A stretch of 64,000 nt of DNA, taken from contig NZ_QFYP01000001.1 of the NCBI RefSeq assembly GCF_003254505.1, forward strand, positions 3,704,001-3,768,000, read 5' to 3'. Made by a program: the position numbers and the translations under genes. The DNA is from Phenylobacterium hankyongense (GTDB lineage: Bacteria; Pseudomonadota; Alphaproteobacteria; Caulobacterales; Caulobacteraceae). This document shows positions 1 to 64,000 of this stretch, piece by piece. Each line of letters starts with the position of its first letter. The first letter of the stretch is position 1. The notes under the pieces are model-generated. The model saw nothing but the letters and a program-made list of their open reading frames with translations. It was not told the DNA's origin and searched no databases.

Positions 1-1103
1 CGCAGCCCGTCGCCGTCGGGCGCGGGCGTCGGGTCGATCCGGCCGGCTCCGAGAAATCGCCCCTCGACCGGCAGGCCGGCCGCGGCGTGCTCCCACTCGG
101 CCTCGGTGGGCAGGCGCGCGCCGGCCCAGCTGGCGTAAGCTTCCGCCTCGTAGAAGCTGACGTGGGTCACCGGGGCGGCGGGATCGATGGGTCGCAGGCC
201 GTGCAGGCTCATGGCCATCCAGCCGGCGTCGGTGTCCTGCCAGTAGAACGGCGCGCGCCAACCCTCCGCCTGCACGGTCGCCCAGCCCTCGGACAGCCAG
301 AGCTCGGGCCGCCGGTAGCCGCCGTCGGCCATGAAGGCCTGCCATTCGCCATTGGTCACCAGCCGGTCGGCGAGCCGGTACGGGCCCAGGAAGACCTTGT
401 GGCGGGGCGTCTCGTTGTCGAAGGCGAAGCCGGGACCGCCGTGGCCGATCTCCACCAGGCCGCCGTCGAAGCCGACGAAGGCCAGGGGCGCGACCGCGAC
501 CGGAGCCGGGGCGGCCCTCGGCGGCGCATAGGCCGGGTGCAGCGGCGACTGGGCGAACAGGTGCAGGATGTCCATCAGGATCAGCTCCTGATGCTGTTGC
601 TCATGCGCCAGGCCGAGGTCGAGCAGGTCGGCGAACCCCTCCGCGCCCTGCGCCAGCAGCCGCGCCATGCCCTCGTCCACATGGGCGCGGTAGGACAGCA
701 CGTCGTCCAGCGACGGCCGGGTGATCAGGCCGCGGGCGGGCCGCGGCTGCCGCGCGCCCAGCGCCTCGTAGTAGGAATTGAACAGGAAGCCGAAGCGCGG
801 GTCGAACACCCGGTAGCCGGCCAGCCGCGACGTCAGCAGGAAGGTCTCGAAGAACCAGGTCGTATGCGCCAGGTGCCACTTGGTCGGGCTGGCGTCGGGC
901 ATCGACTGGGCGAGCTGGTCCTCCGGCGTCAGGCTGCGGGTCAGGGCTTCGCTGGCCTGCCGCACCGCCTGGTAGCGACGCAGGGCCTCGTCGGCGGTCT
1001 GGGTCTCAGTGCGGGATTCCAGCCCCGCCGCCTCGTTGGAACGCTCCATCAGCCCTGTCCCCTCGGCGGCCAAGCCGGACGATGTCCGGCTCTCGACGCT
1101 CAT
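1..1103 (-). CDS. egtB: Ergothioneine biosynthesis protein EgtB, C-terminus cut by window edge
   Basis: EgtB is the non-haem iron sulfoxide synthase that joins hercynine to a cysteine-containing thiol in the ergothioneine (antioxidant) pathway. About 367 residues are present. The N-terminal DinB-like iron-binding domain shows HLAHTTWFFE near residue 77 and HEQQHQE at 167-173, matching the usual three-histidine iron site. The sequence then enters the FGE-sulfatase-like domain (RFLGAGRIDP near the window edge). The ATG at 1103 is the first start in frame. An EcfG-type promoter sits 27 bp upstream on the same strand, which suggests induction by general stress. The divergent neighbour is ecfG. 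The partner EgtD is not in the window. The identification is strong; the missing end is only the window boundary. Confidence 0.9.
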   Translation of the reverse strand, partial: MSVESRTSSGLAAEGTGLMERSNEAAGLESRTETQTADEALRRYQAVRQASEALTRSLTPEDQLAQSMPDASPTKWHLAHTTWFFETFLLTSRLAGYRVFDPRFGFLFNSYYEALGARQPRPARGLITRPSLDDVLSYRAHVDEGMARLLAQGAEGFADLLDLGLAHEQQHQELILMDILHLFAQSPLHPAYAPPRAAPAPVAVAPLAFVGFDGGLVEIGHGGPGFAFDNETPRHKVFLGPYRLADRLVTNGEWQAFMADGGYRRPELWLSEGWATVQAEGWRAPFYWQDTDAGWMAMSLHGLRPIDPAAPVTHVSFYEAEAYASWAGARLPTEAEWEHAAAGLPVEGRFLGAGRIDPTPAPDGDGL

Positions 1104-1129
1104 AGCTAGGGCGTCATCAGTCCGGCGCC

Positions 1130-1154
1130 AACGCCAGCCGCCGCACGAAGTTCC
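1130..1154 (-). promoter_or_regulatory. EcfG-type promoter for egtB
   Basis: Read on the minus strand, GGAAC (1154-1150) is followed by exactly 16 bases and CGTT (1133-1130). This is the consensus of EcfG/SigT/RpoE2 general stress promoters in alphaproteobacteria. The expected transcription start is near 1123, giving a leader of about 20 nt to the egtB ATG. The match is seen directly; activity is inferred. Confidence 0.75.
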
Positions 1155-1188
1155 AGAAATGCGAGCGCCTTCCCCGAGAAAACGTGTC

Positions 1189-1213
1189 GGAACAGATGCC
1201 TAGGGGCTGCGTT
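1189..1213 (+). promoter_or_regulatory. EcfG-type promoter for ecfG (autoregulation)
   Basis: GGAAC at 1189-1193, 16 bases, then CGTT at 1210-1213: a perfect general-stress promoter pointing at ecfG, whose ATG is about 50 nt beyond the expected start site. It is back-to-back with the egtB promoter, with only 34 bp between the two -35 elements. Positive autoregulation of ecfG genes is known in this group. Confidence 0.78.
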
Positions 1214-1271
1214 CATCGGGCGCCGGAGCGGTAGTGGGTAATGGGCCCGCCTGGGGCTATTGAGGCTAAGC

Positions 1272-1811
1272 ATGGCGCCTACCACCAGTTGGCGGGATGA
1301 GGTTGTCGGGTTGATCCCAGCCTTGCGGGCGTTCGCCTGGTCGCTGAGCCACAACGGCTCGGACGCCGACGACCTCGTACAGGACACCCTGATCAAGGCC
1401 TGGACCAACCGTGACAAGTTCGAGCCCGGCACCAACCTGCGCGCATGGCTCTTCACCATCCTGCGCAACACCTACTACACCAACGTGCTGCGCCGCCGCC
1501 GCGAGGTGCGCGACGAGAGCGGCGAGTACGCCGGCGCCCTGAAGGCGCCGCCGACCCAGGACTGGAGCGTCGCCATGCACGCCCTGCAGGCGGCCCTGCA
1601 GCAGCTGCCCGACGAGCATCGCGAGGCGCTGATCCTGGTCGGCGCGGCCGGCCTGTCCTACGAGGAGGCGGCGGAAATCTGCGGCTGCGCGCTGGGCACC
1701 ATCAAGAGCCGGGTGAACCGTGCTCGCGCCCGCCTGCTGAAGATCATGGACGCCGAGGACGCCACCGACGTGATGGCGCTCGAGCACATGAGCGTGGTCG
1801 GCCGGGCCTAG
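1272..1811 (+). CDS. ecfG: General stress response ECF sigma factor EcfG (SigT-like)
   Basis: A 179-residue sigma-70 family ECF factor. Region 2 is recognisable in DADDLVQDTLIKAW and NLRAWLFTILRN (about residues 35-80). Region 4 is LPDEHREALILVGAAGLSYEEAAEICGCALGTIKSRVNRAR in pieces (about 115-155). It belongs to the EcfG group, held inactive by the anti-sigma NepR until phosphorylated PhyR sequesters NepR. The ATG at 1272 is preferred over a TTG four codons earlier. Its neighbour nepR is convergent, and the two stop codons share one CTAG at 1808-1811; in Caulobacter crescentus nepR and sigT are co-directional, so this arrangement differs. PhyR and its kinase are not in the window. Confidence 0.92.
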   Translation: MAPTTSWRDEVVGLIPALRAFAWSLSHNGSDADDLVQDTLIKAWTNRDKFEPGTNLRAWLFTILRNTYYTNVLRRRREVRDESGEYAGALKAPPTQDWSVAMHALQAALQQLPDEHREALILVGAAGLSYEEAAEICGCALGTIKSRVNRARARLLKIMDAEDATDVMALEHMSVVGRA

Positions 1812-1969
1812 CCGCTCTTCTTAAGCTGGCTGTCGCCGCCCTCGTCGAGCTGGTCGACCACCGAGTTGATATGCCCAGGCACGGGGCGCGCCTGGAGGCT
1901 CTTGAACATCCCGCGGAGGGCCTTGTTCAGCGCGGAGAACTTGTCGTCCGCGCCGCGCTTGGGGGTCAT
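1808..1969 (-). CDS. nepR: Anti-sigma factor NepR
   Basis: A 53-residue protein with the NepR core: LNKALRGMFKSLQ followed by PVPGHINSVVDQLDE, corresponding to the two helices joined by the conserved P-V-P turn that bind EcfG or PhyR. It would sequester EcfG in unstressed cells. The ATG at 1969 gives the usual small NepR size; upstream in-frame codons look non-coding. It is transcribed towards ecfG, so the two mRNAs overlap at their 3' ends. I found no EcfG-type promoter upstream of nepR in 1970-2072, unlike its neighbours. Confidence 0.85.
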   Translation of the reverse strand: MTPKRGADDKFSALNKALRGMFKSLQARPVPGHINSVVDQLDEGGDSQLKKSG

Positions 1970-2072
1970 CCCGTTCCACCCTTTCGAGGTCTCGCAGGAG
2001 CAGTCGGGTAAGTGGCCGGGCGAGGCAATCGTCCTTCGCCTGCCTGCGACAATGGGCAACAGCGCCTTGCGG

Positions 2073-3476
2073 TCAGCCGTCGGCGACCAGGGACACGCGG
2101 CCGTCCTCGAACCGGATCGGCGCCGTCAGCAGGACGCGGAAGGCCTTGTAGCCGGCTTCGCCGGGCCGGAAGGCGTGCAGGAAGATGTGGCGCCGCCCAT
2201 CCGGCCCGGTCGCCACCGACGGGTGGCCGGGGCCCCACCACTGCGACGTGGAGCTGAGGAACACCTCCGAGACCTTGCGGTAAGGTCCGGTCGGCTGGTC
2301 GGCCACGGCGACCCCGATGCCGTAGTGAGCGGTCGAGAAGTCGTTGCCGGCGTAGAGCAGGTAGTAGCGGCCGCCGTCGCAGGTCACCCAGACGCCTTCG
2401 ATCAGGTGCGCCTCCCACGGCTGGTCGTTTTCCAGGATCACCACCGGTTCGCCCAGCAGCGAGCGCCCGTCCCGCGCCAACCGCTGGGCGTGGATGCGGG
2501 TCGTCAGCGCCTCGAGCACCGCTTGCGCCAGCGGGCCGCCGACGCCGGCCAGGCGGGCGCGGAATCCGGCGAAGTCCGCGGTCGCCGCCTCGATCAGCGT
2601 CTGCTGGACGAAGAACTGCTCCATCGGCTCCAGCTCGCCGACCCAGGGCCACAGGGTCAGCACGAAGGCGGCGGTGCGCCGGTCCTGCCTGGTCTCGAAC
2701 AGCCGGTCGACCAGCTCGGGGCGGTCGTGCAGCAGGGCGCCGAGCCGGCCGGGCCACAGGTCGTTCTCGTCCCGCTTCCAGATCAGCCAGGGCGCGCCCG
2801 CGGCGTCGACCAGGATATGCGGATCGATGACCCCGCCGCCGACGATCGGCGCCTCGTCGGCGACGAACGGGCCGTCCGGGGTCGAGGACCGCGCCATGCC
2901 GATGGCCAGCGTCCGGTCCTGGCCGCGCGCGGCGAAGCACACCCAGTACTGGTCGTCGATCCGGTGCATCTCCGGCGCCCAGAAGTCCGCCATCCCGGGG
3001 CCGGTCAGCGTCCAGCCAGGCGCCTGCCCGCGCGGGAAGACGAAACCGGTCAGCCGCCAGGTCTCCAGGTCCGCGGAGGCCAGGATCGGAAAGGCGTTCG
3101 GCGCGTCGTTGGAGGTGACCAGCAGCCGGTAGTCGTGGGGGCCCAGGCGGAGCACGCAGGGGTCGCCGTAGCCGTAGAGGATCTCCGGGTCGACCGGCGC
3201 GGTGAGCAGCGGGCGAAGCGGCGGCTCGGCGCGGCCGTTCGCCGGCGGCAGGCTGCGGCCAAGCGGCTGGCGCAGGCCGAAGTCGCGGCAGAGCCCCTCG
3301 AAGAGATCGAGATAGGCGCCCTGCTCCCGCGTCGGCAGGTCGTAGGCGTGCGAACGGCCGCCACGCTCGGCGATGCGGAAACGGCGCGGGCCGGTCCCCT
3401 CGATGGCGACCTCGAAGACCGCTGGCGCGCCCTCGGGCGTGCGCAGGCGCACCGGGCGGGAGAGATCGAGGCTCAT
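2073..3476 (-). CDS. Glycoside hydrolase family 43-like enzyme with an internal insertion
   Basis: A 467-residue protein with the five-bladed propeller hallmarks of GH43: YGDPCVLRLG with catalytic-base Asp105, VIDPHILVD with Asp218, and WEAHLIEGVWV with proton-donor Glu356. Family members usually act on arabinose/xylose-containing or related glycans. No signal peptide is visible, so it is probably cytoplasmic. Between Asp218 and Glu356 there are 138 residues, longer than usual, including a largely helical stretch at about 245-345 not typical of the fold. The gene starts 16 bp after the response regulator stop and is probably co-transcribed with it from the EcfG-type promoter at 3886-3911. The substrate is unknown. 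Confidence 0.75.
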   Translation of the reverse strand: MSLDLSRPVRLRTPEGAPAVFEVAIEGTGPRRFRIAERGGRSHAYDLPTREQGAYLDLFEGLCRDFGLRQPLGRSLPPANGRAEPPLRPLLTAPVDPEILYGYGDPCVLRLGPHDYRLLVTSNDAPNAFPILASADLETWRLTGFVFPRGQAPGWTLTGPGMADFWAPEMHRIDDQYWVCFAARGQDRTLAIGMARSSTPDGPFVADEAPIVGGGVIDPHILVDAAGAPWLIWKRDENDLWPGRLGALLHDRPELVDRLFETRQDRRTAAFVLTLWPWVGELEPMEQFFVQQTLIEAATADFAGFRARLAGVGGPLAQAVLEALTTRIHAQRLARDGRSLLGEPVVILENDQPWEAHLIEGVWVTCDGGRYYLLYAGNDFSTAHYGIGVAVADQPTGPYRKVSEVFLSSTSQWWGPGHPSVATGPDGRRHIFLHAFRPGEAGYKAFRVLLTAPIRFEDGRVSLVADG

Positions 3477-3492
3477 GGGAAATCCGCGTCGG

Positions 3493-3861
3493 TCAGGCGG
3501 CCATCCGGGACCGTAGCGTTGTGAGCAGTTCGTCCGGCGTGAACGGCTTCTCGACGAAGTCGCTGTCGGGGACCCCAAAGGCGCTGAAGTTGGTCTGTGA
3601 CGCCTCCCCGCTGACGTAGATCACCGGCAGCTCCGGAATGACCTGGCGCGCAAACCGGGCCACATCGAACCCCGTGGTCCCGGAGCCCAGGTTGACGTCG
3701 AGGATCAGGGCCTCGATCGTCGGGAGGCTGGGGATGACGGCATAGGCCTCGCGGTCGGTTTGAACGCACCGCGTCTCGAATCCGGCGTCCTGCAGGATAT
3801 CGGTGATCAGTGCGCAGATCGCGTGGTCGTCTTCGACGACGAGAATTCGCCCCATACGCAT
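3493..3861 (-). CDS. Single-domain response regulator (REC only)
   Basis: A 122-residue stand-alone receiver domain: acidic pocket Asp11/Asp12, phospho-acceptor Asp55 in ALILDVNLGS, Ser84 in YVSGE and Lys105 in VEKPFTPDEL. There is no output domain. A second ATG two codons in (3855) is equally possible. Receiver-only proteins tune the PhyR-NepR-EcfG pathway in other alphaproteobacteria (SdrG in Sphingomonas, MrrA in Caulobacter). Its position beside nepR/ecfG and behind an EcfG-type promoter suggests the same here. It is probably co-transcribed with the GH43 gene. The role is inference; the fold is clear. Confidence 0.85.
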   Translation of the reverse strand: MRMGRILVVEDDHAICALITDILQDAGFETRCVQTDREAYAVIPSLPTIEALILDVNLGSGTTGFDVARFARQVIPELPVIYVSGEASQTNFSAFGVPDSDFVEKPFTPDELLTTLRSRMAA

Positions 3862-3885
3862 TCCCCAGACAACCCAGCGACACAG

Positions 3886-3911
3886 AACGCCGACACCCAG
3901 TGTCGGGTTCC
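3886..3911 (-). promoter_or_regulatory. EcfG-type promoter with palindromic spacer, upstream of the response regulator
   Basis: On the minus strand GGAAC (3911-3907) is followed by 17 bases and CGTT (3889-3886), ending 25 bp before the response regulator ATG at 3861. The 17-bp spacer is itself a perfect inverted repeat, CCGACAC-TGG-GTGTCGG, as an operator for a second regulator would be. Confidence 0.7.
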
Positions 3912-3960
3912 CGCCATAGGACGGCGAAAAGCGATGGGCGGCTCCGGTGGGGCCCCCGGG

Positions 3961-4179
3961 TTAGTGCGCGGCGCGCACCTCCGCCAGCGCGCGGTCCGCG
4001 AGGCCGAGCCATTTGCCTGCAAGATCCAGATAGGCATGCAGCATCTCGTGGTCGTCGCACTCCTCGGCGATGTCGTAGGTGGCGTGAGCCAGGCGAAGGC
4101 ACTGCGCGGCCCGTTGTTCGGGATCTGGGTATTCCAAGCGCAGCTTCTCCGTACGACGGACAACCCAAACGGGTGTCAC
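3961..4179 (-). CDS. Small uncharacterised helical protein (72 aa)
   Basis: A 72-residue protein starting at GTG 4179 with an AAGGATG ribosome-binding sequence upstream. It is acidic and predicted helical, with the pattern EQRAAQCLRLAHATYDIAEECDD followed by LDLAGKWLGLADRAL in pieces. Short helical proteins with a similar Cys/Leu-Ala pattern are common in alphaproteobacteria, without known function. It lies between the 406-residue gene and the response regulator, all on the minus strand, so it may belong to the same stress cluster. No function is assigned. Confidence 0.55.
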   Translation of the reverse strand: MTPVWVVRRTEKLRLEYPDPEQRAAQCLRLAHATYDIAEECDDHEMLHAYLDLAGKWLGLADRALAEVRAAH

Positions 4180-4266
4180 GGACCGACTACGTTCGGCATC
4201 CTTACCGACTCGTGTGTCTCGATGGTTTCGATCGGTTAGGGATATCCGCGCCGACTGGCCCCGCCG

Positions 4267-5487
4267 TCAGGCCCTCAGGCTGGCGTGCGTGGCCCCGAGT
4301 TCCGAGAGCCGTCCGGGGGGGGTGGCGAAGGACGCGGGCGCTCCATACAGCAGCACCGCACTGGCGACGTGCTTGGCCATGCGGATTCTCGCCTGCGCCC
4401 AGCCGATGAATTCGCCATCCGATTGCGCCGGCGGGCACTCGAACGCCAGCGCCCGCAGGCCCACGCCCCGCAAATGGCGGATGCTGATCGGAGGCGACGG
4501 GGCCAGGCGCGCGGCGACGAACAGCGCGATGGGTCGGATGCTCGCCACCACCTCCTGAAGACTCGCCTGGGGCGCGCCTTCGACATCGAAGATCTCGACG
4601 ATCACGCCGTGTCGGACGCAGCCCTGGGCTTCCTGGATGACGTCGACGATCTCCGTGCGCCCCCGCTGGCTGGAGAGGCAGGCATAGGAGACCGGAACGA
4701 TCAACGACGGCGGCGGGGTCGCCAAGGCGCGCACCTTGGACAGGCCCTGGACCATCGTCGCCAGGTCGATGCGAAGGATGTCGACGCCCGCCAACCCGGC
4801 GATCTGCGACGGCGGCAACACCTCGCCGGTCTTGGCGACCGAGACGCGACGGCACAAGCGATAGCCGATGACGGAGTTCGCCCTCAGCTCGACCACCGAC
4901 TCGAGCGTGCAGGACACCAGCACCGACGTCCCATCCGACACCGCGAACGGCGAGGTCGCGCGTTCAAGGTCCGCCGCGCGCTGACGCTCGACCTTTTCCG
5001 CGGCCTCCGCGGCCAGCAGGTCCGCAACGCTGATGGCGCGCGCCTCGACCCCGCCGGCGCCGAGCGCCGTGGCCTCGAACACGCCTTCGACAGCTCGCAC
5101 CGTCGTACCCAGGAAGTGGTCGAGCACTTCCCGCACGAGCCGTAGGCAGGCCACCTGGCCGGACAGCCGTGCGACGTCCGGCTGACAGACCAGATAGTCC
5201 GCGTCGGACACCTTCAGGAACGTCGCGGCGCCGGTGAGCTCGCGGGCGAGCAGGCGCTCGACGTGCTTCTCCACCTGCAGCCGTCGCATGGGCCATCGCG
5301 GCCCCATCTGCTCCACCAGCACATCGAGTGAAATCAGGGTGATCTGCCCGTCGGCCAGCAGCCGGGCGTCGAAGGCGGCGAGCGACTCGGAGACGCCGGG
5401 CGCGAGCACCCGCTGGGCGCCGGCGGCCTCGGCCGACGGCTCCGCTTGGGTGGCGGCCGCCTTCCTGGCTGCTGTCGCAGACCCCAT
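4267..5487 (-). CDS. Uncharacterised 406-aa protein, possibly a degenerate EAL-like fold
   Basis: The ATG at 5487 is preceded by a strong GGGGGCGG ribosome-binding sequence. An Ala-rich N-terminus is followed by a mixed alpha/beta region (about 40-170). A Glu-Arg-rich helix (about 190-215) leads into a C-terminal half containing GVDILRIDL and VIVEIFDVEG, with spacing reminiscent of EAL phosphodiesterase folds. None of the EAL metal or catalytic residues is recognisable, so any such domain would be inactive. No signal peptide or membrane segment is seen. I do not recognise the family with certainty; the link to signalling rests on weak resemblance and on the neighbouring stress regulators. Confidence 0.6.
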   Translation of the reverse strand: MGSATAARKAAATQAEPSAEAAGAQRVLAPGVSESLAAFDARLLADGQITLISLDVLVEQMGPRWPMRRLQVEKHVERLLARELTGAATFLKVSDADYLVCQPDVARLSGQVACLRLVREVLDHFLGTTVRAVEGVFEATALGAGGVEARAISVADLLAAEAAEKVERQRAADLERATSPFAVSDGTSVLVSCTLESVVELRANSVIGYRLCRRVSVAKTGEVLPPSQIAGLAGVDILRIDLATMVQGLSKVRALATPPPSLIVPVSYACLSSQRGRTEIVDVIQEAQGCVRHGVIVEIFDVEGAPQASLQEVVASIRPIALFVAARLAPSPPISIRHLRGVGLRALAFECPPAQSDGEFIGWAQARIRMAKHVASAVLLYGAPASFATPPGRLSELGATHASLRA

Positions 5488-5783
5488 CTGACCGCCCCCG
5501 AGACCGGCGAGGCGCCCGTCGGTGGCGCGCCCACCGACAGCCGCTCTCCAAGTCGGCACAACCATGCCGCGCGGCACCAGATACTATAGCTAGAATTAAC
5601 ACCCTCTTTCCGCGCTGATGACGCCGCGCCCGGAGCCAGTTTGCGCGAACCGTGCGGCGCGGCCACTACGCCGTTGCCCGCGCACCGGCCTATCGGCTAT
5701 GAGGGGCGTCCTTTCGGGCCGCTTCGCAGGCGCTCACTGCCGGCAGCTCAGGGGGATCGACTAAAGTTGAGTAAAATCAACAA

Positions 5784-5873
5784 GGTGACGTGGCCGAGTG
5801 GCTGAAGGCAACGGTTTGCTAAATCGTCATACCTGAAAGGGTATCGAGGGTTCGAATCCCTCCGTCACCGCCA
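5784..5873 (+). tRNA. tRNA-Ser (anticodon GCU)
   Basis: A complete cloverleaf with a long variable arm, as expected for serine. The 7-bp acceptor stem pairs GGTGACG with CGTCACC, the discriminator is G5870 and the CCA is encoded at 5871-5873. The anticodon loop is TTGCTAA with GCT at 5818-5820, and the T arm contains GGTTCGAATCC. It reads AGC/AGU codons. Its 3' end is duplicated at 6848-6874, marking an integration site. Confidence 0.97.
5846..5872 (+). repeat. attL-like 3' end of tRNA-Ser (direct repeat copy 1)
   Basis: The last 27 bases of the tRNA up to the CC of CCA recur at 6848-6874 with two mismatches. Duplication of a tRNA 3' end flanking foreign DNA is the signature of site-specific integration; this copy keeps the tRNA intact. 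Confidence 0.75.
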
Positions 5874-5987
5874 CTTTTCCCGTTGTTTATAAACGCGAGT
5901 CTCGCCTACCGAGACAATTCCGGGACGATAACTTGTCCCCCTAGCGCCCCGGCTCTGCTCCGTTATCTTCCGCAGGGGGAGAGCGTG

Positions 5988-6770
5988 ATGAGTGAACCAA
6001 AGAACAGCTTTGACGTTTTGGGGATCAAACCGCTCGGGGATGCGGCGCTAGTCGTCACGAAGGCAAGCACAGACGGAGCCGGTGCATTCTTGAGCCGAAT
6101 CTGTCTGCCGGCCGCCGAGGAGTTCGGCTTCCTATTGCAAGATCGCGTGGTGGCTTGGCGGACCGAGCAGAGAATCAAGCTGACCCTGCGCACCGAGAGA
6201 AAGTATCGCGCCGCCTTCGGAGACGCAGAGCGACACGCTCACCCGCGCTTGGTGGCAGCCGTGTTAGAGAACGGCTCTTGGGAAGATGACGACCAGGTGC
6301 AGGAAATGTGGGCGGGCCTATTGGCCTCCGGATGCACTGCGGAGGGCCGAAGTCAGGATAATCTGATCTTCGTGGGTCTGCTTTCCAGCATCACAGCGAG
6401 CCAAGCCAAGGTGCTGGCGTACGCATGTCAGAACGCCAACAAGCGCCTCGGTGCGGCAGGCTTGCCGATGGCCGATGGGCCGGTGATCCCCCGCCAAAAG
6501 CTATTCGAATTGTTCGGAAGCGATGACATCTACGCGCTGGATGTGGCGGTGGATCACCTCCGTGAGTTGGGCCTCTTGGCGTTCGCGAGCGGGATGGGCT
6601 TCCACGCGCCGGACAACAATCAAATAGAGCCTTCTCCGCTTGCCCTGAGCTTCTACGCCCGCTGCGAAGGTCACGTGGGATCGGTGTTGGATTTCTATGG
6701 CCTCAGGCCGGCCGACGACCTGCCTCCAGGGCCAGAGACCGACGCGCCGGGGACAATTGCGCGAACCTGA
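5988..6770 (+). CDS. Abi-alpha-like (DUF4393-type) protein on a tRNA-associated islet
   Basis: A 260-residue protein. LSRICLPAAEEFGFLLQDRV followed by a helical segment and DDDQVQEMWAGLLAS resembles the Abi-alpha/DUF4393 family, associated by name with abortive infection of phage-infected cells; direct evidence for most members is lacking. The ATG at 5988 follows an AGGGGGAG ribosome-binding sequence. Base composition is visibly lower in GC than the neighbours and codon use is more relaxed (TTG, CAA and AAG common). The gene sits exactly between the tRNA-Ser 3' end and a 27-bp copy of it, so it was probably acquired horizontally. No integrase accompanies it. A defence role is inference. Confidence 0.65.
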   Translation: MSEPKNSFDVLGIKPLGDAALVVTKASTDGAGAFLSRICLPAAEEFGFLLQDRVVAWRTEQRIKLTLRTERKYRAAFGDAERHAHPRLVAAVLENGSWEDDDQVQEMWAGLLASGCTAEGRSQDNLIFVGLLSSITASQAKVLAYACQNANKRLGAAGLPMADGPVIPRQKLFELFGSDDIYALDVAVDHLRELGLLAFASGMGFHAPDNNQIEPSPLALSFYARCEGHVGSVLDFYGLRPADDLPPGPETDAPGTIART

Positions 6771-6847
6771 GGGTGCTTGGAGGGGTGTGCGACCATTTTT
6801 CTCCCTCGGTCCCGCTCCCCTCCATGCGCCCAGGAGTACCCCACCGA

Positions 6848-6874
6848 GAGGTTTCAAATCCCTCCGTCACCGCC
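6848..6874 (+). repeat. attR-like copy of the tRNA-Ser 3' end (direct repeat copy 2)
   Basis: Twenty-five of 27 bases match 5846-5872, including AATCCCTCCGTCACCGCC without change. The rest of a tRNA is absent, so this is not a second gene. Together with the tRNA it delimits a segment of about 1.0 kb carrying one gene. Confidence 0.75.
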
Positions 6875-6943
6875 TTTCCTCAATACCGGGCACCATACGG
6901 CGAACCGAGCCGCGCCCTCCAGCCCAGCAGAGTCCCAGCGCGG

Positions 6944-7528
6944 CTACGGCCGGGGCGCGCGATGCTCCGCGCGCGCGGCGGTCCACACGGCGCGGGCGGC
7001 GTCCAGGTTCATCAGGGCGATCCCAAGGCCGGCGATCACGTCGGGCCAGATCGAGCGGTAGACGGCGGTCACCGCGCCGGCGGCGATGATCGCCAGGTTG
7101 GCGAGCGTGTCGTTGCGCGCCGACAGGAAGGCGGCCTTGGTCAGGCTGCCGCCGTGGTGGCGGAACCGGGCCAGCGTGAAGGCGCAGAACAGATTGACCG
7201 CCAGCGCCCCTGCCCCGGTGAGCCCAAGGCGGAGCGGCTCCGGCGCGACCGGGGCGGCGAACTTCTGGTAGAGGGTCCAGAGGAAGGCGACCGCCGGGAT
7301 CAGCAGCACGCCGGCCAGCGCCATGCCGAGCTTCGCCCGGCGGGCGGCGCTCCAACCCAGCGCCGCGAAAATCAGCAGATTGACCGCCGCGTCCTCAAGG
7401 AAGTCGACGCTGTCGGCCAGCAGCGACACCGAGCTGATGGAGAGGGCGACGGCGAACTCCACGCCAAAGTAGGCCAGGTTCAGAATGGCCACGAGCCGAA
7501 CGGCCCGGCCCAACCGGTCGTCGTTCAT
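6944..7528 (-). CDS. Cation diffusion facilitator-like transporter, short form
   Basis: A 194-residue membrane protein with about six hydrophobic helices. SLLADSVDFLEDAAVNLL carries the DxxxD pair (Asp42, Asp46) of the second helix metal site of CDF proteins. SARNDTLANL near residue 136 occupies the place of the fifth-helix site. CDF proteins export divalent metals (Zn, Co, Ni, Fe, Mn) in exchange for protons. Typical members have about 300 residues and a cytoplasmic C-terminal metal-sensing domain, which is absent here; the protein ends soon after helix six. The metal cannot be predicted. The ATG is at 7528. Confidence 0.75.
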   Translation of the reverse strand: MNDDRLGRAVRLVAILNLAYFGVEFAVALSISSVSLLADSVDFLEDAAVNLLIFAALGWSAARRAKLGMALAGVLLIPAVAFLWTLYQKFAAPVAPEPLRLGLTGAGALAVNLFCAFTLARFRHHGGSLTKAAFLSARNDTLANLAIIAAGAVTAVYRSIWPDVIAGLGIALMNLDAARAVWTAARAEHRAPRP

Positions 7529-7577
7529 GAGCTACCCTCGCCTTCGCTTCGCCATCTACGAAGGCTGCGGGCGAACG

Positions 7578-7850
7578 TCAGCCCTGGGCCAGCCACTCGC
7601 GGGCGTGACGCTGGGCTTCAGCCACTTCCTCGGAGCCCATCTCGCCCGACAGTTCCTTGCGGTACACCTTGGCCTCCACCGAGCCGCGCATGGCGGCGAG
7701 GTTGAACAGCATGTGCGCCGAGACGTAGTCCAGCGGCGCGCCGCCCTGGCCCGTGGAATAGAGCAGGCCCAGGCGGAACAGCTCGTCCCCGCTCGCATCG
7801 CCGCTCGGAAGCGGCAGGCCCTCGTTGGAGACTTCCATCGACGGAAGCAT
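7578..7850 (-). CDS. Small Sel1-repeat-like protein (90 aa)
   Basis: A 90-residue protein with one recognisable Sel1/TPR-like unit: DELFRLGLLYSTGQGG followed by DYVSAHMLFNLAAMRGS, the usual two-helix pattern with conserved Gly and Ala. It ends in a helical stretch, EVAEAQRHAREWLAQG. The ATG at 7850 has AAGGA upstream and is favoured over an upstream ATG at 7886. There is no signal peptide. Such single-unit proteins usually mediate protein contacts; no partner is evident. Confidence 0.65.
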   Translation of the reverse strand: MLPSMEVSNEGLPLPSGDASGDELFRLGLLYSTGQGGAPLDYVSAHMLFNLAAMRGSVEAKVYRKELSGEMGSEEVAEAQRHAREWLAQG

Positions 7851-8032
7851 GATCCTTGTCCCTGTTTTGACCGGAACGCGCTCCATTCTGGAACCCTGAT
7901 CCGGCTCTTACAGGCTCAAGAAACCCGACTTCGCCTGAACACATGGTTAAGCCGCCTGTTGTCCGCCCTTCATCTTCAGAAGAAAGCCCAGCATTCGCGT
8001 GCTTTACGCTGCGAAAAAGCCGGCGCGCGTGA

Positions 8033-8761
8033 TTAGCGTGCGCGCTGGCCGAACAGTACGCGGCGCGCCGCCTCGGCCTCGGGCGTGGCGGCCTGCAGGC
8101 CGGGGCCGCTGCGCAGGTCCTCGGCGACCTTCATCGCCCGCTGCACCGCCGCGCGACCCTCGATGCGGGCGTACCAGGCCTTCAGGTTCGGGAACTGGTC
8201 CATGACGATGCCCTGCAGCTTCCAGGGCGTCACCCAGGGCCAGGCCGCCATGTCGGCGACCGAATAGTCGCCGGCCACGAACTCGCGGTCGGCGAGCCGC
8301 TTGTCGAGCACGCCGTAGAGGCGGTTGACCTCGTTGGTGTAGCGGATGGCGCCATAGGCCACCTGGCGCTGGTCGGAGATCATCGAGGGGGCGTACTGGC
8401 GGAAGTGGTGCGCCTGGCCGGCCATCGGCCCCAGGCCCGCCATCTGCCAGAACAGCCACTCCTCGACCTCGACCCTGGCGCGTTCGTCGGCGCCGTAGAA
8501 CTTGCCCGTCTTGCGGCCGAGGTACTGCAGGATGGCCCCGGACTCGAAGACCGAGATCGGCGCGCCGCCCGGCCCGTCCGGGTCGACGATGGCCGGCATC
8601 CGGTTGTTGGGGCTGATCGACAGGAACTGCGGCGTGAACTGTTCGCCGCGGCCGATGTTCACCGGCCTGATCTCGTAGGCCAGGCCCATCTCCTCCAGCG
8701 CGATGGTGATCTTGTGGCCATTGGGCGTTGGCCAGTAGTGCACCTCGACCGGCTGGGCCAT
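8033..8761 (-). CDS. Glutathione S-transferase family protein (YfcG/Ure2p-like)
   Basis: A 242-residue cytosolic GST. The N-terminal thioredoxin-like domain (about 1-90) contains YWPTPNGHKITIALEEMGL and NNRMPAIVD, with the glutathione-binding cis-Pro. FESGAILQYLGRKTG follows, including the Glu-Ser that contacts the gamma-glutamyl group. The helical C-terminal domain has YSVADMAAWPWV. The arrangement (Asn in the active-site turn, long C-terminal domain) is that of YfcG-type GSTs with disulfide-bond reductase activity. It stands alone on the minus strand, with its start at 8761. Confidence 0.88.
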   Translation of the reverse strand: MAQPVEVHYWPTPNGHKITIALEEMGLAYEIRPVNIGRGEQFTPQFLSISPNNRMPAIVDPDGPGGAPISVFESGAILQYLGRKTGKFYGADERARVEVEEWLFWQMAGLGPMAGQAHHFRQYAPSMISDQRQVAYGAIRYTNEVNRLYGVLDKRLADREFVAGDYSVADMAAWPWVTPWKLQGIVMDQFPNLKAWYARIEGRAAVQRAMKVAEDLRSGPGLQAATPEAEAARRVLFGQRAR

Positions 8762-8975
8762 TCGACGTCTCCCTCGATCTGATCTTATGGTGACGCATAG
8801 ATGGCAAGCCGCGGCCGGCTGGCAAGCGCGAGCCGGAGCCTTCGCGGGACGACGGCGTTTTCCGGCCGCGACGGAAACCGCCCCAAGCGCCGTGAGACTG
8901 AGCGTTCAGGCTCAGTTCAGCCCGCCTGGACGATGGTGCATCGACCGAGGGCGAGAATTGAGGAAATCTGGCGAT

Positions 8976-9470
8976 ATGAGACGCCTCATCCTGACGCTCG
9001 CCGCTGTCGTCGCCCTGGCCGGATCCCTGGCCGCGGGCGGCACGGCGGCGGCGGATGGCAAGCATGACCGTGGACACGGCGACGGCGGCGGCGATCGCGG
9101 CGATCACGGCGGCGGCGATCGCGGTGGCCGTGATCGCGGCGGTGAGCGCGGTGGTGGCGATCGCGGCGGTGGTGATCGCGGACGTGGCGAGGATCGCGGC
9201 GGCCGCGGCCCCGACCGCGGCGGTCAGGGCTGGTCCTATGGTCCGCCCCCGGGCGCCTATTCCTACGGCCCGCCGCCTGGCTACAGCGCTCCGCGCAGCC
9301 TGCGCCGCGGCGGCTACATGCCGCCGGATTACCGCGGCGCCCCGATGCAGGACTACGGCCGCTATCGCCTGCGGCCGCCGCCGCGCGGCTACACCTGGAT
9401 GCGGGTCGGCGGCAGCTACGTGCTGATGTCGACCATGACCGGGCAGATTTTCGACGTCGTGCCCTACTGA
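8976..9470 (+). CDS. RcnB-family periplasmic protein with Gly-Asp-Arg repeats
   Basis: A 164-residue protein with a signal peptide (MRRLILTLAAVVALAGSLAAG, cleavage near residue 25). A low-complexity segment rich in G, D, R and H (about 28-85) and a Tyr/Pro-rich stretch follow. The C-terminal RcnB domain contains YRLRPPPRGYTWMRVGGSY and a terminal IFDVVPY. RcnB proteins are periplasmic and modulate nickel/cobalt homeostasis in E. coli; in alphaproteobacteria the role is mostly untested. The ATG at 8976 follows GAGGAAA. The stop lies 3 bp from the convergent gatB stop. Confidence 0.8.
   Translation: MRRLILTLAAVVALAGSLAAGGTAAADGKHDRGHGDGGGDRGDHGGGDRGGRDRGGERGGGDRGGGDRGRGEDRGGRGPDRGGQGWSYGPPPGAYSYGPPPGYSAPRSLRRGGYMPPDYRGAPMQDYGRYRLRPPPRGYTWMRVGGSYVLMSTMTGQIFDVVPY
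9085..9215 (+). repeat. Short tandem GATCGCGG-type repeats inside the RcnB-like gene
   Basis: Imperfect iterations of GGCGATCGCGGC/GGTGATCGCGG encode the G-G-D-R-G tract. The array is in frame and likely variable in length between strains. GATC and CGATCG sites are dense here. Confidence 0.7.
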
Positions 9471-9473
9471 GGC

Positions 9474-10934
9474 CTAGAGGCCGAGCTTGGCCTTCAGGAG
9501 CTGGTTCACCGCGCCCGGGTTGGCCTTGCCGCCGGTCTCCTTCATCACCTGGCCGACGAACCAGCCGATGGCCTGCGGCTTCTCCTTCACCGCGGCGGCC
9601 TGGCCGGGGTTGGCGGCGATCAGCGCATCGATGATGGCGTCGAGCGCGCCGGTGTCGGAGACCTGCTGCAGGCCCTGCTTCTCGACGATCTCGCGCGGGC
9701 GGCCGTCGCCGGCCCACATGCGCTCGAAGACGTCCTTGGCGATCTTGGAGGAGATCACCCCCTCCTCGATCAGCTGCACCAGCTCGGCGATGGCGTCGGG
9801 CGGGATCGGGCTCTCGGTGATCTCCAGGCCCGCCGCGGTCAGCCGGGCGGCCAGGTCGTTGGTCACCCAGTTGGCGGTCAGCTTGGCGTCGCGGCCCTTG
9901 ACGGCGGTCTCGTAGAAGTCGGCGCGGGCCTGTTCGGTGATCAGCACGCCGGCGTCATAGGCGCTGAGGCCGTACTGGGAGATCAGCCGCGCCTTCTTGG
10001 CGTCCGGCAGCTCCGGCAGGGTGGCCTCGATCTCCTTCACCCAGGCCGGATCGAGCACCAGCGGCAGGAGGTCCGGGTCGGGGAAGTAGCGGTAGTCGTG
10101 CGCCTCTTCCTTGGAGCGCATGGAGCGGGTCTCGAGCTTGCCGGGATCGAACAGGCGGGTCTCCTGGTCGATCTTGCCGCCGTCCTCGAGAATCTCAATC
10201 TGCCGGCGCGCCTCGTACTCGATGGCCTGCTGGATGTAGCGGTAGGAGTTGACGTTCTTGATCTCGCAGCGCGTGCCGAGCTCGGCCCCGGGCCGACGCA
10301 CCGAGACGTTGACGTCGGCGCGCAGGTTGCCCTTGTCCATGTCGCCGTCGCAGGTGCCGAGATAGACGAGGATGGTCCGCAGCTTCTTCACGTAGGCCGC
10401 GGCTTCTTCCGAGCTTCGCATGTCCGGCATGGAGACGATCTCCATCAGCGCGGTGCCGGCCCGGTTGAGGTCGACGTAGGTGGCGTTGGGGTCCTGGTCG
10501 TGCAGCGACTTGCCGGCGTCCTGCTCCAGGTGCAGCCGCTCGATGCGCACGGTGAAGGTGGAGCCGTCGTCGCGCTCGACGATCACCTCGCCCTCGCCGA
10601 CGATCGGGTCCTTGAACTGGCTGATCTGGTAGCCTTGCGGCAGGTCCGGGTAGAAGTAGTTCTTCCGGTCGAAGCGCGACCAGTGATTGATCTGCGCCTT
10701 CAGGCCGAGCCCGGTCTTCACCGCCTGCTCGACGCAGTGGCGATTGATCACCGGCAGCATGCCCGGCATGGCCGCGTCCACCAGGCTGACCTGCTCGTTG
10801 GGACCGGCGCCGAATCCCACCGCCGCGCCGGAGAACAGCTTGGCGTTGGAGGCCACCTGGGCGTGCACTTCCAGCCCCAGGACGATTTCCCACGAGCCGG
10901 TGCGGCCCTCGATCAGCTTGGTCTTCTCAGTCAT
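9474..10934 (-). CDS. gatB: Asp-tRNA(Asn)/Glu-tRNA(Gln) amidotransferase subunit B
   Basis: GatB (486 aa) recognises misacylated tRNA and, with GatA and GatC, converts Glu-tRNA(Gln) and/or Asp-tRNA(Asn) to the amidated form. The catalytic cradle begins with [32 protein letters not shown] and [12 protein letters not shown] are diagnostic of the subunit, and the C-terminal YqeY-like tail domain runs from about residue 400. Length is normal for the family. gatB is separated from gatCA by a small exported-protein gene on the opposite strand and an inverted-repeat element, so the three subunits are not in one operon. Confidence 0.96.
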
Positions 10935-11009
10935 GGGCGTCTTCTAAAGCGGCCGGCCCGCCAGCGGAAGCGGGCCGATGCGGGCTATTGCGCGAAAGCC
11001 GGAAAACAG

Positions 11010-11023
11010 GCTCAAGCTTGAGC
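11010..11023. promoter_or_regulatory. 14-bp perfect palindrome, possible operator
   Basis: GCTCAAGCTTGAGC lies 30 bp upstream of the start at 11054 and in the divergent gap with gatB. A homodimeric regulator site is possible; no known motif is recognised. Confidence 0.4.
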
Positions 11024-11053
11024 ATTCAAAGAAAGACATTGGGGAAGGACATC

Positions 11054-11389
11054 ATGAAGACCACCACCCTCGCGGCGCTCGCCGCCCTCGCCTCGCTGGC
11101 CGCCGCGCCGGCGCTGGCTCAGGCCCAGGCGACCGCCAAGACCGGCGCCTCGGCGGCCACGGCGCCTGCGGCAGCCTCGGCCAAGATCTCCGTCGACACC
11201 ACGCTGATCGGCGACATCGTCAAGAACCCGGCCGCCAAGGCCGTGCTCGAATCCGCGCTGCCGGCGATCACGCAGTACTACGACCAGATCGGCAGCATGA
11301 CGCTGGCCCAGGTCGCCCCGATGAGCCAGGGCGCCCTCGACGACGCCAAGCTGAAGGCCCTGCAGGCCGAGTTCGACAAGATCAAATAG
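11054..11389 (+). CDS. Small exported hypothetical protein (111 aa)
   Basis: The signal peptide (MKTTTLAALAALASLAAAPALAQA, cleavage about residue 23) is followed by an Ala/Thr-rich stretch. A compact helical domain then contains TLIGDIVKNPAAKAVLE, ITQYYDQIGSMTL and DDAKLKALQAEFDKIK. The ATG at 11054 follows GGGGAAGGA, a clear ribosome-binding sequence. The product is presumably periplasmic. I recognise no family and suggest no function. It lies between gatB and gatA but on the opposite strand. Confidence 0.75.
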   Translation: MKTTTLAALAALASLAAAPALAQAQATAKTGASAATAPAAASAKISVDTTLIGDIVKNPAAKAVLESALPAITQYYDQIGSMTLAQVAPMSQGALDDAKLKALQAEFDKIK

Positions 11390-11401
11390 CGACCCACAGT
11401 T

Positions 11402-11504
11402 CGTCATGGCCCGGCTTGTCCGGGCCGCCCAGCCCAACCCGTTTCCGCGGCTGTCGAAGACGGGCCTTGGGATGGGTCACCCGGACAAGCCGGGTGATGA
11501 CGAG
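11402..11504. repeat. REP-like imperfect inverted repeat element (~103 bp)
   Basis: The two 30-base ends are inverted copies of each other with four mismatches: the left begins TCGTCATGGCCCGGCTTGTC and the right ends ACAAGCCGGGTGATGACGA. The element fills the gap between two converging genes. Dispersed palindromic elements beginning and ending with such sequences are common in alphaproteobacterial intergenic regions and can act as transcription end structures or RNA stability elements. Confidence 0.65.
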
Positions 11505-11518
11505 CAGATGTTGCTAGC

Positions 11519-12991
11519 TCACCACCACTTCTGCGGCTTGGCCCGGAAGTCGGCGGCCTTCTCCAGCGCGCCGCCCAGCGAGAACAGCGTCCCCTCGTCC
11601 AGCGCCCGGCCGATCAGCTGCAGGCCGAGCGGCAGGCCGTTGGCGTCGACGCCGGCCGGCACGCTCATCCCCGGCAGGCCCGCCAGGTTCACCGTCACCG
11701 TGAAGATGTCGTTCAGGTACATGGCGACCGGGTCGTCCGACTTGTCGCCCAGGGCGAAGGCGGCCGAGGGCGCGGTCGGGGTCAGCAGGGCGTCGACCTT
11801 CTCGAAGGCCTGGTCGAAGTCGTCGGCGATCCGCCGGCGGACCTTCAGCGCCTTCAGGTAGTAGGCGTCGTAGTAGCCGGCCGAGAGCACATAGGTGCCG
11901 ATCAGGATGCGGCGCTTGACCTCCGCGCCGAAGCCCTCGGCGCGGGTCTTCTCGTAGGTGTCGGTGAGGTTGCCGCCCTCGACCCGCAGGCCGTAGCGCA
12001 TGCCGTCGTAGCGGGCGAGGTTCGAGGAGGCCTCGGCCGGAGCGACGATGTAGTAGGCCGGCAGGGCGTACTTGGTGTGCGGCAGGGAGACCTCGACGAT
12101 CTCGCAGCCGGCCTCCCTCAGCCAGGCGATTCCCTGTTCCCAGAGCTTCTCGATCTCCGGCGGCATGCCGTCGACGCGGTACTCCTTGGGCACCCCGACC
12201 CGCAGCCCCTTCACCGACTTGCCGACGAAGGCCGGGAAGTCCGGGGTCTCGACCGGCAGGCTGGTGGAGTCGTTGGGGTCGTGGCCCGCCATCGACTTCA
12301 GGAGGATGGCGGTGTCCTCGACGGTGCGGGCCATCGGCCCGGCCTGGTCGAGCGAGGAGGCGAAGGCGACGATGCCCCAGCGCGACACCCGCCCGTAGGT
12401 CGGCTTGATGCCCACCGTGCCGGTGAACGAGGCCGGCTGGCGGATCGAGCCGCCGGTGTCGGTCGCCGTGGCGCCCAGGCAGAGCTCCGCCGCCACCGCC
12501 GCGGCCGAGCCGCCCGAGGAGCCGCCCGGGGTCAGCTGGGCGTTGCCGCCCTGCGCCCGCCAGGGGTTGACCACCGGCCCCCAGGCCGAGGTCTCGTTGG
12601 ACGAGCCCATGGCGAACTCGTCCATGTTCAGCTTGCCGAGCATCACCGCCCCGTCGCGCCAGAGGTTGGCGGTGACGGTGCTCTCGTAGGTGGGCTTGAA
12701 CTCGCCGATGATCTTCGAGCCGGCGGTCGAGCGCACGCCTTCGGTGCAGAACAGGTCCTTGATGCCCAGCGGCGCGCCGTCCAGCGGCCCGGCCTGGCCG
12801 GCGGCGCGGCGGGCATCGGAGGCCCTGGCCATCTCCAGCGCCTTGTCCGGCGTCTCCAGCACGAAGGCGTTCAGCGCCCGGGCGGCCTCGACGGCCGCGA
12901 CGTGGGCCTGCGTCAGCTCGACCGACGAGAAGGTCTTGGCCTTCAGGCCGTCCAGCGCGGCCTTCAGGGTCAGGGAGGTGAGCTCAGCCAT
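11519..12991 (-). CDS. gatA: Asp-tRNA(Asn)/Glu-tRNA(Gln) amidotransferase subunit A
   Basis: GatA (490 aa) is the glutaminase subunit of the amidosome and releases ammonia from glutamine. It belongs to the amidase-signature family. The catalytic Lys is in [11 protein letters not shown] (about residue 78), and the Gly/Ser-rich signature [17 protein letters not shown] (about 155) is followed by the nucleophile region [12 protein letters not shown]. Length is normal. The ATG at 12991 overlaps the gatC stop as TGATG, indicating translational coupling with gatC. Confidence 0.96.
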
Positions 12992-13278
12992 CACTCCACC
13001 ACCTTCGGCACGACGAAGAAGTTGCCGGCCCGCTTGGGCGCGTTGGACAGCACCACCTCAGGGTCGCCGCCTTCGGTGACCACGTCGTCGCGCATCGCCA
13101 TCGGCACATGCACGGCCGAGGTCATCGGCTCGACCCCGTCGGTGTCGACCTCGCTGAGCTGCTCGATCCAGTCGATGATCGCCGACAGCTCCTTCGCCAG
13201 CGGCTCCAGTTTCTCCTCGGGCTCGGCGATCCTCGCCAGCCTGGCGACCTTACGCACGGTCGCCGCATCGATGGCCAT
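12991..13278 (-). CDS. gatC: Asp-tRNA(Asn)/Glu-tRNA(Gln) amidotransferase subunit C
   Basis: GatC (95 aa) is a small belt-like subunit that wraps around and stabilises GatA-GatB. The conserved N-terminal helices are [12 protein letters not shown] and [22 protein letters not shown]. The downstream [10 protein letters not shown] and C-terminal [17 protein letters not shown] are typical. The start at 13278 follows a near-perfect AGGAGGG ribosome-binding sequence. It is first gene of gatCA and diverges from ruvX across an 87-bp gap. Confidence 0.95.
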
Positions 13279-13365
13279 GGGGCCCTCCTGTAACTCAGGG
13301 GCGTGGGTTAGCCGTGCGCGGCCTGGTTTTGCAAGACATCCCTCTCTTGATGCTAAGGAGGGCGC

Positions 13366-13833
13366 ATGGCCGTCGTCGATCTGCTCGAACTCCCAGCCGC
13401 CCTGCCGCCCTATGCGCCCGTGGTCGGCCTCGACCTCGGCGAGAAGACCGTCGGCGTCGCGGTCTCCGACGCCACCCGCACGGTGGCGAGCCCGCTTCAG
13501 CTGATCCGCAAGACCAAGTTCACAGACGACGCCGCAGCCCTCTTCAAGCTGATGGAGAGCCGCGGCGCAGCCGGCATCGTGGTCGGCCTGCCGGTCAACA
13601 TGGACGGCACGGAGGGACCGCGCTGCCAGTCCAGCCGCGCCTTCGCTCGCAACCTGTTGCGCCTGCGCGACCTCCCCATCGCCTTCTGGGACGAACGGAT
13701 GAGCTCGATGGCGGTGAACCGGGTGCTGATCTCCGAGGCGGACGCCACCCGCGCCCGCCGCGCCGACGCGGTGGACAAGATGGCGGCCGCCTGGATCCTC
13801 CAGGGCGCGCTGGAGCGGCTGCGGAACGCCTAG
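13366..13833 (+). CDS. ruvX: Holliday junction resolvase RuvX (YqgF family)
   Basis: A 155-residue RNase H-fold nuclease implicated in Holliday junction resolution and 16S pre-rRNA end processing in bacteria. Motifs: VVGLDLGEKTVGVAVSD with the catalytic Asp, GIVVGLPVNMDGTEG, WDERMSSMAVNRVL, and DAVDKMAAAWILQGAL near the C-terminus. Length is normal for the family. The stop codon shares CTAG (13830-13833) with the convergent DUF1993 gene. Confidence 0.93.
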   Translation: MAVVDLLELPAALPPYAPVVGLDLGEKTVGVAVSDATRTVASPLQLIRKTKFTDDAAALFKLMESRGAAGIVVGLPVNMDGTEGPRCQSSRAFARNLLRLRDLPIAFWDERMSSMAVNRVLISEADATRARRADAVDKMAAAWILQGALERLRNA

Positions 13834-14336
13834 AGGCCGCCGGCGAACAGATCGATCTTGCCGATCGGCACGCCCTTGGCCCGCAGGATCGCGTACGCCA
13901 TCGACAGGTGGAAGTAGAAGTTGGTGGTGGCGAAGCCGAGGATCCACTGCGCGGCCGGCAGGGTGGGCTCCATCGGGCCGATGTTGACGGTCAGCGGGAC
14001 CTCGTCGCGGCCTTCGAACTGGTCGGGCTTGAGATTCGCCAGCGCGGCCTTGGCCTCGGAGATGGCGGCGCGCAGCTGCGCGAGGTCCGGCTCGCCTTCC
14101 AGCGCCGCAGGGACCGGCAGGCCGGCCGCCCGCGCCGGCCACTGGACGGCGAAGTCGCGCACGATCTGCGCCTGCCGACGCAGCGGGAACATGTCGTCGG
14201 CCAGCCGCCAATCGAGCATCTCGGCCTCGGAGACGCCGTTCGCAGCCGCGAACTCCGCCCCCTTCGTGAGGATGTTGGCGAGCGTGTCCAGATTGCGCGA
14301 ATAGATGCCGACGAACGAATAAAGGTCTGCCTTCAC
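13830..14336 (-). CDS. DUF1993-family protein
   Basis: A 168-residue protein typical of DUF1993, a helical family of unknown function distantly related to DinB-like four-helix bundles. It has LYSFVGIYSRNLDTLANIL at the N-terminus, MFPLRRQAQIVRDFA in the middle, and TNFYFHLSMAYAILRAKGVPIGK followed by LFAGGL at the end. No signal peptide. It is convergent with ruvX, with overlapping stop codons, and divergent from pyrB. Confidence 0.8.
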   Translation of the reverse strand: MKADLYSFVGIYSRNLDTLANILTKGAEFAAANGVSEAEMLDWRLADDMFPLRRQAQIVRDFAVQWPARAAGLPVPAALEGEPDLAQLRAAISEAKAALANLKPDQFEGRDEVPLTVNIGPMEPTLPAAQWILGFATTNFYFHLSMAYAILRAKGVPIGKIDLFAGGL

Positions 14337-14467
14337 GGATTTCCCCCGGGTGCTTGTGGAATCCCCGGCTCCAGGCGGGCCGCGGTCGCGACCGGTATGC
14401 CCTGACGCCCCCCCGGCGCAAAGGGGCGCTTGGCTTGTGGGGCGGCGTCACCTAAGACCGCGCTTTG

Positions 14468-15445
14468 ATGGATACGACCCCGCCCGGTCTGAACGAGGTC
14501 CTGCAACGGACCTTCTCGTTTCCCAAACGCCACTTCCTGTCGGTCACCGACCTCAACGAGGTGGAGGTTTCGAACCTCCTCGATCTCGCCGACGGATTCG
14601 TGGCCCTCAACCGCCAGACCTCGAAGAAGCTCGACCTGCTCAAGGGCAGGACGCTGATGAACCTGTTCTTCGAGAACTCGACGCGGACCCAGAGCTCGTT
14701 CGAGCTGGCCGGCAAGCGGCTGGGCGCCGACGTGGTCAACATGAGCCCCCGCTCCTCGTCGATCTCCAAGGGCGAGACCCTGATCGACACCGCGGTGACG
14801 CTGAACGCCATGCAGCCGGACCTGCTGGTGGTGCGGCACTCGTCGTCGGGGGCGGCGTCCCTGCTGTCGCAGAAGGTCACCTGCTCGGTGGTCAACGCCG
14901 GCGACGGCCAGCACGAGCACCCGACCCAGGCCCTGCTCGACGCGCTCTCCATGCGCCGCGCCTTCGGCCGGATCGCCGGCCTGAGCGTCGCCATCTGCGG
15001 GGACATACTGCACAGCCGCGTCGCCCGCTCCAACGTCGCGCTCTTGCAGATGCTGGGCGCGGAGGTGCGGCTGGTGGGTCCGCCGACGCTAATCCCATCC
15101 CAGGCCGACCGCTGGGGCGCGGCCGTCCACCACGACATGCGCAAGGGCATCGCCGGCTGCGACGTGGTGATGATGCTGCGCCTGCAGCTGGAGCGGATGG
15201 ACGGGGTGATGGCGCCGTCGCAGCGCGAGTATTTCCGCTTCTTCGGCCTCGACCGCGAGAAGCTGGCCTACGCCGCCCCCAACGCCAAGGTCATGCACCC
15301 CGGCCCGATGAACCGTGGGGTGGAGATCGATTCCGACGTCGCCGACGACCTCTCCGTCAGCCTGATCCAGGACCAGGTGGAGATGGGCGTGGCCGCCCGC
15401 ATGGCGGTGCTGACCGCCCTGGCCGCCCGGCTGGACAACGCCTGA
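14468..15445 (+). CDS. pyrB: Aspartate carbamoyltransferase catalytic subunit
   Basis: PyrB (325 aa) condenses carbamoyl phosphate and aspartate, the committed step of pyrimidine synthesis. It has the carbamoyl-phosphate loop [19 protein letters not shown], the [10 protein letters not shown] motif and the late [12 protein letters not shown] segment. No regulatory subunit (pyrI) is present. The next gene encodes a catalytically dead dihydroorotase homologue, as in the class A ATCase dodecamers of Pseudomonas, where PyrB requires its PyrC' partner for assembly. The ATG at 14468 is preferred over the adjacent TTG. The stop overlaps the next start as TGATG. Confidence 0.96.
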
Positions 15446-16734
15446 TGACCCGCCCCCTCGCCTTCACCAACGTGCGCCTCGTCGACCCCGCCAGCAGCTA
15501 CGAGGGACCCGGCGCCCTGATCGTCACCGAAGGGGTTATCGCCGACGTGGCGCGCGGCGGCGACCTGGGCGCCCTGTCGCCCGACATCGAGGTGGTCGAC
15601 GGCCGCGGCGCCCTGCTGCTGCCGGGCCTGGTGGACATCCGCGTCAAGACCGGCGAGCCGGGCACCGAGACCAAGGAGACGCTGAAGTCCGCGGCCCTGG
15701 CGGCGGCGGCCGGTGGGGTCACCTCCATCGTCGTGCAGCCGGACACCCACCCGGTGGTCGACGAGCCCTCGGTGGTCGACTTCATCCTGCGCCGGGCGCG
15801 CGACATCGAGCTGGTCAACGTCTACCCGGCCGGGGCCGCCACCAAGGGGGCCCTGGGCGAGCGGATGGCCGAGATCGGCCTGATGCACGAGGCCGGCTGC
15901 CTCTACGTCACCGACGCCGACCGGCCGATCGTCAATTCCAAGGTCATGCAGCGGGTGCTGTCCTACGCCAAGGCGTTCGGCGTGCTGGTCGCCCACCGCC
16001 CGGCCGATCCCTGGCTGTCGGCCGGCGCGGCGGCCACCTCGGGCGAGTTCGCTTCGCGCATGGGCCTGCCCAGCGTGCCGGCCATCGCCGAGAAGATCAT
16101 GCTGGAGCGCGACCTGGCGCTGGTCGAGCTGACCGGCGCGCGCCTGCTGGTCGACCAGCTGACCACCGCCGCGGCCATCGAGAGCTTCAAGCGCGCCCGC
16201 GACCGCGGCCTGCCGGTGGTCGCCACCACCTCGATCAACCACCTGTCGTTCAACGAGATCGACATCGGCGACTACCGCACCTTCTGCAAGCTGGACCCGC
16301 CGCTGCGCAGCGAGGACGACCGCCAGGCGGTGATCGAGGCCGTGGCCTCGGGCCTCATCCAGATCGTGGTCTCCGCCCACGCCCCCGCGCCGGCCGAGGA
16401 CAAGCGGCTGCCCTACGACGAGGCCGCCCCCGGCGCCGTCGGGCTGCAGACCCTGCTGCCCGCCCTGCTGGCCTTCCACCACGAGGAGCGTATCCCGCTG
16501 ATCGACCTGATCCGCGCGGTGACCTGCGCCCCCGCCGACCTGCTGGGCCTGCCGGCCGGGCGGCTCGCCAAGCGCGCGCCGGCCGACCTGGTGCTCTGCG
16601 ACCTCAACGCCCCCCTGGTGATCGACGCCGACAAGCTGGTGTCGAAGTCCAAGAACTCGCCCTTCGACGGGCGGCGGTTGCAAGGCAAGGTGCTGCAGAC
16701 CCTGGTGGACGGGCGCGTCGTCTATCGGGCGTGA
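15445..16734 (+). CDS. pyrC': Dihydroorotase-like PyrC' lacking metal ligands (probable structural subunit of ATCase)
   Basis: A 429-residue amidohydrolase-fold protein aligned with dihydroorotases: LLLPGLVDIRVKTGEPGTE, then PAGAATKGALGE and SINHLSFNEIDIGDY. The metal-binding HxH of active enzymes is replaced by R65-V-K67. The catalytic Asp of the usual DHAPH motif is replaced in VVSAHAPAP near residue 310. This pattern defines non-catalytic PyrC' proteins, which hold PyrB in an active complex. Translational coupling to pyrB supports an obligate subunit role. A true dihydroorotase must be encoded elsewhere. The domain call is firm; inactivity is inferred from residues. Confidence 0.9.
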   Translation: MTRPLAFTNVRLVDPASSYEGPGALIVTEGVIADVARGGDLGALSPDIEVVDGRGALLLPGLVDIRVKTGEPGTETKETLKSAALAAAAGGVTSIVVQPDTHPVVDEPSVVDFILRRARDIELVNVYPAGAATKGALGERMAEIGLMHEAGCLYVTDADRPIVNSKVMQRVLSYAKAFGVLVAHRPADPWLSAGAAATSGEFASRMGLPSVPAIAEKIMLERDLALVELTGARLLVDQLTTAAAIESFKRARDRGLPVVATTSINHLSFNEIDIGDYRTFCKLDPPLRSEDDRQAVIEAVASGLIQIVVSAHAPAPAEDKRLPYDEAAPGAVGLQTLLPALLAFHHEERIPLIDLIRAVTCAPADLLGLPAGRLAKRAPADLVLCDLNAPLVIDADKLVSKSKNSPFDGRRLQGKVLQTLVDGRVVYRA

Positions 16735-16776
16735 CGCCGGAGCCCTGCGGCGCTACCAATCGCGGCAGGGGGATCC

Positions 16777-17427
16777 ATGTTTACAGAGCTTAATCCTGTT
16801 CTGATCGCCGCAGCCGTCATCGGCGGCTACCTGCTGGGGTCGATCCCGTTCGGGGTGCTCGTCATGCGGGCGGCGGGGGCCGGCGACCCGCGGGCCATCG
16901 GCTCCGGCAACATCGGGGCGACCAACGTCCTGCGCAGCGGCAAGCGGGGCCTGGCGGTGCTGACCCTGCTGGGCGACGGCGGCAAGGGGGCGCTGGCCGT
17001 GCTGGTCGCCTGGCTGGCCACCCGCCACGCCGTCCCCCACACCCAGGCCGTGCTCACCGCCCTGGCCGGCGGCGCGGCCTTCCTGGGCCACCTGTTCCCG
17101 GTCTGGCTGGGGTTCAAGGGCGGCAAGGGCGTGGCGACCTTCTTCGGGACGCTGCTGGCGGCGGCCTGGCCCGTGGGGCTGGCGGCCGGGGCGAGCTGGA
17201 TCCTCGTGGCCGCGGTGTTCCGAATCTCGTCGCTGGCGGCGCTGACCTCCGCCCTGCTGGCCATCCTCTTCGCGCTGCTGTTCGGCCGACCGATGCCGAT
17301 CGCCGAGCTGGCGCTGTTCATGGCGGTGCTGATCTACATCCGCCACATCCCCAACATCCGCCGCCTGATCAAGAACGAGGAGCCGCGCATCGGCGGCGCC
17401 AGGAAAGCCGAGGACGCCACGGCGTGA
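16777..17427 (+). CDS. plsY: Glycerol-3-phosphate acyltransferase PlsY
   Basis: A 216-residue inner-membrane enzyme that transfers an acyl group from acyl-phosphate to glycerol-3-phosphate, starting phospholipid synthesis. It has the conserved loops GSIPFGVLVMR, IGSGNIGATNVLRSGKR and GHLFPVWLGFKGGKGVATFFG, and about five transmembrane helices. It ends with a charged cytoplasmic tail (RRLIKNEEPRIGG). The stop overlaps the GTG start of dprA by 4 bp, so the two are co-transcribed. Confidence 0.95.
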   Translation: MFTELNPVLIAAAVIGGYLLGSIPFGVLVMRAAGAGDPRAIGSGNIGATNVLRSGKRGLAVLTLLGDGGKGALAVLVAWLATRHAVPHTQAVLTALAGGAAFLGHLFPVWLGFKGGKGVATFFGTLLAAAWPVGLAAGASWILVAAVFRISSLAALTSALLAILFALLFGRPMPIAELALFMAVLIYIRHIPNIRRLIKNEEPRIGGARKAEDATA

Positions 17428-18518
17428 GTCGCGCCCTGACGGACGCCGAGCGGCGCGACTGGCTGCGGCTGGCGCGCACCGAGAACGTCGGCCCGGTCAC
17501 CTTCGCCCAGCTGGTCGGCCGGTTCGGAAGCGCCGGCAAGGCGCTGGCCGCCCTCCCCGACCTTGCCCGGCGCGGCGGCCGGATGGGCGGGCTGAAGGTC
17601 CCCACCGAGGCCGAGGTCGACAAGGAGCTGGCCGACGGCGCGGCGCTGGGCGCGCGGCTGCTGGCGTCCTGCGAGCCGGCGTTTCCGCAGGCGCTGGCCG
17701 CGCTCGACCCGCCGCCGCCGCTGATCTGGGCCCGCGGCCGCATCGAGATCCTCAACGGGTCGTGCGTAGCGGTCGTCGGCGCTCGGGTGGCCTCGGCGGC
17801 CGGCCAGCGCTTCGCCCGCGGCCTCGCCGCCGAGCTCGGCCAGGGCGGCCAGGTGATCGTCTCGGGCCTGGCCCGCGGCATCGACGGCGCGGCGCATGAG
17901 GGCGCCCTGCCCACCGGCACGGTCGCGGTGCTCGGCGGCGGGGTGGACGACATCTACCCGGCCGAACACGCCGGCCTCTACGCCCGCATCGTCGAGGCCG
18001 GCTGCGTGGTGTCGGAGAGCGAGCCGGGCCGCACGGCGACGGCCCGCGACTTCCCGCGCCGCAACCGGATCATCTCCGGCCTGTCGCGCGCCGTCGTGGT
18101 GGTGGAGGCCGAGCTGCGGTCCGGCTCGCTGATCACCGCCCGCCTGGCCGCCGAGCAGGGGCGCGAGGTGCTGGCGGTGCCCGGCTCACCGCTCGATCCC
18201 CGCGCCAGGGGGACCAACGACCTGATCCGCCAGGGCGCAGCGCTCTGCGAAGGCGCCGAGGACGTCCTGCGGGCCATCGAGGGCCTGCGCGGCTTCCGCG
18301 AACCGGATCGCGACCTGTTCGCCGGCGCCGGGCCGCTCGACCCCGACGACGCGCTCCGCGAGCGCGTCGCCGCGCTGCTGTCGCCGACCCCGGTCTCCCG
18401 CGACGAGATCGCCCGCGCCACCGGCGCGCCGGCCCCTCTGGTGTTCGCCGCCCTGGTGGAGCTGTCGCTGGCGGACCGCTGCGAGCTGCTGCCGGGCGGG
18501 ATGGTCTCGACGGCGTGA
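17424..18518 (+). CDS. dprA: DNA-processing protein DprA
   Basis: DprA (364 aa) binds incoming single-stranded DNA and loads RecA during natural transformation. An N-terminal SAM-like helical region (about 1-75) precedes the Rossmann-like domain with VAVVGARVASAAG, VSGLARGIDGAAHEGAL and VLGGGVDDIYPAEH, then FPRRNRIISGLSRAVVVVEA. A C-terminal winged-helix-like domain (about 300-364) completes it. The GTG start at 17424 is coupled to plsY. The plsY-dprA-topA order is typical of Caulobacterales. Confidence 0.94.
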   Translation: MSRALTDAERRDWLRLARTENVGPVTFAQLVGRFGSAGKALAALPDLARRGGRMGGLKVPTEAEVDKELADGAALGARLLASCEPAFPQALAALDPPPPLIWARGRIEILNGSCVAVVGARVASAAGQRFARGLAAELGQGGQVIVSGLARGIDGAAHEGALPTGTVAVLGGGVDDIYPAEHAGLYARIVEAGCVVSESEPGRTATARDFPRRNRIISGLSRAVVVVEAELRSGSLITARLAAEQGREVLAVPGSPLDPRARGTNDLIRQGAALCEGAEDVLRAIEGLRGFREPDRDLFAGAGPLDPDDALRERVAALLSPTPVSRDEIARATGAPAPLVFAALVELSLADRCELLPGGMVSTA

Positions 18519-18610
18519 GCCGTCTGTGACCGGACCTCTCAGCTCGGAAATACGCCTGACAGCAAGCTCAGCCAATGTCGCGATCGGAAACGCAACCCGG
18601 AGACTCGACA

Positions 18611-18874
18611 ATGAAACTGACCCCGCTGATCGTCCTCGCCGCCCTCGCGGCCGCCAGCGCCGCCTACGCCCAGGGCGGCGGCGGCATGACGCCGGAAATG
18701 CAGGCTGCGCGCGAAGCGATGACGAAGGCCTGCGCGGCCGACGCGAAGACCCTCTGCGACGGCAAGGAGAGGCGCGAGCTGATGATGTGCCTGCACGACA
18801 ACGCCGCCAAGCTGAGCGCCCCCTGCACGGAGGCCATGGCCAAGGCTCCGGCCCGCCCGGCGCGCCCGCAGTAG
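18611..18874 (+). CDS. Small exported cysteine-rich (GLG1-repeat-like) protein
   Basis: An 87-residue protein with a signal peptide (MKLTPLIVLAALAAASAAYAQ, cleavage about residue 21). One cysteine-rich repeat follows: CAADAKTLC, then MMCLHDNAAKLSAPC. The spacing C-x7-C...C-L-x8-L-S-x2-C is that of the repeat also found in Golgi GLG1. Bacterial members are periplasmic, of unknown role. The ATG at 18611 follows GGAG. An upstream in-frame ATG at 18575 would bury the signal peptide and is rejected. Confidence 0.75.
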   Translation: MKLTPLIVLAALAAASAAYAQGGGGMTPEMQAAREAMTKACAADAKTLCDGKERRELMMCLHDNAAKLSAPCTEAMAKAPARPARPQ

Positions 18875-18968
18875 CCCCACCGGTTGAGCCAGCGCCGCCT
18901 AGCCGCGGCGCTGGTTTCGCCCGCATTCCGACCTTGACCGACGCGGCCGACGGCGACGTCCGCAAAAA

Positions 18969-18985
18969 GAGCCCCTAAGGGGCTC
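18969..18985 (-). terminator. Terminator-like hairpin oriented for minus-strand transcription
   Basis: GAGCCCC-TAA-GGGGCTC is a perfect 7-bp stem. On the minus strand it is followed directly by TTTTTGCGG, on the plus strand by no T run. No minus-strand gene ends here; the topA coding sequence begins 106 bp to the right. Confidence 0.45.
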
Positions 18986-19090
18986 CGCGACCTGCGCCTC
19001 CAAGGGGCGTTGACAGGGCCTAGGGGCCACCCCCACTTTCCGGCCTCTTTTGAACCGGGTTCGTCCCGCGGAATCTCAGATCATCCCTGC

Positions 19091-21736
19091 ATGAACGTCG
19101 TCGTCGTCGAGAGTCCGGCCAAGGCCAAGACCATCAACAAGTACCTGGGCTCGGACTACAAAGTCCTGGCGTCCTACGGTCACGTCCGCGACCTGCCGGC
19201 CAAGGACGGCTCGGTCCGCCCGGACGACGACTTCGCCATGTCGTGGGAGGTGGACGCCAAGGCCGCCAAGCGCCTCAACGACATCGCCGACGCCATGAAG
19301 GGCGCCGACCACCTGATTCTGGCCACCGACCCCGACCGCGAAGGGGAAGCCATCTCCTGGCACGTCCTGGAGGTGCTGCAGAAGAAGAAGGCCGTGAAGG
19401 GCGCGACCGTGCAGCGGGTGGTGTTCAACGCCATCACCAAGGCCGCGGTCACCGAGGCCATGAAGAACCCGCGCGACATCGACATGGAGCTGGTGGACGC
19501 CTACCTGGCCCGCCGCGCGCTGGACTACCTGGTGGGCTTCACCCTCTCGCCGGTGCTGTGGCGCAAGCTGCCGGGCTCGCGCTCGGCCGGCCGCGTGCAG
19601 TCGGTGGCGCTGCGCCTCGTGGTCGACCGCGAGATCGAGATCGAAAAGTTCCGCACCCAGGAATACTGGACCGTCGAGGGCGACGTCTCCGCCGGGGGCG
19701 ACCCGTTCACCGCCCGCCTGGTGAAGCACGACGGCAAGCGACTCACCAAGTTCGACCTCGGAAACGAGACGGCCGCCTTCGCCGCCCGCGACGCGGTCAA
19801 GGCCGCCAGCTTCAAGGTCTCGGCGGTCGAGAAGAAGCCCGGCCGCCGCTCGCCGCCGCCGCCGTTCACCACCTCGACCCTGCAGCAGGAGGCCTCGCGC
19901 AAGCTCGGCTTCTCCGCCCAGCGCACCATGCAGGCCGCCCAGCGGCTCTACGAGGGCGTCGACATCGGCGGCGAGACCGTCGGCCTGATCACCTACATGC
20001 GGACCGACGGCGTGCAGACCGCCCCGGAAGCCCTCGACGAGGCGCGCGGCGTGATCGCCGGCATCTATGGCCGCGAATACGTGCCGGAGAAGGCGCGGAT
20101 CTACTCCACCAAGGCCAAGAACGCCCAGGAGGCCCACGAAGCCATCCGCCCCACCAGCCTGGCCCGCAATCCCGGCAAGATGCGGCTGGAGGGCGACCTC
20201 GGCCGGCTCTACGAGCTGGTCTGGAAGCGGATGATCGCCTCGCAGATGGAATCGGCCCGCATCGAGCGGACGACCATCGACCTCGACAGCGCCGACGGCC
20301 GCACCGGCCTGCGGGCCACCGGCCAGGTGGTGCTGTTCGACGGCTATCTCGCCGTCTATGAGGAAGGCCGCGACGATCCGGATGACGAGGAAGGCGGCCG
20401 CCTGCCGCAGGTCAACGACGGGGCCGACGCCCGGGTGATCGCCGCCAAGGCCGACCAGCACTTCACCGAACCGCCGCCGCGCTACTCCGAAGCCAGCCTG
20501 GTCAAGAAGATGGAAGAGCTCGGCATCGGCCGGCCGTCCACCTACGCCTCGGTGCTGACCGTGCTGCGCGACCGCGAATACGTGCGGATGGACAAGAACC
20601 GGTTCATCCCGGAGGACAAGGGCCGCCTGGTCACCGTATTCCTCGAGGAGTTCTTCCTCCGCTACGTCGAATACGACTTCACCGCCGACCTGGAAGAGAA
20701 GCTGGACCAGGTCTCGGCCGGCGACCTCGACTGGAAGGTGCTGCTGCGCGAGTTCTGGAAGGATTTCCATCCCAAGACGGAGGAGATCCTCAACGTCAGC
20801 ACGCGGGAGGTCCTCGACGGCCTGGACGCCGCACTGGCCCCCTTCCTCTATCCGCAGAAGGCCGACGGCTCCGATCCGCGGACCTGCCCGACCTGCGGCT
20901 CCGGCCACCTGAGCATGAAGACCAGCCGGTTCGGGCCCTTCGTCGGCTGCTCGAACTATCCGGAATGCCGCTACACCCGTCCGATCGGGCAGGCTGAGGA
21001 TGGCGACAAGCCGTCGGGCGACCGCGAGCTCGGGGTCGATCCTGACACCGGCCAGACCGTGTACCTAAAGGCTGGCCGCTTCGGCCCCTACGTCCAGCTC
21101 GGCGAAGGCGAGAAGCCCAAGCGCTCCAGCCTGCCCAAGGGCTGGTCGGCGCCGGACATGGACCTGGAGAAGGGCCTGCGCCTGCTGCGCCTGCCGCGCG
21201 AGGTCGGCCTGCACCCCGAGGACAGCCAGCCGATCCTGGCCGGCATCGGCAAGTTCGGCCCCTTCGTCCTGCACAACGGCACCTACGCCAATCTGTCGGG
21301 CGCCGACGAGGTGTTCGAGGTCGGCGTCAACCGCGCCGTCTCGCTGATCGCCGAAAAGCGGGCCGGCCGGGCGAACGGCCGGGGCGAGGCCGCGGCTCTG
21401 AAGGACCTGGGCGTCCATCCGACCGACGGCGCGCCGGTGCGCGTGCTGTCCGGCCGCTACGGGCCGTACATCAAGCACGGCTCCACCAACGCCAACGTGC
21501 CGCGCGGCTCCGACCCCCAGGCGATGACCCTGGAACAGGCGGTGACCCTGCTGGCCGAACGAGAGGCCAAGGGCGGCAGCGGCAAGAAGAAGCCGGCCCG
21601 CGCCGCCAAGGCCAAGGCCAAGGCCGAGCCCAAGGCTGCGGCGGCCAAGAAGGCTCCTGCCAAGAAGGCTCCGGCCAAGAAGAAGCCGGCGGCCAAGAAG
21701 CCCGCGGCGAAGAAGAAGGTCGCCGAGGAGGTCTGA
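19091..21736 (+). CDS. topA: DNA topoisomerase I
   Basis: A type IA topoisomerase (881 aa) that relaxes negative supercoils. The TOPRIM domain (VVVESPAKAKTINKYLG at the start, then ATDPDREGEAISWHV) is followed by the gate domains with active-site Tyr302 in LITYMRTDGV. One four-cysteine zinc motif is present (CPTCGSGHL...CSNYPEC, about residues 598-625). Several Topo_C-type repeats (GRFGPYVQLGE and similar) follow, with a Lys/Ala-rich tail over the last 45 residues, probably a non-specific DNA-binding extension. The ATG at 19091 gives the canonical N-terminus. Confidence 0.97.
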   Translation: MNVVVVESPAKAKTINKYLGSDYKVLASYGHVRDLPAKDGSVRPDDDFAMSWEVDAKAAKRLNDIADAMKGADHLILATDPDREGEAISWHVLEVLQKKKAVKGATVQRVVFNAITKAAVTEAMKNPRDIDMELVDAYLARRALDYLVGFTLSPVLWRKLPGSRSAGRVQSVALRLVVDREIEIEKFRTQEYWTVEGDVSAGGDPFTARLVKHDGKRLTKFDLGNETAAFAARDAVKAASFKVSAVEKKPGRRSPPPPFTTSTLQQEASRKLGFSAQRTMQAAQRLYEGVDIGGETVGLITYMRTDGVQTAPEALDEARGVIAGIYGREYVPEKARIYSTKAKNAQEAHEAIRPTSLARNPGKMRLEGDLGRLYELVWKRMIASQMESARIERTTIDLDSADGRTGLRATGQVVLFDGYLAVYEEGRDDPDDEEGGRLPQVNDGADARVIAAKADQHFTEPPPRYSEASLVKKMEELGIGRPSTYASVLTVLRDREYVRMDKNRFIPEDKGRLVTVFLEEFFLRYVEYDFTADLEEKLDQVSAGDLDWKVLLREFWKDFHPKTEEILNVSTREVLDGLDAALAPFLYPQKADGSDPRTCPTCGSGHLSMKTSRFGPFVGCSNYPECRYTRPIGQAEDGDKPSGDRELGVDPDTGQTVYLKAGRFGPYVQLGEGEKPKRSSLPKGWSAPDMDLEKGLRLLRLPREVGLHPEDSQPILAGIGKFGPFVLHNGTYANLSGADEVFEVGVNRAVSLIAEKRAGRANGRGEAAALKDLGVHPTDGAPVRVLSGRYGPYIKHGSTNANVPRGSDPQAMTLEQAVTLLAEREAKGGSGKKKPARAAKAKAKAEPKAAAAKKAPAKKAPAKKKPAAKKPAAKKKVAEEV

Positions 21737-21771
21737 ACCGCGCCTCGGCAAGCGATGTGGGGAGCGTTCGA

Positions 21772-22581
21772 GTGCCCGTTGCGCAGGTGAACGGTATCGA
21801 CCTCTACTTCGAGCGCGCCGGCTCGGGCCCGCCGCTGCTGTTCATCTCCGGCACCGGCGGCGACCTGCGCAACAAGCCCAACGTCTTCGACGGGCCGCTG
21901 GCGAGGTCGTTCGACCTCCTGGCCTACGACCAGCGCGGCCTCGGCCAGTCCGACAAGCCCGACGTCACCTATTCCATGGCCGACTATGCCGACGACGCCG
22001 CCGCGCTGATGGCCGCGCAGGGCTGGGACGAGGCGCTGGTGATCGGCGTCTCGTTCGGCGGCATGGTGGCCCAGGAGCTGGTCCTGCGGCATCCGCAGCG
22101 GGTGCGGCGGCTGGTGCTGGCCTGCACCTCCCCCGGCGGCGAGGGCGGCGCCTCCTTCCCCTTCCACGAGATCGAGCACCTGAAGGGCGCGGCCCGCGCC
22201 CGCTACCTGATCCCCATCGGCGACGTCCGGCGCGACGACGCCTGGGCCGCCGACCATCCCGATCAGTACGAGCAGCTGGTCGCCCTAGGCTCCGCCGACC
22301 CCTTCGCCGACGAGCCGGGACACGCGGCCGGCGCGCACCGCCAGCTGGAAGCCCGCGCCGCCCACGACACCTGGGACCGGCTGCCTCAGGTCCGCTGCCC
22401 GGTGATGATCGCCGCCGGCCGCCATGACGGCATCGCGCCGGTCGCCACCCAGGAGAAGCTGGCCGCCCGCATCCCCGGCGCGCGGCTGCAGATCTTCGAA
22501 GGCGGCCACCTGTTCATGATCCAGGACCGCACGGCCGCGCCGGCCATGGCGGCCTTCCTGCTGGAGACGAACCGGGGCTGA
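21772..22581 (+). CDS. Alpha/beta hydrolase family protein
   Basis: A 269-residue single-domain hydrolase. The oxyanion region is PPLLFISGTGGDLRN, nucleophile Ser94 lies in VIGVSFGGMVAQE, the acid is in AAGRHDGIAP, and the catalytic His is in FEGGHLFM. YDQRGLGQSDKPD is typical of the family. The GTG at 21772 has GGGGAG at a good distance; a GTG at 21757 is less well placed. No signal peptide. Such enzymes include esterases, lactonases and C-C hydrolases, and the substrate cannot be told. Confidence 0.85.
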   Translation: MPVAQVNGIDLYFERAGSGPPLLFISGTGGDLRNKPNVFDGPLARSFDLLAYDQRGLGQSDKPDVTYSMADYADDAAALMAAQGWDEALVIGVSFGGMVAQELVLRHPQRVRRLVLACTSPGGEGGASFPFHEIEHLKGAARARYLIPIGDVRRDDAWAADHPDQYEQLVALGSADPFADEPGHAAGAHRQLEARAAHDTWDRLPQVRCPVMIAAGRHDGIAPVATQEKLAARIPGARLQIFEGGHLFMIQDRTAAPAMAAFLLETNRG

Positions 22582-22613
22582 GCCGGCGCGTTCAAAAGTG
22601 CTAAGCAGCGCTC

Positions 22614-24941
22614 ATGGCCCGACCTCCCCGCCCCTCGAAGACCCGCGTGCCGCAAGGCCTGCCCGACCGCGACACCCTGCTGAAATACCTCAAGGAGACC
22701 GGCGAGGCCGACAAGGCCGGCATGGCCCGCGCCTTCGGGCTGAAGGGCGCCGATCGCCGCGCGTTGCGCGAGATGTTGAAGACGCTGGAGGACGAAGGCG
22801 CGCTCGGCCGCCGGGGACGCCGGGGCTTCGCGGAGGCCGGCGCCCTGCCCGAGGTCGGCGTCGCCGACGTGGTGGAGCGCGATCCGGACGGCGACCTGCT
22901 GGTCAAGCTGACCAAGGGCGAGGACGCGCCGCTGGTGCCCCTGGCGCCGGCCCGCGACGCCGCGGCGGGCGCAGCGCCGGGCCTCGGCGACCGGGTGCTG
23001 GTGCGGTTCGTGAAGCTGGAGAGCGGCGAGTACGAGGCGCGCCTGATCAAGACCCTGGGCCAGAGCGCCCACCGGCTGCTGGGCGTGGTCCGCAAGTCAC
23101 GCCGCGAGGTGCGCGTCGAGCCGGTGGACCGCCGCACCAAGGACAGCCTGCTGCTCACCGATCCGGAGGCGCAGGAGTTGCGCGACGGCGACCTGGTGAT
23201 CGCCCAGGTGGGCGCGGCCGCCACCCGCTACGGCCCCAAGCGCGGCAAGCTGCTGGAGGTGGTCGGCCGCGAGGACGAGCCCCGCGCCGCCTCGCTGATC
23301 GCCATCCACGCCCACGGCATCCCCACAGGCTTCTCGGCGGCCGCCGAGGCCGAGGCGGAGGCCGCGCAGCCGCCGACCCTGTCCGGCCGCGAGGACCTGC
23401 GCGACGTCCCCTTCATCACCATCGACCCGGCCGACGCCCGCGACCACGACGACGCGGTGTTCGCCGAGCCCGACGCCGACCCGAAGAACCCCGGCGGTTG
23501 GATCGTCTGGGTCGCCATCGCCGACGTGGCCGCCTACGTCCGTTCCGACACCGCCCTGGATCGCGAAGCCCGCGACAAGGGCAACAGCGTCTACTTCCCC
23601 GACCGTGTGGAGCCGATGCTGCCGGAGCGGCTCTCCAACGGCCTGTGCAGCCTCAGGGAGGGCGAGAACCGCGCCTGCATGGCGGTGCGGATGGTGTTCA
23701 GCGCCGCGGGCCGCAAGACCTCCCACCGCTTCGTGCGCGGCCTGATGCGCTCGGCCGCCAAGCTCTCCTACGAGCAGGCGCAGGCCGCCAGCGAGGGCCA
23801 GCCCGACGACAAGACCCAGCCGCTGGTCGACAGCATCATCAAGCCGCTGTGGGCGGCCTATGCGGTGCTGAAGAAGGGCCGCGACGTCCGCTCGCCGCTG
23901 GCCATCGAGAGCCTGGAGCGACGGATCGTCATCGATCCCCAGGGCGAGGTGGCCTCCATCCAGCCGCGGCCCTCGCTCGAGGCCCACAAGCTGATCGAGG
24001 AGATGATGATCCAGGCCAACGTCTCGGCCGCCGAGACGCTGGAGGCCAAGCGCACGCCGCTGATCTACCGGATCCACGACACCCCCAGCCAGGAGAAGGT
24101 CCAGTCGCTGGTCGACTTCCTGCAGACGCTGGAGATCAACTGGTCGAAGGGCGAGGCGCCCACCACCGGCCGCTTCAACCGGCTGCTCGACCAGGTGCGC
24201 GACACCCCGCACGGCGACATCGTCAACGAGGTGGTGCTGCGCAGCCAGATGCAGGCGGTCTATTCCACCGACAACATCGGCCACTTCGGCCTGAACCTGG
24301 CCAAGTACGCCCACTTCACCTCGCCGATCCGCCGCTACGCCGATCTGATCGTCCACCGGGCGCTGGTCCGCGCCCTGGGGCTCGGCCAGGACGGGCTCAC
24401 CGACCACGACATCGTCCAGCTGAAGGACACCGCCGAGCGGATCACCTACGCCGAGCGCCGGGCGATGGCCGCCGAGCGCGACGCCACCGACCGCTACGTC
24501 GCCGCCTTCCTGGCCGACCGGGTGGGCGCGACCTTCCCCGGCCGGATCACCGGCGTCACCCGCTTCGGCCTGTTCGTGCGGCTGGCGGAAACCGGCGCCG
24601 ACGGCCTGGTGCCGGTGTCGAAGCTGGGCGGCGAGTACTTCATCCACGACGACAAGGCCCACGCCCTGGTCGGCGAGCGCACCGGCGCGCGGTGGCCGCT
24701 GGGCATGCAGGTGGAGGTCAAGCTCACCGAAGCCACGCCGATCACCGGCGGCCTGCTGTTCGAGATGCTGAGCGAGCCCGCGCCGGCCGACAAGACCGCG
24801 CCGCGCCCGCGACTCGGCATGCGCGCCCGCAACGACCGTCGGCCCGGCGGCGCTAGCGGCGGCGCCGGCGGCGGCGGCGGGCGTCCGCCCGGCATCCGCA
24901 CCGGCCGCAAGCAGAAGATGGGCGGCAAGAAGCGGCGCTAG
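22614..24941 (+). CDS. rnr: Ribonuclease R
   Basis: A 775-residue 3'-5' exoribonuclease that degrades structured RNA. An N-terminal winged helix (about 12-75) and cold-shock domains precede the RNB catalytic core. The core has FITIDPADARDHDDAVFAE, with the Mg-binding aspartates, and RDKGNSVYFPDRVEPMLPE. HFTSPIRRYADLIVHRAL follows. An S1 domain (GRITGVTRFGLFVRL) and a basic Gly/Arg/Lys tail finish the protein. Length and order match RNase R rather than the shorter RNase II. It begins 32 bp after the hydrolase gene. Confidence 0.95.
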   Translation: MARPPRPSKTRVPQGLPDRDTLLKYLKETGEADKAGMARAFGLKGADRRALREMLKTLEDEGALGRRGRRGFAEAGALPEVGVADVVERDPDGDLLVKLTKGEDAPLVPLAPARDAAAGAAPGLGDRVLVRFVKLESGEYEARLIKTLGQSAHRLLGVVRKSRREVRVEPVDRRTKDSLLLTDPEAQELRDGDLVIAQVGAAATRYGPKRGKLLEVVGREDEPRAASLIAIHAHGIPTGFSAAAEAEAEAAQPPTLSGREDLRDVPFITIDPADARDHDDAVFAEPDADPKNPGGWIVWVAIADVAAYVRSDTALDREARDKGNSVYFPDRVEPMLPERLSNGLCSLREGENRACMAVRMVFSAAGRKTSHRFVRGLMRSAAKLSYEQAQAASEGQPDDKTQPLVDSIIKPLWAAYAVLKKGRDVRSPLAIESLERRIVIDPQGEVASIQPRPSLEAHKLIEEMMIQANVSAAETLEAKRTPLIYRIHDTPSQEKVQSLVDFLQTLEINWSKGEAPTTGRFNRLLDQVRDTPHGDIVNEVVLRSQMQAVYSTDNIGHFGLNLAKYAHFTSPIRRYADLIVHRALVRALGLGQDGLTDHDIVQLKDTAERITYAERRAMAAERDATDRYVAAFLADRVGATFPGRITGVTRFGLFVRLAETGADGLVPVSKLGGEYFIHDDKAHALVGERTGARWPLGMQVEVKLTEATPITGGLLFEMLSEPAPADKTAPRPRLGMRARNDRRPGGASGGAGGGGGRPPGIRTGRKQKMGGKKRR

Positions 24942-24996
24942 GACCTTCCGTCACGGCGCCCTTCCGCGCCGGGGCGGCGGGTCATACAGTTGTTTC

Positions 24997-25707
24997 ATGT
25001 CCGAACTCGAAGCCGTGGCCCGCAAGCCCGAGGGCCCGCCGCGCATCCCCGGAGCGCGCGCCGTCCGCCCGCGCGACGCCGCCACCCTGATCATCGTCCG
25101 CCGCGACGGCCCCAGGCCGCGGGTGCTGATGGGCAAGCGGCATGGCGGGCACAACTTCATGCCCAATCTGTGGGTCTTCCCCGGCGGCCGCATCGACCGG
25201 GCCGACTTCCGCGCGCCGCACGCCACGGAGCTGAAGCCGGACGTCGCCGCCACCTTCAACGCCCACCTGAAGCCCGGCCGCGGGCGGGCGCTGGCGCTGG
25301 CGGCGATCCGCGAGACCTTCGAGGAGGCCGGCCTGCTGCTCGCCAAGTCCGCCGAGCCGCGCCCGGCCGCCGGCCCCTGGCGCGAGTTCCTGGCGCAGGG
25401 CGCCCTGCCCGACCTGGAGGCGCTGGACGTCGTCGCGCGCGCCATCACCCCGCCGATGGTCGGCAAGCGCTTCGACACCTGGTTCCTGATGGCCGAGGCC
25501 GAGCGGCTGATGAGCCTGGAGCGGCGACCGGACTGCGGCGAGCTGGAGGAGGTCGCCTGGGTGGAATTCGACGACGCCCTGGCCCTTCCACTCCCCGCGG
25601 TCACCCGGGCGATGATCAAGGAGGCGGTGGCGCGGCTGGAGGACGCCGCCCGCCCGAAGCCGTTCCTGCGCTTCCGGCAAGGCGCCATGCGGCCAGCGCA
25701 CCTATAA
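24997..25707 (+). CDS. NUDIX hydrolase
   Basis: A 236-residue protein with a variant NUDIX box: FPGGRIDRADF, an insertion of about 35 residues, then ALAAIRETFEEAGLLL, which holds the metal-binding REx2EE core. The insertion between the Gly-Gly and the Glu helix is typical of the larger NUDIX proteins acting on CoA derivatives or related pyrophosphates. No CoA-box was confirmed. It starts at ATG 24997, 55 bp after rnr, and may share its transcript. Confidence 0.85.
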   Translation: MSELEAVARKPEGPPRIPGARAVRPRDAATLIIVRRDGPRPRVLMGKRHGGHNFMPNLWVFPGGRIDRADFRAPHATELKPDVAATFNAHLKPGRGRALALAAIRETFEEAGLLLAKSAEPRPAAGPWREFLAQGALPDLEALDVVARAITPPMVGKRFDTWFLMAEAERLMSLERRPDCGELEEVAWVEFDDALALPLPAVTRAMIKEAVARLEDAARPKPFLRFRQGAMRPAHL

Positions 25708-25795
25708 GGGGGTCATCAGGCGTCGCCGTCTGGCGAGCTCCTGAACGGCTGCATATATGCCGCGCCTCAAGCCACCGGCAGAGGGAAACCGCCGC

Positions 25796-26659
25796 ATGTC
25801 CGACCGCCCCGACCTTGCCCGCCTGCCCGCCCTCGCGCCCGGCGGCAGCGCCGTCATCACCGGAGCCGCCAGCGGCATCGGCCTCGCGGCCGCGACCACC
25901 TTCGCCCGCGCCGGACTGAAGGTCGTCCTGGCCGACCTCGGCGGCGCCAACCTCGACGCCGCGGCCGCCGCGGTGGCGCAGGCCGCGGCCCGTCCGGACG
26001 ACGTGCTGGCGGTCGCCACCGACGTCGCGCGCTTCGAGGACGTCGAGCAGCTGCGCGACCGCGCCGTCGCCGCGTTCGGGACGCCGACCGTGCTGATGAA
26101 CAACGCCGGGACCGGGGCCAACCCCGGCGGCGTCGCCGAGGACCTGCCCGGCTGGCGGCGGCTGATCGACATCAACTTCTGGGGCGTGGCGCACGGGGTG
26201 CAGGCCTTCCTGCCCCTGATGACCGCCGACGACACCCCGCGGCTGGTGATCAACACCGGCTCCAAGCAGGGGATCACCACCCCGCCCGGCAACGCCGCCT
26301 ACAACGTCTCCAAGGCCGCCCTGAAGGCCTACACCGAGGCCATGGCGCATGAGCTGCGCAACACCCCCGGCCACCGGGTCAGCGCCCACCTGCTGATCCC
26401 CGGCTTCACCTTCACCGGCATCACCGGCCGCGCCGAGAAGCCGGCCGCCGCCTGGACCGCCCAGGAGGTGGTCGACTTCATGCTGGAGAGGCTGGCGCGC
26501 GACGACTTCTACATCCTGTGCCCCGACAACGACGTCGACCGCGCCACCGACGAGCGGCGGATGCAGTGGGCCGCGGAGGACGTCATCAAGAACCGCCCGG
26601 CGCTCTCCCGCTGGCACCCCGACTACAAGGCCGAGTTCGAGGCCTTCATGGCCCGCTAG
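25796..26659 (+). CDS. Short-chain dehydrogenase/reductase
   Basis: A classical SDR (287 aa) with cofactor motif TGAASGIG (about residue 20), Asp in VLADLGG suggesting NAD(H) preference, NNAG (about 101), and the active-site NTGSKQ...YNVSKAALKAYTEA with Tyr and Lys four apart. The C-terminal extension (RRMQWAAEDVIKNRPALSRWHPDYKAEFEAF in pieces) is longer than the minimal fold. The ATG at 25796 follows GAGGGAAA. The substrate is unknown. Confidence 0.88.
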   Translation: MSDRPDLARLPALAPGGSAVITGAASGIGLAAATTFARAGLKVVLADLGGANLDAAAAAVAQAAARPDDVLAVATDVARFEDVEQLRDRAVAAFGTPTVLMNNAGTGANPGGVAEDLPGWRRLIDINFWGVAHGVQAFLPLMTADDTPRLVINTGSKQGITTPPGNAAYNVSKAALKAYTEAMAHELRNTPGHRVSAHLLIPGFTFTGITGRAEKPAAAWTAQEVVDFMLERLARDDFYILCPDNDVDRATDERRMQWAAEDVIKNRPALSRWHPDYKAEFEAFMAR

Positions 26660-26757
26660 CGGCCGCCATTGACTTTGGGCTGCGGATTCGTATTTTCCGC
26701 GGCTCTTTATGAACACCCGCTGGCGGTCCTTCCGCCTGCCCCGCCCAAGGACCTGCC

Positions 26758-26925
26758 ATGGCGAAGCCCGCCTCAATCAAGATCCGCCTGAACTCGTCGG
26801 CGGACACCGGCTTCTTCTACGTCACCAAGAAGAACGCCCGCACCAAGACCGACAAGCTGGTCATGAAGAAGTACGACCCGGTCGTGCGCAAGCACGTCGA
26901 GTTCCGCGAAGGCAAGATCAAGTAG
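26758..26925 (+). CDS. rpmG: 50S ribosomal protein L33
   Basis: A 55-residue protein starting [20 protein letters not shown] and continuing with [28 protein letters not shown] and a GKIK end: the complete L33. It lacks the CxxC zinc pairs of the other L33 type (C- form). It is monocistronic, with a strong bidirectional terminator 26 bp downstream. Confidence 0.97.
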
Positions 26926-26951
26926 CTTCGAGACGCTACGACCATCGAAGG

Positions 26952-26979
26952 AAAAGCCCGGCCTTGCGCCGGGCTTTTT
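26952..26979 (+). terminator. Rho-independent terminator shared by rpmG and pleD
   Basis: AAAAGCCCGGC-CTTGC-GCCGGGCTTTTT forms an 11-bp stem with A and T tracts on both sides, so it can stop transcription from rpmG on the plus strand and from pleD on the minus strand. Confidence 0.9.
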
Positions 26980-26983
26980 CGTG

Positions 26984-28348
26984 TCAGGCGGCGCGGGCGA
27001 CGACCCGGTTGCGGCCCTTGGACTTGGCCTCGTACATCGCCTCGTCCGCGCGCTTCAGCAGCGGCTCGGAGCGGGCCTCCTCCGGCAGGCTGGACGCCAC
27101 GCCGATGGAGATGGTCACGGTGAGCAGCTCCTGGCCGCCCATCACCCGGAACGGCGAGCCGGCGACGTGCAGGCGGATGCGCTCGGCGATCCGGTGGGCG
27201 TCTTCCAGGTCGGTGTCGGGCATCACCACCACGAATTCCTCGCCGCCGTGGCGCACCGGCAGGTCGATGGCGCGGACGTTGGACGCCAGGCGCACGGCGA
27301 ACTCGCGCAGCACCTCGTCGCCGACGTCGTGGCCGAAGCTGTCGTTGATCTTCTTGAAGTGGTCGATGTCGATGGCCATCACCGCCACCGGCTCGCCGCC
27401 CTGGGCGGCGCGCTGCAGCAGGGCTTCGAGCTGGCCGGTCATGTAGCGGCGGTTGTGCAGGCCGGTGAGCTGGTCGGTGACCGCCAGCTCCAGGGAGTGG
27501 TCGAGGTTGTTGCGCAGGTAGTCGGTGTAGCGCTTACGGCGGATCTGGGTCTTGGCGCGGGCGGAGAGCTCGCCCGGATCGATCGGCCTCGCCAGGATGT
27601 CGTTGACCCCGATCTCCAGCGCCTTCACCAGCCGCGTGCGCTCGTCGAAGTCGACGATGGCCAGCAGCGGCAGGCTGCGGGTGGCCTCGTCGGAGCGGAT
27701 CTGGGCGGCGAAGCGCAGGCCGTCGAAGCCCTTGGCCGCGGCGTTGAAGATGATCAGGTCGACGGGCCCGCGGGCGGCCATCAGCGCCTTCTCCGGCTCG
27801 GTCTCGACGATCGGCCGGTGCTCGATGGACAGCTCGGCGCAGACCCGCTCGGCCTGGCGCTGGTTGTCGTCGACGATCAGGATCCGCCCGCCCGAGCCGC
27901 CCATCCGCGAGGCGGCGCCGGCGATCACCCCCATCCGGCGGCCGGAGGCTTCCCGCTCGCGCAGTTCGTCGATCACCGCCTTCAGCCGGGTCAGGCTGCG
28001 CACCCGCGCGAACAGCATCACGTCGTCGATGGGCTTGGTCAGGAAGTCGTCGGCCCCGGCCTCCAGCCCCGCCACCCGGTCGGCGCGGCCGTCCAGGGCG
28101 GTGACCAGCACCACCGGCACGTGGCGGGTCTCGGGATCGTCCTTCAGCCGGCGGCAGACGGAGAAGCCGTCCATGCCCGGCATCATCACGTCGAGAAGCA
28201 CGATGTCCGGCTTGTCGGCCGCGGCCATGGCGAGCGCGGTGGGGCCGTCATAGGCCACCAGGACTTCGTAGTATTCCGCCGAGAGCTTGGCTTCGAGCAG
28301 CCGGACGTTGGCCTCGATGTCGTCGACGACGAGGATCCGGGCGGACAT
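26984..28348 (-). CDS. pleD: Response regulator/diguanylate cyclase PleD
   Basis: A 454-residue REC-REC-GGDEF protein. Phospho-acceptor Asp53 is in the first receiver (VLLDVMMPGMD). The second receiver (about 155-280) is an adaptor without the acceptor Asp. The cyclase domain has GGEEF at 368-372 and the inhibitory I-site R359-A-I-D362 just before it. These numbers coincide with Caulobacter PleD, which makes c-di-GMP at the stalked pole and drives the swarmer-to-stalked transition. It follows divK by 4 bp in one operon. Confidence 0.97.
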   Translation of the reverse strand: MSARILVVDDIEANVRLLEAKLSAEYYEVLVAYDGPTALAMAAADKPDIVLLDVMMPGMDGFSVCRRLKDDPETRHVPVVLVTALDGRADRVAGLEAGADDFLTKPIDDVMLFARVRSLTRLKAVIDELREREASGRRMGVIAGAASRMGGSGGRILIVDDNQRQAERVCAELSIEHRPIVETEPEKALMAARGPVDLIIFNAAAKGFDGLRFAAQIRSDEATRSLPLLAIVDFDERTRLVKALEIGVNDILARPIDPGELSARAKTQIRRKRYTDYLRNNLDHSLELAVTDQLTGLHNRRYMTGQLEALLQRAAQGGEPVAVMAIDIDHFKKINDSFGHDVGDEVLREFAVRLASNVRAIDLPVRHGGEEFVVVMPDTDLEDAHRIAERIRLHVAGSPFRVMGGQELLTVTISIGVASSLPEEARSEPLLKRADEAMYEAKSKGRNRVVARAA

Positions 28349-28352
28349 GGCC

Positions 28353-28718
28353 TCAGTCCAGCAGTCGGCGGATGGTTTCGAGGAAGTGCGACACCGAGAT
28401 CGGCTTGGAGATGTAGGCTTCGCAGCCTCCCTCCCGGATGCGCTCCTCGTCGCCCTTCATGGCGAAGGCGGTGACCGCCACCACCGGAATGGCTGCGAGC
28501 TCCTCGTCCTCCTTCAGCCACTTGGTGACCTCGAGGCCGGAAATCTCCGGGAGCTGAATATCCATGAGGATCAGGTCGGGACGATGCTCGCGCGCAAGCG
28601 AAAGCGCCTGGAGACCCTCGCGGGTCTGCAGGGTCTCGTACCCCTGGGCTTCGAGGAGATCATGAAAGAGCTTCATGTTCAGCTCGTTATCCTCGACGAT
28701 GAGGACCTTCTTGGCCAT
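28353..28718 (-). CDS. divK: Single-domain response regulator DivK
   Basis: A 121-residue receiver protein starting [20 protein letters not shown], with phospho-acceptor Asp53 in [20 protein letters not shown] and Lys in [13 protein letters not shown]. The match to Caulobacter DivK runs over the whole length. DivK is phosphorylated by DivJ and dephosphorylated by PleC, and controls CtrA through DivL and CckA. The start at 28718 matches the known N-terminus. The operon is divK-pleD. Another part of the polar DivJ pathway, spmX, is at 61155-62465. Confidence 0.97.
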
Positions 28719-28828
28719 TCGGGACCCGACGCTGTTATGGGCAGGACCGCGGAAGCGCGCAGTCTCCACCTTCCATGCGTTGATCACACGGATATCCTTA
28801 AACTTCGTTAGCCGCGATTGGAGCGCCC

Positions 28829-29512
28829 TTGGCCGAGCCCGGCCCAAAGATCGCCGCGCCGGCCTGTGCGCCGAGGCTGGAGAGCCTCGGGCTGCGCCTC
28901 GACCGGCCGCTGGTGATCGTCGACGTCGACGAGGTGCTGGGCCTGTTCATGCGCGGCTTCGGCGCCTTCCTGGAACGCCGCGGCTATGAATTCCGGGTCG
29001 ACCGGTTCGCCTTGTTCCAGAACATCTACCGCCCGGGCGCCGTCGAGCACCTGGACCTCGACGAGGGCCGCAGGCTCTACGACGACTTCTTCCGCACCGG
29101 CTGCGGCGAGATCGAACCAGCGCCGGGGGCGGTCGACGCCCTGCGCCGTCTCGGCCGGCGGGCGGAGATCCTGATCCTCTCCAACGCCCCGGCCGAGGCT
29201 GAGCGCCTGCGCGCGGCCTGGCTGAAGCGCCACGGCCTGCCCGAGGCCCTGATCCTCAACGTCGGGCCCAAGGGCCCGGTGACCGCCGCCTTGGTGGCCC
29301 AGACCACGGCGCGGTCGGCCTTTGTCGACGACCTGCTGCCGAACCTCGATTCGGTCGCCGAGCACGCGCCGCAGACCGCCACCTTCCAGCACGTGGCCGA
29401 CGAACGCCTGCGCCCGCTCGCCCCGCGCTCCGACCGGCACCCGCGCATCGACGACTGGGCGGAACTGGCCGCCGCCATAGAAAGCGCGATCAGTCAGCGC
29501 CGCGTCGGTTAG
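28829..29512 (+). CDS. HAD-superfamily phosphatase-like protein
   Basis: A 227-residue protein with HAD motif [13 protein letters not shown] (nucleophile and acid Asp, about residues 31-33), motif [10 protein letters not shown] (about 114), motif III Lys in VGPKGP (about 152), and motif [14 protein letters not shown] (about 165). All four catalytic elements are present. The probable start is TTG 28829 with GGAG five bases upstream. It diverges from divK. Substrate unknown. Confidence 0.8.
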
Positions 29513-29563
29513 CGGCGGCGACGCCGGTGGCGCCCGGCCGCCCGCTGGTGGTAGGCAACGGCC

Positions 29564-30046
29564 ATGTCCGACCCCATCCGCATCTGGATCGAAGCCTCGC
29601 ACCACGCCGCCTTCGGCTGCGGCGGCTGGGCCTTTGTCCGGGCCGAGGGCGCGGCGCTGTCCGGCGTGGCGGGCGGCGAGCGGCACACCCGCGCCGGACG
29701 CATGGGGCTGGCCGGGCTGGCGGCCGCCCTGCAGGGCCTGCCCAAGGACGCCGCGCTGGAGATCCGCACCTCCGACGCCGGAGCGGCCGGCGTGGCGCGG
29801 CGGCTGGCCGGGATCGCGGCCGGCGAGGATCCGCCGACCGAGGACCTCGACCTGTGGGCGCAGATCACCACCGCCCTGAAGGACCGCCCGGCGCGCGTCC
29901 TCAAGGTCGCCGTGGAGCCGCGCACGCCGGGCGCCTTCGCCGCCGCCTGGGCGGAGCTGGCGCGCGACAAGGCCAAGGCGGCCGGCCCCTTCGCCTCGGC
30001 GATCCCGAAGCCTAACCTCGCCAAGGCCTGGGTGGCCAGCGACTAG
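29564..30046 (+). CDS. RNase H-fold-like protein with degenerate active site
   Basis: A 160-residue protein whose order of elements mimics RNase HI: IRIWIEASHHAAFGCGGWAFV in place of the first strand with catalytic Asp, then RAGRMGLAGLAAALQGL in place of the Glu-bearing helix, then ALEIRTSDAGAAGVAR with the strand-4 Asp. Only the last acidic residue is in place; the first Asp is Glu and the helix Glu is Gly. It may bind rather than cleave nucleic acid. Assignment rests on pattern similarity. It lies between the HAD gene and dinB, co-directional with both. Confidence 0.55.
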   Translation: MSDPIRIWIEASHHAAFGCGGWAFVRAEGAALSGVAGGERHTRAGRMGLAGLAAALQGLPKDAALEIRTSDAGAAGVARRLAGIAAGEDPPTEDLDLWAQITTALKDRPARVLKVAVEPRTPGAFAAAWAELARDKAKAAGPFASAIPKPNLAKAWVASD

Positions 30047-30091
30047 GGCGCCCGAGACCGCAGGCCGCAGCGCCGGCGGAACAAATCAGGT

Positions 30092-31414
30092 ATGCTCGCG
30101 CCCATGACCCGCATCGGCGAGGACACCGGCGGCCGGCGCATGCGCGCGTTCTGCCGCGACTGCTTCTGGCAGGGGGAAGAGGCCCAGCGGCGCTGCCCGG
30201 CCTGCGGTTCGCCGCGGACGGTGGCGCACGAGGAGCTGGCGGGCCTCTCCATGGCCCACATGGACTGCGACGCCTTCTACGCCTCGGTGGAGAAGCGCGA
30301 CCGGCCGGAGCTGCGCGACAAGCCGGTAATCGTCGGCGGCGGCAAGCGCGGCGTGGTCACCACCTGCTGCTACATCGCCCGCATCTCCGGCGTCCGCTCC
30401 GCCATGCCGATGTTCAAGGCGCTGAAGGCCTGCCCGCAGGCCGTGGTGATCAAGCCCGACTTCACCAAGTACCGGGCCGAAAGCCGCCGCATCCTGGGCA
30501 TGGCCGGGGAGCTCACCCCGCTGATCCAGAACCTTTCCCTCGACGAGGCGTGGATGGACCTCTCCGGCACCGAGCGCCTGCACGGCGCGCCGCCGGCGGT
30601 GACGCTCGCCCGGCTGCAGGCCCGCATCGAGGCGGAGACCGGCCTGACGGTCTCCATCGGCCTGGCGGCGAACAAGTTCCTGGCGAAGATCGCGTCCGAC
30701 CTCGACAAGCCGCGCGGCTTCTCGGTCATCGGCCTGGCGGAGGCGCAGAGCTTCCTTGCGCCGCGCCCGGTGGGCATCCTGCCCGGCGTCGGCCCGGCCA
30801 TGGTCGCCTCGCTGGAGAAGGCCGGCTACCGGACGGTCGGCCACCTGGCCGCCGCCGACGTCAAGGACCTGGCGGAGCGCTACGGCGCCCACGGCCTGCG
30901 GCTCCACGAGCTCGCCCACGGGCGCGACACCCGGGCCGTCGATCCCGACCAGGCGCGCAAGGGCATCAGCGCCGAGACCACCTTCAACGACGACCTCTCG
31001 GCCCTGGGCGACCTGGAGGATGTGCTGGCGCCGCTCTGCGAGAAGGTAGCCCGCCAGGCCCGGCAGGGCGGCGTCGCCGGCCGGGTGGTGACCCTGAAGC
31101 TGCGGACCACCGACTTCCGCATCGTCACCCGCCGGCGGACCATTCCGGTGCCCACCCAGACGGCCAAGACGTTGTTCGCGGTCGGGCGGGAACTGCTGGC
31201 CAAGGAGGCCCGCGGCCAGCCGTGGCGGCTGATCGGCATCGGCATCGCCGAGCTGGTGGACGCCGAGGGCGCAGCCTCCGACTTCTTCGCCGGCGATGAA
31301 CGCCGCGCCCTGGCCGGCGAGCGCACCCTGGACGCCATCCGCGACAGGTTCGGGGCCGACGCCGTGACCTCCGGCCGGATTTTGCGCGCGAAAGCGGCGC
31401 TCAAGGCGAATTGA
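30092..31414 (+). CDS. dinB: DNA polymerase IV with N-terminal zinc-finger extension
   Basis: A Y-family translesion polymerase (440 aa from this ATG; 30104 is an alternative). Catalytic motifs: [32 protein letters not shown], and the second acidic cluster [31 protein letters not shown] is the HhH thumb element. The little-finger domain runs to residue 350. Ahead of the palm is an extra CRDCFWQG...[10 protein letters not shown] segment with two CxxC pairs, a probable zinc ribbon absent from E. coli DinB. The C-terminus lacks a clear QL-rich clamp-binding motif. Confidence 0.92.
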
Positions 31415-31562
31415 TGTCGCTGCAGCCTCACTCTCTGTCGGCTATTTTGCCGCGATGGCGGTTATCCGCACGCCCGTGACGATTCGACCCTTTCAAATGC
31501 AAATGTTTTCCATATCTAATCCAACAAGGGCGACGTGCATGCGCCGCCAGGAGATCCGTTCG

Positions 31563-31892
31563 ATGGCCGAACGTAAGCAGGGTGATCAGGACACCGGCAT
31601 TCGGTCGTCGGTGATCACCCAGACGAAGCCCAAGACGCAGAAGCCGTCAATGTACCGGGTGCTTCTGCTGAACGACGACTACACGCCAATGGAATTCGTC
31701 GTTTATGTGCTTGAGCAGTTCTTCAACAAGTCGCGCGAAGACGCGACTCGGATCATGCTTCACGTCCACCAGCACGGTGTCGGCGTCTGCGGGGTCTTCA
31801 CGTACGAAGTGGCGGAAACAAAAGTGGCCCAGGTCGTTGATACGGCACGGCGGCATCAACACCCGCTTCAGTGCACCATGGAAAAGGATTAA
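31563..31892 (+). CDS. clpS: ClpS, N-end-rule adaptor of ClpAP
   Basis: ClpS (109 aa) delivers proteins with bulky hydrophobic N-terminal residues to ClpA. The flexible N-terminal extension is followed by the core [24 protein letters not shown] (in two pieces), with the NDD and Met forming the binding pocket. [21 protein letters not shown] supplies the His residues. ATG 31563 with AGGAG nine bases upstream fits best; earlier in-frame starts would add a non-typical extension. It is 6 bp upstream of clpA. Confidence 0.95.
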
Positions 31893-31898
31893 GGCCTC

Positions 31899-34223
31899 TT
31901 GCCTTCATTTTCGCGCCAGCTCGAAGAGTCCCTTCATCGCGCCGTCGCCTACGCCAACCAGCGAAAGCACGAATACGCGACGCTTGAGCACCTGTTGCTC
32001 TCCCTGGTTGACGACGAAGACGCCGCCGGTGTGATGCGCGCCTGCGATGTGGACCTGGGGTCCCTTCGCACCACCCTGACCAATTACGTCGACAACGAGC
32101 TGCGCTCGCTGGTGGTCGACGATGGCGAGGACGCAAAGCCGACGGCCGGCTTCCAGCGCGTGATCCAGCGCGCGGTGATCCACGTCCAGTCCTCCGGCCG
32201 CGAGGAGGTCTCCGGCGCGAACGTGCTGGTGGCCATCTTCTCCGAGCGCGAAAGCCACGCCGCCTACTTCCTGCAAGAGCAGGACATGACGCGCTATGAC
32301 GCGGTGAACTACATCGCCCATGGCATCGCCAAGAAGGCCGGCGCCGCCGAGGCCAAGCCCGTCAAGGGTGCGTCCGAGGACGAGGAGAAGCCCACCGTCA
32401 AGACCGGCGGCGAGGCGCTCGAAGCCTACTGCGTGGACCTCAACGAGAAGGCCAAGCAGGGCAAGGTCGATCCGCTGATCGGCCGCTCCAGCGAGGTCGA
32501 GCGCTGCATCCAGATCCTCTGCCGCCGGACCAAGAACAATCCGCTGCTGGTGGGCGACCCCGGCGTCGGCAAGACCGCCATCGCCGAAGGCCTGGCCCGC
32601 AAGATCGTCAACAAGCAGGTCCCCGAGGTCCTGTCCGGCTCGACCATCTTCTCGCTCGACATGGGCGCGCTGCTGGCCGGCACCCGCTACCGCGGCGACT
32701 TCGAGGAGCGCGTGAAGCAGGTCGTCAAGGAGTTGGAGAACCACCCCGACGCGATCCTGTTCATCGACGAGATCCACACCGTCATCGGCGCCGGCGCCAC
32801 GTCCGGCGGGGCGATGGACGCCTCCAACCTGCTGAAGCCGGCGCTCGCGTCCGGCACGCTGCGGTGCATGGGCTCCACCACCTACAAGGAGTTCCGCCAG
32901 CACTTCGAGAAGGACCGCGCCCTGGTGCGCCGGTTCCAGAAGATCGACGTCAACGAGCCCACCGTCGAAGACACGATCAAGATCCTCAAGGGCCTGAAGA
33001 CCTACTACGAGGACTTCCACAAGCTGCGGTACACCAACGACGCCATCAAGGCGGCGGTGGAGCTCTCGGCCAAGTACATCACCGACCGCAAGCTGCCCGA
33101 CAAGGCGATCGACATCATCGACGAGGCGGGCGCCAGCCAGATGCTGCTGCCCGAGGGCAAGCGGAAGAAGATCATCGGGCTGAAGGAAGTGGAATCGGTG
33201 GTCGCCAAGATCGCGCGCATTCCGCCGAAGTCGGTCTCCAAGACCGACACCGAGGCGCTGAAGCAGCTGGAGACCGACCTGAAGCGGGCGGTCTACGGCC
33301 AGGACAACGCCATCGAGCAGCTCTCCGCGGCCATGAAGATGGCCCGGGCCGGCCTGCGCGACGCCAACAAGCCGATCGGCTCCTACCTGTTCTCCGGCCC
33401 GACCGGCACCGGCAAGACCGAAACGGCCCGCCAGCTGGCCTCCACGCTCGGCATCGAACTCCTGCGGTTCGACATGAGCGAGTACATGGAGCGCCACACG
33501 GTCAGCCGCCTGATCGGCGCCCCTCCGGGCTATGTCGGCTTCGACCAGGGCGGCCTCTTGACCGACGCCGTCGACCAGCATCCGCACGCCGTGGTCCTGC
33601 TGGATGAGATCGAGAAGGCCCACCCGGACGTCTACAACATCCTCCTGCAGGTCATGGACCACGGTCAGCTGACCGACTCCAACGGCAAGAAGATCGACTT
33701 CCGCAACGTGGTCCTGATCATGACCACCAACGCCGGCGCCGCCGACGCCCAGCGCAACTCGATCGGCTTCGGCCGCGGGAAGCAGGACGACGAGGCCGAG
33801 GAGGCGATCAAGCGGGTGTTCACGCCGGAGTTCCGCAACCGCCTCGACGCGGTGGTGGCCTTCCGCTCGCTCACCCCCGAGATCATCCGGCTGGTGGTGC
33901 AGAAGTTCATCATGCAGCTGGAGGCCCAGCTGGCCGATCGCCACGTCACCATCGAGACCGACGACGACGCCTCCGACTGGCTGGCCAAGAACGGCTTCGA
34001 CGAACTCTACGGGGCGCGGCCGCTCGGCCGGGTCATCCAGGAGAACATCAAGAAGCCGCTGGCCGACGAGATCCTGTTCGGCCGGCTGATCAAGGGCGGC
34101 CACGTCCGCGTGGTGCTCAAGGACGGCAAGCTCGGCTTCGAGATCGAAGGCGAGGACCGCGAACGCGGCGCGCCGATCATCGAGACCCCGACCGAAGACG
34201 CCGCGGTCGAGCCGGTCGAGTAG
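31899..34223 (+). CDS. clpA: ClpA, AAA+ unfoldase subunit of ClpAP protease
   Basis: A 774-residue Clp/Hsp100 protein. The N-domain ([20 protein letters not shown], then [13 protein letters not shown]) binds ClpS. Two AAA+ modules follow, with Walker A GDPGVGKT (about residue 217) and GPTGTGKT (about 502) and Walker B FIDEIH and LLDEIEK. The start is a TTG: AAGG overlaps the clpS stop and the encoded N-terminus matches other ClpA proteins exactly. It forms an operon with clpS and is closed by a terminator at 34249. Confidence 0.96.
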
Positions 34224-34248
34224 CCAGCTCTAAACCACCAGAAACCCG

Positions 34249-34278
34249 AAGCCCCGGACCGCAAGGTTCGGGGTTTTT
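34249..34278 (+). terminator. Rho-independent terminator after clpA
   Basis: GAAGCCCCGGACC-GCAA-GGTTCGGGGTTTTT: nine paired bases with one G-T, a GCAA tetraloop and a run of five T. It lies between clpA and the convergent HIT gene. Confidence 0.88.
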
Positions 34279-34294
34279 GGCATCCGGCTCCAGC

Positions 34295-34732
34295 TCAGGC
34301 GATCTTCGCGGCGATCTGCTCGGCGAGGACTTTCAGCTCCGCCGGATCGGCCATGCCGCCGGCGGCGTGCCGACCCAGGGGCTGGCCCTCCCAGCGCGGG
34401 ATGATGTGGAAGTGCAGGTGGTAGATGGTCTGCCCGGCCGTCGCGCCATTGTACTGGGTGACCACGATGCCGTCCGGGTTCAGCGCCGCGCGCACCGCTC
34501 GGGTCACCCGCTGCACCCCGAGGATCAGCTCGCTGAGCACCTGCGGCTCCTCCTCCAGCAGGTTGCGCGCCTGGGAGTGCTTGGGGATCACCAGGGTGTG
34601 GCCGCGGGCCTGCGGGAAGACGTCCATGAAGGCATAGACGTGCTCGTCCTCGAACACGCGCGCCGCCGGCATCTCGCCCCGCAGGATCTTGGCGAAGATG
34701 TTGCCGCGGTCGTAGGTCCCGTCCAAGCTCAT
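34295..34732 (-). CDS. HIT family (histidine triad) protein
   Basis: A 145-residue nucleotide-binding protein of the HINT branch. The strand-helix start is IFAKILRGEMPAARVFEDE, AFMDVFPQARGHTLVIPK follows, and the histidine triad is YHLHFHIIPRW. HIT proteins hydrolyse nucleoside phosphoramidates or aminoacyl-adenylates. Normal length. The start at 34732 diverges from the DUF4287 gene. Confidence 0.92.
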   Translation of the reverse strand: MSLDGTYDRGNIFAKILRGEMPAARVFEDEHVYAFMDVFPQARGHTLVIPKHSQARNLLEEEPQVLSELILGVQRVTRAVRAALNPDGIVVTQYNGATAGQTIYHLHFHIIPRWEGQPLGRHAAGGMADPAELKVLAEQIAAKIA

Positions 34733-34788
34733 GGCGTGCTCCTGATCCCTGAGCCCGTTCGTAGCAAATCAGCCTGGAGGGTGGAACG

Positions 34789-35364
34789 ATGGGCGTGGAT
34801 CCGGCCGGGCTCACCGAACGCCAGCAGAAGTGGTTCGCCTCCGTGCAGGCGAGCCTCGAGCGCGACACCGGCAAGTCGATGGACGAGTGGATCGCCATCG
34901 CCAGGACGTGCCCGGAGACCCGGCCGCGAGCCCGCAGCGCCTGGCTGAAGGAACACCATGGCCTGGGCGCCAACCGGGGCGCCGTCGTGCTCTCCGCCGC
35001 CTTCCCGGACACCGGCTGGGACCAGCCGCAAGCACTGCGCGCCGCCCTGTGGGCCGATCCGCAATCCGCGGCGATCCTCGAAGCCGTCGAAGCGGCGGCA
35101 TCCGCCCTGCCGGAGGTCGTCACCGGCCAGCGCAAGCAGTTCACCGCCTTCTCGCGCAAGGTGCAGTTCGCCGCCGCCCGGCCCGTGAAGGGCGGCAAGC
35201 TGATGCTGGGCCTGGCGGTCGAGCCCGGCGCCGATCCGCGCCTGGAGCCGCCCAGGAACGAGGCCTGGTCGGAGCGGCTGAAGGCGCGCCTGCTGCTGGA
35301 GAATCCGGACCAGGCGGACGCCGCGATCGCCGCGCTGCTCAGGGCGGCCTGGGCGCGGTCCTAG
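34789..35364 (+). CDS. DUF4287/DUF5655-type hypothetical protein
   Basis: A 191-residue protein. The N-terminal part, FASVQASLERDTGKSMDEWI then RSAWLKEHHGLGANRG, is characteristic of DUF4287. The C-terminal half, QFTAFSRKVQFAAARPVKGG followed by LMLGLAVE, resembles DUF5655, which often accompanies it. The function of both is unknown; related domains occur beside DNA-binding and transport proteins. The ATG at 34789 follows GGAGG. The stop codon shares CTAG with the convergent gene. Confidence 0.75.
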   Translation: MGVDPAGLTERQQKWFASVQASLERDTGKSMDEWIAIARTCPETRPRARSAWLKEHHGLGANRGAVVLSAAFPDTGWDQPQALRAALWADPQSAAILEAVEAAASALPEVVTGQRKQFTAFSRKVQFAAARPVKGGKLMLGLAVEPGADPRLEPPRNEAWSERLKARLLLENPDQADAAIAALLRAAWARS

Positions 35365-36527
35365 GCCTCGCCCTCGCGGAACGGGGAATACTCCTCCGCC
35401 AGCCATTCCATCTGCGCCTCCACCCCTTCGCGCTCCCGCATCACGAACTGTTCGACCGGACCGCGCAGGGCCGGGTCGGCGATGTAGTGGGCGGAGTAGA
35501 CCGGCGCCGGCAGGTAGCCGCGGGCGATCTTGTGCTCGCCCTGGGCGCCGGCCTCCACGCGGGCCAGGCCGCGGCCGATGGCCCATTCGATGGCCTGGTA
35601 GTAGCAAAGCTCGAAATGCAGGAAGGGGACCTCTTCCAGACAGCCCCAGTTGCGCCCGTAGAGGCAATCGTCGCCGATCAGGTTCAGGGCGCCGGCGATC
35701 CACCGCCCATCCCGCCGCGCCATGATCAGCAGCACCCGGTCCGCCATCCGCTCGCCGAGCAGGGAGAAGAACGGCCGCGAGAGGTAGGGCCGGCCCCACT
35801 TGCGCGAGCCGGTGTCCATGTAGAAGGCGAAGAAGGCGTCCCAGTGGTCCTCGGTCAGGTCCGCGCCGGTGATCGCATGGATCTCCAGGTCGGCCTGGGC
35901 GTCGCGACGCTCGCGGCGGATGGTCTTGCGACGGCCCGATGACAGCGCGGCCAGGAAGTCGTCGAAGGTGGCGTAGCCGCGGTTCTGCCAGTGGTACTGC
36001 TGGCCTTCCCGCAGGGCGAGGCCATGGCCGCCCATCCAGCGCCACTCGTCCTGGGTCGGGAAGTTCACGTGCAGCGAGGAGGCCCCATAGCGCTCGCACA
36101 GGGTGACCGCCCCGCCGATCAGCAGACCCCTCGCCGCCTCCGCGTCGACGTCCGGCCGCACCAGCAGCCGCGGGCCGGTGGCCGGCGTGAACGGCGCCGC
36201 CGACAGCAGCTTCGGATAATACCGCCCGCCCGCCCGCTCGTAGGCGTCGGCCCAGGCGTGGTCGAAGATGTATTCGCCCTGGCTGTGGGACTTCAGGTAG
36301 AGCGGCATCACCGCCGCCACCCGCCCCTTCCCGTCCTCGACCGACAGGTGCTGCGGACCCCAGCCGGTGCGCTCGACGGCGCAGCTGGCGGCCTCCAGGC
36401 TGTCCAGGAAGTCGTAGCGGACGAACGGATTGCCGGCGTAGGCGGGATTTCCGGCGCAGGCGTCCCAGGCCTCGCGCCCCACTTCGGCGACGCGGCGGTG
36501 GACCTGGACCGCCGGCTTCAGGGTCAC
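35361..36527 (-). CDS. FemAB/GNAT-like acyltransferase (DUF482 family)
   Basis: A 388-residue protein with a split GNAT fold: NPFVRYDFLDSLEAASC and MPLYLKSHSQGEYIFDHAW in the first half, then RKTIRRERRDA and YGRNWGCLEEVPFLHFELCYYQ in the second. These match the peptidoglycan-biosynthesis-like DUF482 proteins common in alphaproteobacteria; they are thought to transfer acyl or aminoacyl groups, but the substrate is unproven. The GTG start at 36527 overlaps the stop of the GDPD gene, making it the last gene of ridA-GDPD-acyltransferase. Confidence 0.82.
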   Translation of the reverse strand: MTLKPAVQVHRRVAEVGREAWDACAGNPAYAGNPFVRYDFLDSLEAASCAVERTGWGPQHLSVEDGKGRVAAVMPLYLKSHSQGEYIFDHAWADAYERAGGRYYPKLLSAAPFTPATGPRLLVRPDVDAEAARGLLIGGAVTLCERYGASSLHVNFPTQDEWRWMGGHGLALREGQQYHWQNRGYATFDDFLAALSSGRRKTIRRERRDAQADLEIHAITGADLTEDHWDAFFAFYMDTGSRKWGRPYLSRPFFSLLGERMADRVLLIMARRDGRWIAGALNLIGDDCLYGRNWGCLEEVPFLHFELCYYQAIEWAIGRGLARVEAGAQGEHKIARGYLPAPVYSAHYIADPALRGPVEQFVMREREGVEAQMEWLAEEYSPFREGEA

Positions 36528-37270
36528 GCCAGGAAGCCCTCGAAGATCAGGTTGTCGCATCCGTCCTTGACGGCGTCCCACTGCGCCGGGTCCCTCACCG
36601 TCCAGGCGACGATCGGCAAGCCGTCCGCGCGGCGCTGGGCGGCCAGCGGACAGGGCAGCATGTCCAGGCCCAGCGCCAGGAAGTGCGGCCGGGCGATCGC
36701 CACGTGCTCGAGGCCGGCGTAGGCCGCGCGCTGAGCCTCCGACATCTTCGGCGCGTCCTTGTAGGAGTAGCTGTCCAGCCCCCGCAGGACGCCCGGGAAC
36801 CGGTCGGCGAACCAGGCGTGCGAATAGGGATTGAAGCCGATCACGCAGACCGGGCCGTTGTGGTCGATCAGGACGTCATGGACCCGCTGCTCCAGGGGCC
36901 CGACCTGGCCGACGGGGGTCTTCAGTTCCACGTGCACCAGGGCGCGGCGGCCGACCAGGGCCAGGGTCTCCAGGAGGGTCGGGATGCGTTCGTCGGTCCC
37001 GGCCAGGCGCAGTTCGGCGAGGTCGGCGGCGCTGAGGTCCGCGAGCTGCGCGTCCACCCCGGTCATCCGCTTCAGGTTGGCGTCGTGGAACACCATGGCT
37101 TCGCCATCGGCGGAGAGCTGGACGTCGAGCTCGATGCCGTAGCCCGCGGCGCAGGCGGCCTGGAAGGCGCCCAGCGAGTTCTCCGGCGCGCCGTCCGGGC
37201 TCCACAGTCCGCGGTGGGCGACCGGCGGGTGGAACAGCCGTTCCCAGGCCTCGCCGAAGCGCGCCGTCAC
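36524..37270 (-). CDS. Glycerophosphodiester phosphodiesterase family protein
   Basis: A 248-residue TIM-barrel enzyme that splits glycerophosphodiesters into glycerol-3-phosphate and an alcohol. Catalytic residues are recognisable in VAHRGLWSPDGAPENSL (His-Arg and Glu), GIELDVQLSADGEAMVFHD (metal-binding Glu/Asp and second His) and VHVELK. No signal peptide, so it is cytoplasmic like UgpQ. The GTG start at 37270 overlaps the ridA stop by 4 bp. Confidence 0.9.
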   Translation of the reverse strand: MTARFGEAWERLFHPPVAHRGLWSPDGAPENSLGAFQAACAAGYGIELDVQLSADGEAMVFHDANLKRMTGVDAQLADLSAADLAELRLAGTDERIPTLLETLALVGRRALVHVELKTPVGQVGPLEQRVHDVLIDHNGPVCVIGFNPYSHAWFADRFPGVLRGLDSYSYKDAPKMSEAQRAAYAGLEHVAIARPHFLALGLDMLPCPLAAQRRADGLPIVAWTVRDPAQWDAVKDGCDNLIFEGFLA

Positions 37271-37728
37271 GACAGCAGGACCACCGCATCCACCTCGACG
37301 GCGAAGTTCAGGGGCAGGCGATAGACGCCGACCGCCGAGCGGGCGTGGCGCCCCGCGTCCCCGAACGCCTCGACCATCAGGTCGGAGGCGCCGTTCACCA
37401 CCTGGGGGATGTCGAAGAAGGTCGGACCGGCCTGGACGAAGCCGCCGAGCTTCACCACCCGCACGACCCGGCCGAGGTCGCCCTCGCAGGCGGCCTTCAT
37501 CTGGGCGATGAGGTTGATGGCGCAGAGCCGCGCGGCGCGCTTGGCGGTCTCGGCGTCGACGTCCTCGCCGACCACCCCCTTGATCCCGCCGGTGGCGTCC
37601 AGCGACACCTGTCCGGAGATGTGCAGGAGGTCGCCGGCCCGCACGAAGGGCACGTAGTTGGCGACGGGAGCGTTGGGCTGCGGAAGCGTGATTCCCAGCG
37701 CGGCGAGGCGGTCTTCGATGTGTGACAT
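37267..37728 (-). CDS. RidA/YjgF-family protein (longer subgroup)
   Basis: A 153-residue trimeric-fold protein. It has ITLPQPNAPVANYVPFVRAG, LLHISGQV, the central CAINLIAQMKAACEGDLGRV and the C-terminal HARSAVGVYRLPLNFAVEVDAV, where the Arg that binds carboxylates in imine deaminases is present in ARSAVG. RidA proteins hydrolyse reactive enamines/imines. The extended N-terminus places it in the larger subgroup. It is first gene of a three-gene overlapping operon. Confidence 0.88.
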   Translation of the reverse strand: MSHIEDRLAALGITLPQPNAPVANYVPFVRAGDLLHISGQVSLDATGGIKGVVGEDVDAETAKRAARLCAINLIAQMKAACEGDLGRVVRVVKLGGFVQAGPTFFDIPQVVNGASDLMVEAFGDAGRHARSAVGVYRLPLNFAVEVDAVVLLS

Positions 37729-37760
37729 GGGAGACCTCTAGCGCCCGCGCATCCATGAGA

Positions 37761-37790
37761 AAAGGCCCGGACCTCTCGGTCCGGGCCTTC
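37761..37790 (-). terminator. Rho-independent terminator after the phasin gene
   Basis: AAGGCCCGGACC-TCTC-GGTCCGGGCCTT is a perfect 12-bp stem. Read on the minus strand it ends in TTTT, so it closes the phasin transcript and separates it from ridA. Confidence 0.88.
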
Positions 37791-37828
37791 TGACGCCCCC
37801 GGCCCTTTCGGGCCGTCTCTGGGATGTC

Positions 37829-38263
37829 TTAGCGAGCGGCCTGCAGGCGCTCGACCATGGCGGTCACGCGCTCGTTCAGCGGCTTCATGGAGTCCTTCAC
37901 CGAGGCGGAGACGGTCTCGGACATCTGGCCGACCTGGGCCATGTAGGATTCGAGCGCGCTCTTGGCGAAAGCGGTCTGCAGTTCGACCACTTCCTGCACG
38001 CTCTTGGCGCCGGCCAGCGACTTGGCGGCGGCGACCTGGTTCTCGAAGCTGCTCTTGGAGAAGGCCATGGCCTGCGCGCCGAGGGCTTCAGCGCCCTTGG
38101 TCGCGGCGGTGACCGAGGCCACCACGGCTTCGAGGTTCTTCTTGGAATGGGTGTTGGCTTCGTTCAGCGTCGCCAGGGTCTTTTCCACGCCGTCCTTGAA
38201 GGCGACGTTGGAGGCGGCGGTGAACTGCTCGACGGTGGACTTCACGGCTTCGGCGGCGGCCAT
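37829..38263 (-). CDS. Phasin family protein
   Basis: A 144-residue helical protein with the Phasin_2 pattern: VEQFTAASNVAFKDGVEKTL, LEAVVASVTAATKGAEALG, then SLAGAKSVQEVVELQTAFAK near residues 90-110. Phasins coat polyhydroxyalkanoate granules. The ATG at 38263 follows CAGGAG. Two TGC-N3-GCA palindromes about 100 bp upstream look like targets of the PHA-responsive repressor PhaR. No other PHA genes are in the window. Confidence 0.88.
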   Translation of the reverse strand: MAAAEAVKSTVEQFTAASNVAFKDGVEKTLATLNEANTHSKKNLEAVVASVTAATKGAEALGAQAMAFSKSSFENQVAAAKSLAGAKSVQEVVELQTAFAKSALESYMAQVGQMSETVSASVKDSMKPLNERVTAMVERLQAAR

Positions 38264-38361
38264 CGGTTGGACTCCTGGAAACGGGCGACGGTGGGCGGCA
38301 TGAACGCCGCAATGCAGAAGGGCCGGAGGAGGCCCTGAAACGCAGTGGATTTCTCTCATGT

Positions 38362-38400
38362 TGCAGTGCAGCAGTCAATCGGATTTTGTGCACTGCACAA
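38362..38400. promoter_or_regulatory. Paired PhaR-type operators upstream of the phasin gene
   Basis: TGCAGTGCA at 38362-38370 and TGCACTGCA at 38389-38397, the second embedded in the perfect palindrome TTGTGCACTGCACAA (38386-38400). Their centres are 27 bp apart. PhaR of Paracoccus and relatives binds TGC-rich palindromes of this kind at phasin promoters and is released by PHA. Confidence 0.65.
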
Positions 38401-38567
38401 TGATCAGGTAGCCTTCCCGATCACGCTTGCGTGAGATAGCCCCCACAACCGCGACAATTGGGCCTGTTCAACAGCTGTTTACTCTCGCGCAACCGTAGCG
38501 GTGTCATGCTACGTGGGATTCACGGCGGCGGGCCGCCGCCACAACCTTTTGATTCGACGGACGAAGC

Positions 38568-39887
38568 ATGTTGAAGCACGCCCGCCGCCTGTTTGTTTCC
38601 CTAGGCCTGGCCGCCGCGACCCTGGTCGCGACGATCGCGCCGCCGGCCCAGGCGCAGATCCCCTATTTCCAGAACCTGCTGGCCGCGTCGCAGACCAAGT
38701 ACGCCGCCATCGTGGTGGACGCGAAGTCCGGCGAGGTGCTGTACGCCAAGCACGCCGACAGCCCGCGCTACCCGGCGTCGATCACCAAGATCATGACGCT
38801 GTACCTGACGTTCGAGGCCCTGGCCTCGGGCAAGCTGCGCCCCGACGACCGGGTGGTGTTCTCCCCCCACGCCGCCGCCCAGGCCCCCACCAAGCTCGGC
38901 ATCCGCGCCGGCGAGTCCGTCACCGTGTCGGAAGCCATGCAGGCGATGGCGGTGAAGTCCGCCAACGACGCGGCCGTGGCCATGGCCGAGAAGCTCGGCG
39001 GCTCCGAGAGCCGCTTCGCCGCGCTGATGACCCTGCGCGCCCAGGAACTGGGCATGCAGAACACCCATTTCGTGAACGCCAACGGCCTGCCGGACAGCCG
39101 GCAGCTGACCTCGGCCCGGGACATCGCCATCCTCTCGCGGGCGGTGATGCGCGACTATCCGCAGTACTACCGGCTGTTCAGCCAGCAGTCGTTCACCTTC
39201 CGCGGCCAGACCATCTCCAACCACAACCACCTCCTGGGCCGCATGCCCGGCGTGGACGGGCTGAAGACCGGCTTCACCAACGCCTCGGGCTTCAACCTGG
39301 CGGTCTCCGCCGTGCGCGACAACCGCCGCCTGATCGCGGTGGTCATGGGCGGCCCGACCACCGCTCAGCGCGACCAGAACGCCGAGGACCTGCTGCTCAC
39401 CGGCTTCGACGTCATGAAGCGCCGCTCGCTCGGCGAGAAGATCACCGTGGCGCAGAACCTGTTCGAGCCTGAACCCACCGGGCCCGTGGTCCGCGGCGGC
39501 AGCGACCAGGGCGACGGCGACCAGGACCAGCTGAAGATCGTGCTGGCCTCCGCCACGCCGCCGGCCCGCGCCTCCAACATCCAGATCGTCGAGCCCAAGC
39601 GCGCCGCCCGGATCGAAAAGGCCGAGCCCAAGGGCCGCAAGGCCGCCGCCAAGGCCGATGCGTGGTCCGTCCAGGTGGGCGAGTTCCGCCGCAGGTCCGA
39701 CGCCAAGGAGCAGATCGCCCTGGTGGAGAAGAAGTTCGGCAAGCACCTGGGCGACGCCAACGGCGACGCCAACCGCGCCGGCCGCCGCTATCAGGCCCGT
39801 TTCGACGGCATGTCGGAAGCCGAGGCGAAGAGCACCTGCCGGGCGATGAAGGCCAAGCGCCTCGCCTGCGAGGTCATCCGGAGCTGA
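38568..39887 (+). CDS. D-alanyl-D-alanine carboxypeptidase (PBP5 type) with C-terminal SPOR domain
   Basis: A 439-residue penicillin-binding protein. The signal peptide ends near AQA (residue 29). Active-site motifs are SITK (Ser71/Lys74), KSANDAAVAMAE (SxN) and LKTGFTNASG (KTG, about 227). The linker after the peptidase core is charged. A SPOR domain (AWSVQVGEFRRRSDAKEQI, about 365-439) binds denuded septal peptidoglycan, pointing to action at the division site. It trims the terminal D-Ala of pentapeptides. A terminator follows at 39912. Confidence 0.93.
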   Translation: MLKHARRLFVSLGLAAATLVATIAPPAQAQIPYFQNLLAASQTKYAAIVVDAKSGEVLYAKHADSPRYPASITKIMTLYLTFEALASGKLRPDDRVVFSPHAAAQAPTKLGIRAGESVTVSEAMQAMAVKSANDAAVAMAEKLGGSESRFAALMTLRAQELGMQNTHFVNANGLPDSRQLTSARDIAILSRAVMRDYPQYYRLFSQQSFTFRGQTISNHNHLLGRMPGVDGLKTGFTNASGFNLAVSAVRDNRRLIAVVMGGPTTAQRDQNAEDLLLTGFDVMKRRSLGEKITVAQNLFEPEPTGPVVRGGSDQGDGDQDQLKIVLASATPPARASNIQIVEPKRAARIEKAEPKGRKAAAKADAWSVQVGEFRRRSDAKEQIALVEKKFGKHLGDANGDANRAGRRYQARFDGMSEAEAKSTCRAMKAKRLACEVIRS

Positions 39888-39911
39888 TCCGCCCCTACAT
39901 CGCGATGTTGG

Positions 39912-39940
39912 AAAGCCCCGGGCTCGCGCCCGGGGTTTTC
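39912..39940 (+). terminator. Rho-independent terminator after the carboxypeptidase gene
   Basis: AAAGCCCCGGGC-TCGC-GCCCGGGGTTTTC: a GC-rich 8-10 bp stem followed by TTTTCTGTTT. It also separates the convergent DnaJ-domain gene. Confidence 0.87.
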
Positions 39941-39961
39941 TGTTTCAGGGGATTTTCTGTT

Positions 39962-40384
39962 TCAGGACTTGAGCAGCCGGTCGCGGGCGGCGTTGAGTTG
40001 GGCGGCCAGTCCTGAGGTGCCGCCCTTGTCGGGATGGGCGAGCCGCATCAGCCGCGAATAGGCCGCCTGGATCTCCTCCGGCGTAGCGTCGGGGCCGACG
40101 CCGAGGATCGAGCGCGCCTCGTCGAGGCTCATGCGGCCCCCCGGCGTCGGCTGGGCGGCGAGGCCCGTGCGCCGCGCCGACACCGCCAGCCACAGGCCAA
40201 GGACCACCAGCACGATCGCCGGCTCCCACGCCCCGCGCAAGCCGGCGTAGGCGGCTCCCGCAAGGGCGACGATGGCGAAGGCGGCCGACAGGAATCGCCA
40301 TTCCCGGCGTTTCAGGATCGGCTTGCCGCCGCTCGCCCACAGGATCAGCCAGAGCGCCGCGCAGCCGAGGGCGAGGTAGAGCAT
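39962..40384 (-). CDS. Membrane-anchored DnaJ-domain protein
   Basis: A 140-residue protein. Two or three hydrophobic segments occupy residues 1-70 (LYLALGCAALWLILWASGG; FLSAAFAIVALAGAAYAGL; IVLVVLGLWLAVS). A C-terminal J domain follows: SLDEARSILGVGPDATPEEIQ, then YSRLMRLAHPDKGGTSGLA with the HPD that activates Hsp70 ATPase. Domain order resembles Tim14/DjlC-type anchored co-chaperones. It starts 4 bp after mipZ and is surely co-transcribed with it. Confidence 0.85.
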   Translation of the reverse strand: MLYLALGCAALWLILWASGGKPILKRREWRFLSAAFAIVALAGAAYAGLRGAWEPAIVLVVLGLWLAVSARRTGLAAQPTPGGRMSLDEARSILGVGPDATPEEIQAAYSRLMRLAHPDKGGTSGLAAQLNAARDRLLKS

Positions 40385-40388
40385 GCGG

Positions 40389-41222
40389 CTATTCCGCCGC
40401 CATCCTCTGGCTCTCGTCCAGGCCGGAGAACCCCATGGCGCCCATCAGCGCCCGCAGCTCCTGGCGGGCCGCCACATGCTGCAGGGACATGGCCACCGGA
40501 CGGATGGTCGGCGACAGGTCGGCGATGGTCAGGCCGAACGGGAACAGCTCCCGATAGATCACCCGGTCGCGGAGGCCCGGCCCGACCCGGAAGCCGACCT
40601 TGCGGGACAGCGCGTTGACCCGCTCGTCCAGGCGCTTGCGGTTGCGCGCCTCGGTCGGCGCCAGGCGGTTGCGCAGCACGATCCAGTCGATCTGCTTGCG
40701 TTCGTTGGTGGCGCGCGCCTTGCGGCTGTTCCAGACGGTTTCGGAATAGAGGCTGTGGCGGGTCAGCTCCAGGGTGACCGGATCGACCACGCCCAGCATG
40801 TCGAAGTCCACGAAGCTGTCGTTCATCGGGGTGACGATCAGGTCGGCCTGGCCGTGGGCGGCGCGGCTGATCGCCGTGTCGCTGCCCGGGGTGTCGATCA
40901 GCAGGAAGTCGGCCTGGTCGAGCAGCTCGGCAATGGCGTCGCCGAACCGCGCCACGGCGTCGGCTTCGGAGGTCTGGGCCAGGGCCGCGCCGTCGGCGCT
41001 CAGCGGGTGCTCGATGGGCATGGGCGCGGCGACGCCGTTGGCCGCCAGCCACGCGCGGCGATTGGCGAAGAAGTGGCCGGTGGTCTGCTGCCGCAGGTCG
41101 AGGTCCAGCACCGCCACCTTGGCGCCCCCGTGCATCAGGGCTGTGGCGGTATGGATGGCGATGGTGGACTTGCCCGCCCCGCCCTTTTCATTCCCGACCA
41201 CGATGACGCTGGCCTGCGACAT
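40389..41222 (-). CDS. mipZ: Division-plane positioning ATPase MipZ
   Basis: A 277-residue ParA/MinD-family ATPase with deviant Walker A NEKGGAGKSTIAIH (Lys13 and Lys19), switch I LDLDLRQQTTGHFFANR and Walker B DFLLIDTPGSDTAISR. The sequence NDSFVDFDMLGVVDPVTLE and the C-terminus match MipZ of Caulobacter rather than ParA. MipZ forms a bipolar gradient from ParB-bound origins and inhibits FtsZ away from midcell. The gene diverges from panC and is followed by a DnaJ-domain gene. Confidence 0.95.
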   Translation of the reverse strand: MSQASVIVVGNEKGGAGKSTIAIHTATALMHGGAKVAVLDLDLRQQTTGHFFANRRAWLAANGVAAPMPIEHPLSADGAALAQTSEADAVARFGDAIAELLDQADFLLIDTPGSDTAISRAAHGQADLIVTPMNDSFVDFDMLGVVDPVTLELTRHSLYSETVWNSRKARATNERKQIDWIVLRNRLAPTEARNRKRLDERVNALSRKVGFRVGPGLRDRVIYRELFPFGLTIADLSPTIRPVAMSLQHVAARQELRALMGAMGFSGLDESQRMAAE

Positions 41223-41382
41223 TCGACACGCTCCACCCCAGGCCGGCGATCGCGCCGACTCGAACGCGGCTACGTGAGCCCGTTGTGGGGAGTCGCGTCA
41301 ACGCGCGCCTTGTCGCCGCCTGTGGATGGACGCCCTCGCCTGCCTCCGCCATAAGCGGCGCCGACCGGCCGGAGCCTACGAA

Positions 41383-42240
41383 ATGTCCGAACCCCCGCTG
41401 TCCGTCGTCCGCACCGTCGCCGACCTGCGCGCCCACGTGAGAACCTGGAAGGCGCGCGGCGAGCGGGTCGGCTTCGTGCCCACCATGGGCGCTCTGCACG
41501 AGGGCCATCTGTCGCTGGTGCGGCTGGCCCGCGAGCGCGCGGACCACGTGGTCGCCAGCGTCTTCGTCAACCCGACCCAGTTCGGCCCCAACGAGGACTT
41601 CGACGCCTATCCGCGCACCGAAGCCCGCGACGCCGAACTGTTGGCCTCCGCCGGCTGCGAGCTGCTGTTCGCGCCCGATGTGGCCGAGATGTACGCTCCC
41701 GGCTTCTCGACGACCGTCACCGTCGCCGGCGTCTCGGAGCCGTTGGACGGCGCCGCACGGCCGGGCCATTTCGCCGGCGTGGCGACGGTGGTCAGCAAGC
41801 TCCTCATGCAGGCCGCCCCCGACGTCGCGGTGTTCGGGGAGAAGGACTATCAGCAGCTGCAGGTGATCCGCCGGCTGGTGCGCGACCTGGACATTCCCGT
41901 GGAGATCGTCGGCGGCCCCACGGCGCGGGCGCCGGATGGCCTCGCCCTGTCCTCGCGCAACGCCTACCTCTCGGTCGAGGAACGCGCCGCAGCCCCCGCC
42001 CTCGCCCGCGCCCTGACCGCCGCCGCTGAGCAGCTCCGGGCCGGCGCAGCCGTCGACCAGACCGAGGCCCAGGCGCGCGCCGCCCTCGAGGCCGCAGGCT
42101 TTCGCAAGATCGATTACGTGGAGGTCCGCGCGGCCGACGACCTCGCCCGCCTGGGCCCCGGCCCGGTCGCGGCCCCGGCCCGGATCCTGGCCGCCGCCTT
42201 CCTCGGCCGGACGCGGTTGATCGACAACATCGCCGTCTGA
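41383..42240 (+). CDS. panC: Pantothenate synthetase
   Basis: PanC (285 aa) joins pantoate and beta-alanine with ATP. Motifs: [19 protein letters not shown], with the HIGH-like ATP site, then [36 protein letters not shown] and [11 protein letters not shown]. Normal length. The ATG at 41383 follows GGAG. panB is not adjacent. Confidence 0.96.
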
Positions 42241-42605
42241 GCCCGCCGGGCTGGCCCACGGCCGACACCTGCACTGTGGCGCGTCGTCGCATGGCCAAGC
42301 TGTGACTGCTCGCCGCAGACAAGGGGCGAAAGACGCTGCCGCGAGCAGTCTACAGCCAAGCTCCAAGTCGTTTGTTCCAGGCAGCTTAGCACCGCGACGG
42401 CGAAGCTTCCGAGGCGGGACGCAGACCTGGTAAGCGCAAGCGCGACCACATGATCTTGCTGGCGATCTACTGGCAACACCAAGTTATGCGACACCGTGTC
42501 GGCACGTGCTCTTAAGCCTGTCCGCGTACGGTTGGGGCCTGCGTGACTGTCGGGGTCGGGCGGCGTGCGGCGGCGGGGCGCCGGCACCAGAATACCGGGC
42601 GTTCC
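42241..42605. other. Intergenic region upstream of GH16 copy 1; no gene recognised
   Basis: The 365 bp have lower GC than the flanking genes and no supported ORF. Two blocks resemble the region upstream of the second GH16 gene. 42264-42291 contains ACACCT-n-CACTGTG, shared with 44834-44861. 42547-42565 (CTGTCGGGGTCGGGCGGCG) matches 45162-45180 with one mismatch and lies 41 bp before the ATG. These are likely remnants of a duplicated promoter/leader. Confidence 0.5.
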
Positions 42606-44051
42606 ATGTCTTATCTGAAGTACGACGGCACGCTGGCCGCTGAAACGGCTGCGCCGGTGACGGGTCTCTACGGGACCGACGGCGTCGATACGCTGACCGG
42701 GACCAGCCAGGCGGAGAGCCTGTGGGGCGGCCAGGGCGACCTGCTGACCGGCGGCCTCGGCGACGACACCTACTACCTGAAGTCGGCCACCGACCAGGTG
42801 GTCGAGCTGGCCGGCGGCGGCACGGACAAGATCGTCGCCTGGACCAACGTCTACCTGCCCCACTACGCCAACGTCGAGAACCTCGAGGTCGACGGCGACA
42901 AGACCTACGGCGCCGGCAATGCCGGCGACAACGTCATCCAGGGCGGCGCGGGTTCGCAGCAGCTCTACGGCGGCGGCGGCCAGGACGTGCTGATCGGCGG
43001 CGCCGGCGCCGACACCTTCATCGTCGTCAAGGGCCAGGGCAACGACGCCATCCAGGACTTCACCCCCGCCGACGGCGACGTGGTCCGCCTGACGGCCGGC
43101 TTCACCAGCTTCAGCCAGGTGCAGAGCCACCTCACCCAGGTCGGCGCCGACGTGAAGCTCGACCTCGGGAACGGCGACGGCCTGGTGTTCCGCAACCTGC
43201 AGGTCTCCCAGCTCAGCGCCGCCAACTTCCAGCTCCAGCTCGACCCCTCGAAGCTCGGCGCCATGACCTTCGACGACGAGTTCTCCGGCAAGCTCTCCAT
43301 CTGGGACGCCGAGAGCAACCCCACCGGCACCTGGCGCCCCGACTTCGGCTACCAGGGCAGCCAGGGCCTGGGCAGCTACACCCTGTCCAGCAACAACGAG
43401 CAACAGATCTACACCTCGCCCTACTTCCGCGACCACAACGGCGACTTCGCCGAGAGCCCCTTCACCTCGAACGCCGACGGCACCCTCTCGATCACCGCCA
43501 AGCCCTCCGCCAACCCCGAGATCTTCGGCTACGGCTACACCTCCGGCCTGATCTCCACCCAGCCGACCTTCTCCCAGACCTACGGCTACTTCGAGATGCG
43601 CGCCGAGCTGCCGCAGGCCGCCGGCGCCTGGCCCGCCTTCTGGCTGATCCCCGCCAACGGCGCCTGGCCGCCGGAGCTCGACGTCATGGAGACGCTGACC
43701 TCCGACCCCCACGCCGACTGGACCACCGAGCACTCCGGGGTCGGCGGCGTCCACACCTCCAACGGCGTCGCCTCCTTCATCCCCGACACCACCTCCGGCT
43801 TCCACACCTACGGCGTGCTGTGGACCCCCACCGACCTCGTCTGGTACGTCGACGGCGTCGAGACCTTCCACACCGCCACCCCCGCCGACATGAACACCCC
43901 CATGTACATGATCGCCAACATGGCGGTCGGCGGATGGGGCGGCGCCGTCGACAACGCCGACATGCCCGCCACCATGACCATCGACTACATCCACGCCTAC
44001 GCGCTCGCCGGCGACACCTCCAGCAGCACAGGCGGAGCCACCACCACGCCG
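42606..44051 (+). repeat. 1,446-bp direct repeat, copy 1
   Basis: Near-identical to 45223-46668 (offset 2,617 bp). Only three differences were found, all synonymous and all in the first 219 bp: 42689 T/C, 42731 C/T, 42824 G/C. The following 1,227 bp are identical. Confidence 0.93.
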
Positions 44052-44744
44052 ACGCCGCCGCCGGTGAGCACGCCTACGCCAGCGCCCACGGGCTCGGGCG
44101 GGAGCTCGGCGGCCGCGCCTGGGCTCTCGCTGATCGCCGTCCAGGGCGGCGACACGCTGAACGGCGGCTCGGGCAACGACACCCTGGTCGGCGGCTCCGG
44201 GCCGAACCAGCTGTGGGGCCAGGAGGGCAACGACTCCATCGTCGGCGGCTCAGGCTTCGACAACATCAACGGCAACAAGGGCGACGACACCATCGACGGC
44301 GGCTCCGGCGGCGACGACTGGCTGGTCGGCGGCCAGGGCGCCGACCTGATCACCGCCCACGCCGGCGGCAACATCCTCTACGGCAACATCGGCGCCGACA
44401 CGCTGAACGGCGGCTCGGGGAACGAGATCCTCCGCGGCGGCCAGAACGACGACGTCATCTACGGCGGCGCGGGCAATGACTGGCTGTCGGGCGACCGCGG
44501 CAGCGACACCCTCACCGGCGGCGCCGGCGCGGACATCTTCCACAGCTTCGCCGGCGCGGGCCTCGACCGGGTGCTCGACTTCAGCCAGGCGGAAGGCGAC
44601 CGGGTTCAGCTGGACCCCGGCACGACCTATTCGGTGAGCCAGGTGGGCGCCGACACCGTGGTCGACATGGGCAATGGCGACCAGCTCGTGCTGGCCAACG
44701 TGCAGCTCGCGTCGCTGCATGACGGCTGGATCTTCGGGGCCTGA
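42606..44744 (+). CDS. Secreted GH16 beta-glucanase with RTX repeats (copy 1)
   Basis: A 712-residue protein. Residues 20-205 form a serralysin-like RTX region (GGLGDDTYYLKSATDQVVEL; GGAGADTFIVVKGQGNDAIQ). Residues about 215-470 are a GH16 glucanase domain with catalytic signature E357-LDVM-E362 and TYGYFEMRAELP. After a Pro/Thr linker (480-505) come many GGxGxDxxx calcium-binding nonapeptides (NGGSGNDTLVGGSG and variants, about 510-640) and a terminal domain (IFHSFAGAGLDRVLDFSQ). No Sec signal is present; export by a type I system through the C-terminus is expected. Likely substrates are laminarin-type beta-1,3/1,4-glucans. The start is supported by copy 2, where a stop immediately precedes the same ATG. 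Confidence 0.88.
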   Translation: MSYLKYDGTLAAETAAPVTGLYGTDGVDTLTGTSQAESLWGGQGDLLTGGLGDDTYYLKSATDQVVELAGGGTDKIVAWTNVYLPHYANVENLEVDGDKTYGAGNAGDNVIQGGAGSQQLYGGGGQDVLIGGAGADTFIVVKGQGNDAIQDFTPADGDVVRLTAGFTSFSQVQSHLTQVGADVKLDLGNGDGLVFRNLQVSQLSAANFQLQLDPSKLGAMTFDDEFSGKLSIWDAESNPTGTWRPDFGYQGSQGLGSYTLSSNNEQQIYTSPYFRDHNGDFAESPFTSNADGTLSITAKPSANPEIFGYGYTSGLISTQPTFSQTYGYFEMRAELPQAAGAWPAFWLIPANGAWPPELDVMETLTSDPHADWTTEHSGVGGVHTSNGVASFIPDTTSGFHTYGVLWTPTDLVWYVDGVETFHTATPADMNTPMYMIANMAVGGWGGAVDNADMPATMTIDYIHAYALAGDTSSSTGGATTTPTPPPVSTPTPAPTGSGGSSAAAPGLSLIAVQGGDTLNGGSGNDTLVGGSGPNQLWGQEGNDSIVGGSGFDNINGNKGDDTIDGGSGGDDWLVGGQGADLITAHAGGNILYGNIGADTLNGGSGNEILRGGQNDDVIYGGAGNDWLSGDRGSDTLTGGAGADIFHSFAGAGLDRVLDFSQAEGDRVQLDPGTTYSVSQVGADTVVDMGNGDQLVLANVQLASLHDGWIFGA

Positions 44745-45222
44745 GCCCCCTACGGCGGCGCTCTGCGGCGACCCGACGCGGCAGGCGCGGCGCCCCGCCG
44801 CAGAGGTCGCATGCCGAACTGCGACGTCCGCGCACACCTTCACTGTGACAAGTCGCCACAGCAGCGCTTCCCCGGATCCCTTCCGGGGCAACGCTCATCG
44901 TCCCTATAGCAACGATTCTCGAAGCTTCAGTATACGCCCCTACGGTAGAGCTTGTATGGCAGGATCTTCGTTGTTCATCCACGCCTTATGAAACAAGCTT
45001 GACCATTAGCGCCAGCTTCCGGACGGCCCTCCAATGACCCTCAACCAGGGGTGGCGCAGAGACATCGTCGTCCGTCAAGACCGCGGCAGAACAGCGATCT
45101 GCGACAACTTGGGGAAGCTTTTGAAAACCGTGATGTCGGTAGGTTCCGGCCTGTCGCAGGGCTGTCGGGGCCGGGCGGCGGACGGCGGGTTGGTCCCGCC
45201 ATCTCAGGACGGGAAATCTTAG
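44745..45222. other. Intergenic region between the two GH16 genes; no gene recognised
   Basis: The 478 bp contain a 10-bp-arm stem-loop just after copy 1 (44761-44805) and an AT-richer stretch at 44880-45010 likely to hold the promoter of copy 2. Two blocks (44834-44861, 45162-45180) resemble the upstream region of copy 1. A 62-codon open frame at 45034-45222 lacks a ribosome-binding sequence and coding character. Confidence 0.5.
44761..44805 (+). terminator. Stem-loop after GH16 copy 1, possible terminator
   Basis: Arms CTCTGCGGCG (44761-44770) and CGCCGCAGAG (44796-44805) are perfectly complementary across a 25-nt GC-rich loop. No T run follows, so it may be a stability or Rho-assisted end rather than an intrinsic terminator. 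Confidence 0.4.
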
Positions 45223-46668
45223 ATGTCTTATCTGAAGTACGACGGCACGCTGGCCGCTGAAACGGCTGCGCCGGTGACGGGTCTCTACGGGACCGACGGC
45301 GTCGACACGCTGACCGGGACCAGCCAGGCGGAGAGCCTGTGGGGCGGTCAGGGCGACCTGCTGACCGGCGGCCTCGGCGACGACACCTACTACCTGAAGT
45401 CGGCCACCGACCAGGTGGTCGAGCTGGCCGGCGGCGGCACCGACAAGATCGTCGCCTGGACCAACGTCTACCTGCCCCACTACGCCAACGTCGAGAACCT
45501 CGAGGTCGACGGCGACAAGACCTACGGCGCCGGCAATGCCGGCGACAACGTCATCCAGGGCGGCGCGGGTTCGCAGCAGCTCTACGGCGGCGGCGGCCAG
45601 GACGTGCTGATCGGCGGCGCCGGCGCCGACACCTTCATCGTCGTCAAGGGCCAGGGCAACGACGCCATCCAGGACTTCACCCCCGCCGACGGCGACGTGG
45701 TCCGCCTGACGGCCGGCTTCACCAGCTTCAGCCAGGTGCAGAGCCACCTCACCCAGGTCGGCGCCGACGTGAAGCTCGACCTCGGGAACGGCGACGGCCT
45801 GGTGTTCCGCAACCTGCAGGTCTCCCAGCTCAGCGCCGCCAACTTCCAGCTCCAGCTCGACCCCTCGAAGCTCGGCGCCATGACCTTCGACGACGAGTTC
45901 TCCGGCAAGCTCTCCATCTGGGACGCCGAGAGCAACCCCACCGGCACCTGGCGCCCCGACTTCGGCTACCAGGGCAGCCAGGGCCTGGGCAGCTACACCC
46001 TGTCCAGCAACAACGAGCAACAGATCTACACCTCGCCCTACTTCCGCGACCACAACGGCGACTTCGCCGAGAGCCCCTTCACCTCGAACGCCGACGGCAC
46101 CCTCTCGATCACCGCCAAGCCCTCCGCCAACCCCGAGATCTTCGGCTACGGCTACACCTCCGGCCTGATCTCCACCCAGCCGACCTTCTCCCAGACCTAC
46201 GGCTACTTCGAGATGCGCGCCGAGCTGCCGCAGGCCGCCGGCGCCTGGCCCGCCTTCTGGCTGATCCCCGCCAACGGCGCCTGGCCGCCGGAGCTCGACG
46301 TCATGGAGACGCTGACCTCCGACCCCCACGCCGACTGGACCACCGAGCACTCCGGGGTCGGCGGCGTCCACACCTCCAACGGCGTCGCCTCCTTCATCCC
46401 CGACACCACCTCCGGCTTCCACACCTACGGCGTGCTGTGGACCCCCACCGACCTCGTCTGGTACGTCGACGGCGTCGAGACCTTCCACACCGCCACCCCC
46501 GCCGACATGAACACCCCCATGTACATGATCGCCAACATGGCGGTCGGCGGATGGGGCGGCGCCGTCGACAACGCCGACATGCCCGCCACCATGACCATCG
46601 ACTACATCCACGCCTACGCGCTCGCCGGCGACACCTCCAGCAGCACAGGCGGAGCCACCACCACGCCG
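45223..46668 (+). repeat. 1,446-bp direct repeat, copy 2
   Basis: Matches 42606-44051 except at 45306, 45348 and 45441. Similarity ends abruptly inside the Thr/Pro linker (after ACCACGCCG), where the two genes switch to different C-terminal cassettes. Confidence 0.93.
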
Positions 46669-48000
46669 CCCCCCGTCGTGACGCCTCCGGCGGCCCCGGC
46701 GACGCCGGGCGTCGTGCTAACCTCGGCGGTCTATGCCGACACCCTCGCCGGCGGCGCCGGCGCGGACACGCTCAACGCCGGCCAGGGCCCGGACAAGCTG
46801 ACGGGCGGCGCGGGCGCCGACACCTTCGTGTTCAAGAACCTGCCGTGGAACGCCGGCCACATCACCGACTTCAAGGTCGGCGTCGACAAGCTCGACATCT
46901 CGGCGCTCTACGCCAACGGCTACCACGGGAGCGATCCGGTGGCCGACGGCTACGTCAGCTTCGTCTCCGACGGCGCCGGCGGGACCAAGGTCCTGCTGGA
47001 CACCGACGGCAACGGCTCGGCCAACACCATCAAGTTCCAGATCGCCACCCTGGACGGCGTCTCGCCGACCGGGCTGACCGCGGCCCAGGTGTTCGGCGGG
47101 GCCGCCTCGACGACGCCGGCCACCCCCGTCACCCCCACGCCGCCGGCGACGCCGGGCGTGGTGCTGACCTCCTCGGTCTACGCCGACACCCTCGCCGGCG
47201 GCGCCGGCGCGGACACGCTCAACGCCGGCCAGGGCCCGGACAAGCTGACGGGCGGCGCGGGCGCGGACACCTTCGTGTTCAAGAACCTGCCCTGGAACGC
47301 CGGCCACATCAGCGACTTCCAGGTGGGCGTCGACAAGCTCGACCTCTCGGCGCTCTACGCCAACGGCTACCACGGGACGGATCCGGTCGCCGACGGCTAC
47401 CTGTCCTTCGTGTCCGACGGCGCCGGCGGAACCAAGGTGATGCTGGACATCGACGGAGCGGCGACGGCCAACCCGTGGCCCTACACCATCGTCACCCTCG
47501 ACGGCGTGGCGCCGGCCGGCCTCACGGCCGCCCAGGTGCTCGCCGGGCAGACGGCCGCCACGCCGACCGCCCCGGCCGTGGTCGCGCCGCCGGTGATCCC
47601 CGGGCTGGCGCTGAGCTCGACCACCTACGGCGACCACCTGACGGGCGGCGCCGGCGCGGATACGCTCGCCGCCGGGCAAGGCCCCGACATACTCACCGGG
47701 GCGGCCGGCGCGGACCACTTCGTGTTCGGCGCCCTGCCCTGGAACGCCGGTCACGTGACCGACTTCACGCCGGGCACGGACGTCCTCGACCTGCGCCCCC
47801 TGTTCGCGCAGAGCGGCTATACGGGGTCGGACCCGATCGCCGATGGCTACCTGAAGCTGGAATCCGACGGCGCCGGCGGCACCAAGGTGCTGTTCGACTC
47901 CGACGGCCCTGGAACGGCGAACCCGTGGCCGTTCCAGATCACGACCCTGGACGGCGTCGCCCCTTCGAGCCTCCACCCCTCGGACTGGCTGTTCCACTAG
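45223..48000 (+). CDS. Secreted GH16 beta-glucanase with three RTX/type I secretion modules (copy 2)
   Basis: A 925-residue paralogue. Residues 1-482 are identical in protein sequence to copy 1, including the RTX N-region and the GH16 domain with E357 and E362. The C-terminus is unrelated in layout: three consecutive modules of 149 residues (447 bp each, the last shorter). Each module has an RTX motif (GGAGADTLNAGQGPDKLTGG), the segment FVFKNLPWNAGHITDF, then VDKLDISALYANGYHGSDPV and DGAGGTKVLLD, as in C-terminal targeting domains of type I secreted proteins. A TAG directly abuts the ATG, fixing the start. Its catalytic role should equal copy 1; anchoring, calcium binding or export could differ. 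Confidence 0.88.
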   Translation: MSYLKYDGTLAAETAAPVTGLYGTDGVDTLTGTSQAESLWGGQGDLLTGGLGDDTYYLKSATDQVVELAGGGTDKIVAWTNVYLPHYANVENLEVDGDKTYGAGNAGDNVIQGGAGSQQLYGGGGQDVLIGGAGADTFIVVKGQGNDAIQDFTPADGDVVRLTAGFTSFSQVQSHLTQVGADVKLDLGNGDGLVFRNLQVSQLSAANFQLQLDPSKLGAMTFDDEFSGKLSIWDAESNPTGTWRPDFGYQGSQGLGSYTLSSNNEQQIYTSPYFRDHNGDFAESPFTSNADGTLSITAKPSANPEIFGYGYTSGLISTQPTFSQTYGYFEMRAELPQAAGAWPAFWLIPANGAWPPELDVMETLTSDPHADWTTEHSGVGGVHTSNGVASFIPDTTSGFHTYGVLWTPTDLVWYVDGVETFHTATPADMNTPMYMIANMAVGGWGGAVDNADMPATMTIDYIHAYALAGDTSSSTGGATTTPPPVVTPPAAPATPGVVLTSAVYADTLAGGAGADTLNAGQGPDKLTGGAGADTFVFKNLPWNAGHITDFKVGVDKLDISALYANGYHGSDPVADGYVSFVSDGAGGTKVLLDTDGNGSANTIKFQIATLDGVSPTGLTAAQVFGGAASTTPATPVTPTPPATPGVVLTSSVYADTLAGGAGADTLNAGQGPDKLTGGAGADTFVFKNLPWNAGHISDFQVGVDKLDLSALYANGYHGTDPVADGYLSFVSDGAGGTKVMLDIDGAATANPWPYTIVTLDGVAPAGLTAAQVLAGQTAATPTAPAVVAPPVIPGLALSSTTYGDHLTGGAGADTLAAGQGPDILTGAAGADHFVFGALPWNAGHVTDFTPGTDVLDLRPLFAQSGYTGSDPIADGYLKLESDGAGGTKVLFDSDGPGTANPWPFQITTLDGVAPSSLHPSDWLFH
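46705..47997 (+). repeat. Three tandem 447-bp modules in the GH16 copy 2 C-terminus
   Basis: Modules begin at 46705, 47152 and 47599, exactly 447 bp apart. Each starts with P-G-V/L-V/A-L and ends before a Pro/Ala/Thr-rich joint; the third ends at the stop. Modules 1 and 2 are the most alike, and module 3 is clearly diverged. Confidence 0.85.
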
Positions 48001-48007
48001 GGTCAGG

Positions 48008-48036
48008 GCGGGCTCTCTCCCGACAAGGGAGCCCGC
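48008..48036 (+). terminator. Hairpin after GH16 copy 2, probable transcription end
   Basis: GCGGGCTC (48008-48015) pairs with GAGCCCGC (48029-48036). A T-rich tract is missing. It lies between the GH16 stop and the convergent DUF1489 gene. Confidence 0.5.
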
Positions 48037-48058
48037 TACCTCTGCGTGGAGCCGGGCG

Positions 48059-48469
48059 CTACCAGGCGCCGAGCTCGCGCAGTTGTCGGGCGAGTTCGGG
48101 CGGCGCCTCGCCGAAGGCCTCCAGGCTGAGGTCTTCGGGCGCGTCGCGGGTCTCCAGATAGCGCCAGCCCTGGAAGGCCCGCCGTGGCGTCGGGGCCACG
48201 CGCACCACCTCGGCGTCGAGGGTCACCTCGCAGCGGGCGTTGACGCCCTCGCCCACCGTTTCGACGTGCAGGATCCGCTGGCGGCAGAGGATCACGCCCT
48301 TGAACACCCGGTAGAGCGAGCCGCCGTCGATCATCTCCGCCGCGCGCTTGGGCGTCTGCCGGGTGCGCATGATCCAGGGCCTGCCGTCGCCCGCCTCCGC
48401 GAGGCGCCAGGCGACCAGTTCCTCGACCGTGTCGAGACCGACGCAGAGCTTGATCATGTGCAGAGGCAT
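48059..48469 (-). CDS. DUF1489-family protein
   Basis: A 136-residue protein matching the alphaproteobacterial DUF1489 pattern: MPLHMIKLCVGLDTVEELVA at the start, TPKRAAEMIDGGSLYRVFKG in the middle, VILCRQRIL, then TPRRAFQGWRYLE. No signal peptide or membrane segment. Function unknown. The gene stands alone. Confidence 0.85.
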   Translation of the reverse strand: MPLHMIKLCVGLDTVEELVAWRLAEAGDGRPWIMRTRQTPKRAAEMIDGGSLYRVFKGVILCRQRILHVETVGEGVNARCEVTLDAEVVRVAPTPRRAFQGWRYLETRDAPEDLSLEAFGEAPPELARQLRELGAW

Positions 48470-48538
48470 CGGCCCTGGATTAGGACGCGGCGGCCGGCTT
48501 GAACAGTGCGGCGGGCGGCCTCATTCGCCCCGAGGCGC

Positions 48539-49384
48539 CTACTCGCCGGTCGCCCAGGACGGCTTGCGGCGTTCGAGGAAGGCCCGCACGCCCTCCTGCC
48601 CTTCCGGACCGACGCGGGCGCCGGCGATCCGCCGGGCGGTGTCCTCCATCAGCCCGTGGTCGATCTCCTGGGCGTAGACGTCGGCCACCAGCCGCTTGGC
48701 CTCGGCCACCGCGCCGGGCGCGCAGTCCATAATCTCGCGCGAGATGCGGTCGCGGGCGGCCTCCAGCGCCGCGGTGTCGGCGACCACCTCGCTGACCAGC
48801 CCGATGCGCTGGGCGTGGGCTGCGTCGAACACCTGGCCGGTGGCGAACAGGCCCCGGGCGGTGCGCGGTCCGATCGCCTGCACCACATAGGGGCTGATGG
48901 TCGCCGGGATCAGGCCCAGCCGCACTTCCGAGAAGCTGAACCGGGTCGCCGCGGTGGCCACCGCCAGGTCGCAGGCCGCCGCCAGGCCCACGCCGCCGCC
49001 GAACGCCGCGCCCTCGACCAGCGCCACGGTCAGCGCCGGGATGTCCCAGAGCTGCTTGAGCATCTTGGCCATCTGGAAGGCGTCGTCGCGGTTGTCGGCC
49101 TCCGAACGGTCCGCAGCCGCCCGCATCCAGTCCAGGTCCGCGCCCGCGCTGAAGGTCCCGCCGGCGCCGCGCACGAAGATCACCCGCACGCCTTCCGCGC
49201 CCTGCAGGGTCTGGAACGCCTCCTCCAGCGCGGAGATCAGGTCGGCGTCGAAGGCGTTCTTCCGCGCCGGGCGATTGAGCGTCACGGTGACGGCGCCGTC
49301 GGCGGTCGCGTCGATGTCGACGAGCTCGGAGGTCGCGCTGGTGTCGACCACCTCCACGAGCGGATCGACGATGGGATTGGACAT
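48539..49384 (-). CDS. Enoyl-CoA hydratase/isomerase family protein, possibly methylglutaconyl-CoA hydratase
   Basis: A 281-residue crotonase-fold protein. VTLNRPARKNAFDADLISAL, the CoA-binding/oxyanion GGTFSAGADLDWMRAAAD and the catalytic region VEGAAFGGGVGLAAACDLAV with FSEVRLGLIPATISPYV are clear. The ADLDWM motif is often seen in LiuC-type methylglutaconyl-CoA hydratases of leucine breakdown, and an isovaleryl-CoA dehydrogenase lies 11 kb away, but specificity cannot be proven. ATG 49384 follows GAGGAGG. It diverges from the patatin gene. Confidence 0.85.
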   Translation of the reverse strand: MSNPIVDPLVEVVDTSATSELVDIDATADGAVTVTLNRPARKNAFDADLISALEEAFQTLQGAEGVRVIFVRGAGGTFSAGADLDWMRAAADRSEADNRDDAFQMAKMLKQLWDIPALTVALVEGAAFGGGVGLAAACDLAVATAATRFSFSEVRLGLIPATISPYVVQAIGPRTARGLFATGQVFDAAHAQRIGLVSEVVADTAALEAARDRISREIMDCAPGAVAEAKRLVADVYAQEIDHGLMEDTARRIAGARVGPEGQEGVRAFLERRKPSWATGE

Positions 49385-49500
49385 GGTGGCCTCCTCAGGG
49401 TTCGCCGGTGGCGAAACGCCGGACGGCGGCGAAGGTGGCGGCCTGAGCCGCACCGTGAAGGCATAGCCGCCGGGCGGCCCAGGCGCTAGGCTCCCCGTCC

Positions 49501-51291
49501 GTGGCCAGGCTCCCCGAAATTGCGACCGATTCGGCGCTGGCGCGGCTCTTCACCCAGGAGCGCGCGCAGGACGAGGCCACGTGGTTCTCGCTGCCCGGCG
49601 GCCAGAGGCTCTATGGCGCCGGCGACCCGGCCGACCATCTCTATTTCCTGCGCACCGGCCGGCTCGGGGCGTTCCGCCGCGAGGAGGGCCATGAGACCCA
49701 GTTCCTGGGGGTGATCCGGCCCGGCGAACCGGCCGGCGAGATGGCGCTGGTGGCCGGCGCGCCGCATTCGGCCGACGTGGTGGCGCTGAGGGACTCCGAG
49801 ATCTTCGCCCTGCCGCGCGACGTCTTCTTCGACGCCTGCGAGGCCGACGGTTCGGTGATGAACGAGCTGGCCCGGCTGATGATCCTGCGCACCCGCCAGG
49901 CGGCGCGCAGCGGGACCATGGGCGAGCCCTCGGTGTTCGGCTTCGTGCCGGTCGGCCAGCCCGGCGCGCTGCGGCCTATGGTGGACCGGCTGGGCGCGGA
50001 GGTGAGCCGGCTGGGCTATTCGGTCACCGTGGTGGGCGTCGAGGCGTCCAGCGCCCCGACCGAATGGTTCTCCGACGTCGAGCGGACCCACGACTTCGTG
50101 CTCTATGTGGCCGAGGCGACCGACACCGGCTGGCGTCAATCGGTGTCGCGGCAGGTCGACCGGCTGTTCCGCGTCGGGCGCGGCGACCGCAAGCCGCCCG
50201 CCAACATGCCGAGCCACTACCTCGCCGCCCCGCTGCAGGCGCAGCAGCTGGTGGACCTGATCCTGCTGCAGCCGGCCGACGCGCGGGCGCCTTCGGGGTC
50301 GGAGGCGTGGATGGACGCCACCAACCCGGCGCGGCTGTTCCACATGCGGCGCGACAACCCGGACGACGTGCGCCGGATCGCGCGGGTGCTGACCGGCCAG
50401 TCCGTGGGCCTGGTGCTCTCCGGCGGCGGCGCGCGCGCCTACGCCCACATCGGCGCCATCAAGGCGCTGCGCGAGCGCAATATCCCAATCGACTTCGTCG
50501 GCGGCGTTTCCATGGGCGCGATCATCGCCGCCGGCGCGGCCATGGGCTGGGACGACGCGGAACTGGATCGCCGCATCCGCGAAGCCTTCGTCGACACCAG
50601 CCCGCTCGACGACATCGCCCTGCCGATCCTCGCCCTGACCCGGGGCGAGAAGGTCAGCGAGCGGCTCGCCCAGCACTTCGGCGACACCGAGATCGCCGAC
50701 CTCTGGCTGCCGTTCTTCTGCCTGTCGTCCAACCTGACCACCGGCGCCTATCACCTGCATCGTCGCGGCCTGCTGCGGCAGGCGCTGCGGGCCACCATCG
50801 CCCTGCCCGGGGTGATGCCGCCGGCCACCCTCGACAACAACGTGCTGGTCGACGGCGCGGTGATGAAGAACTTCCCGGCCGACGTGATGCGCGCCTCGCA
50901 GCTCGGCCCGATCGTCGGCGTCGACGTCACCGCCGGCCGCAGCATCACCGCCGACGACGTGGCGCGGCCCGAGTCCGCCTGGCGCTGGATCTGGTCCGGC
51001 CAGTGGAAGAAAGGACCGCCGATCGTCTCGCTGCTGATGCGCGCGGCCACCGTCTCCACCGGCCGGGACCTGGCGGCGGCCCGCGAGGCCACCGACGTAC
51101 TGGTCCTGCCCGACACCACCAAGGTGGAAATCCGCGACTGGAGCGCCTACGCCCCGGCCGTGGCCGAGGGCTACCGCGCCATGCTGGCGGCGCTCGACAA
51201 GCTCGACCGGCCCGTCCAGGAACTCCGCCGTCGCGCCAGCCTGCAGGACGAGGACGCGACCGTCACAGCCCGGACGGCGTCCGCCGGCTGA
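49501..51291 (+). CDS. Patatin-like phospholipase with N-terminal cNMP-binding-like domain
   Basis: A 596-residue protein of the NTE/RssA type. Residues 20-140 form a cyclic-nucleotide-binding-like beta roll (LYGAGDPADHLYFLRTGRLG; GEPAGEMALVAG). A middle domain (about 150-270) resembles the dinucleotide-type region often found between the two. The patatin domain has oxyanion GGGARAYAHIG (about 306), nucleophile Ser337 in GVSMG and Asp451 in VDGAVM. It probably deacylates phospholipids at the membrane, perhaps gated by a nucleotide. The GTG start is at 49501. No clear membrane helix. Confidence 0.9.
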   Translation: MARLPEIATDSALARLFTQERAQDEATWFSLPGGQRLYGAGDPADHLYFLRTGRLGAFRREEGHETQFLGVIRPGEPAGEMALVAGAPHSADVVALRDSEIFALPRDVFFDACEADGSVMNELARLMILRTRQAARSGTMGEPSVFGFVPVGQPGALRPMVDRLGAEVSRLGYSVTVVGVEASSAPTEWFSDVERTHDFVLYVAEATDTGWRQSVSRQVDRLFRVGRGDRKPPANMPSHYLAAPLQAQQLVDLILLQPADARAPSGSEAWMDATNPARLFHMRRDNPDDVRRIARVLTGQSVGLVLSGGGARAYAHIGAIKALRERNIPIDFVGGVSMGAIIAAGAAMGWDDAELDRRIREAFVDTSPLDDIALPILALTRGEKVSERLAQHFGDTEIADLWLPFFCLSSNLTTGAYHLHRRGLLRQALRATIALPGVMPPATLDNNVLVDGAVMKNFPADVMRASQLGPIVGVDVTAGRSITADDVARPESAWRWIWSGQWKKGPPIVSLLMRAATVSTGRDLAAAREATDVLVLPDTTKVEIRDWSAYAPAVAEGYRAMLAALDKLDRPVQELRRRASLQDEDATVTARTASAG

Positions 51292-51370
51292 CCGCGCGCC
51301 GGAAACCCTCAGGGCGGGGTTTGCACACCGGCAGGAACCGCCCCATATTCGTCATCCCTGTTCAACAGTT

Positions 51371-51387
51371 GAAAGGAGGTGATCCAG
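51371..51387 (+). promoter_or_regulatory. 17-nt perfect complement of the 16S rRNA 3' end (extended Shine-Dalgarno)
   Basis: GAAAGGAGGTGATCCAG is the exact complement of the 16S 3' tail sequence around GGATCACCTCC. It abuts the GTG of a 20-codon ORF at normal spacing. Usual ribosome-binding sites pair over 4-8 bases. Confidence 0.8.
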
Positions 51388-51449
51388 TGTCTCATTTGTC
51401 ATTCGCCGACGCGCTGGAAATCTCCGTTGAGAATCAAGGTCGTAACTGA
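51387..51449 (+). CDS. Small ORF (20 aa) behind an extended Shine-Dalgarno
   Basis: GTG 51387 to TGA 51449 encodes a 20-residue acidic peptide beginning (f)MSHLSFADALEISVEN. It is preceded by the 17-nt 16S complement and followed by a stem-loop that begins at its stop codon, then by an intrinsic terminator at 51527. The unit is therefore a short transcript of perhaps 200 nt between the patatin gene and a convergent chaperone gene. It has no hydrophobic segment or signal. It could be a leader-like peptide, a translated regulatory RNA or a ribosome-directed element. Not recognised as a known family. Confidence 0.6.
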   Translation: MSHLSFADALEISVENQGRN

Positions 51450-51484
51450 CCCCAGCGCTCACGCGGACAAATGCTGGGTGTCAG
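51446..51484 (+). other. Stem-loop at the end of the small ORF
   Basis: CTGACCCCAGC pairs with GCTGGGTGTCAG with a single offset base, enclosing the stop codon in the 5' arm. Such a structure could respond to ribosomes on the small ORF. Confidence 0.5.
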
Positions 51485-51526
51485 ACGGCCGTCGGCGACG
51501 ACGTCCTGCGGCAGCCCAACAAAGCG

Positions 51527-51554
51527 GAAGCCCCGGCGGAGACGCCGGGGCTTC
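51527..51554 (+). terminator. Rho-independent terminator after the small ORF
   Basis: GAAGCCCCGGCG-GAGA-CGCCGGGGCTTC is a perfect 12-bp stem with a GAGA loop, followed by TTGCATT. It is close to the stop of the convergent chaperone gene and may serve both. Confidence 0.8.
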
Positions 51555-51578
51555 TTGCATTCCGGCGCCTGCGACGCT

Positions 51579-52595
51579 TCAGCGCCGGGCTATGGCCACG
51601 GCGTCCGACTTCCGCGGCGCGACCGGCAGGTTCGGTCGATAGGCCAGGGTGTGGGTCGCCAGCACCCGGCCGGGCATGGTGTCGTCGTCGGTGAAGGTGA
51701 TCCTCAGAAGCTCGTCGCCGAACGGCTCCCGGTTCAGCGCCAGGCGTACGCGGCGGCGCTCGATCTCGGGGTAGACGCCGACCCCCTTGGCGAGGCTGAG
51801 CGGCGCCTCGTCGGAGCGGCGGCCGCGGACCTCGATATTGCCGAACAGGGAATTGGCCCCGACCCGCACGAGGTCGAACGAAAGCACCGGCGTGGAATCG
51901 GCGGAGCCGCCGCCGCCCGGCGTCTCCAGGGTGAGGTTCTCGATCTGCGCGCGGACGTCGGCGGCGGCCGGCCGCACGATCACCGGCAGGCTGGTGGTGA
52001 ACAGCGCCAGCACCCGGAAGGCGAGCCCCCGCTCGCCCGCCGCGGCGGCGTCCGCGGTCAGCCCGGCTTCGGGCGGCGGAATGGCGGTGATCGACAGGTG
52101 GGTGCGGACCTCGCCCGCTATGGCTGCGGACCGCGGGACGCTGATCCGGACGGTCTCGCCCGACTTCGGCTCCAGGGTGATGCGCCGGGGCATGAACTTC
52201 AGCACCGGCTTCGCCGAGCGCATCCGGTCCGCGACAGTCCTCTGCGCCGGGTCGGCGGCTGCGTCGGCGAGTTCCACGAGACGCCCGTCCGGCAGCATCA
52301 CCCGGTCGACCAGGGTGACGTCGAAGGTGGTGCGCGGCCCCGTGCGGTTGAAGATGTAGACGCTGGCCGAGCGGCCGGGGGTCAGCGTGAGGCGCCTGGG
52401 CGAAACGTCTAGCCCCGCCCCGAGGGTGTCGAGGCGGGCCGCATCGCGTCGGTCCAGCGGGGTCGGCTGGGGTTGCGACCAGGCCATCGGCGCCGCAGCC
52501 GCGGCGATCAATACGCCCGCCACGAGGATTCGCCGGACATCGGCAAGGCCGGCGTCGGCGCGACTCCGCCCCCGGTGCGCCATCGCCTGCAGCAT
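51579..52595 (-). CDS. Periplasmic pilus-type (PapD-like) chaperone
   Basis: A 338-residue exported protein. A signal segment (VRRILVAGVLIAAAAAPMAWSQ) is followed by an N-terminal Ig-like domain with LDVSPRRLTLTPGRSASVYIFNR and RITLEPKSGETVRISVPR, the strand-G1-like alternating hydrophobic pattern of PapD-type chaperones. The second domain holds LFTTSLPVIVR and ends with GRVLATHTLAYRP. No usher or pilin genes adjoin. ATG 52595 is taken; ATG 52583 is also possible. The length exceeds classical chaperones (about 230). Confidence 0.7.
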   Translation of the reverse strand: MLQAMAHRGRSRADAGLADVRRILVAGVLIAAAAAPMAWSQPQPTPLDRRDAARLDTLGAGLDVSPRRLTLTPGRSASVYIFNRTGPRTTFDVTLVDRVMLPDGRLVELADAAADPAQRTVADRMRSAKPVLKFMPRRITLEPKSGETVRISVPRSAAIAGEVRTHLSITAIPPPEAGLTADAAAAGERGLAFRVLALFTTSLPVIVRPAAADVRAQIENLTLETPGGGGSADSTPVLSFDLVRVGANSLFGNIEVRGRRSDEAPLSLAKGVGVYPEIERRRVRLALNREPFGDELLRITFTDDDTMPGRVLATHTLAYRPNLPVAPRKSDAVAIARR

Positions 52596-52857
52596 CCTGT
52601 CAGAATCTCCCAATTCGCGCCGGCTCTGGAGGCCCGCGTCAGGCGTCACGACTCGACGCCTATGTGATGAAGCCGACAGACCACGACGACCGGAGGTTGC
52701 GCAACGTCTTCCCGGCGACGACACCCCTTTCGCGATCTGGCGCGCCGCCCGCCCAGGAACGAGGCGCCGCGGGGAGGCGCTGCGGAATCGCGGAGCGCCA
52801 GGCTGTACCTTGCGCGCCGAATGGTCTGTAAGGGGCGCGAGACGAACGGGGGTGCGC

Positions 52858-55035
52858 GTGAGGACTATCGGCGTTTTTCTGGTGGTGGCCGGTCTTGTCG
52901 CCTGCGCGGCGCCGGCCGCCGCCGACGATCTCTCGCGCTGGAAGCAGGAGGCCGCCGACGTCAGCATCGTGCGCGACGACTGGGGGATCGCCCACATCCA
53001 CGGCAAGACCGACGCGCAGGCGGTGTTCGGGGCGAGCTACGCCCAGGCCGAGGACGACTTCAACCGCGTCGAGGCCAACTACCTGACCGCGCTGGGCCGC
53101 ACCGCCGAGGCGGAGGGCGAGGCCGCCATCTGGCAGGACCTGCGCCAGAAGCTGTTCATCGATCCCGCAGACCTGAAGGCGAAATACGCCGCCAGCCCCG
53201 CGTGGCTGAAGGCGCTGATGGACGGCTGGGCCGACGGGCTCAACTACTACCTGGCGACCCACCCCAAGGTGACGCCGCGGGTGATCCGGCGGTTCGAACC
53301 CTGGATGGCGCTCAGCTTCAGCGAAGGCAGCATCGGCGGCGACGTCGAGCGGATCTCCCTGCCCGAGCTCAAGGCCTTCTACGGCCAGCCGCGCACGGCG
53401 GCGCTCAGCCCGGAAGAGACCGGCGCGCGGTTCGTCGAGCCCACCGGCTCCAACGGCTTCGCCATCGCGCCGTCGAACACCGCCGGCGGCCACGCCCTGC
53501 TGCTGATCAACCCGCACACCTCGTTCTTCTTCCGCTCGGAGCTGCAGATGAGCAGCGACGAGGGGCTCGACGCCTATGGCGCGGTGACCTGGGGCCAGTT
53601 CTTCATCTACCAGGGCTTCAACGCCCATGCCGGCTGGATGCACACCTCGAGCGGCGTCGACGTGGTCGACGAGTTCGCCGAGACCATCGTCAGCCGCGAC
53701 GGCAAGCTCTTCTACCGCTACGGCGGCGAGGAGCGGCCGGTCGCCGTCTCCACCATCGCCGTGCCCTATCGCGCCAAAGGCGGGGCGATGGCCAGCCGGA
53801 CCTTCACCGTCTACCGCACCCATCATGGCCCGATCGTCCGCGCCGCCGACGGCAAGTGGATCGCCATGGCGCTGATGAACACGCCCGTGCCGGCGCTGGA
53901 GCAGTCGTTCCTGCGCACCAAGGCCACCGACTATGCGTCGTTCATGAAGATCGCCGAGCTGCGCGCCAACTCGTCCAACAACACCATCTTCGCCGACTCC
54001 AAGGGCGAGATCGCCTACCTGCACCCGCAGTTCATTCCCCGGCGCGACGACCGCTTCGACTACACCAAGCCCGTGGACGGCGCGGACCCGGCCACCGACT
54101 GGAAGGGGCTGCATGCGCTGGACGAGGCGCCGCACCTGCTCAACCCGCCGAACGGCTGGATCTTCAACACCAACGACTGGCCCTACTCCGCCGCGGGTCC
54201 GTACAGCCCCAAGCTCGCGGACTATCCCCGCTACATGGACACCCACGGCGAGAACCCGCGTGGGATCCATGCCACCCGGGTGCTGCAGGCGCGCAAGGAC
54301 TTCACCCTGCCGACCCTGATCCAGGCGGCCTACGACCCCTACCTGCCGGCCTTCGCGACGCTGATCCCGGCGCTGCTCCAGGCCTACGACGAGACGCCGG
54401 CGGGGGATCCGCTGAAGGCCCGGCTGGCCGACCAGGTCGCGGCGCTGCGGGCCTGGGATTGTCGCTGGTCGACGGACTCGGTCCCGACCTCGCTGGCGGT
54501 GTTCTGGGGCGAGGCCCTGTGGGCCGTCGCCGCGCCGGAGGCCATCCGCGAGGGCCGTTCGCCCTATGACGAGATGCTCAGCCGCACGACCGCGGCGCAG
54601 AAGCTGCAAGCGCTGGCGCAGGCGTCCGATCGCCTGAAGGCGGACTTCGGCCGCTGGCGCACGCCCTGGGGCCAGATCAACCGCTTCCAGCGCCGCACCG
54701 GCGACATCGTCCAGCCGTTCAAGGACGCCGCCCCGAGCATTCCGGTGGCTTTCACCTCGTCGCAGTGGGGCTCGCTGGCCGCCTTCGGCGCCCAGCCCTA
54801 CGAGGGGACGAAGCGCTACTACGGGACCAAGGGAAACTCGTTCGTGGCCGTCGTCGAGTTCGGCGACAGGGTCCGCGCCATGGCCATCTCGGCCGGCGGC
54901 GAGAGCGGCGATCCGAAATCCCCGCACTTCGACGACCAGGCCGTCCGCTACACCCAGGGCGCGCTGCGGGAGGTCTACTTCTATCCCGAGCAGCTCACCG
55001 GCCACACCGAGCGGCGCTACCACCCGGGCCAGTGA
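52858..55035 (+). CDS. Penicillin acylase family (Ntn-hydrolase) protein
   Basis: A 725-residue periplasmic acylase precursor. The signal peptide (VRTIGVFLVVAGLVACAAPAAA) may be cleaved near residue 22. The alpha-chain region begins VSIVRDDWGIAHIHGKTDAQ. The autocatalytic site is PTGSNGFAIAPSNT, with Ser198 becoming the N-terminal nucleophile of the beta chain, followed by LINPHTSFFFRSELQM. Relatives cleave amide bonds of beta-lactams, acyl-homoserine lactones or lipopeptides; the substrate here is unknown. GTG 52858 is chosen over GTG 52852. Quorum-quenching activity is possible but unproven. Confidence 0.9.
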   Translation: MRTIGVFLVVAGLVACAAPAAADDLSRWKQEAADVSIVRDDWGIAHIHGKTDAQAVFGASYAQAEDDFNRVEANYLTALGRTAEAEGEAAIWQDLRQKLFIDPADLKAKYAASPAWLKALMDGWADGLNYYLATHPKVTPRVIRRFEPWMALSFSEGSIGGDVERISLPELKAFYGQPRTAALSPEETGARFVEPTGSNGFAIAPSNTAGGHALLLINPHTSFFFRSELQMSSDEGLDAYGAVTWGQFFIYQGFNAHAGWMHTSSGVDVVDEFAETIVSRDGKLFYRYGGEERPVAVSTIAVPYRAKGGAMASRTFTVYRTHHGPIVRAADGKWIAMALMNTPVPALEQSFLRTKATDYASFMKIAELRANSSNNTIFADSKGEIAYLHPQFIPRRDDRFDYTKPVDGADPATDWKGLHALDEAPHLLNPPNGWIFNTNDWPYSAAGPYSPKLADYPRYMDTHGENPRGIHATRVLQARKDFTLPTLIQAAYDPYLPAFATLIPALLQAYDETPAGDPLKARLADQVAALRAWDCRWSTDSVPTSLAVFWGEALWAVAAPEAIREGRSPYDEMLSRTTAAQKLQALAQASDRLKADFGRWRTPWGQINRFQRRTGDIVQPFKDAAPSIPVAFTSSQWGSLAAFGAQPYEGTKRYYGTKGNSFVAVVEFGDRVRAMAISAGGESGDPKSPHFDDQAVRYTQGALREVYFYPEQLTGHTERRYHPGQ

Positions 55036-55042
55036 CCGACCC

Positions 55043-55720
55043 TCAGGGCCGCCAGGCCTTGGCCCGCGCGGCGCGTTCCGCGGCCGCGTCGAGCGGCTCG
55101 CCGGCGATCATCGCGTCGACCGCGGCCAGCACCTCGGGCGGCGCGTCGCTGCCGGCGGTGCGGTAGTCGGGGCTCGCCGACGGCGTCCAGGCGGTGGTGG
55201 TGCGCGCCACCCAGCGGTCCGCTTCGCGGCAGGCCACGCCGGCCAGCCGGTCCGCGGCGCTCTGGAAGCTGCGGCAATAGCGGCCGTCGCCGCTGCGGAA
55301 GCTGACCCCCAGCTTCACCGGTCCAGACTCCGCGGCGAGCTGGGTCGTCAGCGCCTGCGCCAGCCCGCCCCGCGCCACCAGCGCCCCGTCGCGGACCACC
55401 AGCGGCCCGGGCTGCGGCATCGCCGCACGTCCGGCCAGCACGCCCACCACCAGGCAGGCGGCCATCGCCGCCCACTGCGCTATTCCGAACCTCGGCCGCC
55501 CCCGGTCGTTGGCGACGGAGGCCGCCGCGACCAGCCCGGCGGGCACGGGCTCGTCGAGCACCGGCGCATAGGCCTCGGCGATCCGCGCGCCCAGGCGTTG
55601 CTGCAACGCCACCTCGGCGGCCAGCGCAGGGTCGGCGGACATCTCGCGCTCGAAGGCGGCGCGGTCGGCGGCTTCGAGCTCGCCGTCCACGTAGGCGACC
55701 AGGCGTTCCTCGCGGGACAT
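55043..55720 (-). CDS. Membrane-bound anti-sigma factor
   Basis: A 225-residue protein: the cytoplasmic anti-sigma domain (SREERLVAYVDGELEAADRAAF, the typical start), then one transmembrane helix (QWAAMAACLVVGVLAGRAA, about residues 82-100). A periplasmic part follows with two cysteines (RYCRSF, VACREAD) and a C-terminal helix. No zinc HxxxCxxC motif is present. The ATG overlaps the stop of the upstream sigma gene as TGATG, so the two are a coupled sigma/anti-sigma pair. Confidence 0.88.
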   Translation of the reverse strand: MSREERLVAYVDGELEAADRAAFEREMSADPALAAEVALQQRLGARIAEAYAPVLDEPVPAGLVAAASVANDRGRPRFGIAQWAAMAACLVVGVLAGRAAMPQPGPLVVRDGALVARGGLAQALTTQLAAESGPVKLGVSFRSGDGRYCRSFQSAADRLAGVACREADRWVARTTTAWTPSASPDYRTAGSDAPPEVLAAVDAMIAGEPLDAAAERAARAKAWRP

Positions 55721-56202
55721 CACGCCACCTCCTGCAGATGACCCAGCAAGGCTGCGCGGCCGCGCACCAGCCGGCTGGTCAGGGTGCCCTCCGGCACCTC
55801 CAGCACCTGGGCGGCTTCCTTGTAGGAGAGGCCCTCGACCAGCACGAGGGCGACGGCCAGCCGCTGCTCGTCGGGGAGCTTGGCCATGGCGCGGTCCACG
55901 TCGGCGGCTTCGAGCCTGGCCTGCATGGCGCCGGCGCCGTCGTGGCCGACGTGCTCGCCGGCTTCCTCGGGGGCGAAGACGGCGCTACGCCTCGTGCGGG
56001 CGCGGCTCTCGTCGATCCAGGCGTTCTTCATGATCCGAAACATCCAGCTGTCGAGGCGGGTCCCTGCGACCCACTGGCCCTGGCGGGCGAGCCCCCGCTC
56101 CACCGTCAGCTGCACCAGGTCGTCGGCGTCGGCCGGGTTGCGCGCCAGCACGCGGGCCAGCCGGCGCAGGCGCGGCAGCAACTCGACGATCTGGCGCTGC
56201 AT
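55720..56202 (-). CDS. ECF sigma factor paired with the membrane anti-sigma
   Basis: A 160-residue ECF sigma factor: region 2 NPADADDLVQLTVERGLAR and RLDSWMFRIMKNAWIDE, region 4 LPDEQRLAVALVLVEGLSYK followed by EAAQVLEVPEGTLTSRLVRGR. It is distinct from EcfG. ATG 56202 has GGAG close upstream and is favoured over an ATG at 56256 lying within the inverted repeat. The divergent gene encodes a subtilisin-like protease, likely part of the same regulon. Confidence 0.9.
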   Translation of the reverse strand: MQRQIVELLPRLRRLARVLARNPADADDLVQLTVERGLARQGQWVAGTRLDSWMFRIMKNAWIDESRARTRRSAVFAPEEAGEHVGHDGAGAMQARLEAADVDRAMAKLPDEQRLAVALVLVEGLSYKEAAQVLEVPEGTLTSRLVRGRAALLGHLQEVA

Positions 56203-56224
56203 GGGCTCCAAGAATCCGCCTTCG

Positions 56225-56260
56225 AAGGATGAAACGAACCGAACGCCACGTTTCATCCTT
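56225..56260. promoter_or_regulatory. Perfect 12-bp inverted repeat between the sigma operon and the protease gene
   Basis: AAGGATGAAACG (56225-56236) and CGTTTCATCCTT (56249-56260) are exact inverted copies with a 12-bp spacer. The site sits in the divergent promoter region. GAAAC and CGTTT are ECF-promoter-like elements in both directions, but the 13-bp distance is shorter than usual, so an operator is equally possible. Confidence 0.6.
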
Positions 56261-56326
56261 TAAGTCACAACAAATGCCGATCTGCGCCGCAAGCCCCGAC
56301 GCGCGGGCACAGGAGTGCGACCACCG

Positions 56327-57892
56327 ATGCCACCGCCAAAGCCGATCCGCACCGCCCTCGCCGCCGGCCTCGCCTTAGCGCTCGGCTGCAGCGCGCCGGC
56401 GCCGGCGCAGATCCTCGGCGGCGGCGGCGGCCTGGGTGGCGGCGGCCTGCCATCCCTGCCGTCGAGCGGCCTGCCGTCCGTGGGTTCGCCGTTCCCGGAC
56501 ACACGGGCGCCGGCCAGCCGGATTCCCGACGCTCCGCGCCCCGGCCGGTCCACTCTCCCGACGCCGTCGTCTCTCCCGCAGGTCGTGGCTGCGCCCCCGG
56601 CGCCCGCCCTGCCCCAGGTCGGCCCGCAGGTGGGCGGCGTGCTCAGCAGCGCGCTGCCGGCGCAGGGCGCGCCCCAGGTGGTGACGGATGCGCTGGGCGC
56701 TGCTGCCGGTGTCGCCGGCGCAGCCCTGACCGAGGCGCGCCGCGTGCAGGCCCAACAGCTGATCCGCGACCACCCCGACGTCGTCGAGGCCGACGATCAC
56801 GGCGCACCGGTGGTGCGAGGCGAGATCCTGGCGCTGTCGCCCAGCCCCGCGGCTCTCGCCCGCGCCCGCCAGGCCGGATTCGGAGTGCGGGCGAGCGGCG
56901 CGCTGAGCGCGCTGGGCCTGCAGAGCGTGACCCTGACTGCGCCGCGCGGCCTCTCGGCGCCCGAAGCAGTGCAACGGCTGCGCGCCCTCGATCCGCAAGG
57001 GCAATACGACTTCGACCACATCTACCAGGAGAGCGGCGCGGTCGGCCGAGGCGGCGAGACGGGCGGCCCGGCCGGCGGCTCGATTGCGGTGACCGGCGGC
57101 GGCGGCGCCATGCGGCTGGGGCTCGTCGACGGCTCGGTGGCCGCCGGCCAGCCGGCGCTGAGCGGCGCGCGGCTGGTCCAGCGCGCCTTCGCCCCCGGCG
57201 GCGCCCGGGTCACGGCCCACGCCACCGCGGTGGCCTCGCTGATGGCCGGCGCGCGCGGCGCGTTCCGGGGCGCAGCGCCCGGCGCGACGCTGATGGTCGC
57301 CGACGTCTATGGGCCGACGCCGACCGGCGGCTCGGCCAACGCCATCGCCCAGGCGCTGGCCTGGCTGGCGCAGACCCGCACGCCGGTGGTCAACATCAGC
57401 CTCGTCGGTCCGCCCAACCTGCTGCTGGGCGCGGCGGTGAAGGCGATGATCGACCGCGGCCATATCGTGGTGGCGGCGGTCGGCAACGACGGCCCGGCGG
57501 CCGCGCCGCTCTATCCGGCCGCCTATCCCGGCGTGGTCGCCGTCACCGCCGTCGACGGCCGGCGGCGAGTGCTGCCGGAGGCCGGGCGCGGCACCCACGT
57601 GGACTTCGCCGCGCCGGGCGCGCAGATGGCCGCCGCCGGCCTGGACGGCGGCTTCGTGGCGGTGCGCGGCACCTCCTTCGCCGCCCCGATCGTCGCCGGC
57701 GAGCTGGCGCGGAGCCTGCCGCAGCCCGATCGTGCGGGCGCCGCGCGGGCGATGCAGCGCCTGGCCCACGACGCCGACGACCTGGGCGCCCGCGGGGCCG
57801 ACCCGGTCTATGGCCGCGGCCTGGTGGGCTTCGAGCTGCGCACCGACCCGGCCGCCGTGGGCGCCCGCACCCTGGCGCTCCGCGGGCCATAA
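56327..57892 (+). CDS. Subtilisin-like (S8) serine peptidase, exported
   Basis: A 521-residue protein. A signal peptide ([18 protein letters not shown]) is followed by a Gly tract (LGGGGGLGGGGL) and a long Pro/Ala-rich region. A pro-domain-like part (about 145-235) precedes the S8 catalytic domain: Asp in RLGLVDGSV, His in TAHATAVASLMAG, oxyanion Asn in VAAVGNDGP and Ser in RGTSFAAPIVAGELA. The His motif reads HAT rather than HGT. A lipidation-type Cys lies in the signal region (LGCSA). ATG 56327 has AGGAG upstream. The divergent ECF sigma/anti-sigma pair suggests envelope-stress control. Confidence 0.88.
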   Translation: MPPPKPIRTALAAGLALALGCSAPAPAQILGGGGGLGGGGLPSLPSSGLPSVGSPFPDTRAPASRIPDAPRPGRSTLPTPSSLPQVVAAPPAPALPQVGPQVGGVLSSALPAQGAPQVVTDALGAAAGVAGAALTEARRVQAQQLIRDHPDVVEADDHGAPVVRGEILALSPSPAALARARQAGFGVRASGALSALGLQSVTLTAPRGLSAPEAVQRLRALDPQGQYDFDHIYQESGAVGRGGETGGPAGGSIAVTGGGGAMRLGLVDGSVAAGQPALSGARLVQRAFAPGGARVTAHATAVASLMAGARGAFRGAAPGATLMVADVYGPTPTGGSANAIAQALAWLAQTRTPVVNISLVGPPNLLLGAAVKAMIDRGHIVVAAVGNDGPAAAPLYPAAYPGVVAVTAVDGRRRVLPEAGRGTHVDFAAPGAQMAAAGLDGGFVAVRGTSFAAPIVAGELARSLPQPDRAGAARAMQRLAHDADDLGARGADPVYGRGLVGFELRTDPAAVGARTLALRGP

Positions 57893-57980
57893 AAAAGTTC
57901 CCGCTCGCGGGATGAACCGGCCAAGCCTGGTCGTTGGACCCTGTCGGAAGCGCAAGCTTTTCGGAAATCAGGAGACAACC

Positions 57981-58571
57981 ATGCGCAAGACCTCACTCAT
58001 GCTCGGCGCCCTGGGCGCGGCCCTGCTGTTCGCCGGCGCGGCGAACGCCCAGCTGCTCGGCGGCGGCCTGGCGGGCGGCGGCGGTCTGGGCGGCGGCCTC
58101 ATGGGTGGCCTCGGCGGCGGCGGCCTCGGCGGCGCCAGCGGCGCGCTCGGCGGCTCGATGAGCGGCGCAGGCCAGCTGGGCGCCGACACCGGCGGCCTCA
58201 CCTCGCACATCCGCAACACCGCCGGTGGGGCGCGCTCCACCGCGACGGGTGCGGCCCAGACCGGCGCTCAGACGGCCGGCGCCGGCGCCCAGAAGGCCCG
58301 CGGCGCGGCGCGCAGCGGCGTCAGCCAAGCCCAGTCCGGCGTCGGCCAGGCGCAGGCGGCGGGCGGTCAGGCGCTCGGCACGGCAGGATCCGCGGCCAAT
58401 CAGTCGGCGTCCGCGAACGGCCAGGCCTCGGGCGGCGCGAACGCCAGCCCCAGCGGCGCTTCGGGCGGCGCCCAGGGCTCCGGCGGCCTCAGCCTCGGCG
58501 GCTCGGCCAACGCCTCGGCCAATGCCTCGGGGTCCGGCTCGGCCAGCGGGTCGGCCTCGGCTCCGCACTAA
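57981..58571 (+). CDS. Exported Gly/Ala/Ser-rich low-complexity protein
   Basis: A 196-residue protein: a signal peptide (LGALGAALLFAGAANAQ, cut near residue 24), a Gly-rich tract (LLGGGLAGGGGLGGGLMGG) and then an Ala/Gly/Ser/Gln-rich body ending in SASAPH. The start of the mature part (Q-L-L-G-G-G) mirrors that of the S8 protease just upstream (Q-I-L-G-G-G), so it may be a substrate or partner. ATG 57981 follows CAGGAG. No known domain. Confidence 0.7.
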   Translation: MRKTSLMLGALGAALLFAGAANAQLLGGGLAGGGGLGGGLMGGLGGGGLGGASGALGGSMSGAGQLGADTGGLTSHIRNTAGGARSTATGAAQTGAQTAGAGAQKARGAARSGVSQAQSGVGQAQAAGGQALGTAGSAANQSASANGQASGGANASPSGASGGAQGSGGLSLGGSANASANASGSGSASGSASAPH

Positions 58572-58735
58572 CCGGAAACTGGGGGAGTCGCGACCGGCTT
58601 TGGAGAGCTCATCAGAGTCGCCGGGCGCACGCCCAGTAGAGGGGCCGTCGGAGCGATCCGGCGGCCCTTCGCCGTTTGCGGCCTATTACCTGTGAGGTCA
58701 TGGAGCCGCCGCGGAGCCGCAGCTATGGTCGCGGC

Positions 58736-59536
58736 ATGCTGGGAACCGCCCGCACCGTCGGCGATCATCTGCGCGAATGGCGTCAGCGCCGCCGCATGAG
58801 CCAGCTCGACCTCGCCTGCGAGGCGGAGATCTCCACCCGCCACCTGAGCTTCATGGAGACCGGCCGCGCCCAGCCCAGCCGGGAGATGGTGCTGCACCTG
58901 GCCGACCAGCTCTCGATCCCGCTGCGCGAGCGCAACGTCATCCTGGTGGCCGCCGGATTCGCCCCGGTGTTCCCCGAGCGGCCCCTCGACGATCCGGCGC
59001 TGCAGGCCGCCCGCCGCGCGGTGGAGGTGATCCTGGCGGGCCACGAGCCCTATCCGGCGCTGGTGGTCGACCTGCGCTGGAACCTGGTGGCGGGGAACCG
59101 CGCGCTGGCGCCGCTGCTGGAGGGCGTCGCGCCGGAGCTGCTGGCCGCGCCCACCAACGTCATGCGCCTGGCCCTGCATCCCCAGGGTCTCGCCCCGCGG
59201 ATCGTCAACCTGGCGGAATGGAGGCTACACCTGCTGGAGCGTCTGCGCCGACAGGTCGACCTCACCGCCGATCCGGGCCTCATCGCGCTGGTGGAGGAGC
59301 TGAAGTCCTATCCGACGCCGCCGGCGCCCGACCGCCGCCCCGAGGACTTCGGCGGCGTCGCGACGCCCCTGCAGCTGCTGAACGGCGATAGCGTCCTGTC
59401 GTTCTACAGCACGACCACCGTGTTCGGGACGGCGGTGGACATCACCCTGTCCGAACTGACCCTGGAGACCTTCTTCCCCGCCGACCCGGCCACCGCCGAG
59501 ACGCTACGCCAGCTCCAGGCCGCGCGCGGCGATTAG
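58736..59536 (+). CDS. XRE-family transcriptional regulator with MmyB-like C-terminal domain
   Basis: A 266-residue protein. The N-terminal helix-turn-helix is VGDHLREWRQRRRMSQLDLA followed by EISTRHLSFMETGRAQPSRE. A large ligand-binding-like domain of the MmyB type follows (YPALVVDLRWNLVAGNRAL; NLAEWRLHLLERLRRQ; FYSTTTVFGTAVDITLSEL). MmyB-like regulators often bind fatty acids. ATG 58736 fits family N-termini; ATG 58700 would add 12 residues. The stop overlaps that of the convergent DUF3574 gene. Confidence 0.88.
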   Translation: MLGTARTVGDHLREWRQRRRMSQLDLACEAEISTRHLSFMETGRAQPSREMVLHLADQLSIPLRERNVILVAAGFAPVFPERPLDDPALQAARRAVEVILAGHEPYPALVVDLRWNLVAGNRALAPLLEGVAPELLAAPTNVMRLALHPQGLAPRIVNLAEWRLHLLERLRRQVDLTADPGLIALVEELKSYPTPPAPDRRPEDFGGVATPLQLLNGDSVLSFYSTTTVFGTAVDITLSELTLETFFPADPATAETLRQLQAARGD

Positions 59537-59943
59537 AACGAGACGCAGGACGCCTGGGTGATCAGCAGCACCGCGTCCTGCTGGAAGCGGGTCTTGTAGG
59601 CGGCGCGGACGGTGTCGACCCGCTGGCCGGCGTCCTTGGTCTTCGGCAGCACGATCAGCACCACCTTGGAGGCCTCGCGGATCAGCTGGTTCTCCGGCCC
59701 CCGCCACTGGCCGCCGCCGTCGAGGATGGTGAGCCCGTCCGGGAAGCGCGGCGTCAGCTCATCGTCGACGAACTTGCGGAACGCCGCGTCGCTGACGCCG
59801 GGCTTGTCGCCGATGTTGCGCCCGAAGAACAGCTGGGCTGTGCGCAGCCGCTCCTGCCCCGCCGGACAGGTCGGCAGCGGCGCCGTCGCGCAACCGGCCA
59901 GCGCCAGGCCCGCGGCCAGCAGTACGCCCCCCAGTATCCTCAT
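59533..59943 (-). CDS. DUF3574-family lipoprotein
   Basis: A 136-residue protein with a lipobox signal peptide ([18 protein letters not shown], Cys18) and the DUF3574 core: [50 protein letters not shown], then [14 protein letters not shown]. Function unknown; anchored to the cell envelope. Its ATG overlaps the stop of the isovaleryl-CoA dehydrogenase gene upstream, so it is co-transcribed with it. Confidence 0.82.
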
Positions 59944-61106
59944 GCTCCCACCAGTTCCCGCCCGATCAGGAACCGCCGGATCTCGTTGGTGCCTGCGCCA
60001 ATGTCGTAGAGCTTGGCGTCGCGCAGGTAGCGCTCCACCGGATAGTCCTTGGTGTAGCCGGCGCCGCCGAGCGCCTGAATCGCCTCCAGCGCCACCTTCA
60101 CGGCGTTCTCCGACGCCATCAGGATCGCGCCGGCCGCGTCGAACCGGGTGGTCATGCCGGCGTCGCAGGCCTTCGCCACCGCATAGACGTAGGCGCGCGC
60201 CGAGTTCAGGGCGACGTACATGTCGGCCACCTTGCCCTGCATCAGCTGGAAGGAGCCGATCGGCCGGCCGAACTGCTTGCGTTCGCGGACATAGGGCAGG
60301 ACCACGTCCATGCAGGCCTGCATGATCCCCAGCGGCCCCGCGGCCAGCACCGCGCGCTCATAGTCCAGCCCGCTCATCAGCACGCCCACGCCGCCGTTCT
60401 CCGGCCCCATGACGTTGTCGGCCGGCACCTCGCAGTCCTCGAACACCAGCTCGCCGGTGTCCGAGCCGCGCATGCCCATCTTGTCCAGCTTCTGCGAGAC
60501 GCTGAAGCCCTTCATGCCCTTCTCGACGATGAAGGCGGTGATGCCCTTGCTGTCCTCGCCCGGCTCGGTCTTGGCGTAGACCACCAGGGTGTCGGCGTGC
60601 GGCGCGTTGGTGATCCAGAACTTGGTCCCGTTGAGGACGTAGCGGTCGCCCTGCTTGCGGGCCACGAGGCGCATGGACACCACGTCGGAGCCGGCGCCCG
60701 CCTCGCTCATCGCCAGGGCGCCCACGTGCTCGCCGGAGATCAGCTTCGGCAGGTAGCGGCGCTTCTGCTCCTCAGTGCCCCAGCGGCGGAGCTGGTTCAC
60801 GCAGAGGTTGGAGTGGGCGCCGTAGGACAGGCCCACCGAGGCCGAAGCCCGGGACACCTCCTCCATGGCCACCACGTGCTCCAGGTAGCCGAGGCCGAGG
60901 CCGCCGTAGGTCTCCTCGACGGTGACGCCGTGCAGGCCGAGCTCGCCCATCGGCGGCCAGAGCTCGCGCGGGAAGCTGTTGGTCTCGTCGATCTGCGCCG
61001 CCAGCGGCGCGATCTTGTCGGCGGCGAAACGCGCGGTGGTCTCGCGGATGGCGTCGGCGGTCTCGCCGAGGCCGAACTCCAGCGTGGGTCCGTGGTTCGG
61101 GATCAT
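59940..61106 (-). CDS. ivd: Isovaleryl-CoA dehydrogenase-type acyl-CoA dehydrogenase
   Basis: A 388-residue FAD flavoprotein of leucine catabolism. Markers: [54 protein letters not shown] (FAD binding), [19 protein letters not shown], and [20 protein letters not shown], which carries the catalytic Glu at the position found in isovaleryl-CoA dehydrogenase rather than near the C-terminus as in short-chain enzymes. [18 protein letters not shown] ends the protein. The other liu-operon genes are absent here. Confidence 0.9.
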
Positions 61107-61154
61107 GGCGCGAGGGTTAGCATGCGTCGCCGCGCCTCGCGAGAGGGCGGGTTT

Positions 61155-62465
61155 TCAGATGCGCGGGTTGTCGGTCCGACGCTCCGCCGCCCGGCCCAGC
61201 CGCCGCAGCAGCAGGTAGATAGCCACGCAGAAAAACGCCACGCCGGCGACGCTCGCCAGCCCGCCCACCCAGCGCGCGTCCAGCATCATCCCGTCGGCCC
61301 GCGGCTGGGCGTTGACCACCCAGAAGATGCCGCCGCCGAAGAAGGCGAGGCCCAGCACCGCCAGGCTCACCAGCGTCAGCAGCCCGTCCTTCGGCTGTTG
61401 CGGCAGCGGCTGCACGGTCGGCGCGATGAAGTCGTAGGGCACGGTGTCGTCGATCACCACCCGGCCGGAGGTCTCGGCCGGCGGCTCCGCCGCGGCCTCC
61501 GCCTCGCGGGCGTCGTTGGCGGCGGTTGGCGGATCGAACAGGTCGGGCCCGGTCGCCTCCTCCGCCACCGGCTCGCCGCGCGATTCGGCCTGCTGCTCTG
61601 CCGGCGTCTCGTCGAGCTCTTCCACGGGAGCGGTGAGTTCGAACGCCGGCTCAGGGGCAGGCCCCGGCGGCTCGCCCACGGTGATCGGCGGCGCAAAGTC
61701 GGCCTGCGGGCGCGGCTCCTCGGCCACCGGCTCCGGCGACGGCCCGACTTCGGTCGGCTCGCCGGTCTCGGGGAAGATGGTCTGCAGCCGGGCGGAGACC
61801 TGTTCCGCGACGGCCTTCATCGGATTTTCGGCCTCCGACGGCTCCGGCTCCGCCAACGCGGCGGTCGGCCGGTCCTCGCGCACGACCAGCACCCGCTCGC
61901 CGTCCAGCGTGGTCGCCATCGGCGTCGGGGTCTGGCGCGGCGTGGTGTCGAAGCCGTCGAGGTCGAGGACGGGCTTCAGGATCGGCGACGGCGCGATCGT
62001 CCAGGCGCCGCCCGGCGGGGTGAGGAACAGCAGCTTCTCGGCGGCCCGGCGGCGCACCAGGGCGTCGACCACGATCCGCTCGCCCTCGAACTCCGCCTTG
62101 CGCCACAGCTCCATGGCGAAGGCCGCCTGGATCGCGGCGCCCTCGTTGAGCCGCTTCAGGACCGCGGAGCGGCGGAAGTTGTCGAGGCCGATGTTGAACG
62201 CGAAGGCGCACAGCGCGTCGAACTGGTTCTGCGAGAGCGGCGCGTAGGCCTGTTCGTTGACCACGTGGGCGACGGCGATCAGGTCGTAGAGCAGCAGCGC
62301 CTCGGCGTCCTCCTCGGACACCTCCGCCCCCTGGCGCGCGGTCAGGGTATGGCCGTAGCCGATCGTCCAGCGCCCGTCAGGGAGCTGTGCGGCCTTGCGG
62401 CGATAGCCCTCGAACCGCTTGATCAGCTCGATCGCGGTTCGGGAGACCTGGTGGCGCGGCTTCAT
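61155..62465 (-). CDS. spmX: SpmX, muramidase-domain polar localiser of DivJ
   Basis: A 436-residue protein. An N-terminal GH24 muramidase-like domain (1 to about 150) starts MKPRHQVSRTAIELIKRFEG, with Glu19, then DGRWTIGYGHT. A long acidic Pro/Glu-rich intermediate segment (about 190-370) follows. Two C-terminal membrane helices are LLTLVSLAVLGLAFFGGGIF and VGGLASVAGVAFFCVAIYLL. This is the architecture and N-terminal sequence of Caulobacter SpmX, which marks the stalked pole and recruits and activates DivJ. A sigma-54 promoter motif lies just upstream. An ordinary phage lysozyme is unlikely given the linker and anchors. Confidence 0.93.
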   Translation of the reverse strand: MKPRHQVSRTAIELIKRFEGYRRKAAQLPDGRWTIGYGHTLTARQGAEVSEEDAEALLLYDLIAVAHVVNEQAYAPLSQNQFDALCAFAFNIGLDNFRRSAVLKRLNEGAAIQAAFAMELWRKAEFEGERIVVDALVRRRAAEKLLFLTPPGGAWTIAPSPILKPVLDLDGFDTTPRQTPTPMATTLDGERVLVVREDRPTAALAEPEPSEAENPMKAVAEQVSARLQTIFPETGEPTEVGPSPEPVAEEPRPQADFAPPITVGEPPGPAPEPAFELTAPVEELDETPAEQQAESRGEPVAEEATGPDLFDPPTAANDAREAEAAAEPPAETSGRVVIDDTVPYDFIAPTVQPLPQQPKDGLLTLVSLAVLGLAFFGGGIFWVVNAQPRADGMMLDARWVGGLASVAGVAFFCVAIYLLLRRLGRAAERRTDNPRI

Positions 62466-62509
62466 GCCCTCTGACCCAGTTTGACACAGACGCGCGGGCG
62501 TCATGCCTC

Positions 62510-62525
62510 GCAAGGCAAGAGCCAG
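62510..62525 (-). promoter_or_regulatory. Sigma-54 promoter motif for spmX
   Basis: On the minus strand CTGGC (62525-62521) and TTGC (62513-62510) are separated so that TGGC-N7-TTGC is exact: the invariant -24 GG and -12 GC with correct spacing. The predicted start is near 62498, giving a leader of about 33 nt. Caulobacter spmX is known to depend on sigma-54 and TacA. Confidence 0.72.
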
Positions 62526-62549
62526 GCCGTGTCATAGCCCAACGGAGGT

Positions 62550-63980
62550 TTACAACAGGATGAGGGCGGCGATGCCCAGCAGGGCGAGGAATCCGAAGAA
62601 ATCGGTCATGAAGGTGACCACCACCGACGAGGAGACGGCCGGGTCGCGCCCGAACCGCTCGAGCACGATGGGCGCCAGGATCCCGCCGAGCGCCGCCACG
62701 AACAGGTTGGCGATGATCGCCAGGAAGACCACCAGCGACAGCTTCCAGTCGTGTTGCCAGAGATAGAGCGCGCCGCCGAGCATCAGGCCCACGGCGCCGC
62801 CGTTGAGCAAGCCCACCGCCAGCTCGCGCATGATCACGCGCATGGCGTTGGCGGCGTTCAGCTCCTTGGTGGCGATGGCGCGCACCGCCACGGTCAGGGC
62901 CTGGGTGCCGGCGTTGCCGCCGAGCGACGAGACGATGGGGATCAGCATCACCAGCACGACGATCTTGGCGATCATCGGCTGGAAGGGGCCGATGACGGTC
63001 ACCGCGACCGCCTCGGTGACCAGGTTGACCAGCAGCCACGGCAGCCGTGACTTCACGATGCCCAGGAAGCCGGCGTCGCGGCCGGCGTCGGAAACCCCGG
63101 CCAGGGCCAGGATGTCCTCCTCGGTCTCCTCCTGGATGACGCCGACGATGTCGTCGACGGTGATCTGGCCCACCAGCCGTCCGCCGGGCTCGACCACGGG
63201 GGCGGAGATCAGGTGGTATTTGTCGAAGATGTAGGCGACCTCTTCCTGGTCCATATCGACCGGGATTTCGGTGACCTGCTCCATGATCTGCGCCAGCGGC
63301 GTCTCGCGGCGGCTGCGCAGCAGGTGGCTGACCGGGGCGGCCCCGACCGGCTTGTAGGCCGGGTCGACCACATAGACGTCGAAGAACAGCTCCGGCAGCT
63401 CGTCGCTCTCGCGGCGCAGGTGGTCGATGGTCTGGCCGACGGTCCAGAACTGCGGCGCGGCCACCACCTCGCGCTGCATCAGGCGCCCGGCGGTCTCGTC
63501 CTCATAGGCAAGCGTGTTCTCGATGGCCGCCCGCTCGACGTCGGGCATGGCGGCCAGCACCTGGGCCCGCTTGTCGGCCTCCAGGTCGTCGACGACGTCG
63601 GCGGCGTCGTCCGATTCCATCTCGCCGAGCGCCTTGGCGAGCGTCGCCGAGGGCACGTGCTCGAGGATTTCCTCGCGGATCTCGGTGTCGAGCTCGGAGA
63701 GGATCTCGGCCAGCGCCTCGGGATCGAGGTGCGGCAGCAGCTCCTCGCGGTCGTCCGCCGACAGGAAGCCCATCAGGTCGGCGATGTCGGCCGGATGCAG
63801 GGCGCCCAGCAGGTCGCGCAGACGCTCGGTGTCGCCGCGATCGAGCGCGTCGGCCACCATCGGCACGTATTCGGGATTTAGGGCGTAGTCCTCGCCGAGG
63901 GCGAGGTCTTCAAGGTCTTCTTCCGTCTCGGGATTCTGTCGCCGGGCCAGGTCCATGAGGTCGTCCGTTTCGCGGCTCAT
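62550..63980 (-). CDS. mgtE: Magnesium transporter MgtE
   Basis: A 476-residue Mg2+ channel/transporter. The MgtE N-domain (LHPADIADLMGFLSADDREEL and similar helical repeats, about 25-145) is followed by two CBS domains (TVGQTIDHLRRES; EVAYIFDKYHLISAPVVEP). The five-helix membrane domain begins near residue 290, with VMLIPIVSSLGGNAGTQALTVAVRAIA as the pore-lining signature. Cytosolic Mg2+ bound to N and CBS domains closes the pore. Complete; its start is 20 bp from the window end. Confidence 0.95.
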   Translation of the reverse strand: MSRETDDLMDLARRQNPETEEDLEDLALGEDYALNPEYVPMVADALDRGDTERLRDLLGALHPADIADLMGFLSADDREELLPHLDPEALAEILSELDTEIREEILEHVPSATLAKALGEMESDDAADVVDDLEADKRAQVLAAMPDVERAAIENTLAYEDETAGRLMQREVVAAPQFWTVGQTIDHLRRESDELPELFFDVYVVDPAYKPVGAAPVSHLLRSRRETPLAQIMEQVTEIPVDMDQEEVAYIFDKYHLISAPVVEPGGRLVGQITVDDIVGVIQEETEEDILALAGVSDAGRDAGFLGIVKSRLPWLLVNLVTEAVAVTVIGPFQPMIAKIVVLVMLIPIVSSLGGNAGTQALTVAVRAIATKELNAANAMRVIMRELAVGLLNGGAVGLMLGGALYLWQHDWKLSLVVFLAIIANLFVAALGGILAPIVLERFGRDPAVSSSVVVTFMTDFFGFLALLGIAALILL

Positions 63981-64000
63981 GCGGACCTCCCTGGCTTATG

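Follow-up and report, generated by a model that had tools for sequence, protein, structure and literature searches.

A stand-alone CC2171-like RNA with conserved translation signals in Phenylobacterium hankyongense and its possible role as a ribosome-gated switch

The transcription unit and its extended Shine-Dalgarno sequence

The window analyzed here, a stretch of 64,000 nucleotides from Phenylobacterium hankyongense, holds a short unit of about 200 nt between two protein genes. Upstream on the same strand lies a gene (49501-51291, +) for a cyclic-nucleotide-binding/patatin-like phospholipase with a neuropathy-target-esterase-type P-loop-like domain. The next gene (51579-53006) is on the minus strand and is therefore convergent. 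Between them, the following features were recognized:

51321-51326, +: -35-like hexamer TTGCAC, proposed from the sequence, 17 nt ahead of the -10-like hexamer
51344-51349, +: -10-like hexamer CATATT, in Caulobacteraceae relatives kept 26-31 nt ahead of AAAGG
51363-51554, +: match to Rfam RF01867 (CC2171, "caulobacter sRNA"), E 2.7e-11
51371-51387, +: extended Shine-Dalgarno sequence GAAAGGAGGTGATCCAG, a 17-nt perfect complement of the 16S rRNA 3' tail, with GGAGGT at 51375-51380
51387-51449, +: 20-codon ORF VSHLSFADALEISVENQGRN, GTG start, TGA stop at 51447-51449
51393-51400, +: 5' arm of the closing helix, CAUUUGUC (codons 3-5), paired with 51466-51473 and without variation in the window's subtype
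51411-51417, +: GCGCUGG, overlapping the mimic; its alternative pairing with 51452-51458 leaves the Shine-Dalgarno sequence free (open state)
51414-51425, +: mimic of the 16S tail, CUGGAAAUCUCC, inside the ORF, pairing with 51375-51380 and 51384-51387 (closed state)
51452-51458, +: CCAGCGC, just 3' of the stop codon, rival of the Shine-Dalgarno sequence for the mimic
51466-51473, +: 3' arm of the closing helix, GACAAAUG, partner of codons 3-5
51527-51554, +: terminator hairpin, 12 bp, G+C-rich, with a similar hairpin kept in relatives

An earlier note on this DNA had pointed to a 17-nt perfect match to the 16S 3' end, and the match indeed holds at 17/17 positions. GAAAGGAGGTGATCCAG is the exact complement of CTGGATCACCTCCTTTC, which is part of the alphaproteobacterial 16S tail TGCGGCTGGATCACCTCCTTTCT. 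This tail was taken from several other alphaproteobacterial genomes; a 16S gene was found neither in the assembly of the window's genome nor in five relatives. Within the 3.84 Mb genome, the 17-mer is found exactly only once, and one further site comes within two mismatches of it, inside unrelated sequence. The note had also placed the pairing far beyond that of normal ribosome-binding sites. This agrees with a predicted -22.2 kcal/mol for pairing with the 16S tail, compared with -15.1 kcal/mol for the strongest site and a median of -6.6 kcal/mol among the 42 long ORFs of the window, to which the comparison was confined. The GTG-started ORF of 20 residues that it had described next to the 17-mer is likewise present, with its start codon overlapped by the last base of GAAAGGAGGTGATCCAG. 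Two of its structural claims held in part. The stem-loop at the stop codon exists in the window (51446-51484) but is not conserved in most relatives, where other helices are. Similarly, the intrinsic terminator has its 12-bp stem, but the U-tract on the plus strand is weak (CUUCUUGCAUU) and a pattern scan for terminators called the hairpin on the minus strand only. Because of the weak tract and the minus-strand call, the terminator may be bidirectional and shared with the convergent gene. As a whole, the 201-nt RNA of the window folds with z = -4.5 relative to shuffled sequence.

Sequence comparison also bears on how the unit would be expressed. TTTGC at the -35 position and CCCATATT are kept in 20 relatives, in Caulobacteraceae at the right spacing, and transcription would start near 51356. 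Flanking genes vary between lineages, and no conserved downstream gene was found on either strand when relatives across lineages were compared. A cis leader was rejected, as the genes that follow are not the same across lineages and can be on either strand. That the match arose by chance, or was left from the 16S primer AAGGAGGTGATCCAGCC as a relic of the assembly, was rejected on the class-wide conservation in the same context. As far as sequence can tell, the element is a stand-alone unit with its own putative promoter and not merely the 3' end of the patatin mRNA, an alternative which the earlier note had itself raised, because it carries conserved promoter elements of its own and follows different upstream genes in other lineages.

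Relationship to CC2171 and distribution

The match to RF01867 came from a permissive Rfam scan, and with 56.3 bits it stays below the curated cut-off of 75 bits and is missed by the default scan. A search of its own genome with the RF01867 model gave E 8.5e-11, and the nearest relative of the same subtype scores 43. Two other Rfam matches on the minus strand, rnk_pseudo and BSnc120, were discarded, as they cover the terminator hairpin only. The only gathering-level Rfam match in the window is also its only tRNA gene, a tRNA-Ser (GCT) at 5784-5873 on the plus strand.

Five genomes (L005, L008, L009, L020 and L024) have the same upstream patatin-like gene as the window, in a cluster of 14, and their copies score 88-105; tested for positional orthology with such copies above the cut-off, the window copy proved to occupy the corresponding place. 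Because the relatives behind the same gene score this high, the window copy can be read as drifted: judged from locus and sequence, it is a divergent positional ortholog of CC2171 that falls below the cut-off, not a curated member. The two share the locus, which follows this patatin gene in 14 relatives, as well as the 5' block CAACA..GAAAGGAGGTGATCCAGTGTCTCA, the closing helix and the terminator hairpin, and the window copy aligns without gaps to the conserved RF01867 5' block with GGAGGUGAUCC. They differ in the arms of the closing helix, which are CAUUUGUC:GACAAAUG in the window and CAUUGUC:GACAAUG in the canonical RNA, and in an extra segment of ~50 nt ahead of the terminator in the window copy, which separates the terminator from a closing helix that is invariant in the subtype. 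This subtype was found in 15/390 genomes of the bacterial family, spread over five genera. The Rfam entry types CC2171 as an sRNA, and its model has neither an ORF nor a helix between the Shine-Dalgarno sequence and the mimic.

MH_s33, a relative from Mesorhizobium huakuii (Rfam RF01867), is reported as a sequencing-supported transcript of ~215 nt (PMC5596092), and it is for this relative only that support from RNA sequencing has been reported. A survey of Caulobacter sRNAs (Landt 2008) is cited in PMC4117421. In the openly accessible literature searched, we found no functional study of CC2171, no paper that pairs CC2171 with Caulobacter and no match to probe-like sequence strings of the element; RF01867 is named there in two papers only, neither of which deals with function.

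Beyond the window, the element is present in 41/60 close relatives. The RF01867 model by itself finds matches in 61/289 Alphaproteobacteria, while the pattern of Shine-Dalgarno sequence and start codon, AAAGGAGGTGRTCNNRTGTC, occurs in 74/398 genomes of the phylum, with every match in Alphaproteobacteria; the reversed control pattern gave 0 matches in the same 398 genomes. Named matches include Sphingomonas, Novosphingobium, Erythrobacter, Methylobacterium, Bosea, Azospirillum, Paracoccus and Brevundimonas, and there is nearly always one copy per genome. The core AAAGGAGGTG is near-invariant among relatives. In the pattern searches, the apparent invariance of the Shine-Dalgarno sequence is inflated by patterns that selected for it. 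One genome, G245, has the pattern in two places, with the start contexts GATCGAATG and GATCCGATG. In three Azospirillum-type genomes (L151, L195 and L212), the same Shine-Dalgarno sequence and start are followed by an ORF of 57-59 aa with a signal-peptide-like N-terminus; this is probably a separate protein gene and not the small RNA. In one relative, L055 (1-267, 1493-1665), the CC2171 copy is preceded on its own strand, at a distance of ~1.2 kb, by the 3' part of the alphaproteobacterial tmRNA.

Conserved translation signals and competing helices

The earlier note had proposed a search of related genomes for the 17-mer followed by a short ORF with conserved residues. Such a search finds the Shine-Dalgarno sequence, the start, the length and the stop conserved, but not the residues of the peptide. 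All 183 sites have ATG or GTG behind the Shine-Dalgarno sequence, as the start of a short ORF. Its length is 18 codons in 17/17 sequences of the Rhodobacterales-type and in 34/36 of the Sphingomonadales-type, 20 codons in 9/9 of one order relative and 19-23 codons in Caulobacteraceae. Lineages were labeled here by peptide motif instead of by tree, and as the sequences share ancestry, these numbers do not stand for independent events. TAA, TAG and TGA all occur as stops. In the Sphingomonadales-type set, no triplet column of any frame other than that of the stop has 30% or more stop triplets; 94% of the entries in the stop column are TAA, TAG or TGA, none is TGG, and the preceding codons vary freely. 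Codon positions 1, 2 and 3 are equally diverse in each of the five groups, so that no excess at the third position, as a sign of constraint at the protein level, was found in any of them. The peptides are not hydrophobic in the window or in the main lineages. With start, length and stop of the ORF conserved and the peptide not, we infer that it is translation as such which has been conserved. In the Rhodobacterales-type set, a second GGAGG-like purine stretch recurs at codons 14-15, about four codons ahead of the stop; it could pair with a 3' mimic or pause ribosomes.

The conserved ORF lies within an RNA that also carries an imitation of the 16S tail. The mimic reads CUGGACCUCC in Caulobacteraceae, CUGGAUC..CCUC in the Rhizobiales-type, ACUGGCUCAUCUCCUUG in the Rhodobacterales-type and GCGGAUCACCUCCG in L144, and it sits within the ORF in some lineages and 3' of it in others. 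Because the middle of the RNA varies in length across lineages, each helix was examined through specified base pairs and by swapping partners. In every lineage, few shuffled decoys of the Shine-Dalgarno sequence find as good a partner in the RNA as the Shine-Dalgarno sequence itself does (mean share 0.01-0.16), and in the Sphingomonadales-type its partner is weaker. Among 26 canonical relatives, 93% of cells allow the helix between the Shine-Dalgarno sequence and the mimic, and one of its pairs shows compensatory changes. A second helix, which joins the mimic to GAGGUCC at the ORF's end, forms in 88.5% of cells and has two pairs with such changes. The two helices are mutually exclusive, and in the canonical relatives the covariation of each structure exceeds that of all shuffles, with much of the score coming from the closing helix common to both structures and with few compensatory changes in the mimic helices themselves. 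In the window subtype the helices are invariant, so that covariation is uninformative there. Forced into either fold, the window copy gives -90.0 kcal/mol for the open and -90.2 kcal/mol for the closed state, an equality which is model-dependent, as with different ends the closed fold is favored by ~5 kcal/mol.

The closing helix is kept despite sequence change. One of its pairs is UA in 11, AU in 10, CG in 2 and UG in 2 among the 26 relatives, and when partners were swapped, 0/5000 permutations matched the own partners in each of three groups. In the Sphingomonadales-type and Rhodobacterales-type sets, the arms vary too little for the partner-swap test. This pairing of codons 3-5 with 51466-51473 is conserved, unlike the stem-loop at the stop codon which the earlier note had described; the relationship to CC2171 and the anti-Shine-Dalgarno mimic had also gone unnoticed there.

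A possible ribosome-gated switch and its rivals

The features seen in the sequences, namely the unit, its Shine-Dalgarno sequence, an ORF with a fixed stop, the mimic, the competing helices of Caulobacteraceae and the closing helix, are consistent with an RNA whose fold would be set by the ribosome. Our main reading is that this RNA of ~200 nt, a stand-alone divergent copy of CC2171, acts as a ribosome-gated switch, and we give it a probability of about one half. The full-length Shine-Dalgarno sequence would capture 30S subunits and drive translation of the short ORF, whose peptide would be of no matter. Without a ribosome, the mimic in or just behind the ORF would pair with the Shine-Dalgarno sequence and shut the site, while the rival partner near the stop codon could pull the mimic off so that the Shine-Dalgarno sequence opens. 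Codons 3-5, paired with the segment ahead of the terminator, would lock the RNA. A translating ribosome would break the closing helix at initiation, then cover the mimic and finally, at termination, cover the competitor. In this way the position of the ribosome would set the fold, and the RNA could report the capacity for initiation or the speed of translation. Since no gene follows, the output would probably lie in the RNA itself, either as stability or as base pairing of the freed mimic or Shine-Dalgarno sequence in trans. A broader version, in which a class-wide stand-alone alphaproteobacterial RNA reads out free ribosomes or the translation state by translating a meaningless short ORF, with the full-length Shine-Dalgarno sequence to start it and the internal 16S-tail mimic to hold it in check, and passes this on in trans as an RNA sensor of ribosome activity, is put forward only tentatively, and we hold it to be doubtful. 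The earlier note had seen a small, apparently translated RNA, a view to which the conserved promoter, full-length Shine-Dalgarno sequence, ORF and terminator lend weight, and its idea of a ribosome sensor is compatible with our reading.

Other readings account for parts of the same evidence. The C-rich anti-Shine-Dalgarno segment is found in every lineage, no cis gene was found and Rfam types the family as sRNA, all of which would suit a base-pairing sRNA whose CCUCC-bearing mimic targets the Shine-Dalgarno sequences of other mRNAs, with translation controlling its exposure or degradation. The strongest partner of the mimic is, however, the RNA's own Shine-Dalgarno sequence, the place of the mimic shifts between lineages and no link of the family to targets was found in the literature searched, so that we regard this as rather unlikely. 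The duplex with the 16S tail is in turn the focus of a reading as a 30S sponge or hibernation RNA, in which 14-17 nt of pairing would titrate small subunits and the ORF would be incidental. The predicted strength of this duplex (-32 kcal/mol for the 17-mer, compared with -15.5 kcal/mol for the internal partner) and the near-invariant AAAGGAGGTG fit it. However, a sponge needs neither a conserved ORF length and stop codon nor an internal mimic and a covarying closing helix, and in some relatives the pairing with 16S is disrupted in its 3' half (GACCC, GGTCG) but otherwise kept. The plain sponge suggested by the earlier note is thus less favored, and we consider it unlikely.

The same conserved start, ORF length and stop would also be expected of a small mRNA that encodes a functional micropeptide and secures its production through a very strong ribosome-binding site, much as the earlier note had supposed when it spoke of ensuring translation of the peptide. 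The first 9-12 residues are nearly constant within the Rhodobacterales-type and Sphingomonadales-type sets, and the Azospirillum-type group joins the same Shine-Dalgarno sequence to an ORF of 57-59 aa with a signal-peptide-like start. Yet the three codon positions are equally diverse in every lineage, and the constant residues have constant third positions as well, which points to constraint on the RNA. Moreover, lineages have no peptide sequence in common past the first few codons. A particular peptide as the purpose of translation is therefore unsupported, and we think this reading quite improbable. Lastly, a short ORF with competing helices and a terminator resembles ermC, trp and the DUF1127 uORF of Sinorhizobium (PMC12218461), and the element could by this likeness be a translation attenuator or leader for a neighboring gene. 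With downstream genes that differ and lie on either strand, and with the next gene of the window convergent, this has very little probability.

CC2171 is filed in Rfam as a non-coding RNA, whereas our analysis finds conserved translation signals and a built-in imitation of the 16S tail. The literature searched appears to hold no description of its translated nature, of the fixed stop without conservation of the peptide, of the mimic with its competitor, of the spread over lineages or of the window's subtype. If the reading as a ribosome-gated switch is true, selection would act on the translation of an ORF whose sequence is arbitrary and which is not part of a cis-acting leader, an unusual case, and the RNA would be a direct candidate for a sensor of free ribosomes, which has long been sought.

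Several known systems share parts of this design. Type I toxin mRNAs such as aapA1 of Helicobacter pylori (PMC6733600) are also short, structured mRNAs in which an internal anti-Shine-Dalgarno sequence hides the Shine-Dalgarno sequence, and their folds are likewise able to switch; in contrast to them, the window element encodes no hydrophobic toxin peptide, and its peptide is not conserved. With ribosome-controlled attenuators (ermC, tnaC, trpL and the DUF1127 uORF of Sinorhizobium meliloti, PMC12218461) it would have in common that translation of a short ORF selects between competing helices, but the element stands alone and no regulated gene follows. Dual-function RNAs such as rnTrpL and SgrS (PMC10117765) similarly combine a small RNA with a short ORF, and differ from the element in that its peptide sequence shows no protein-level constraint.
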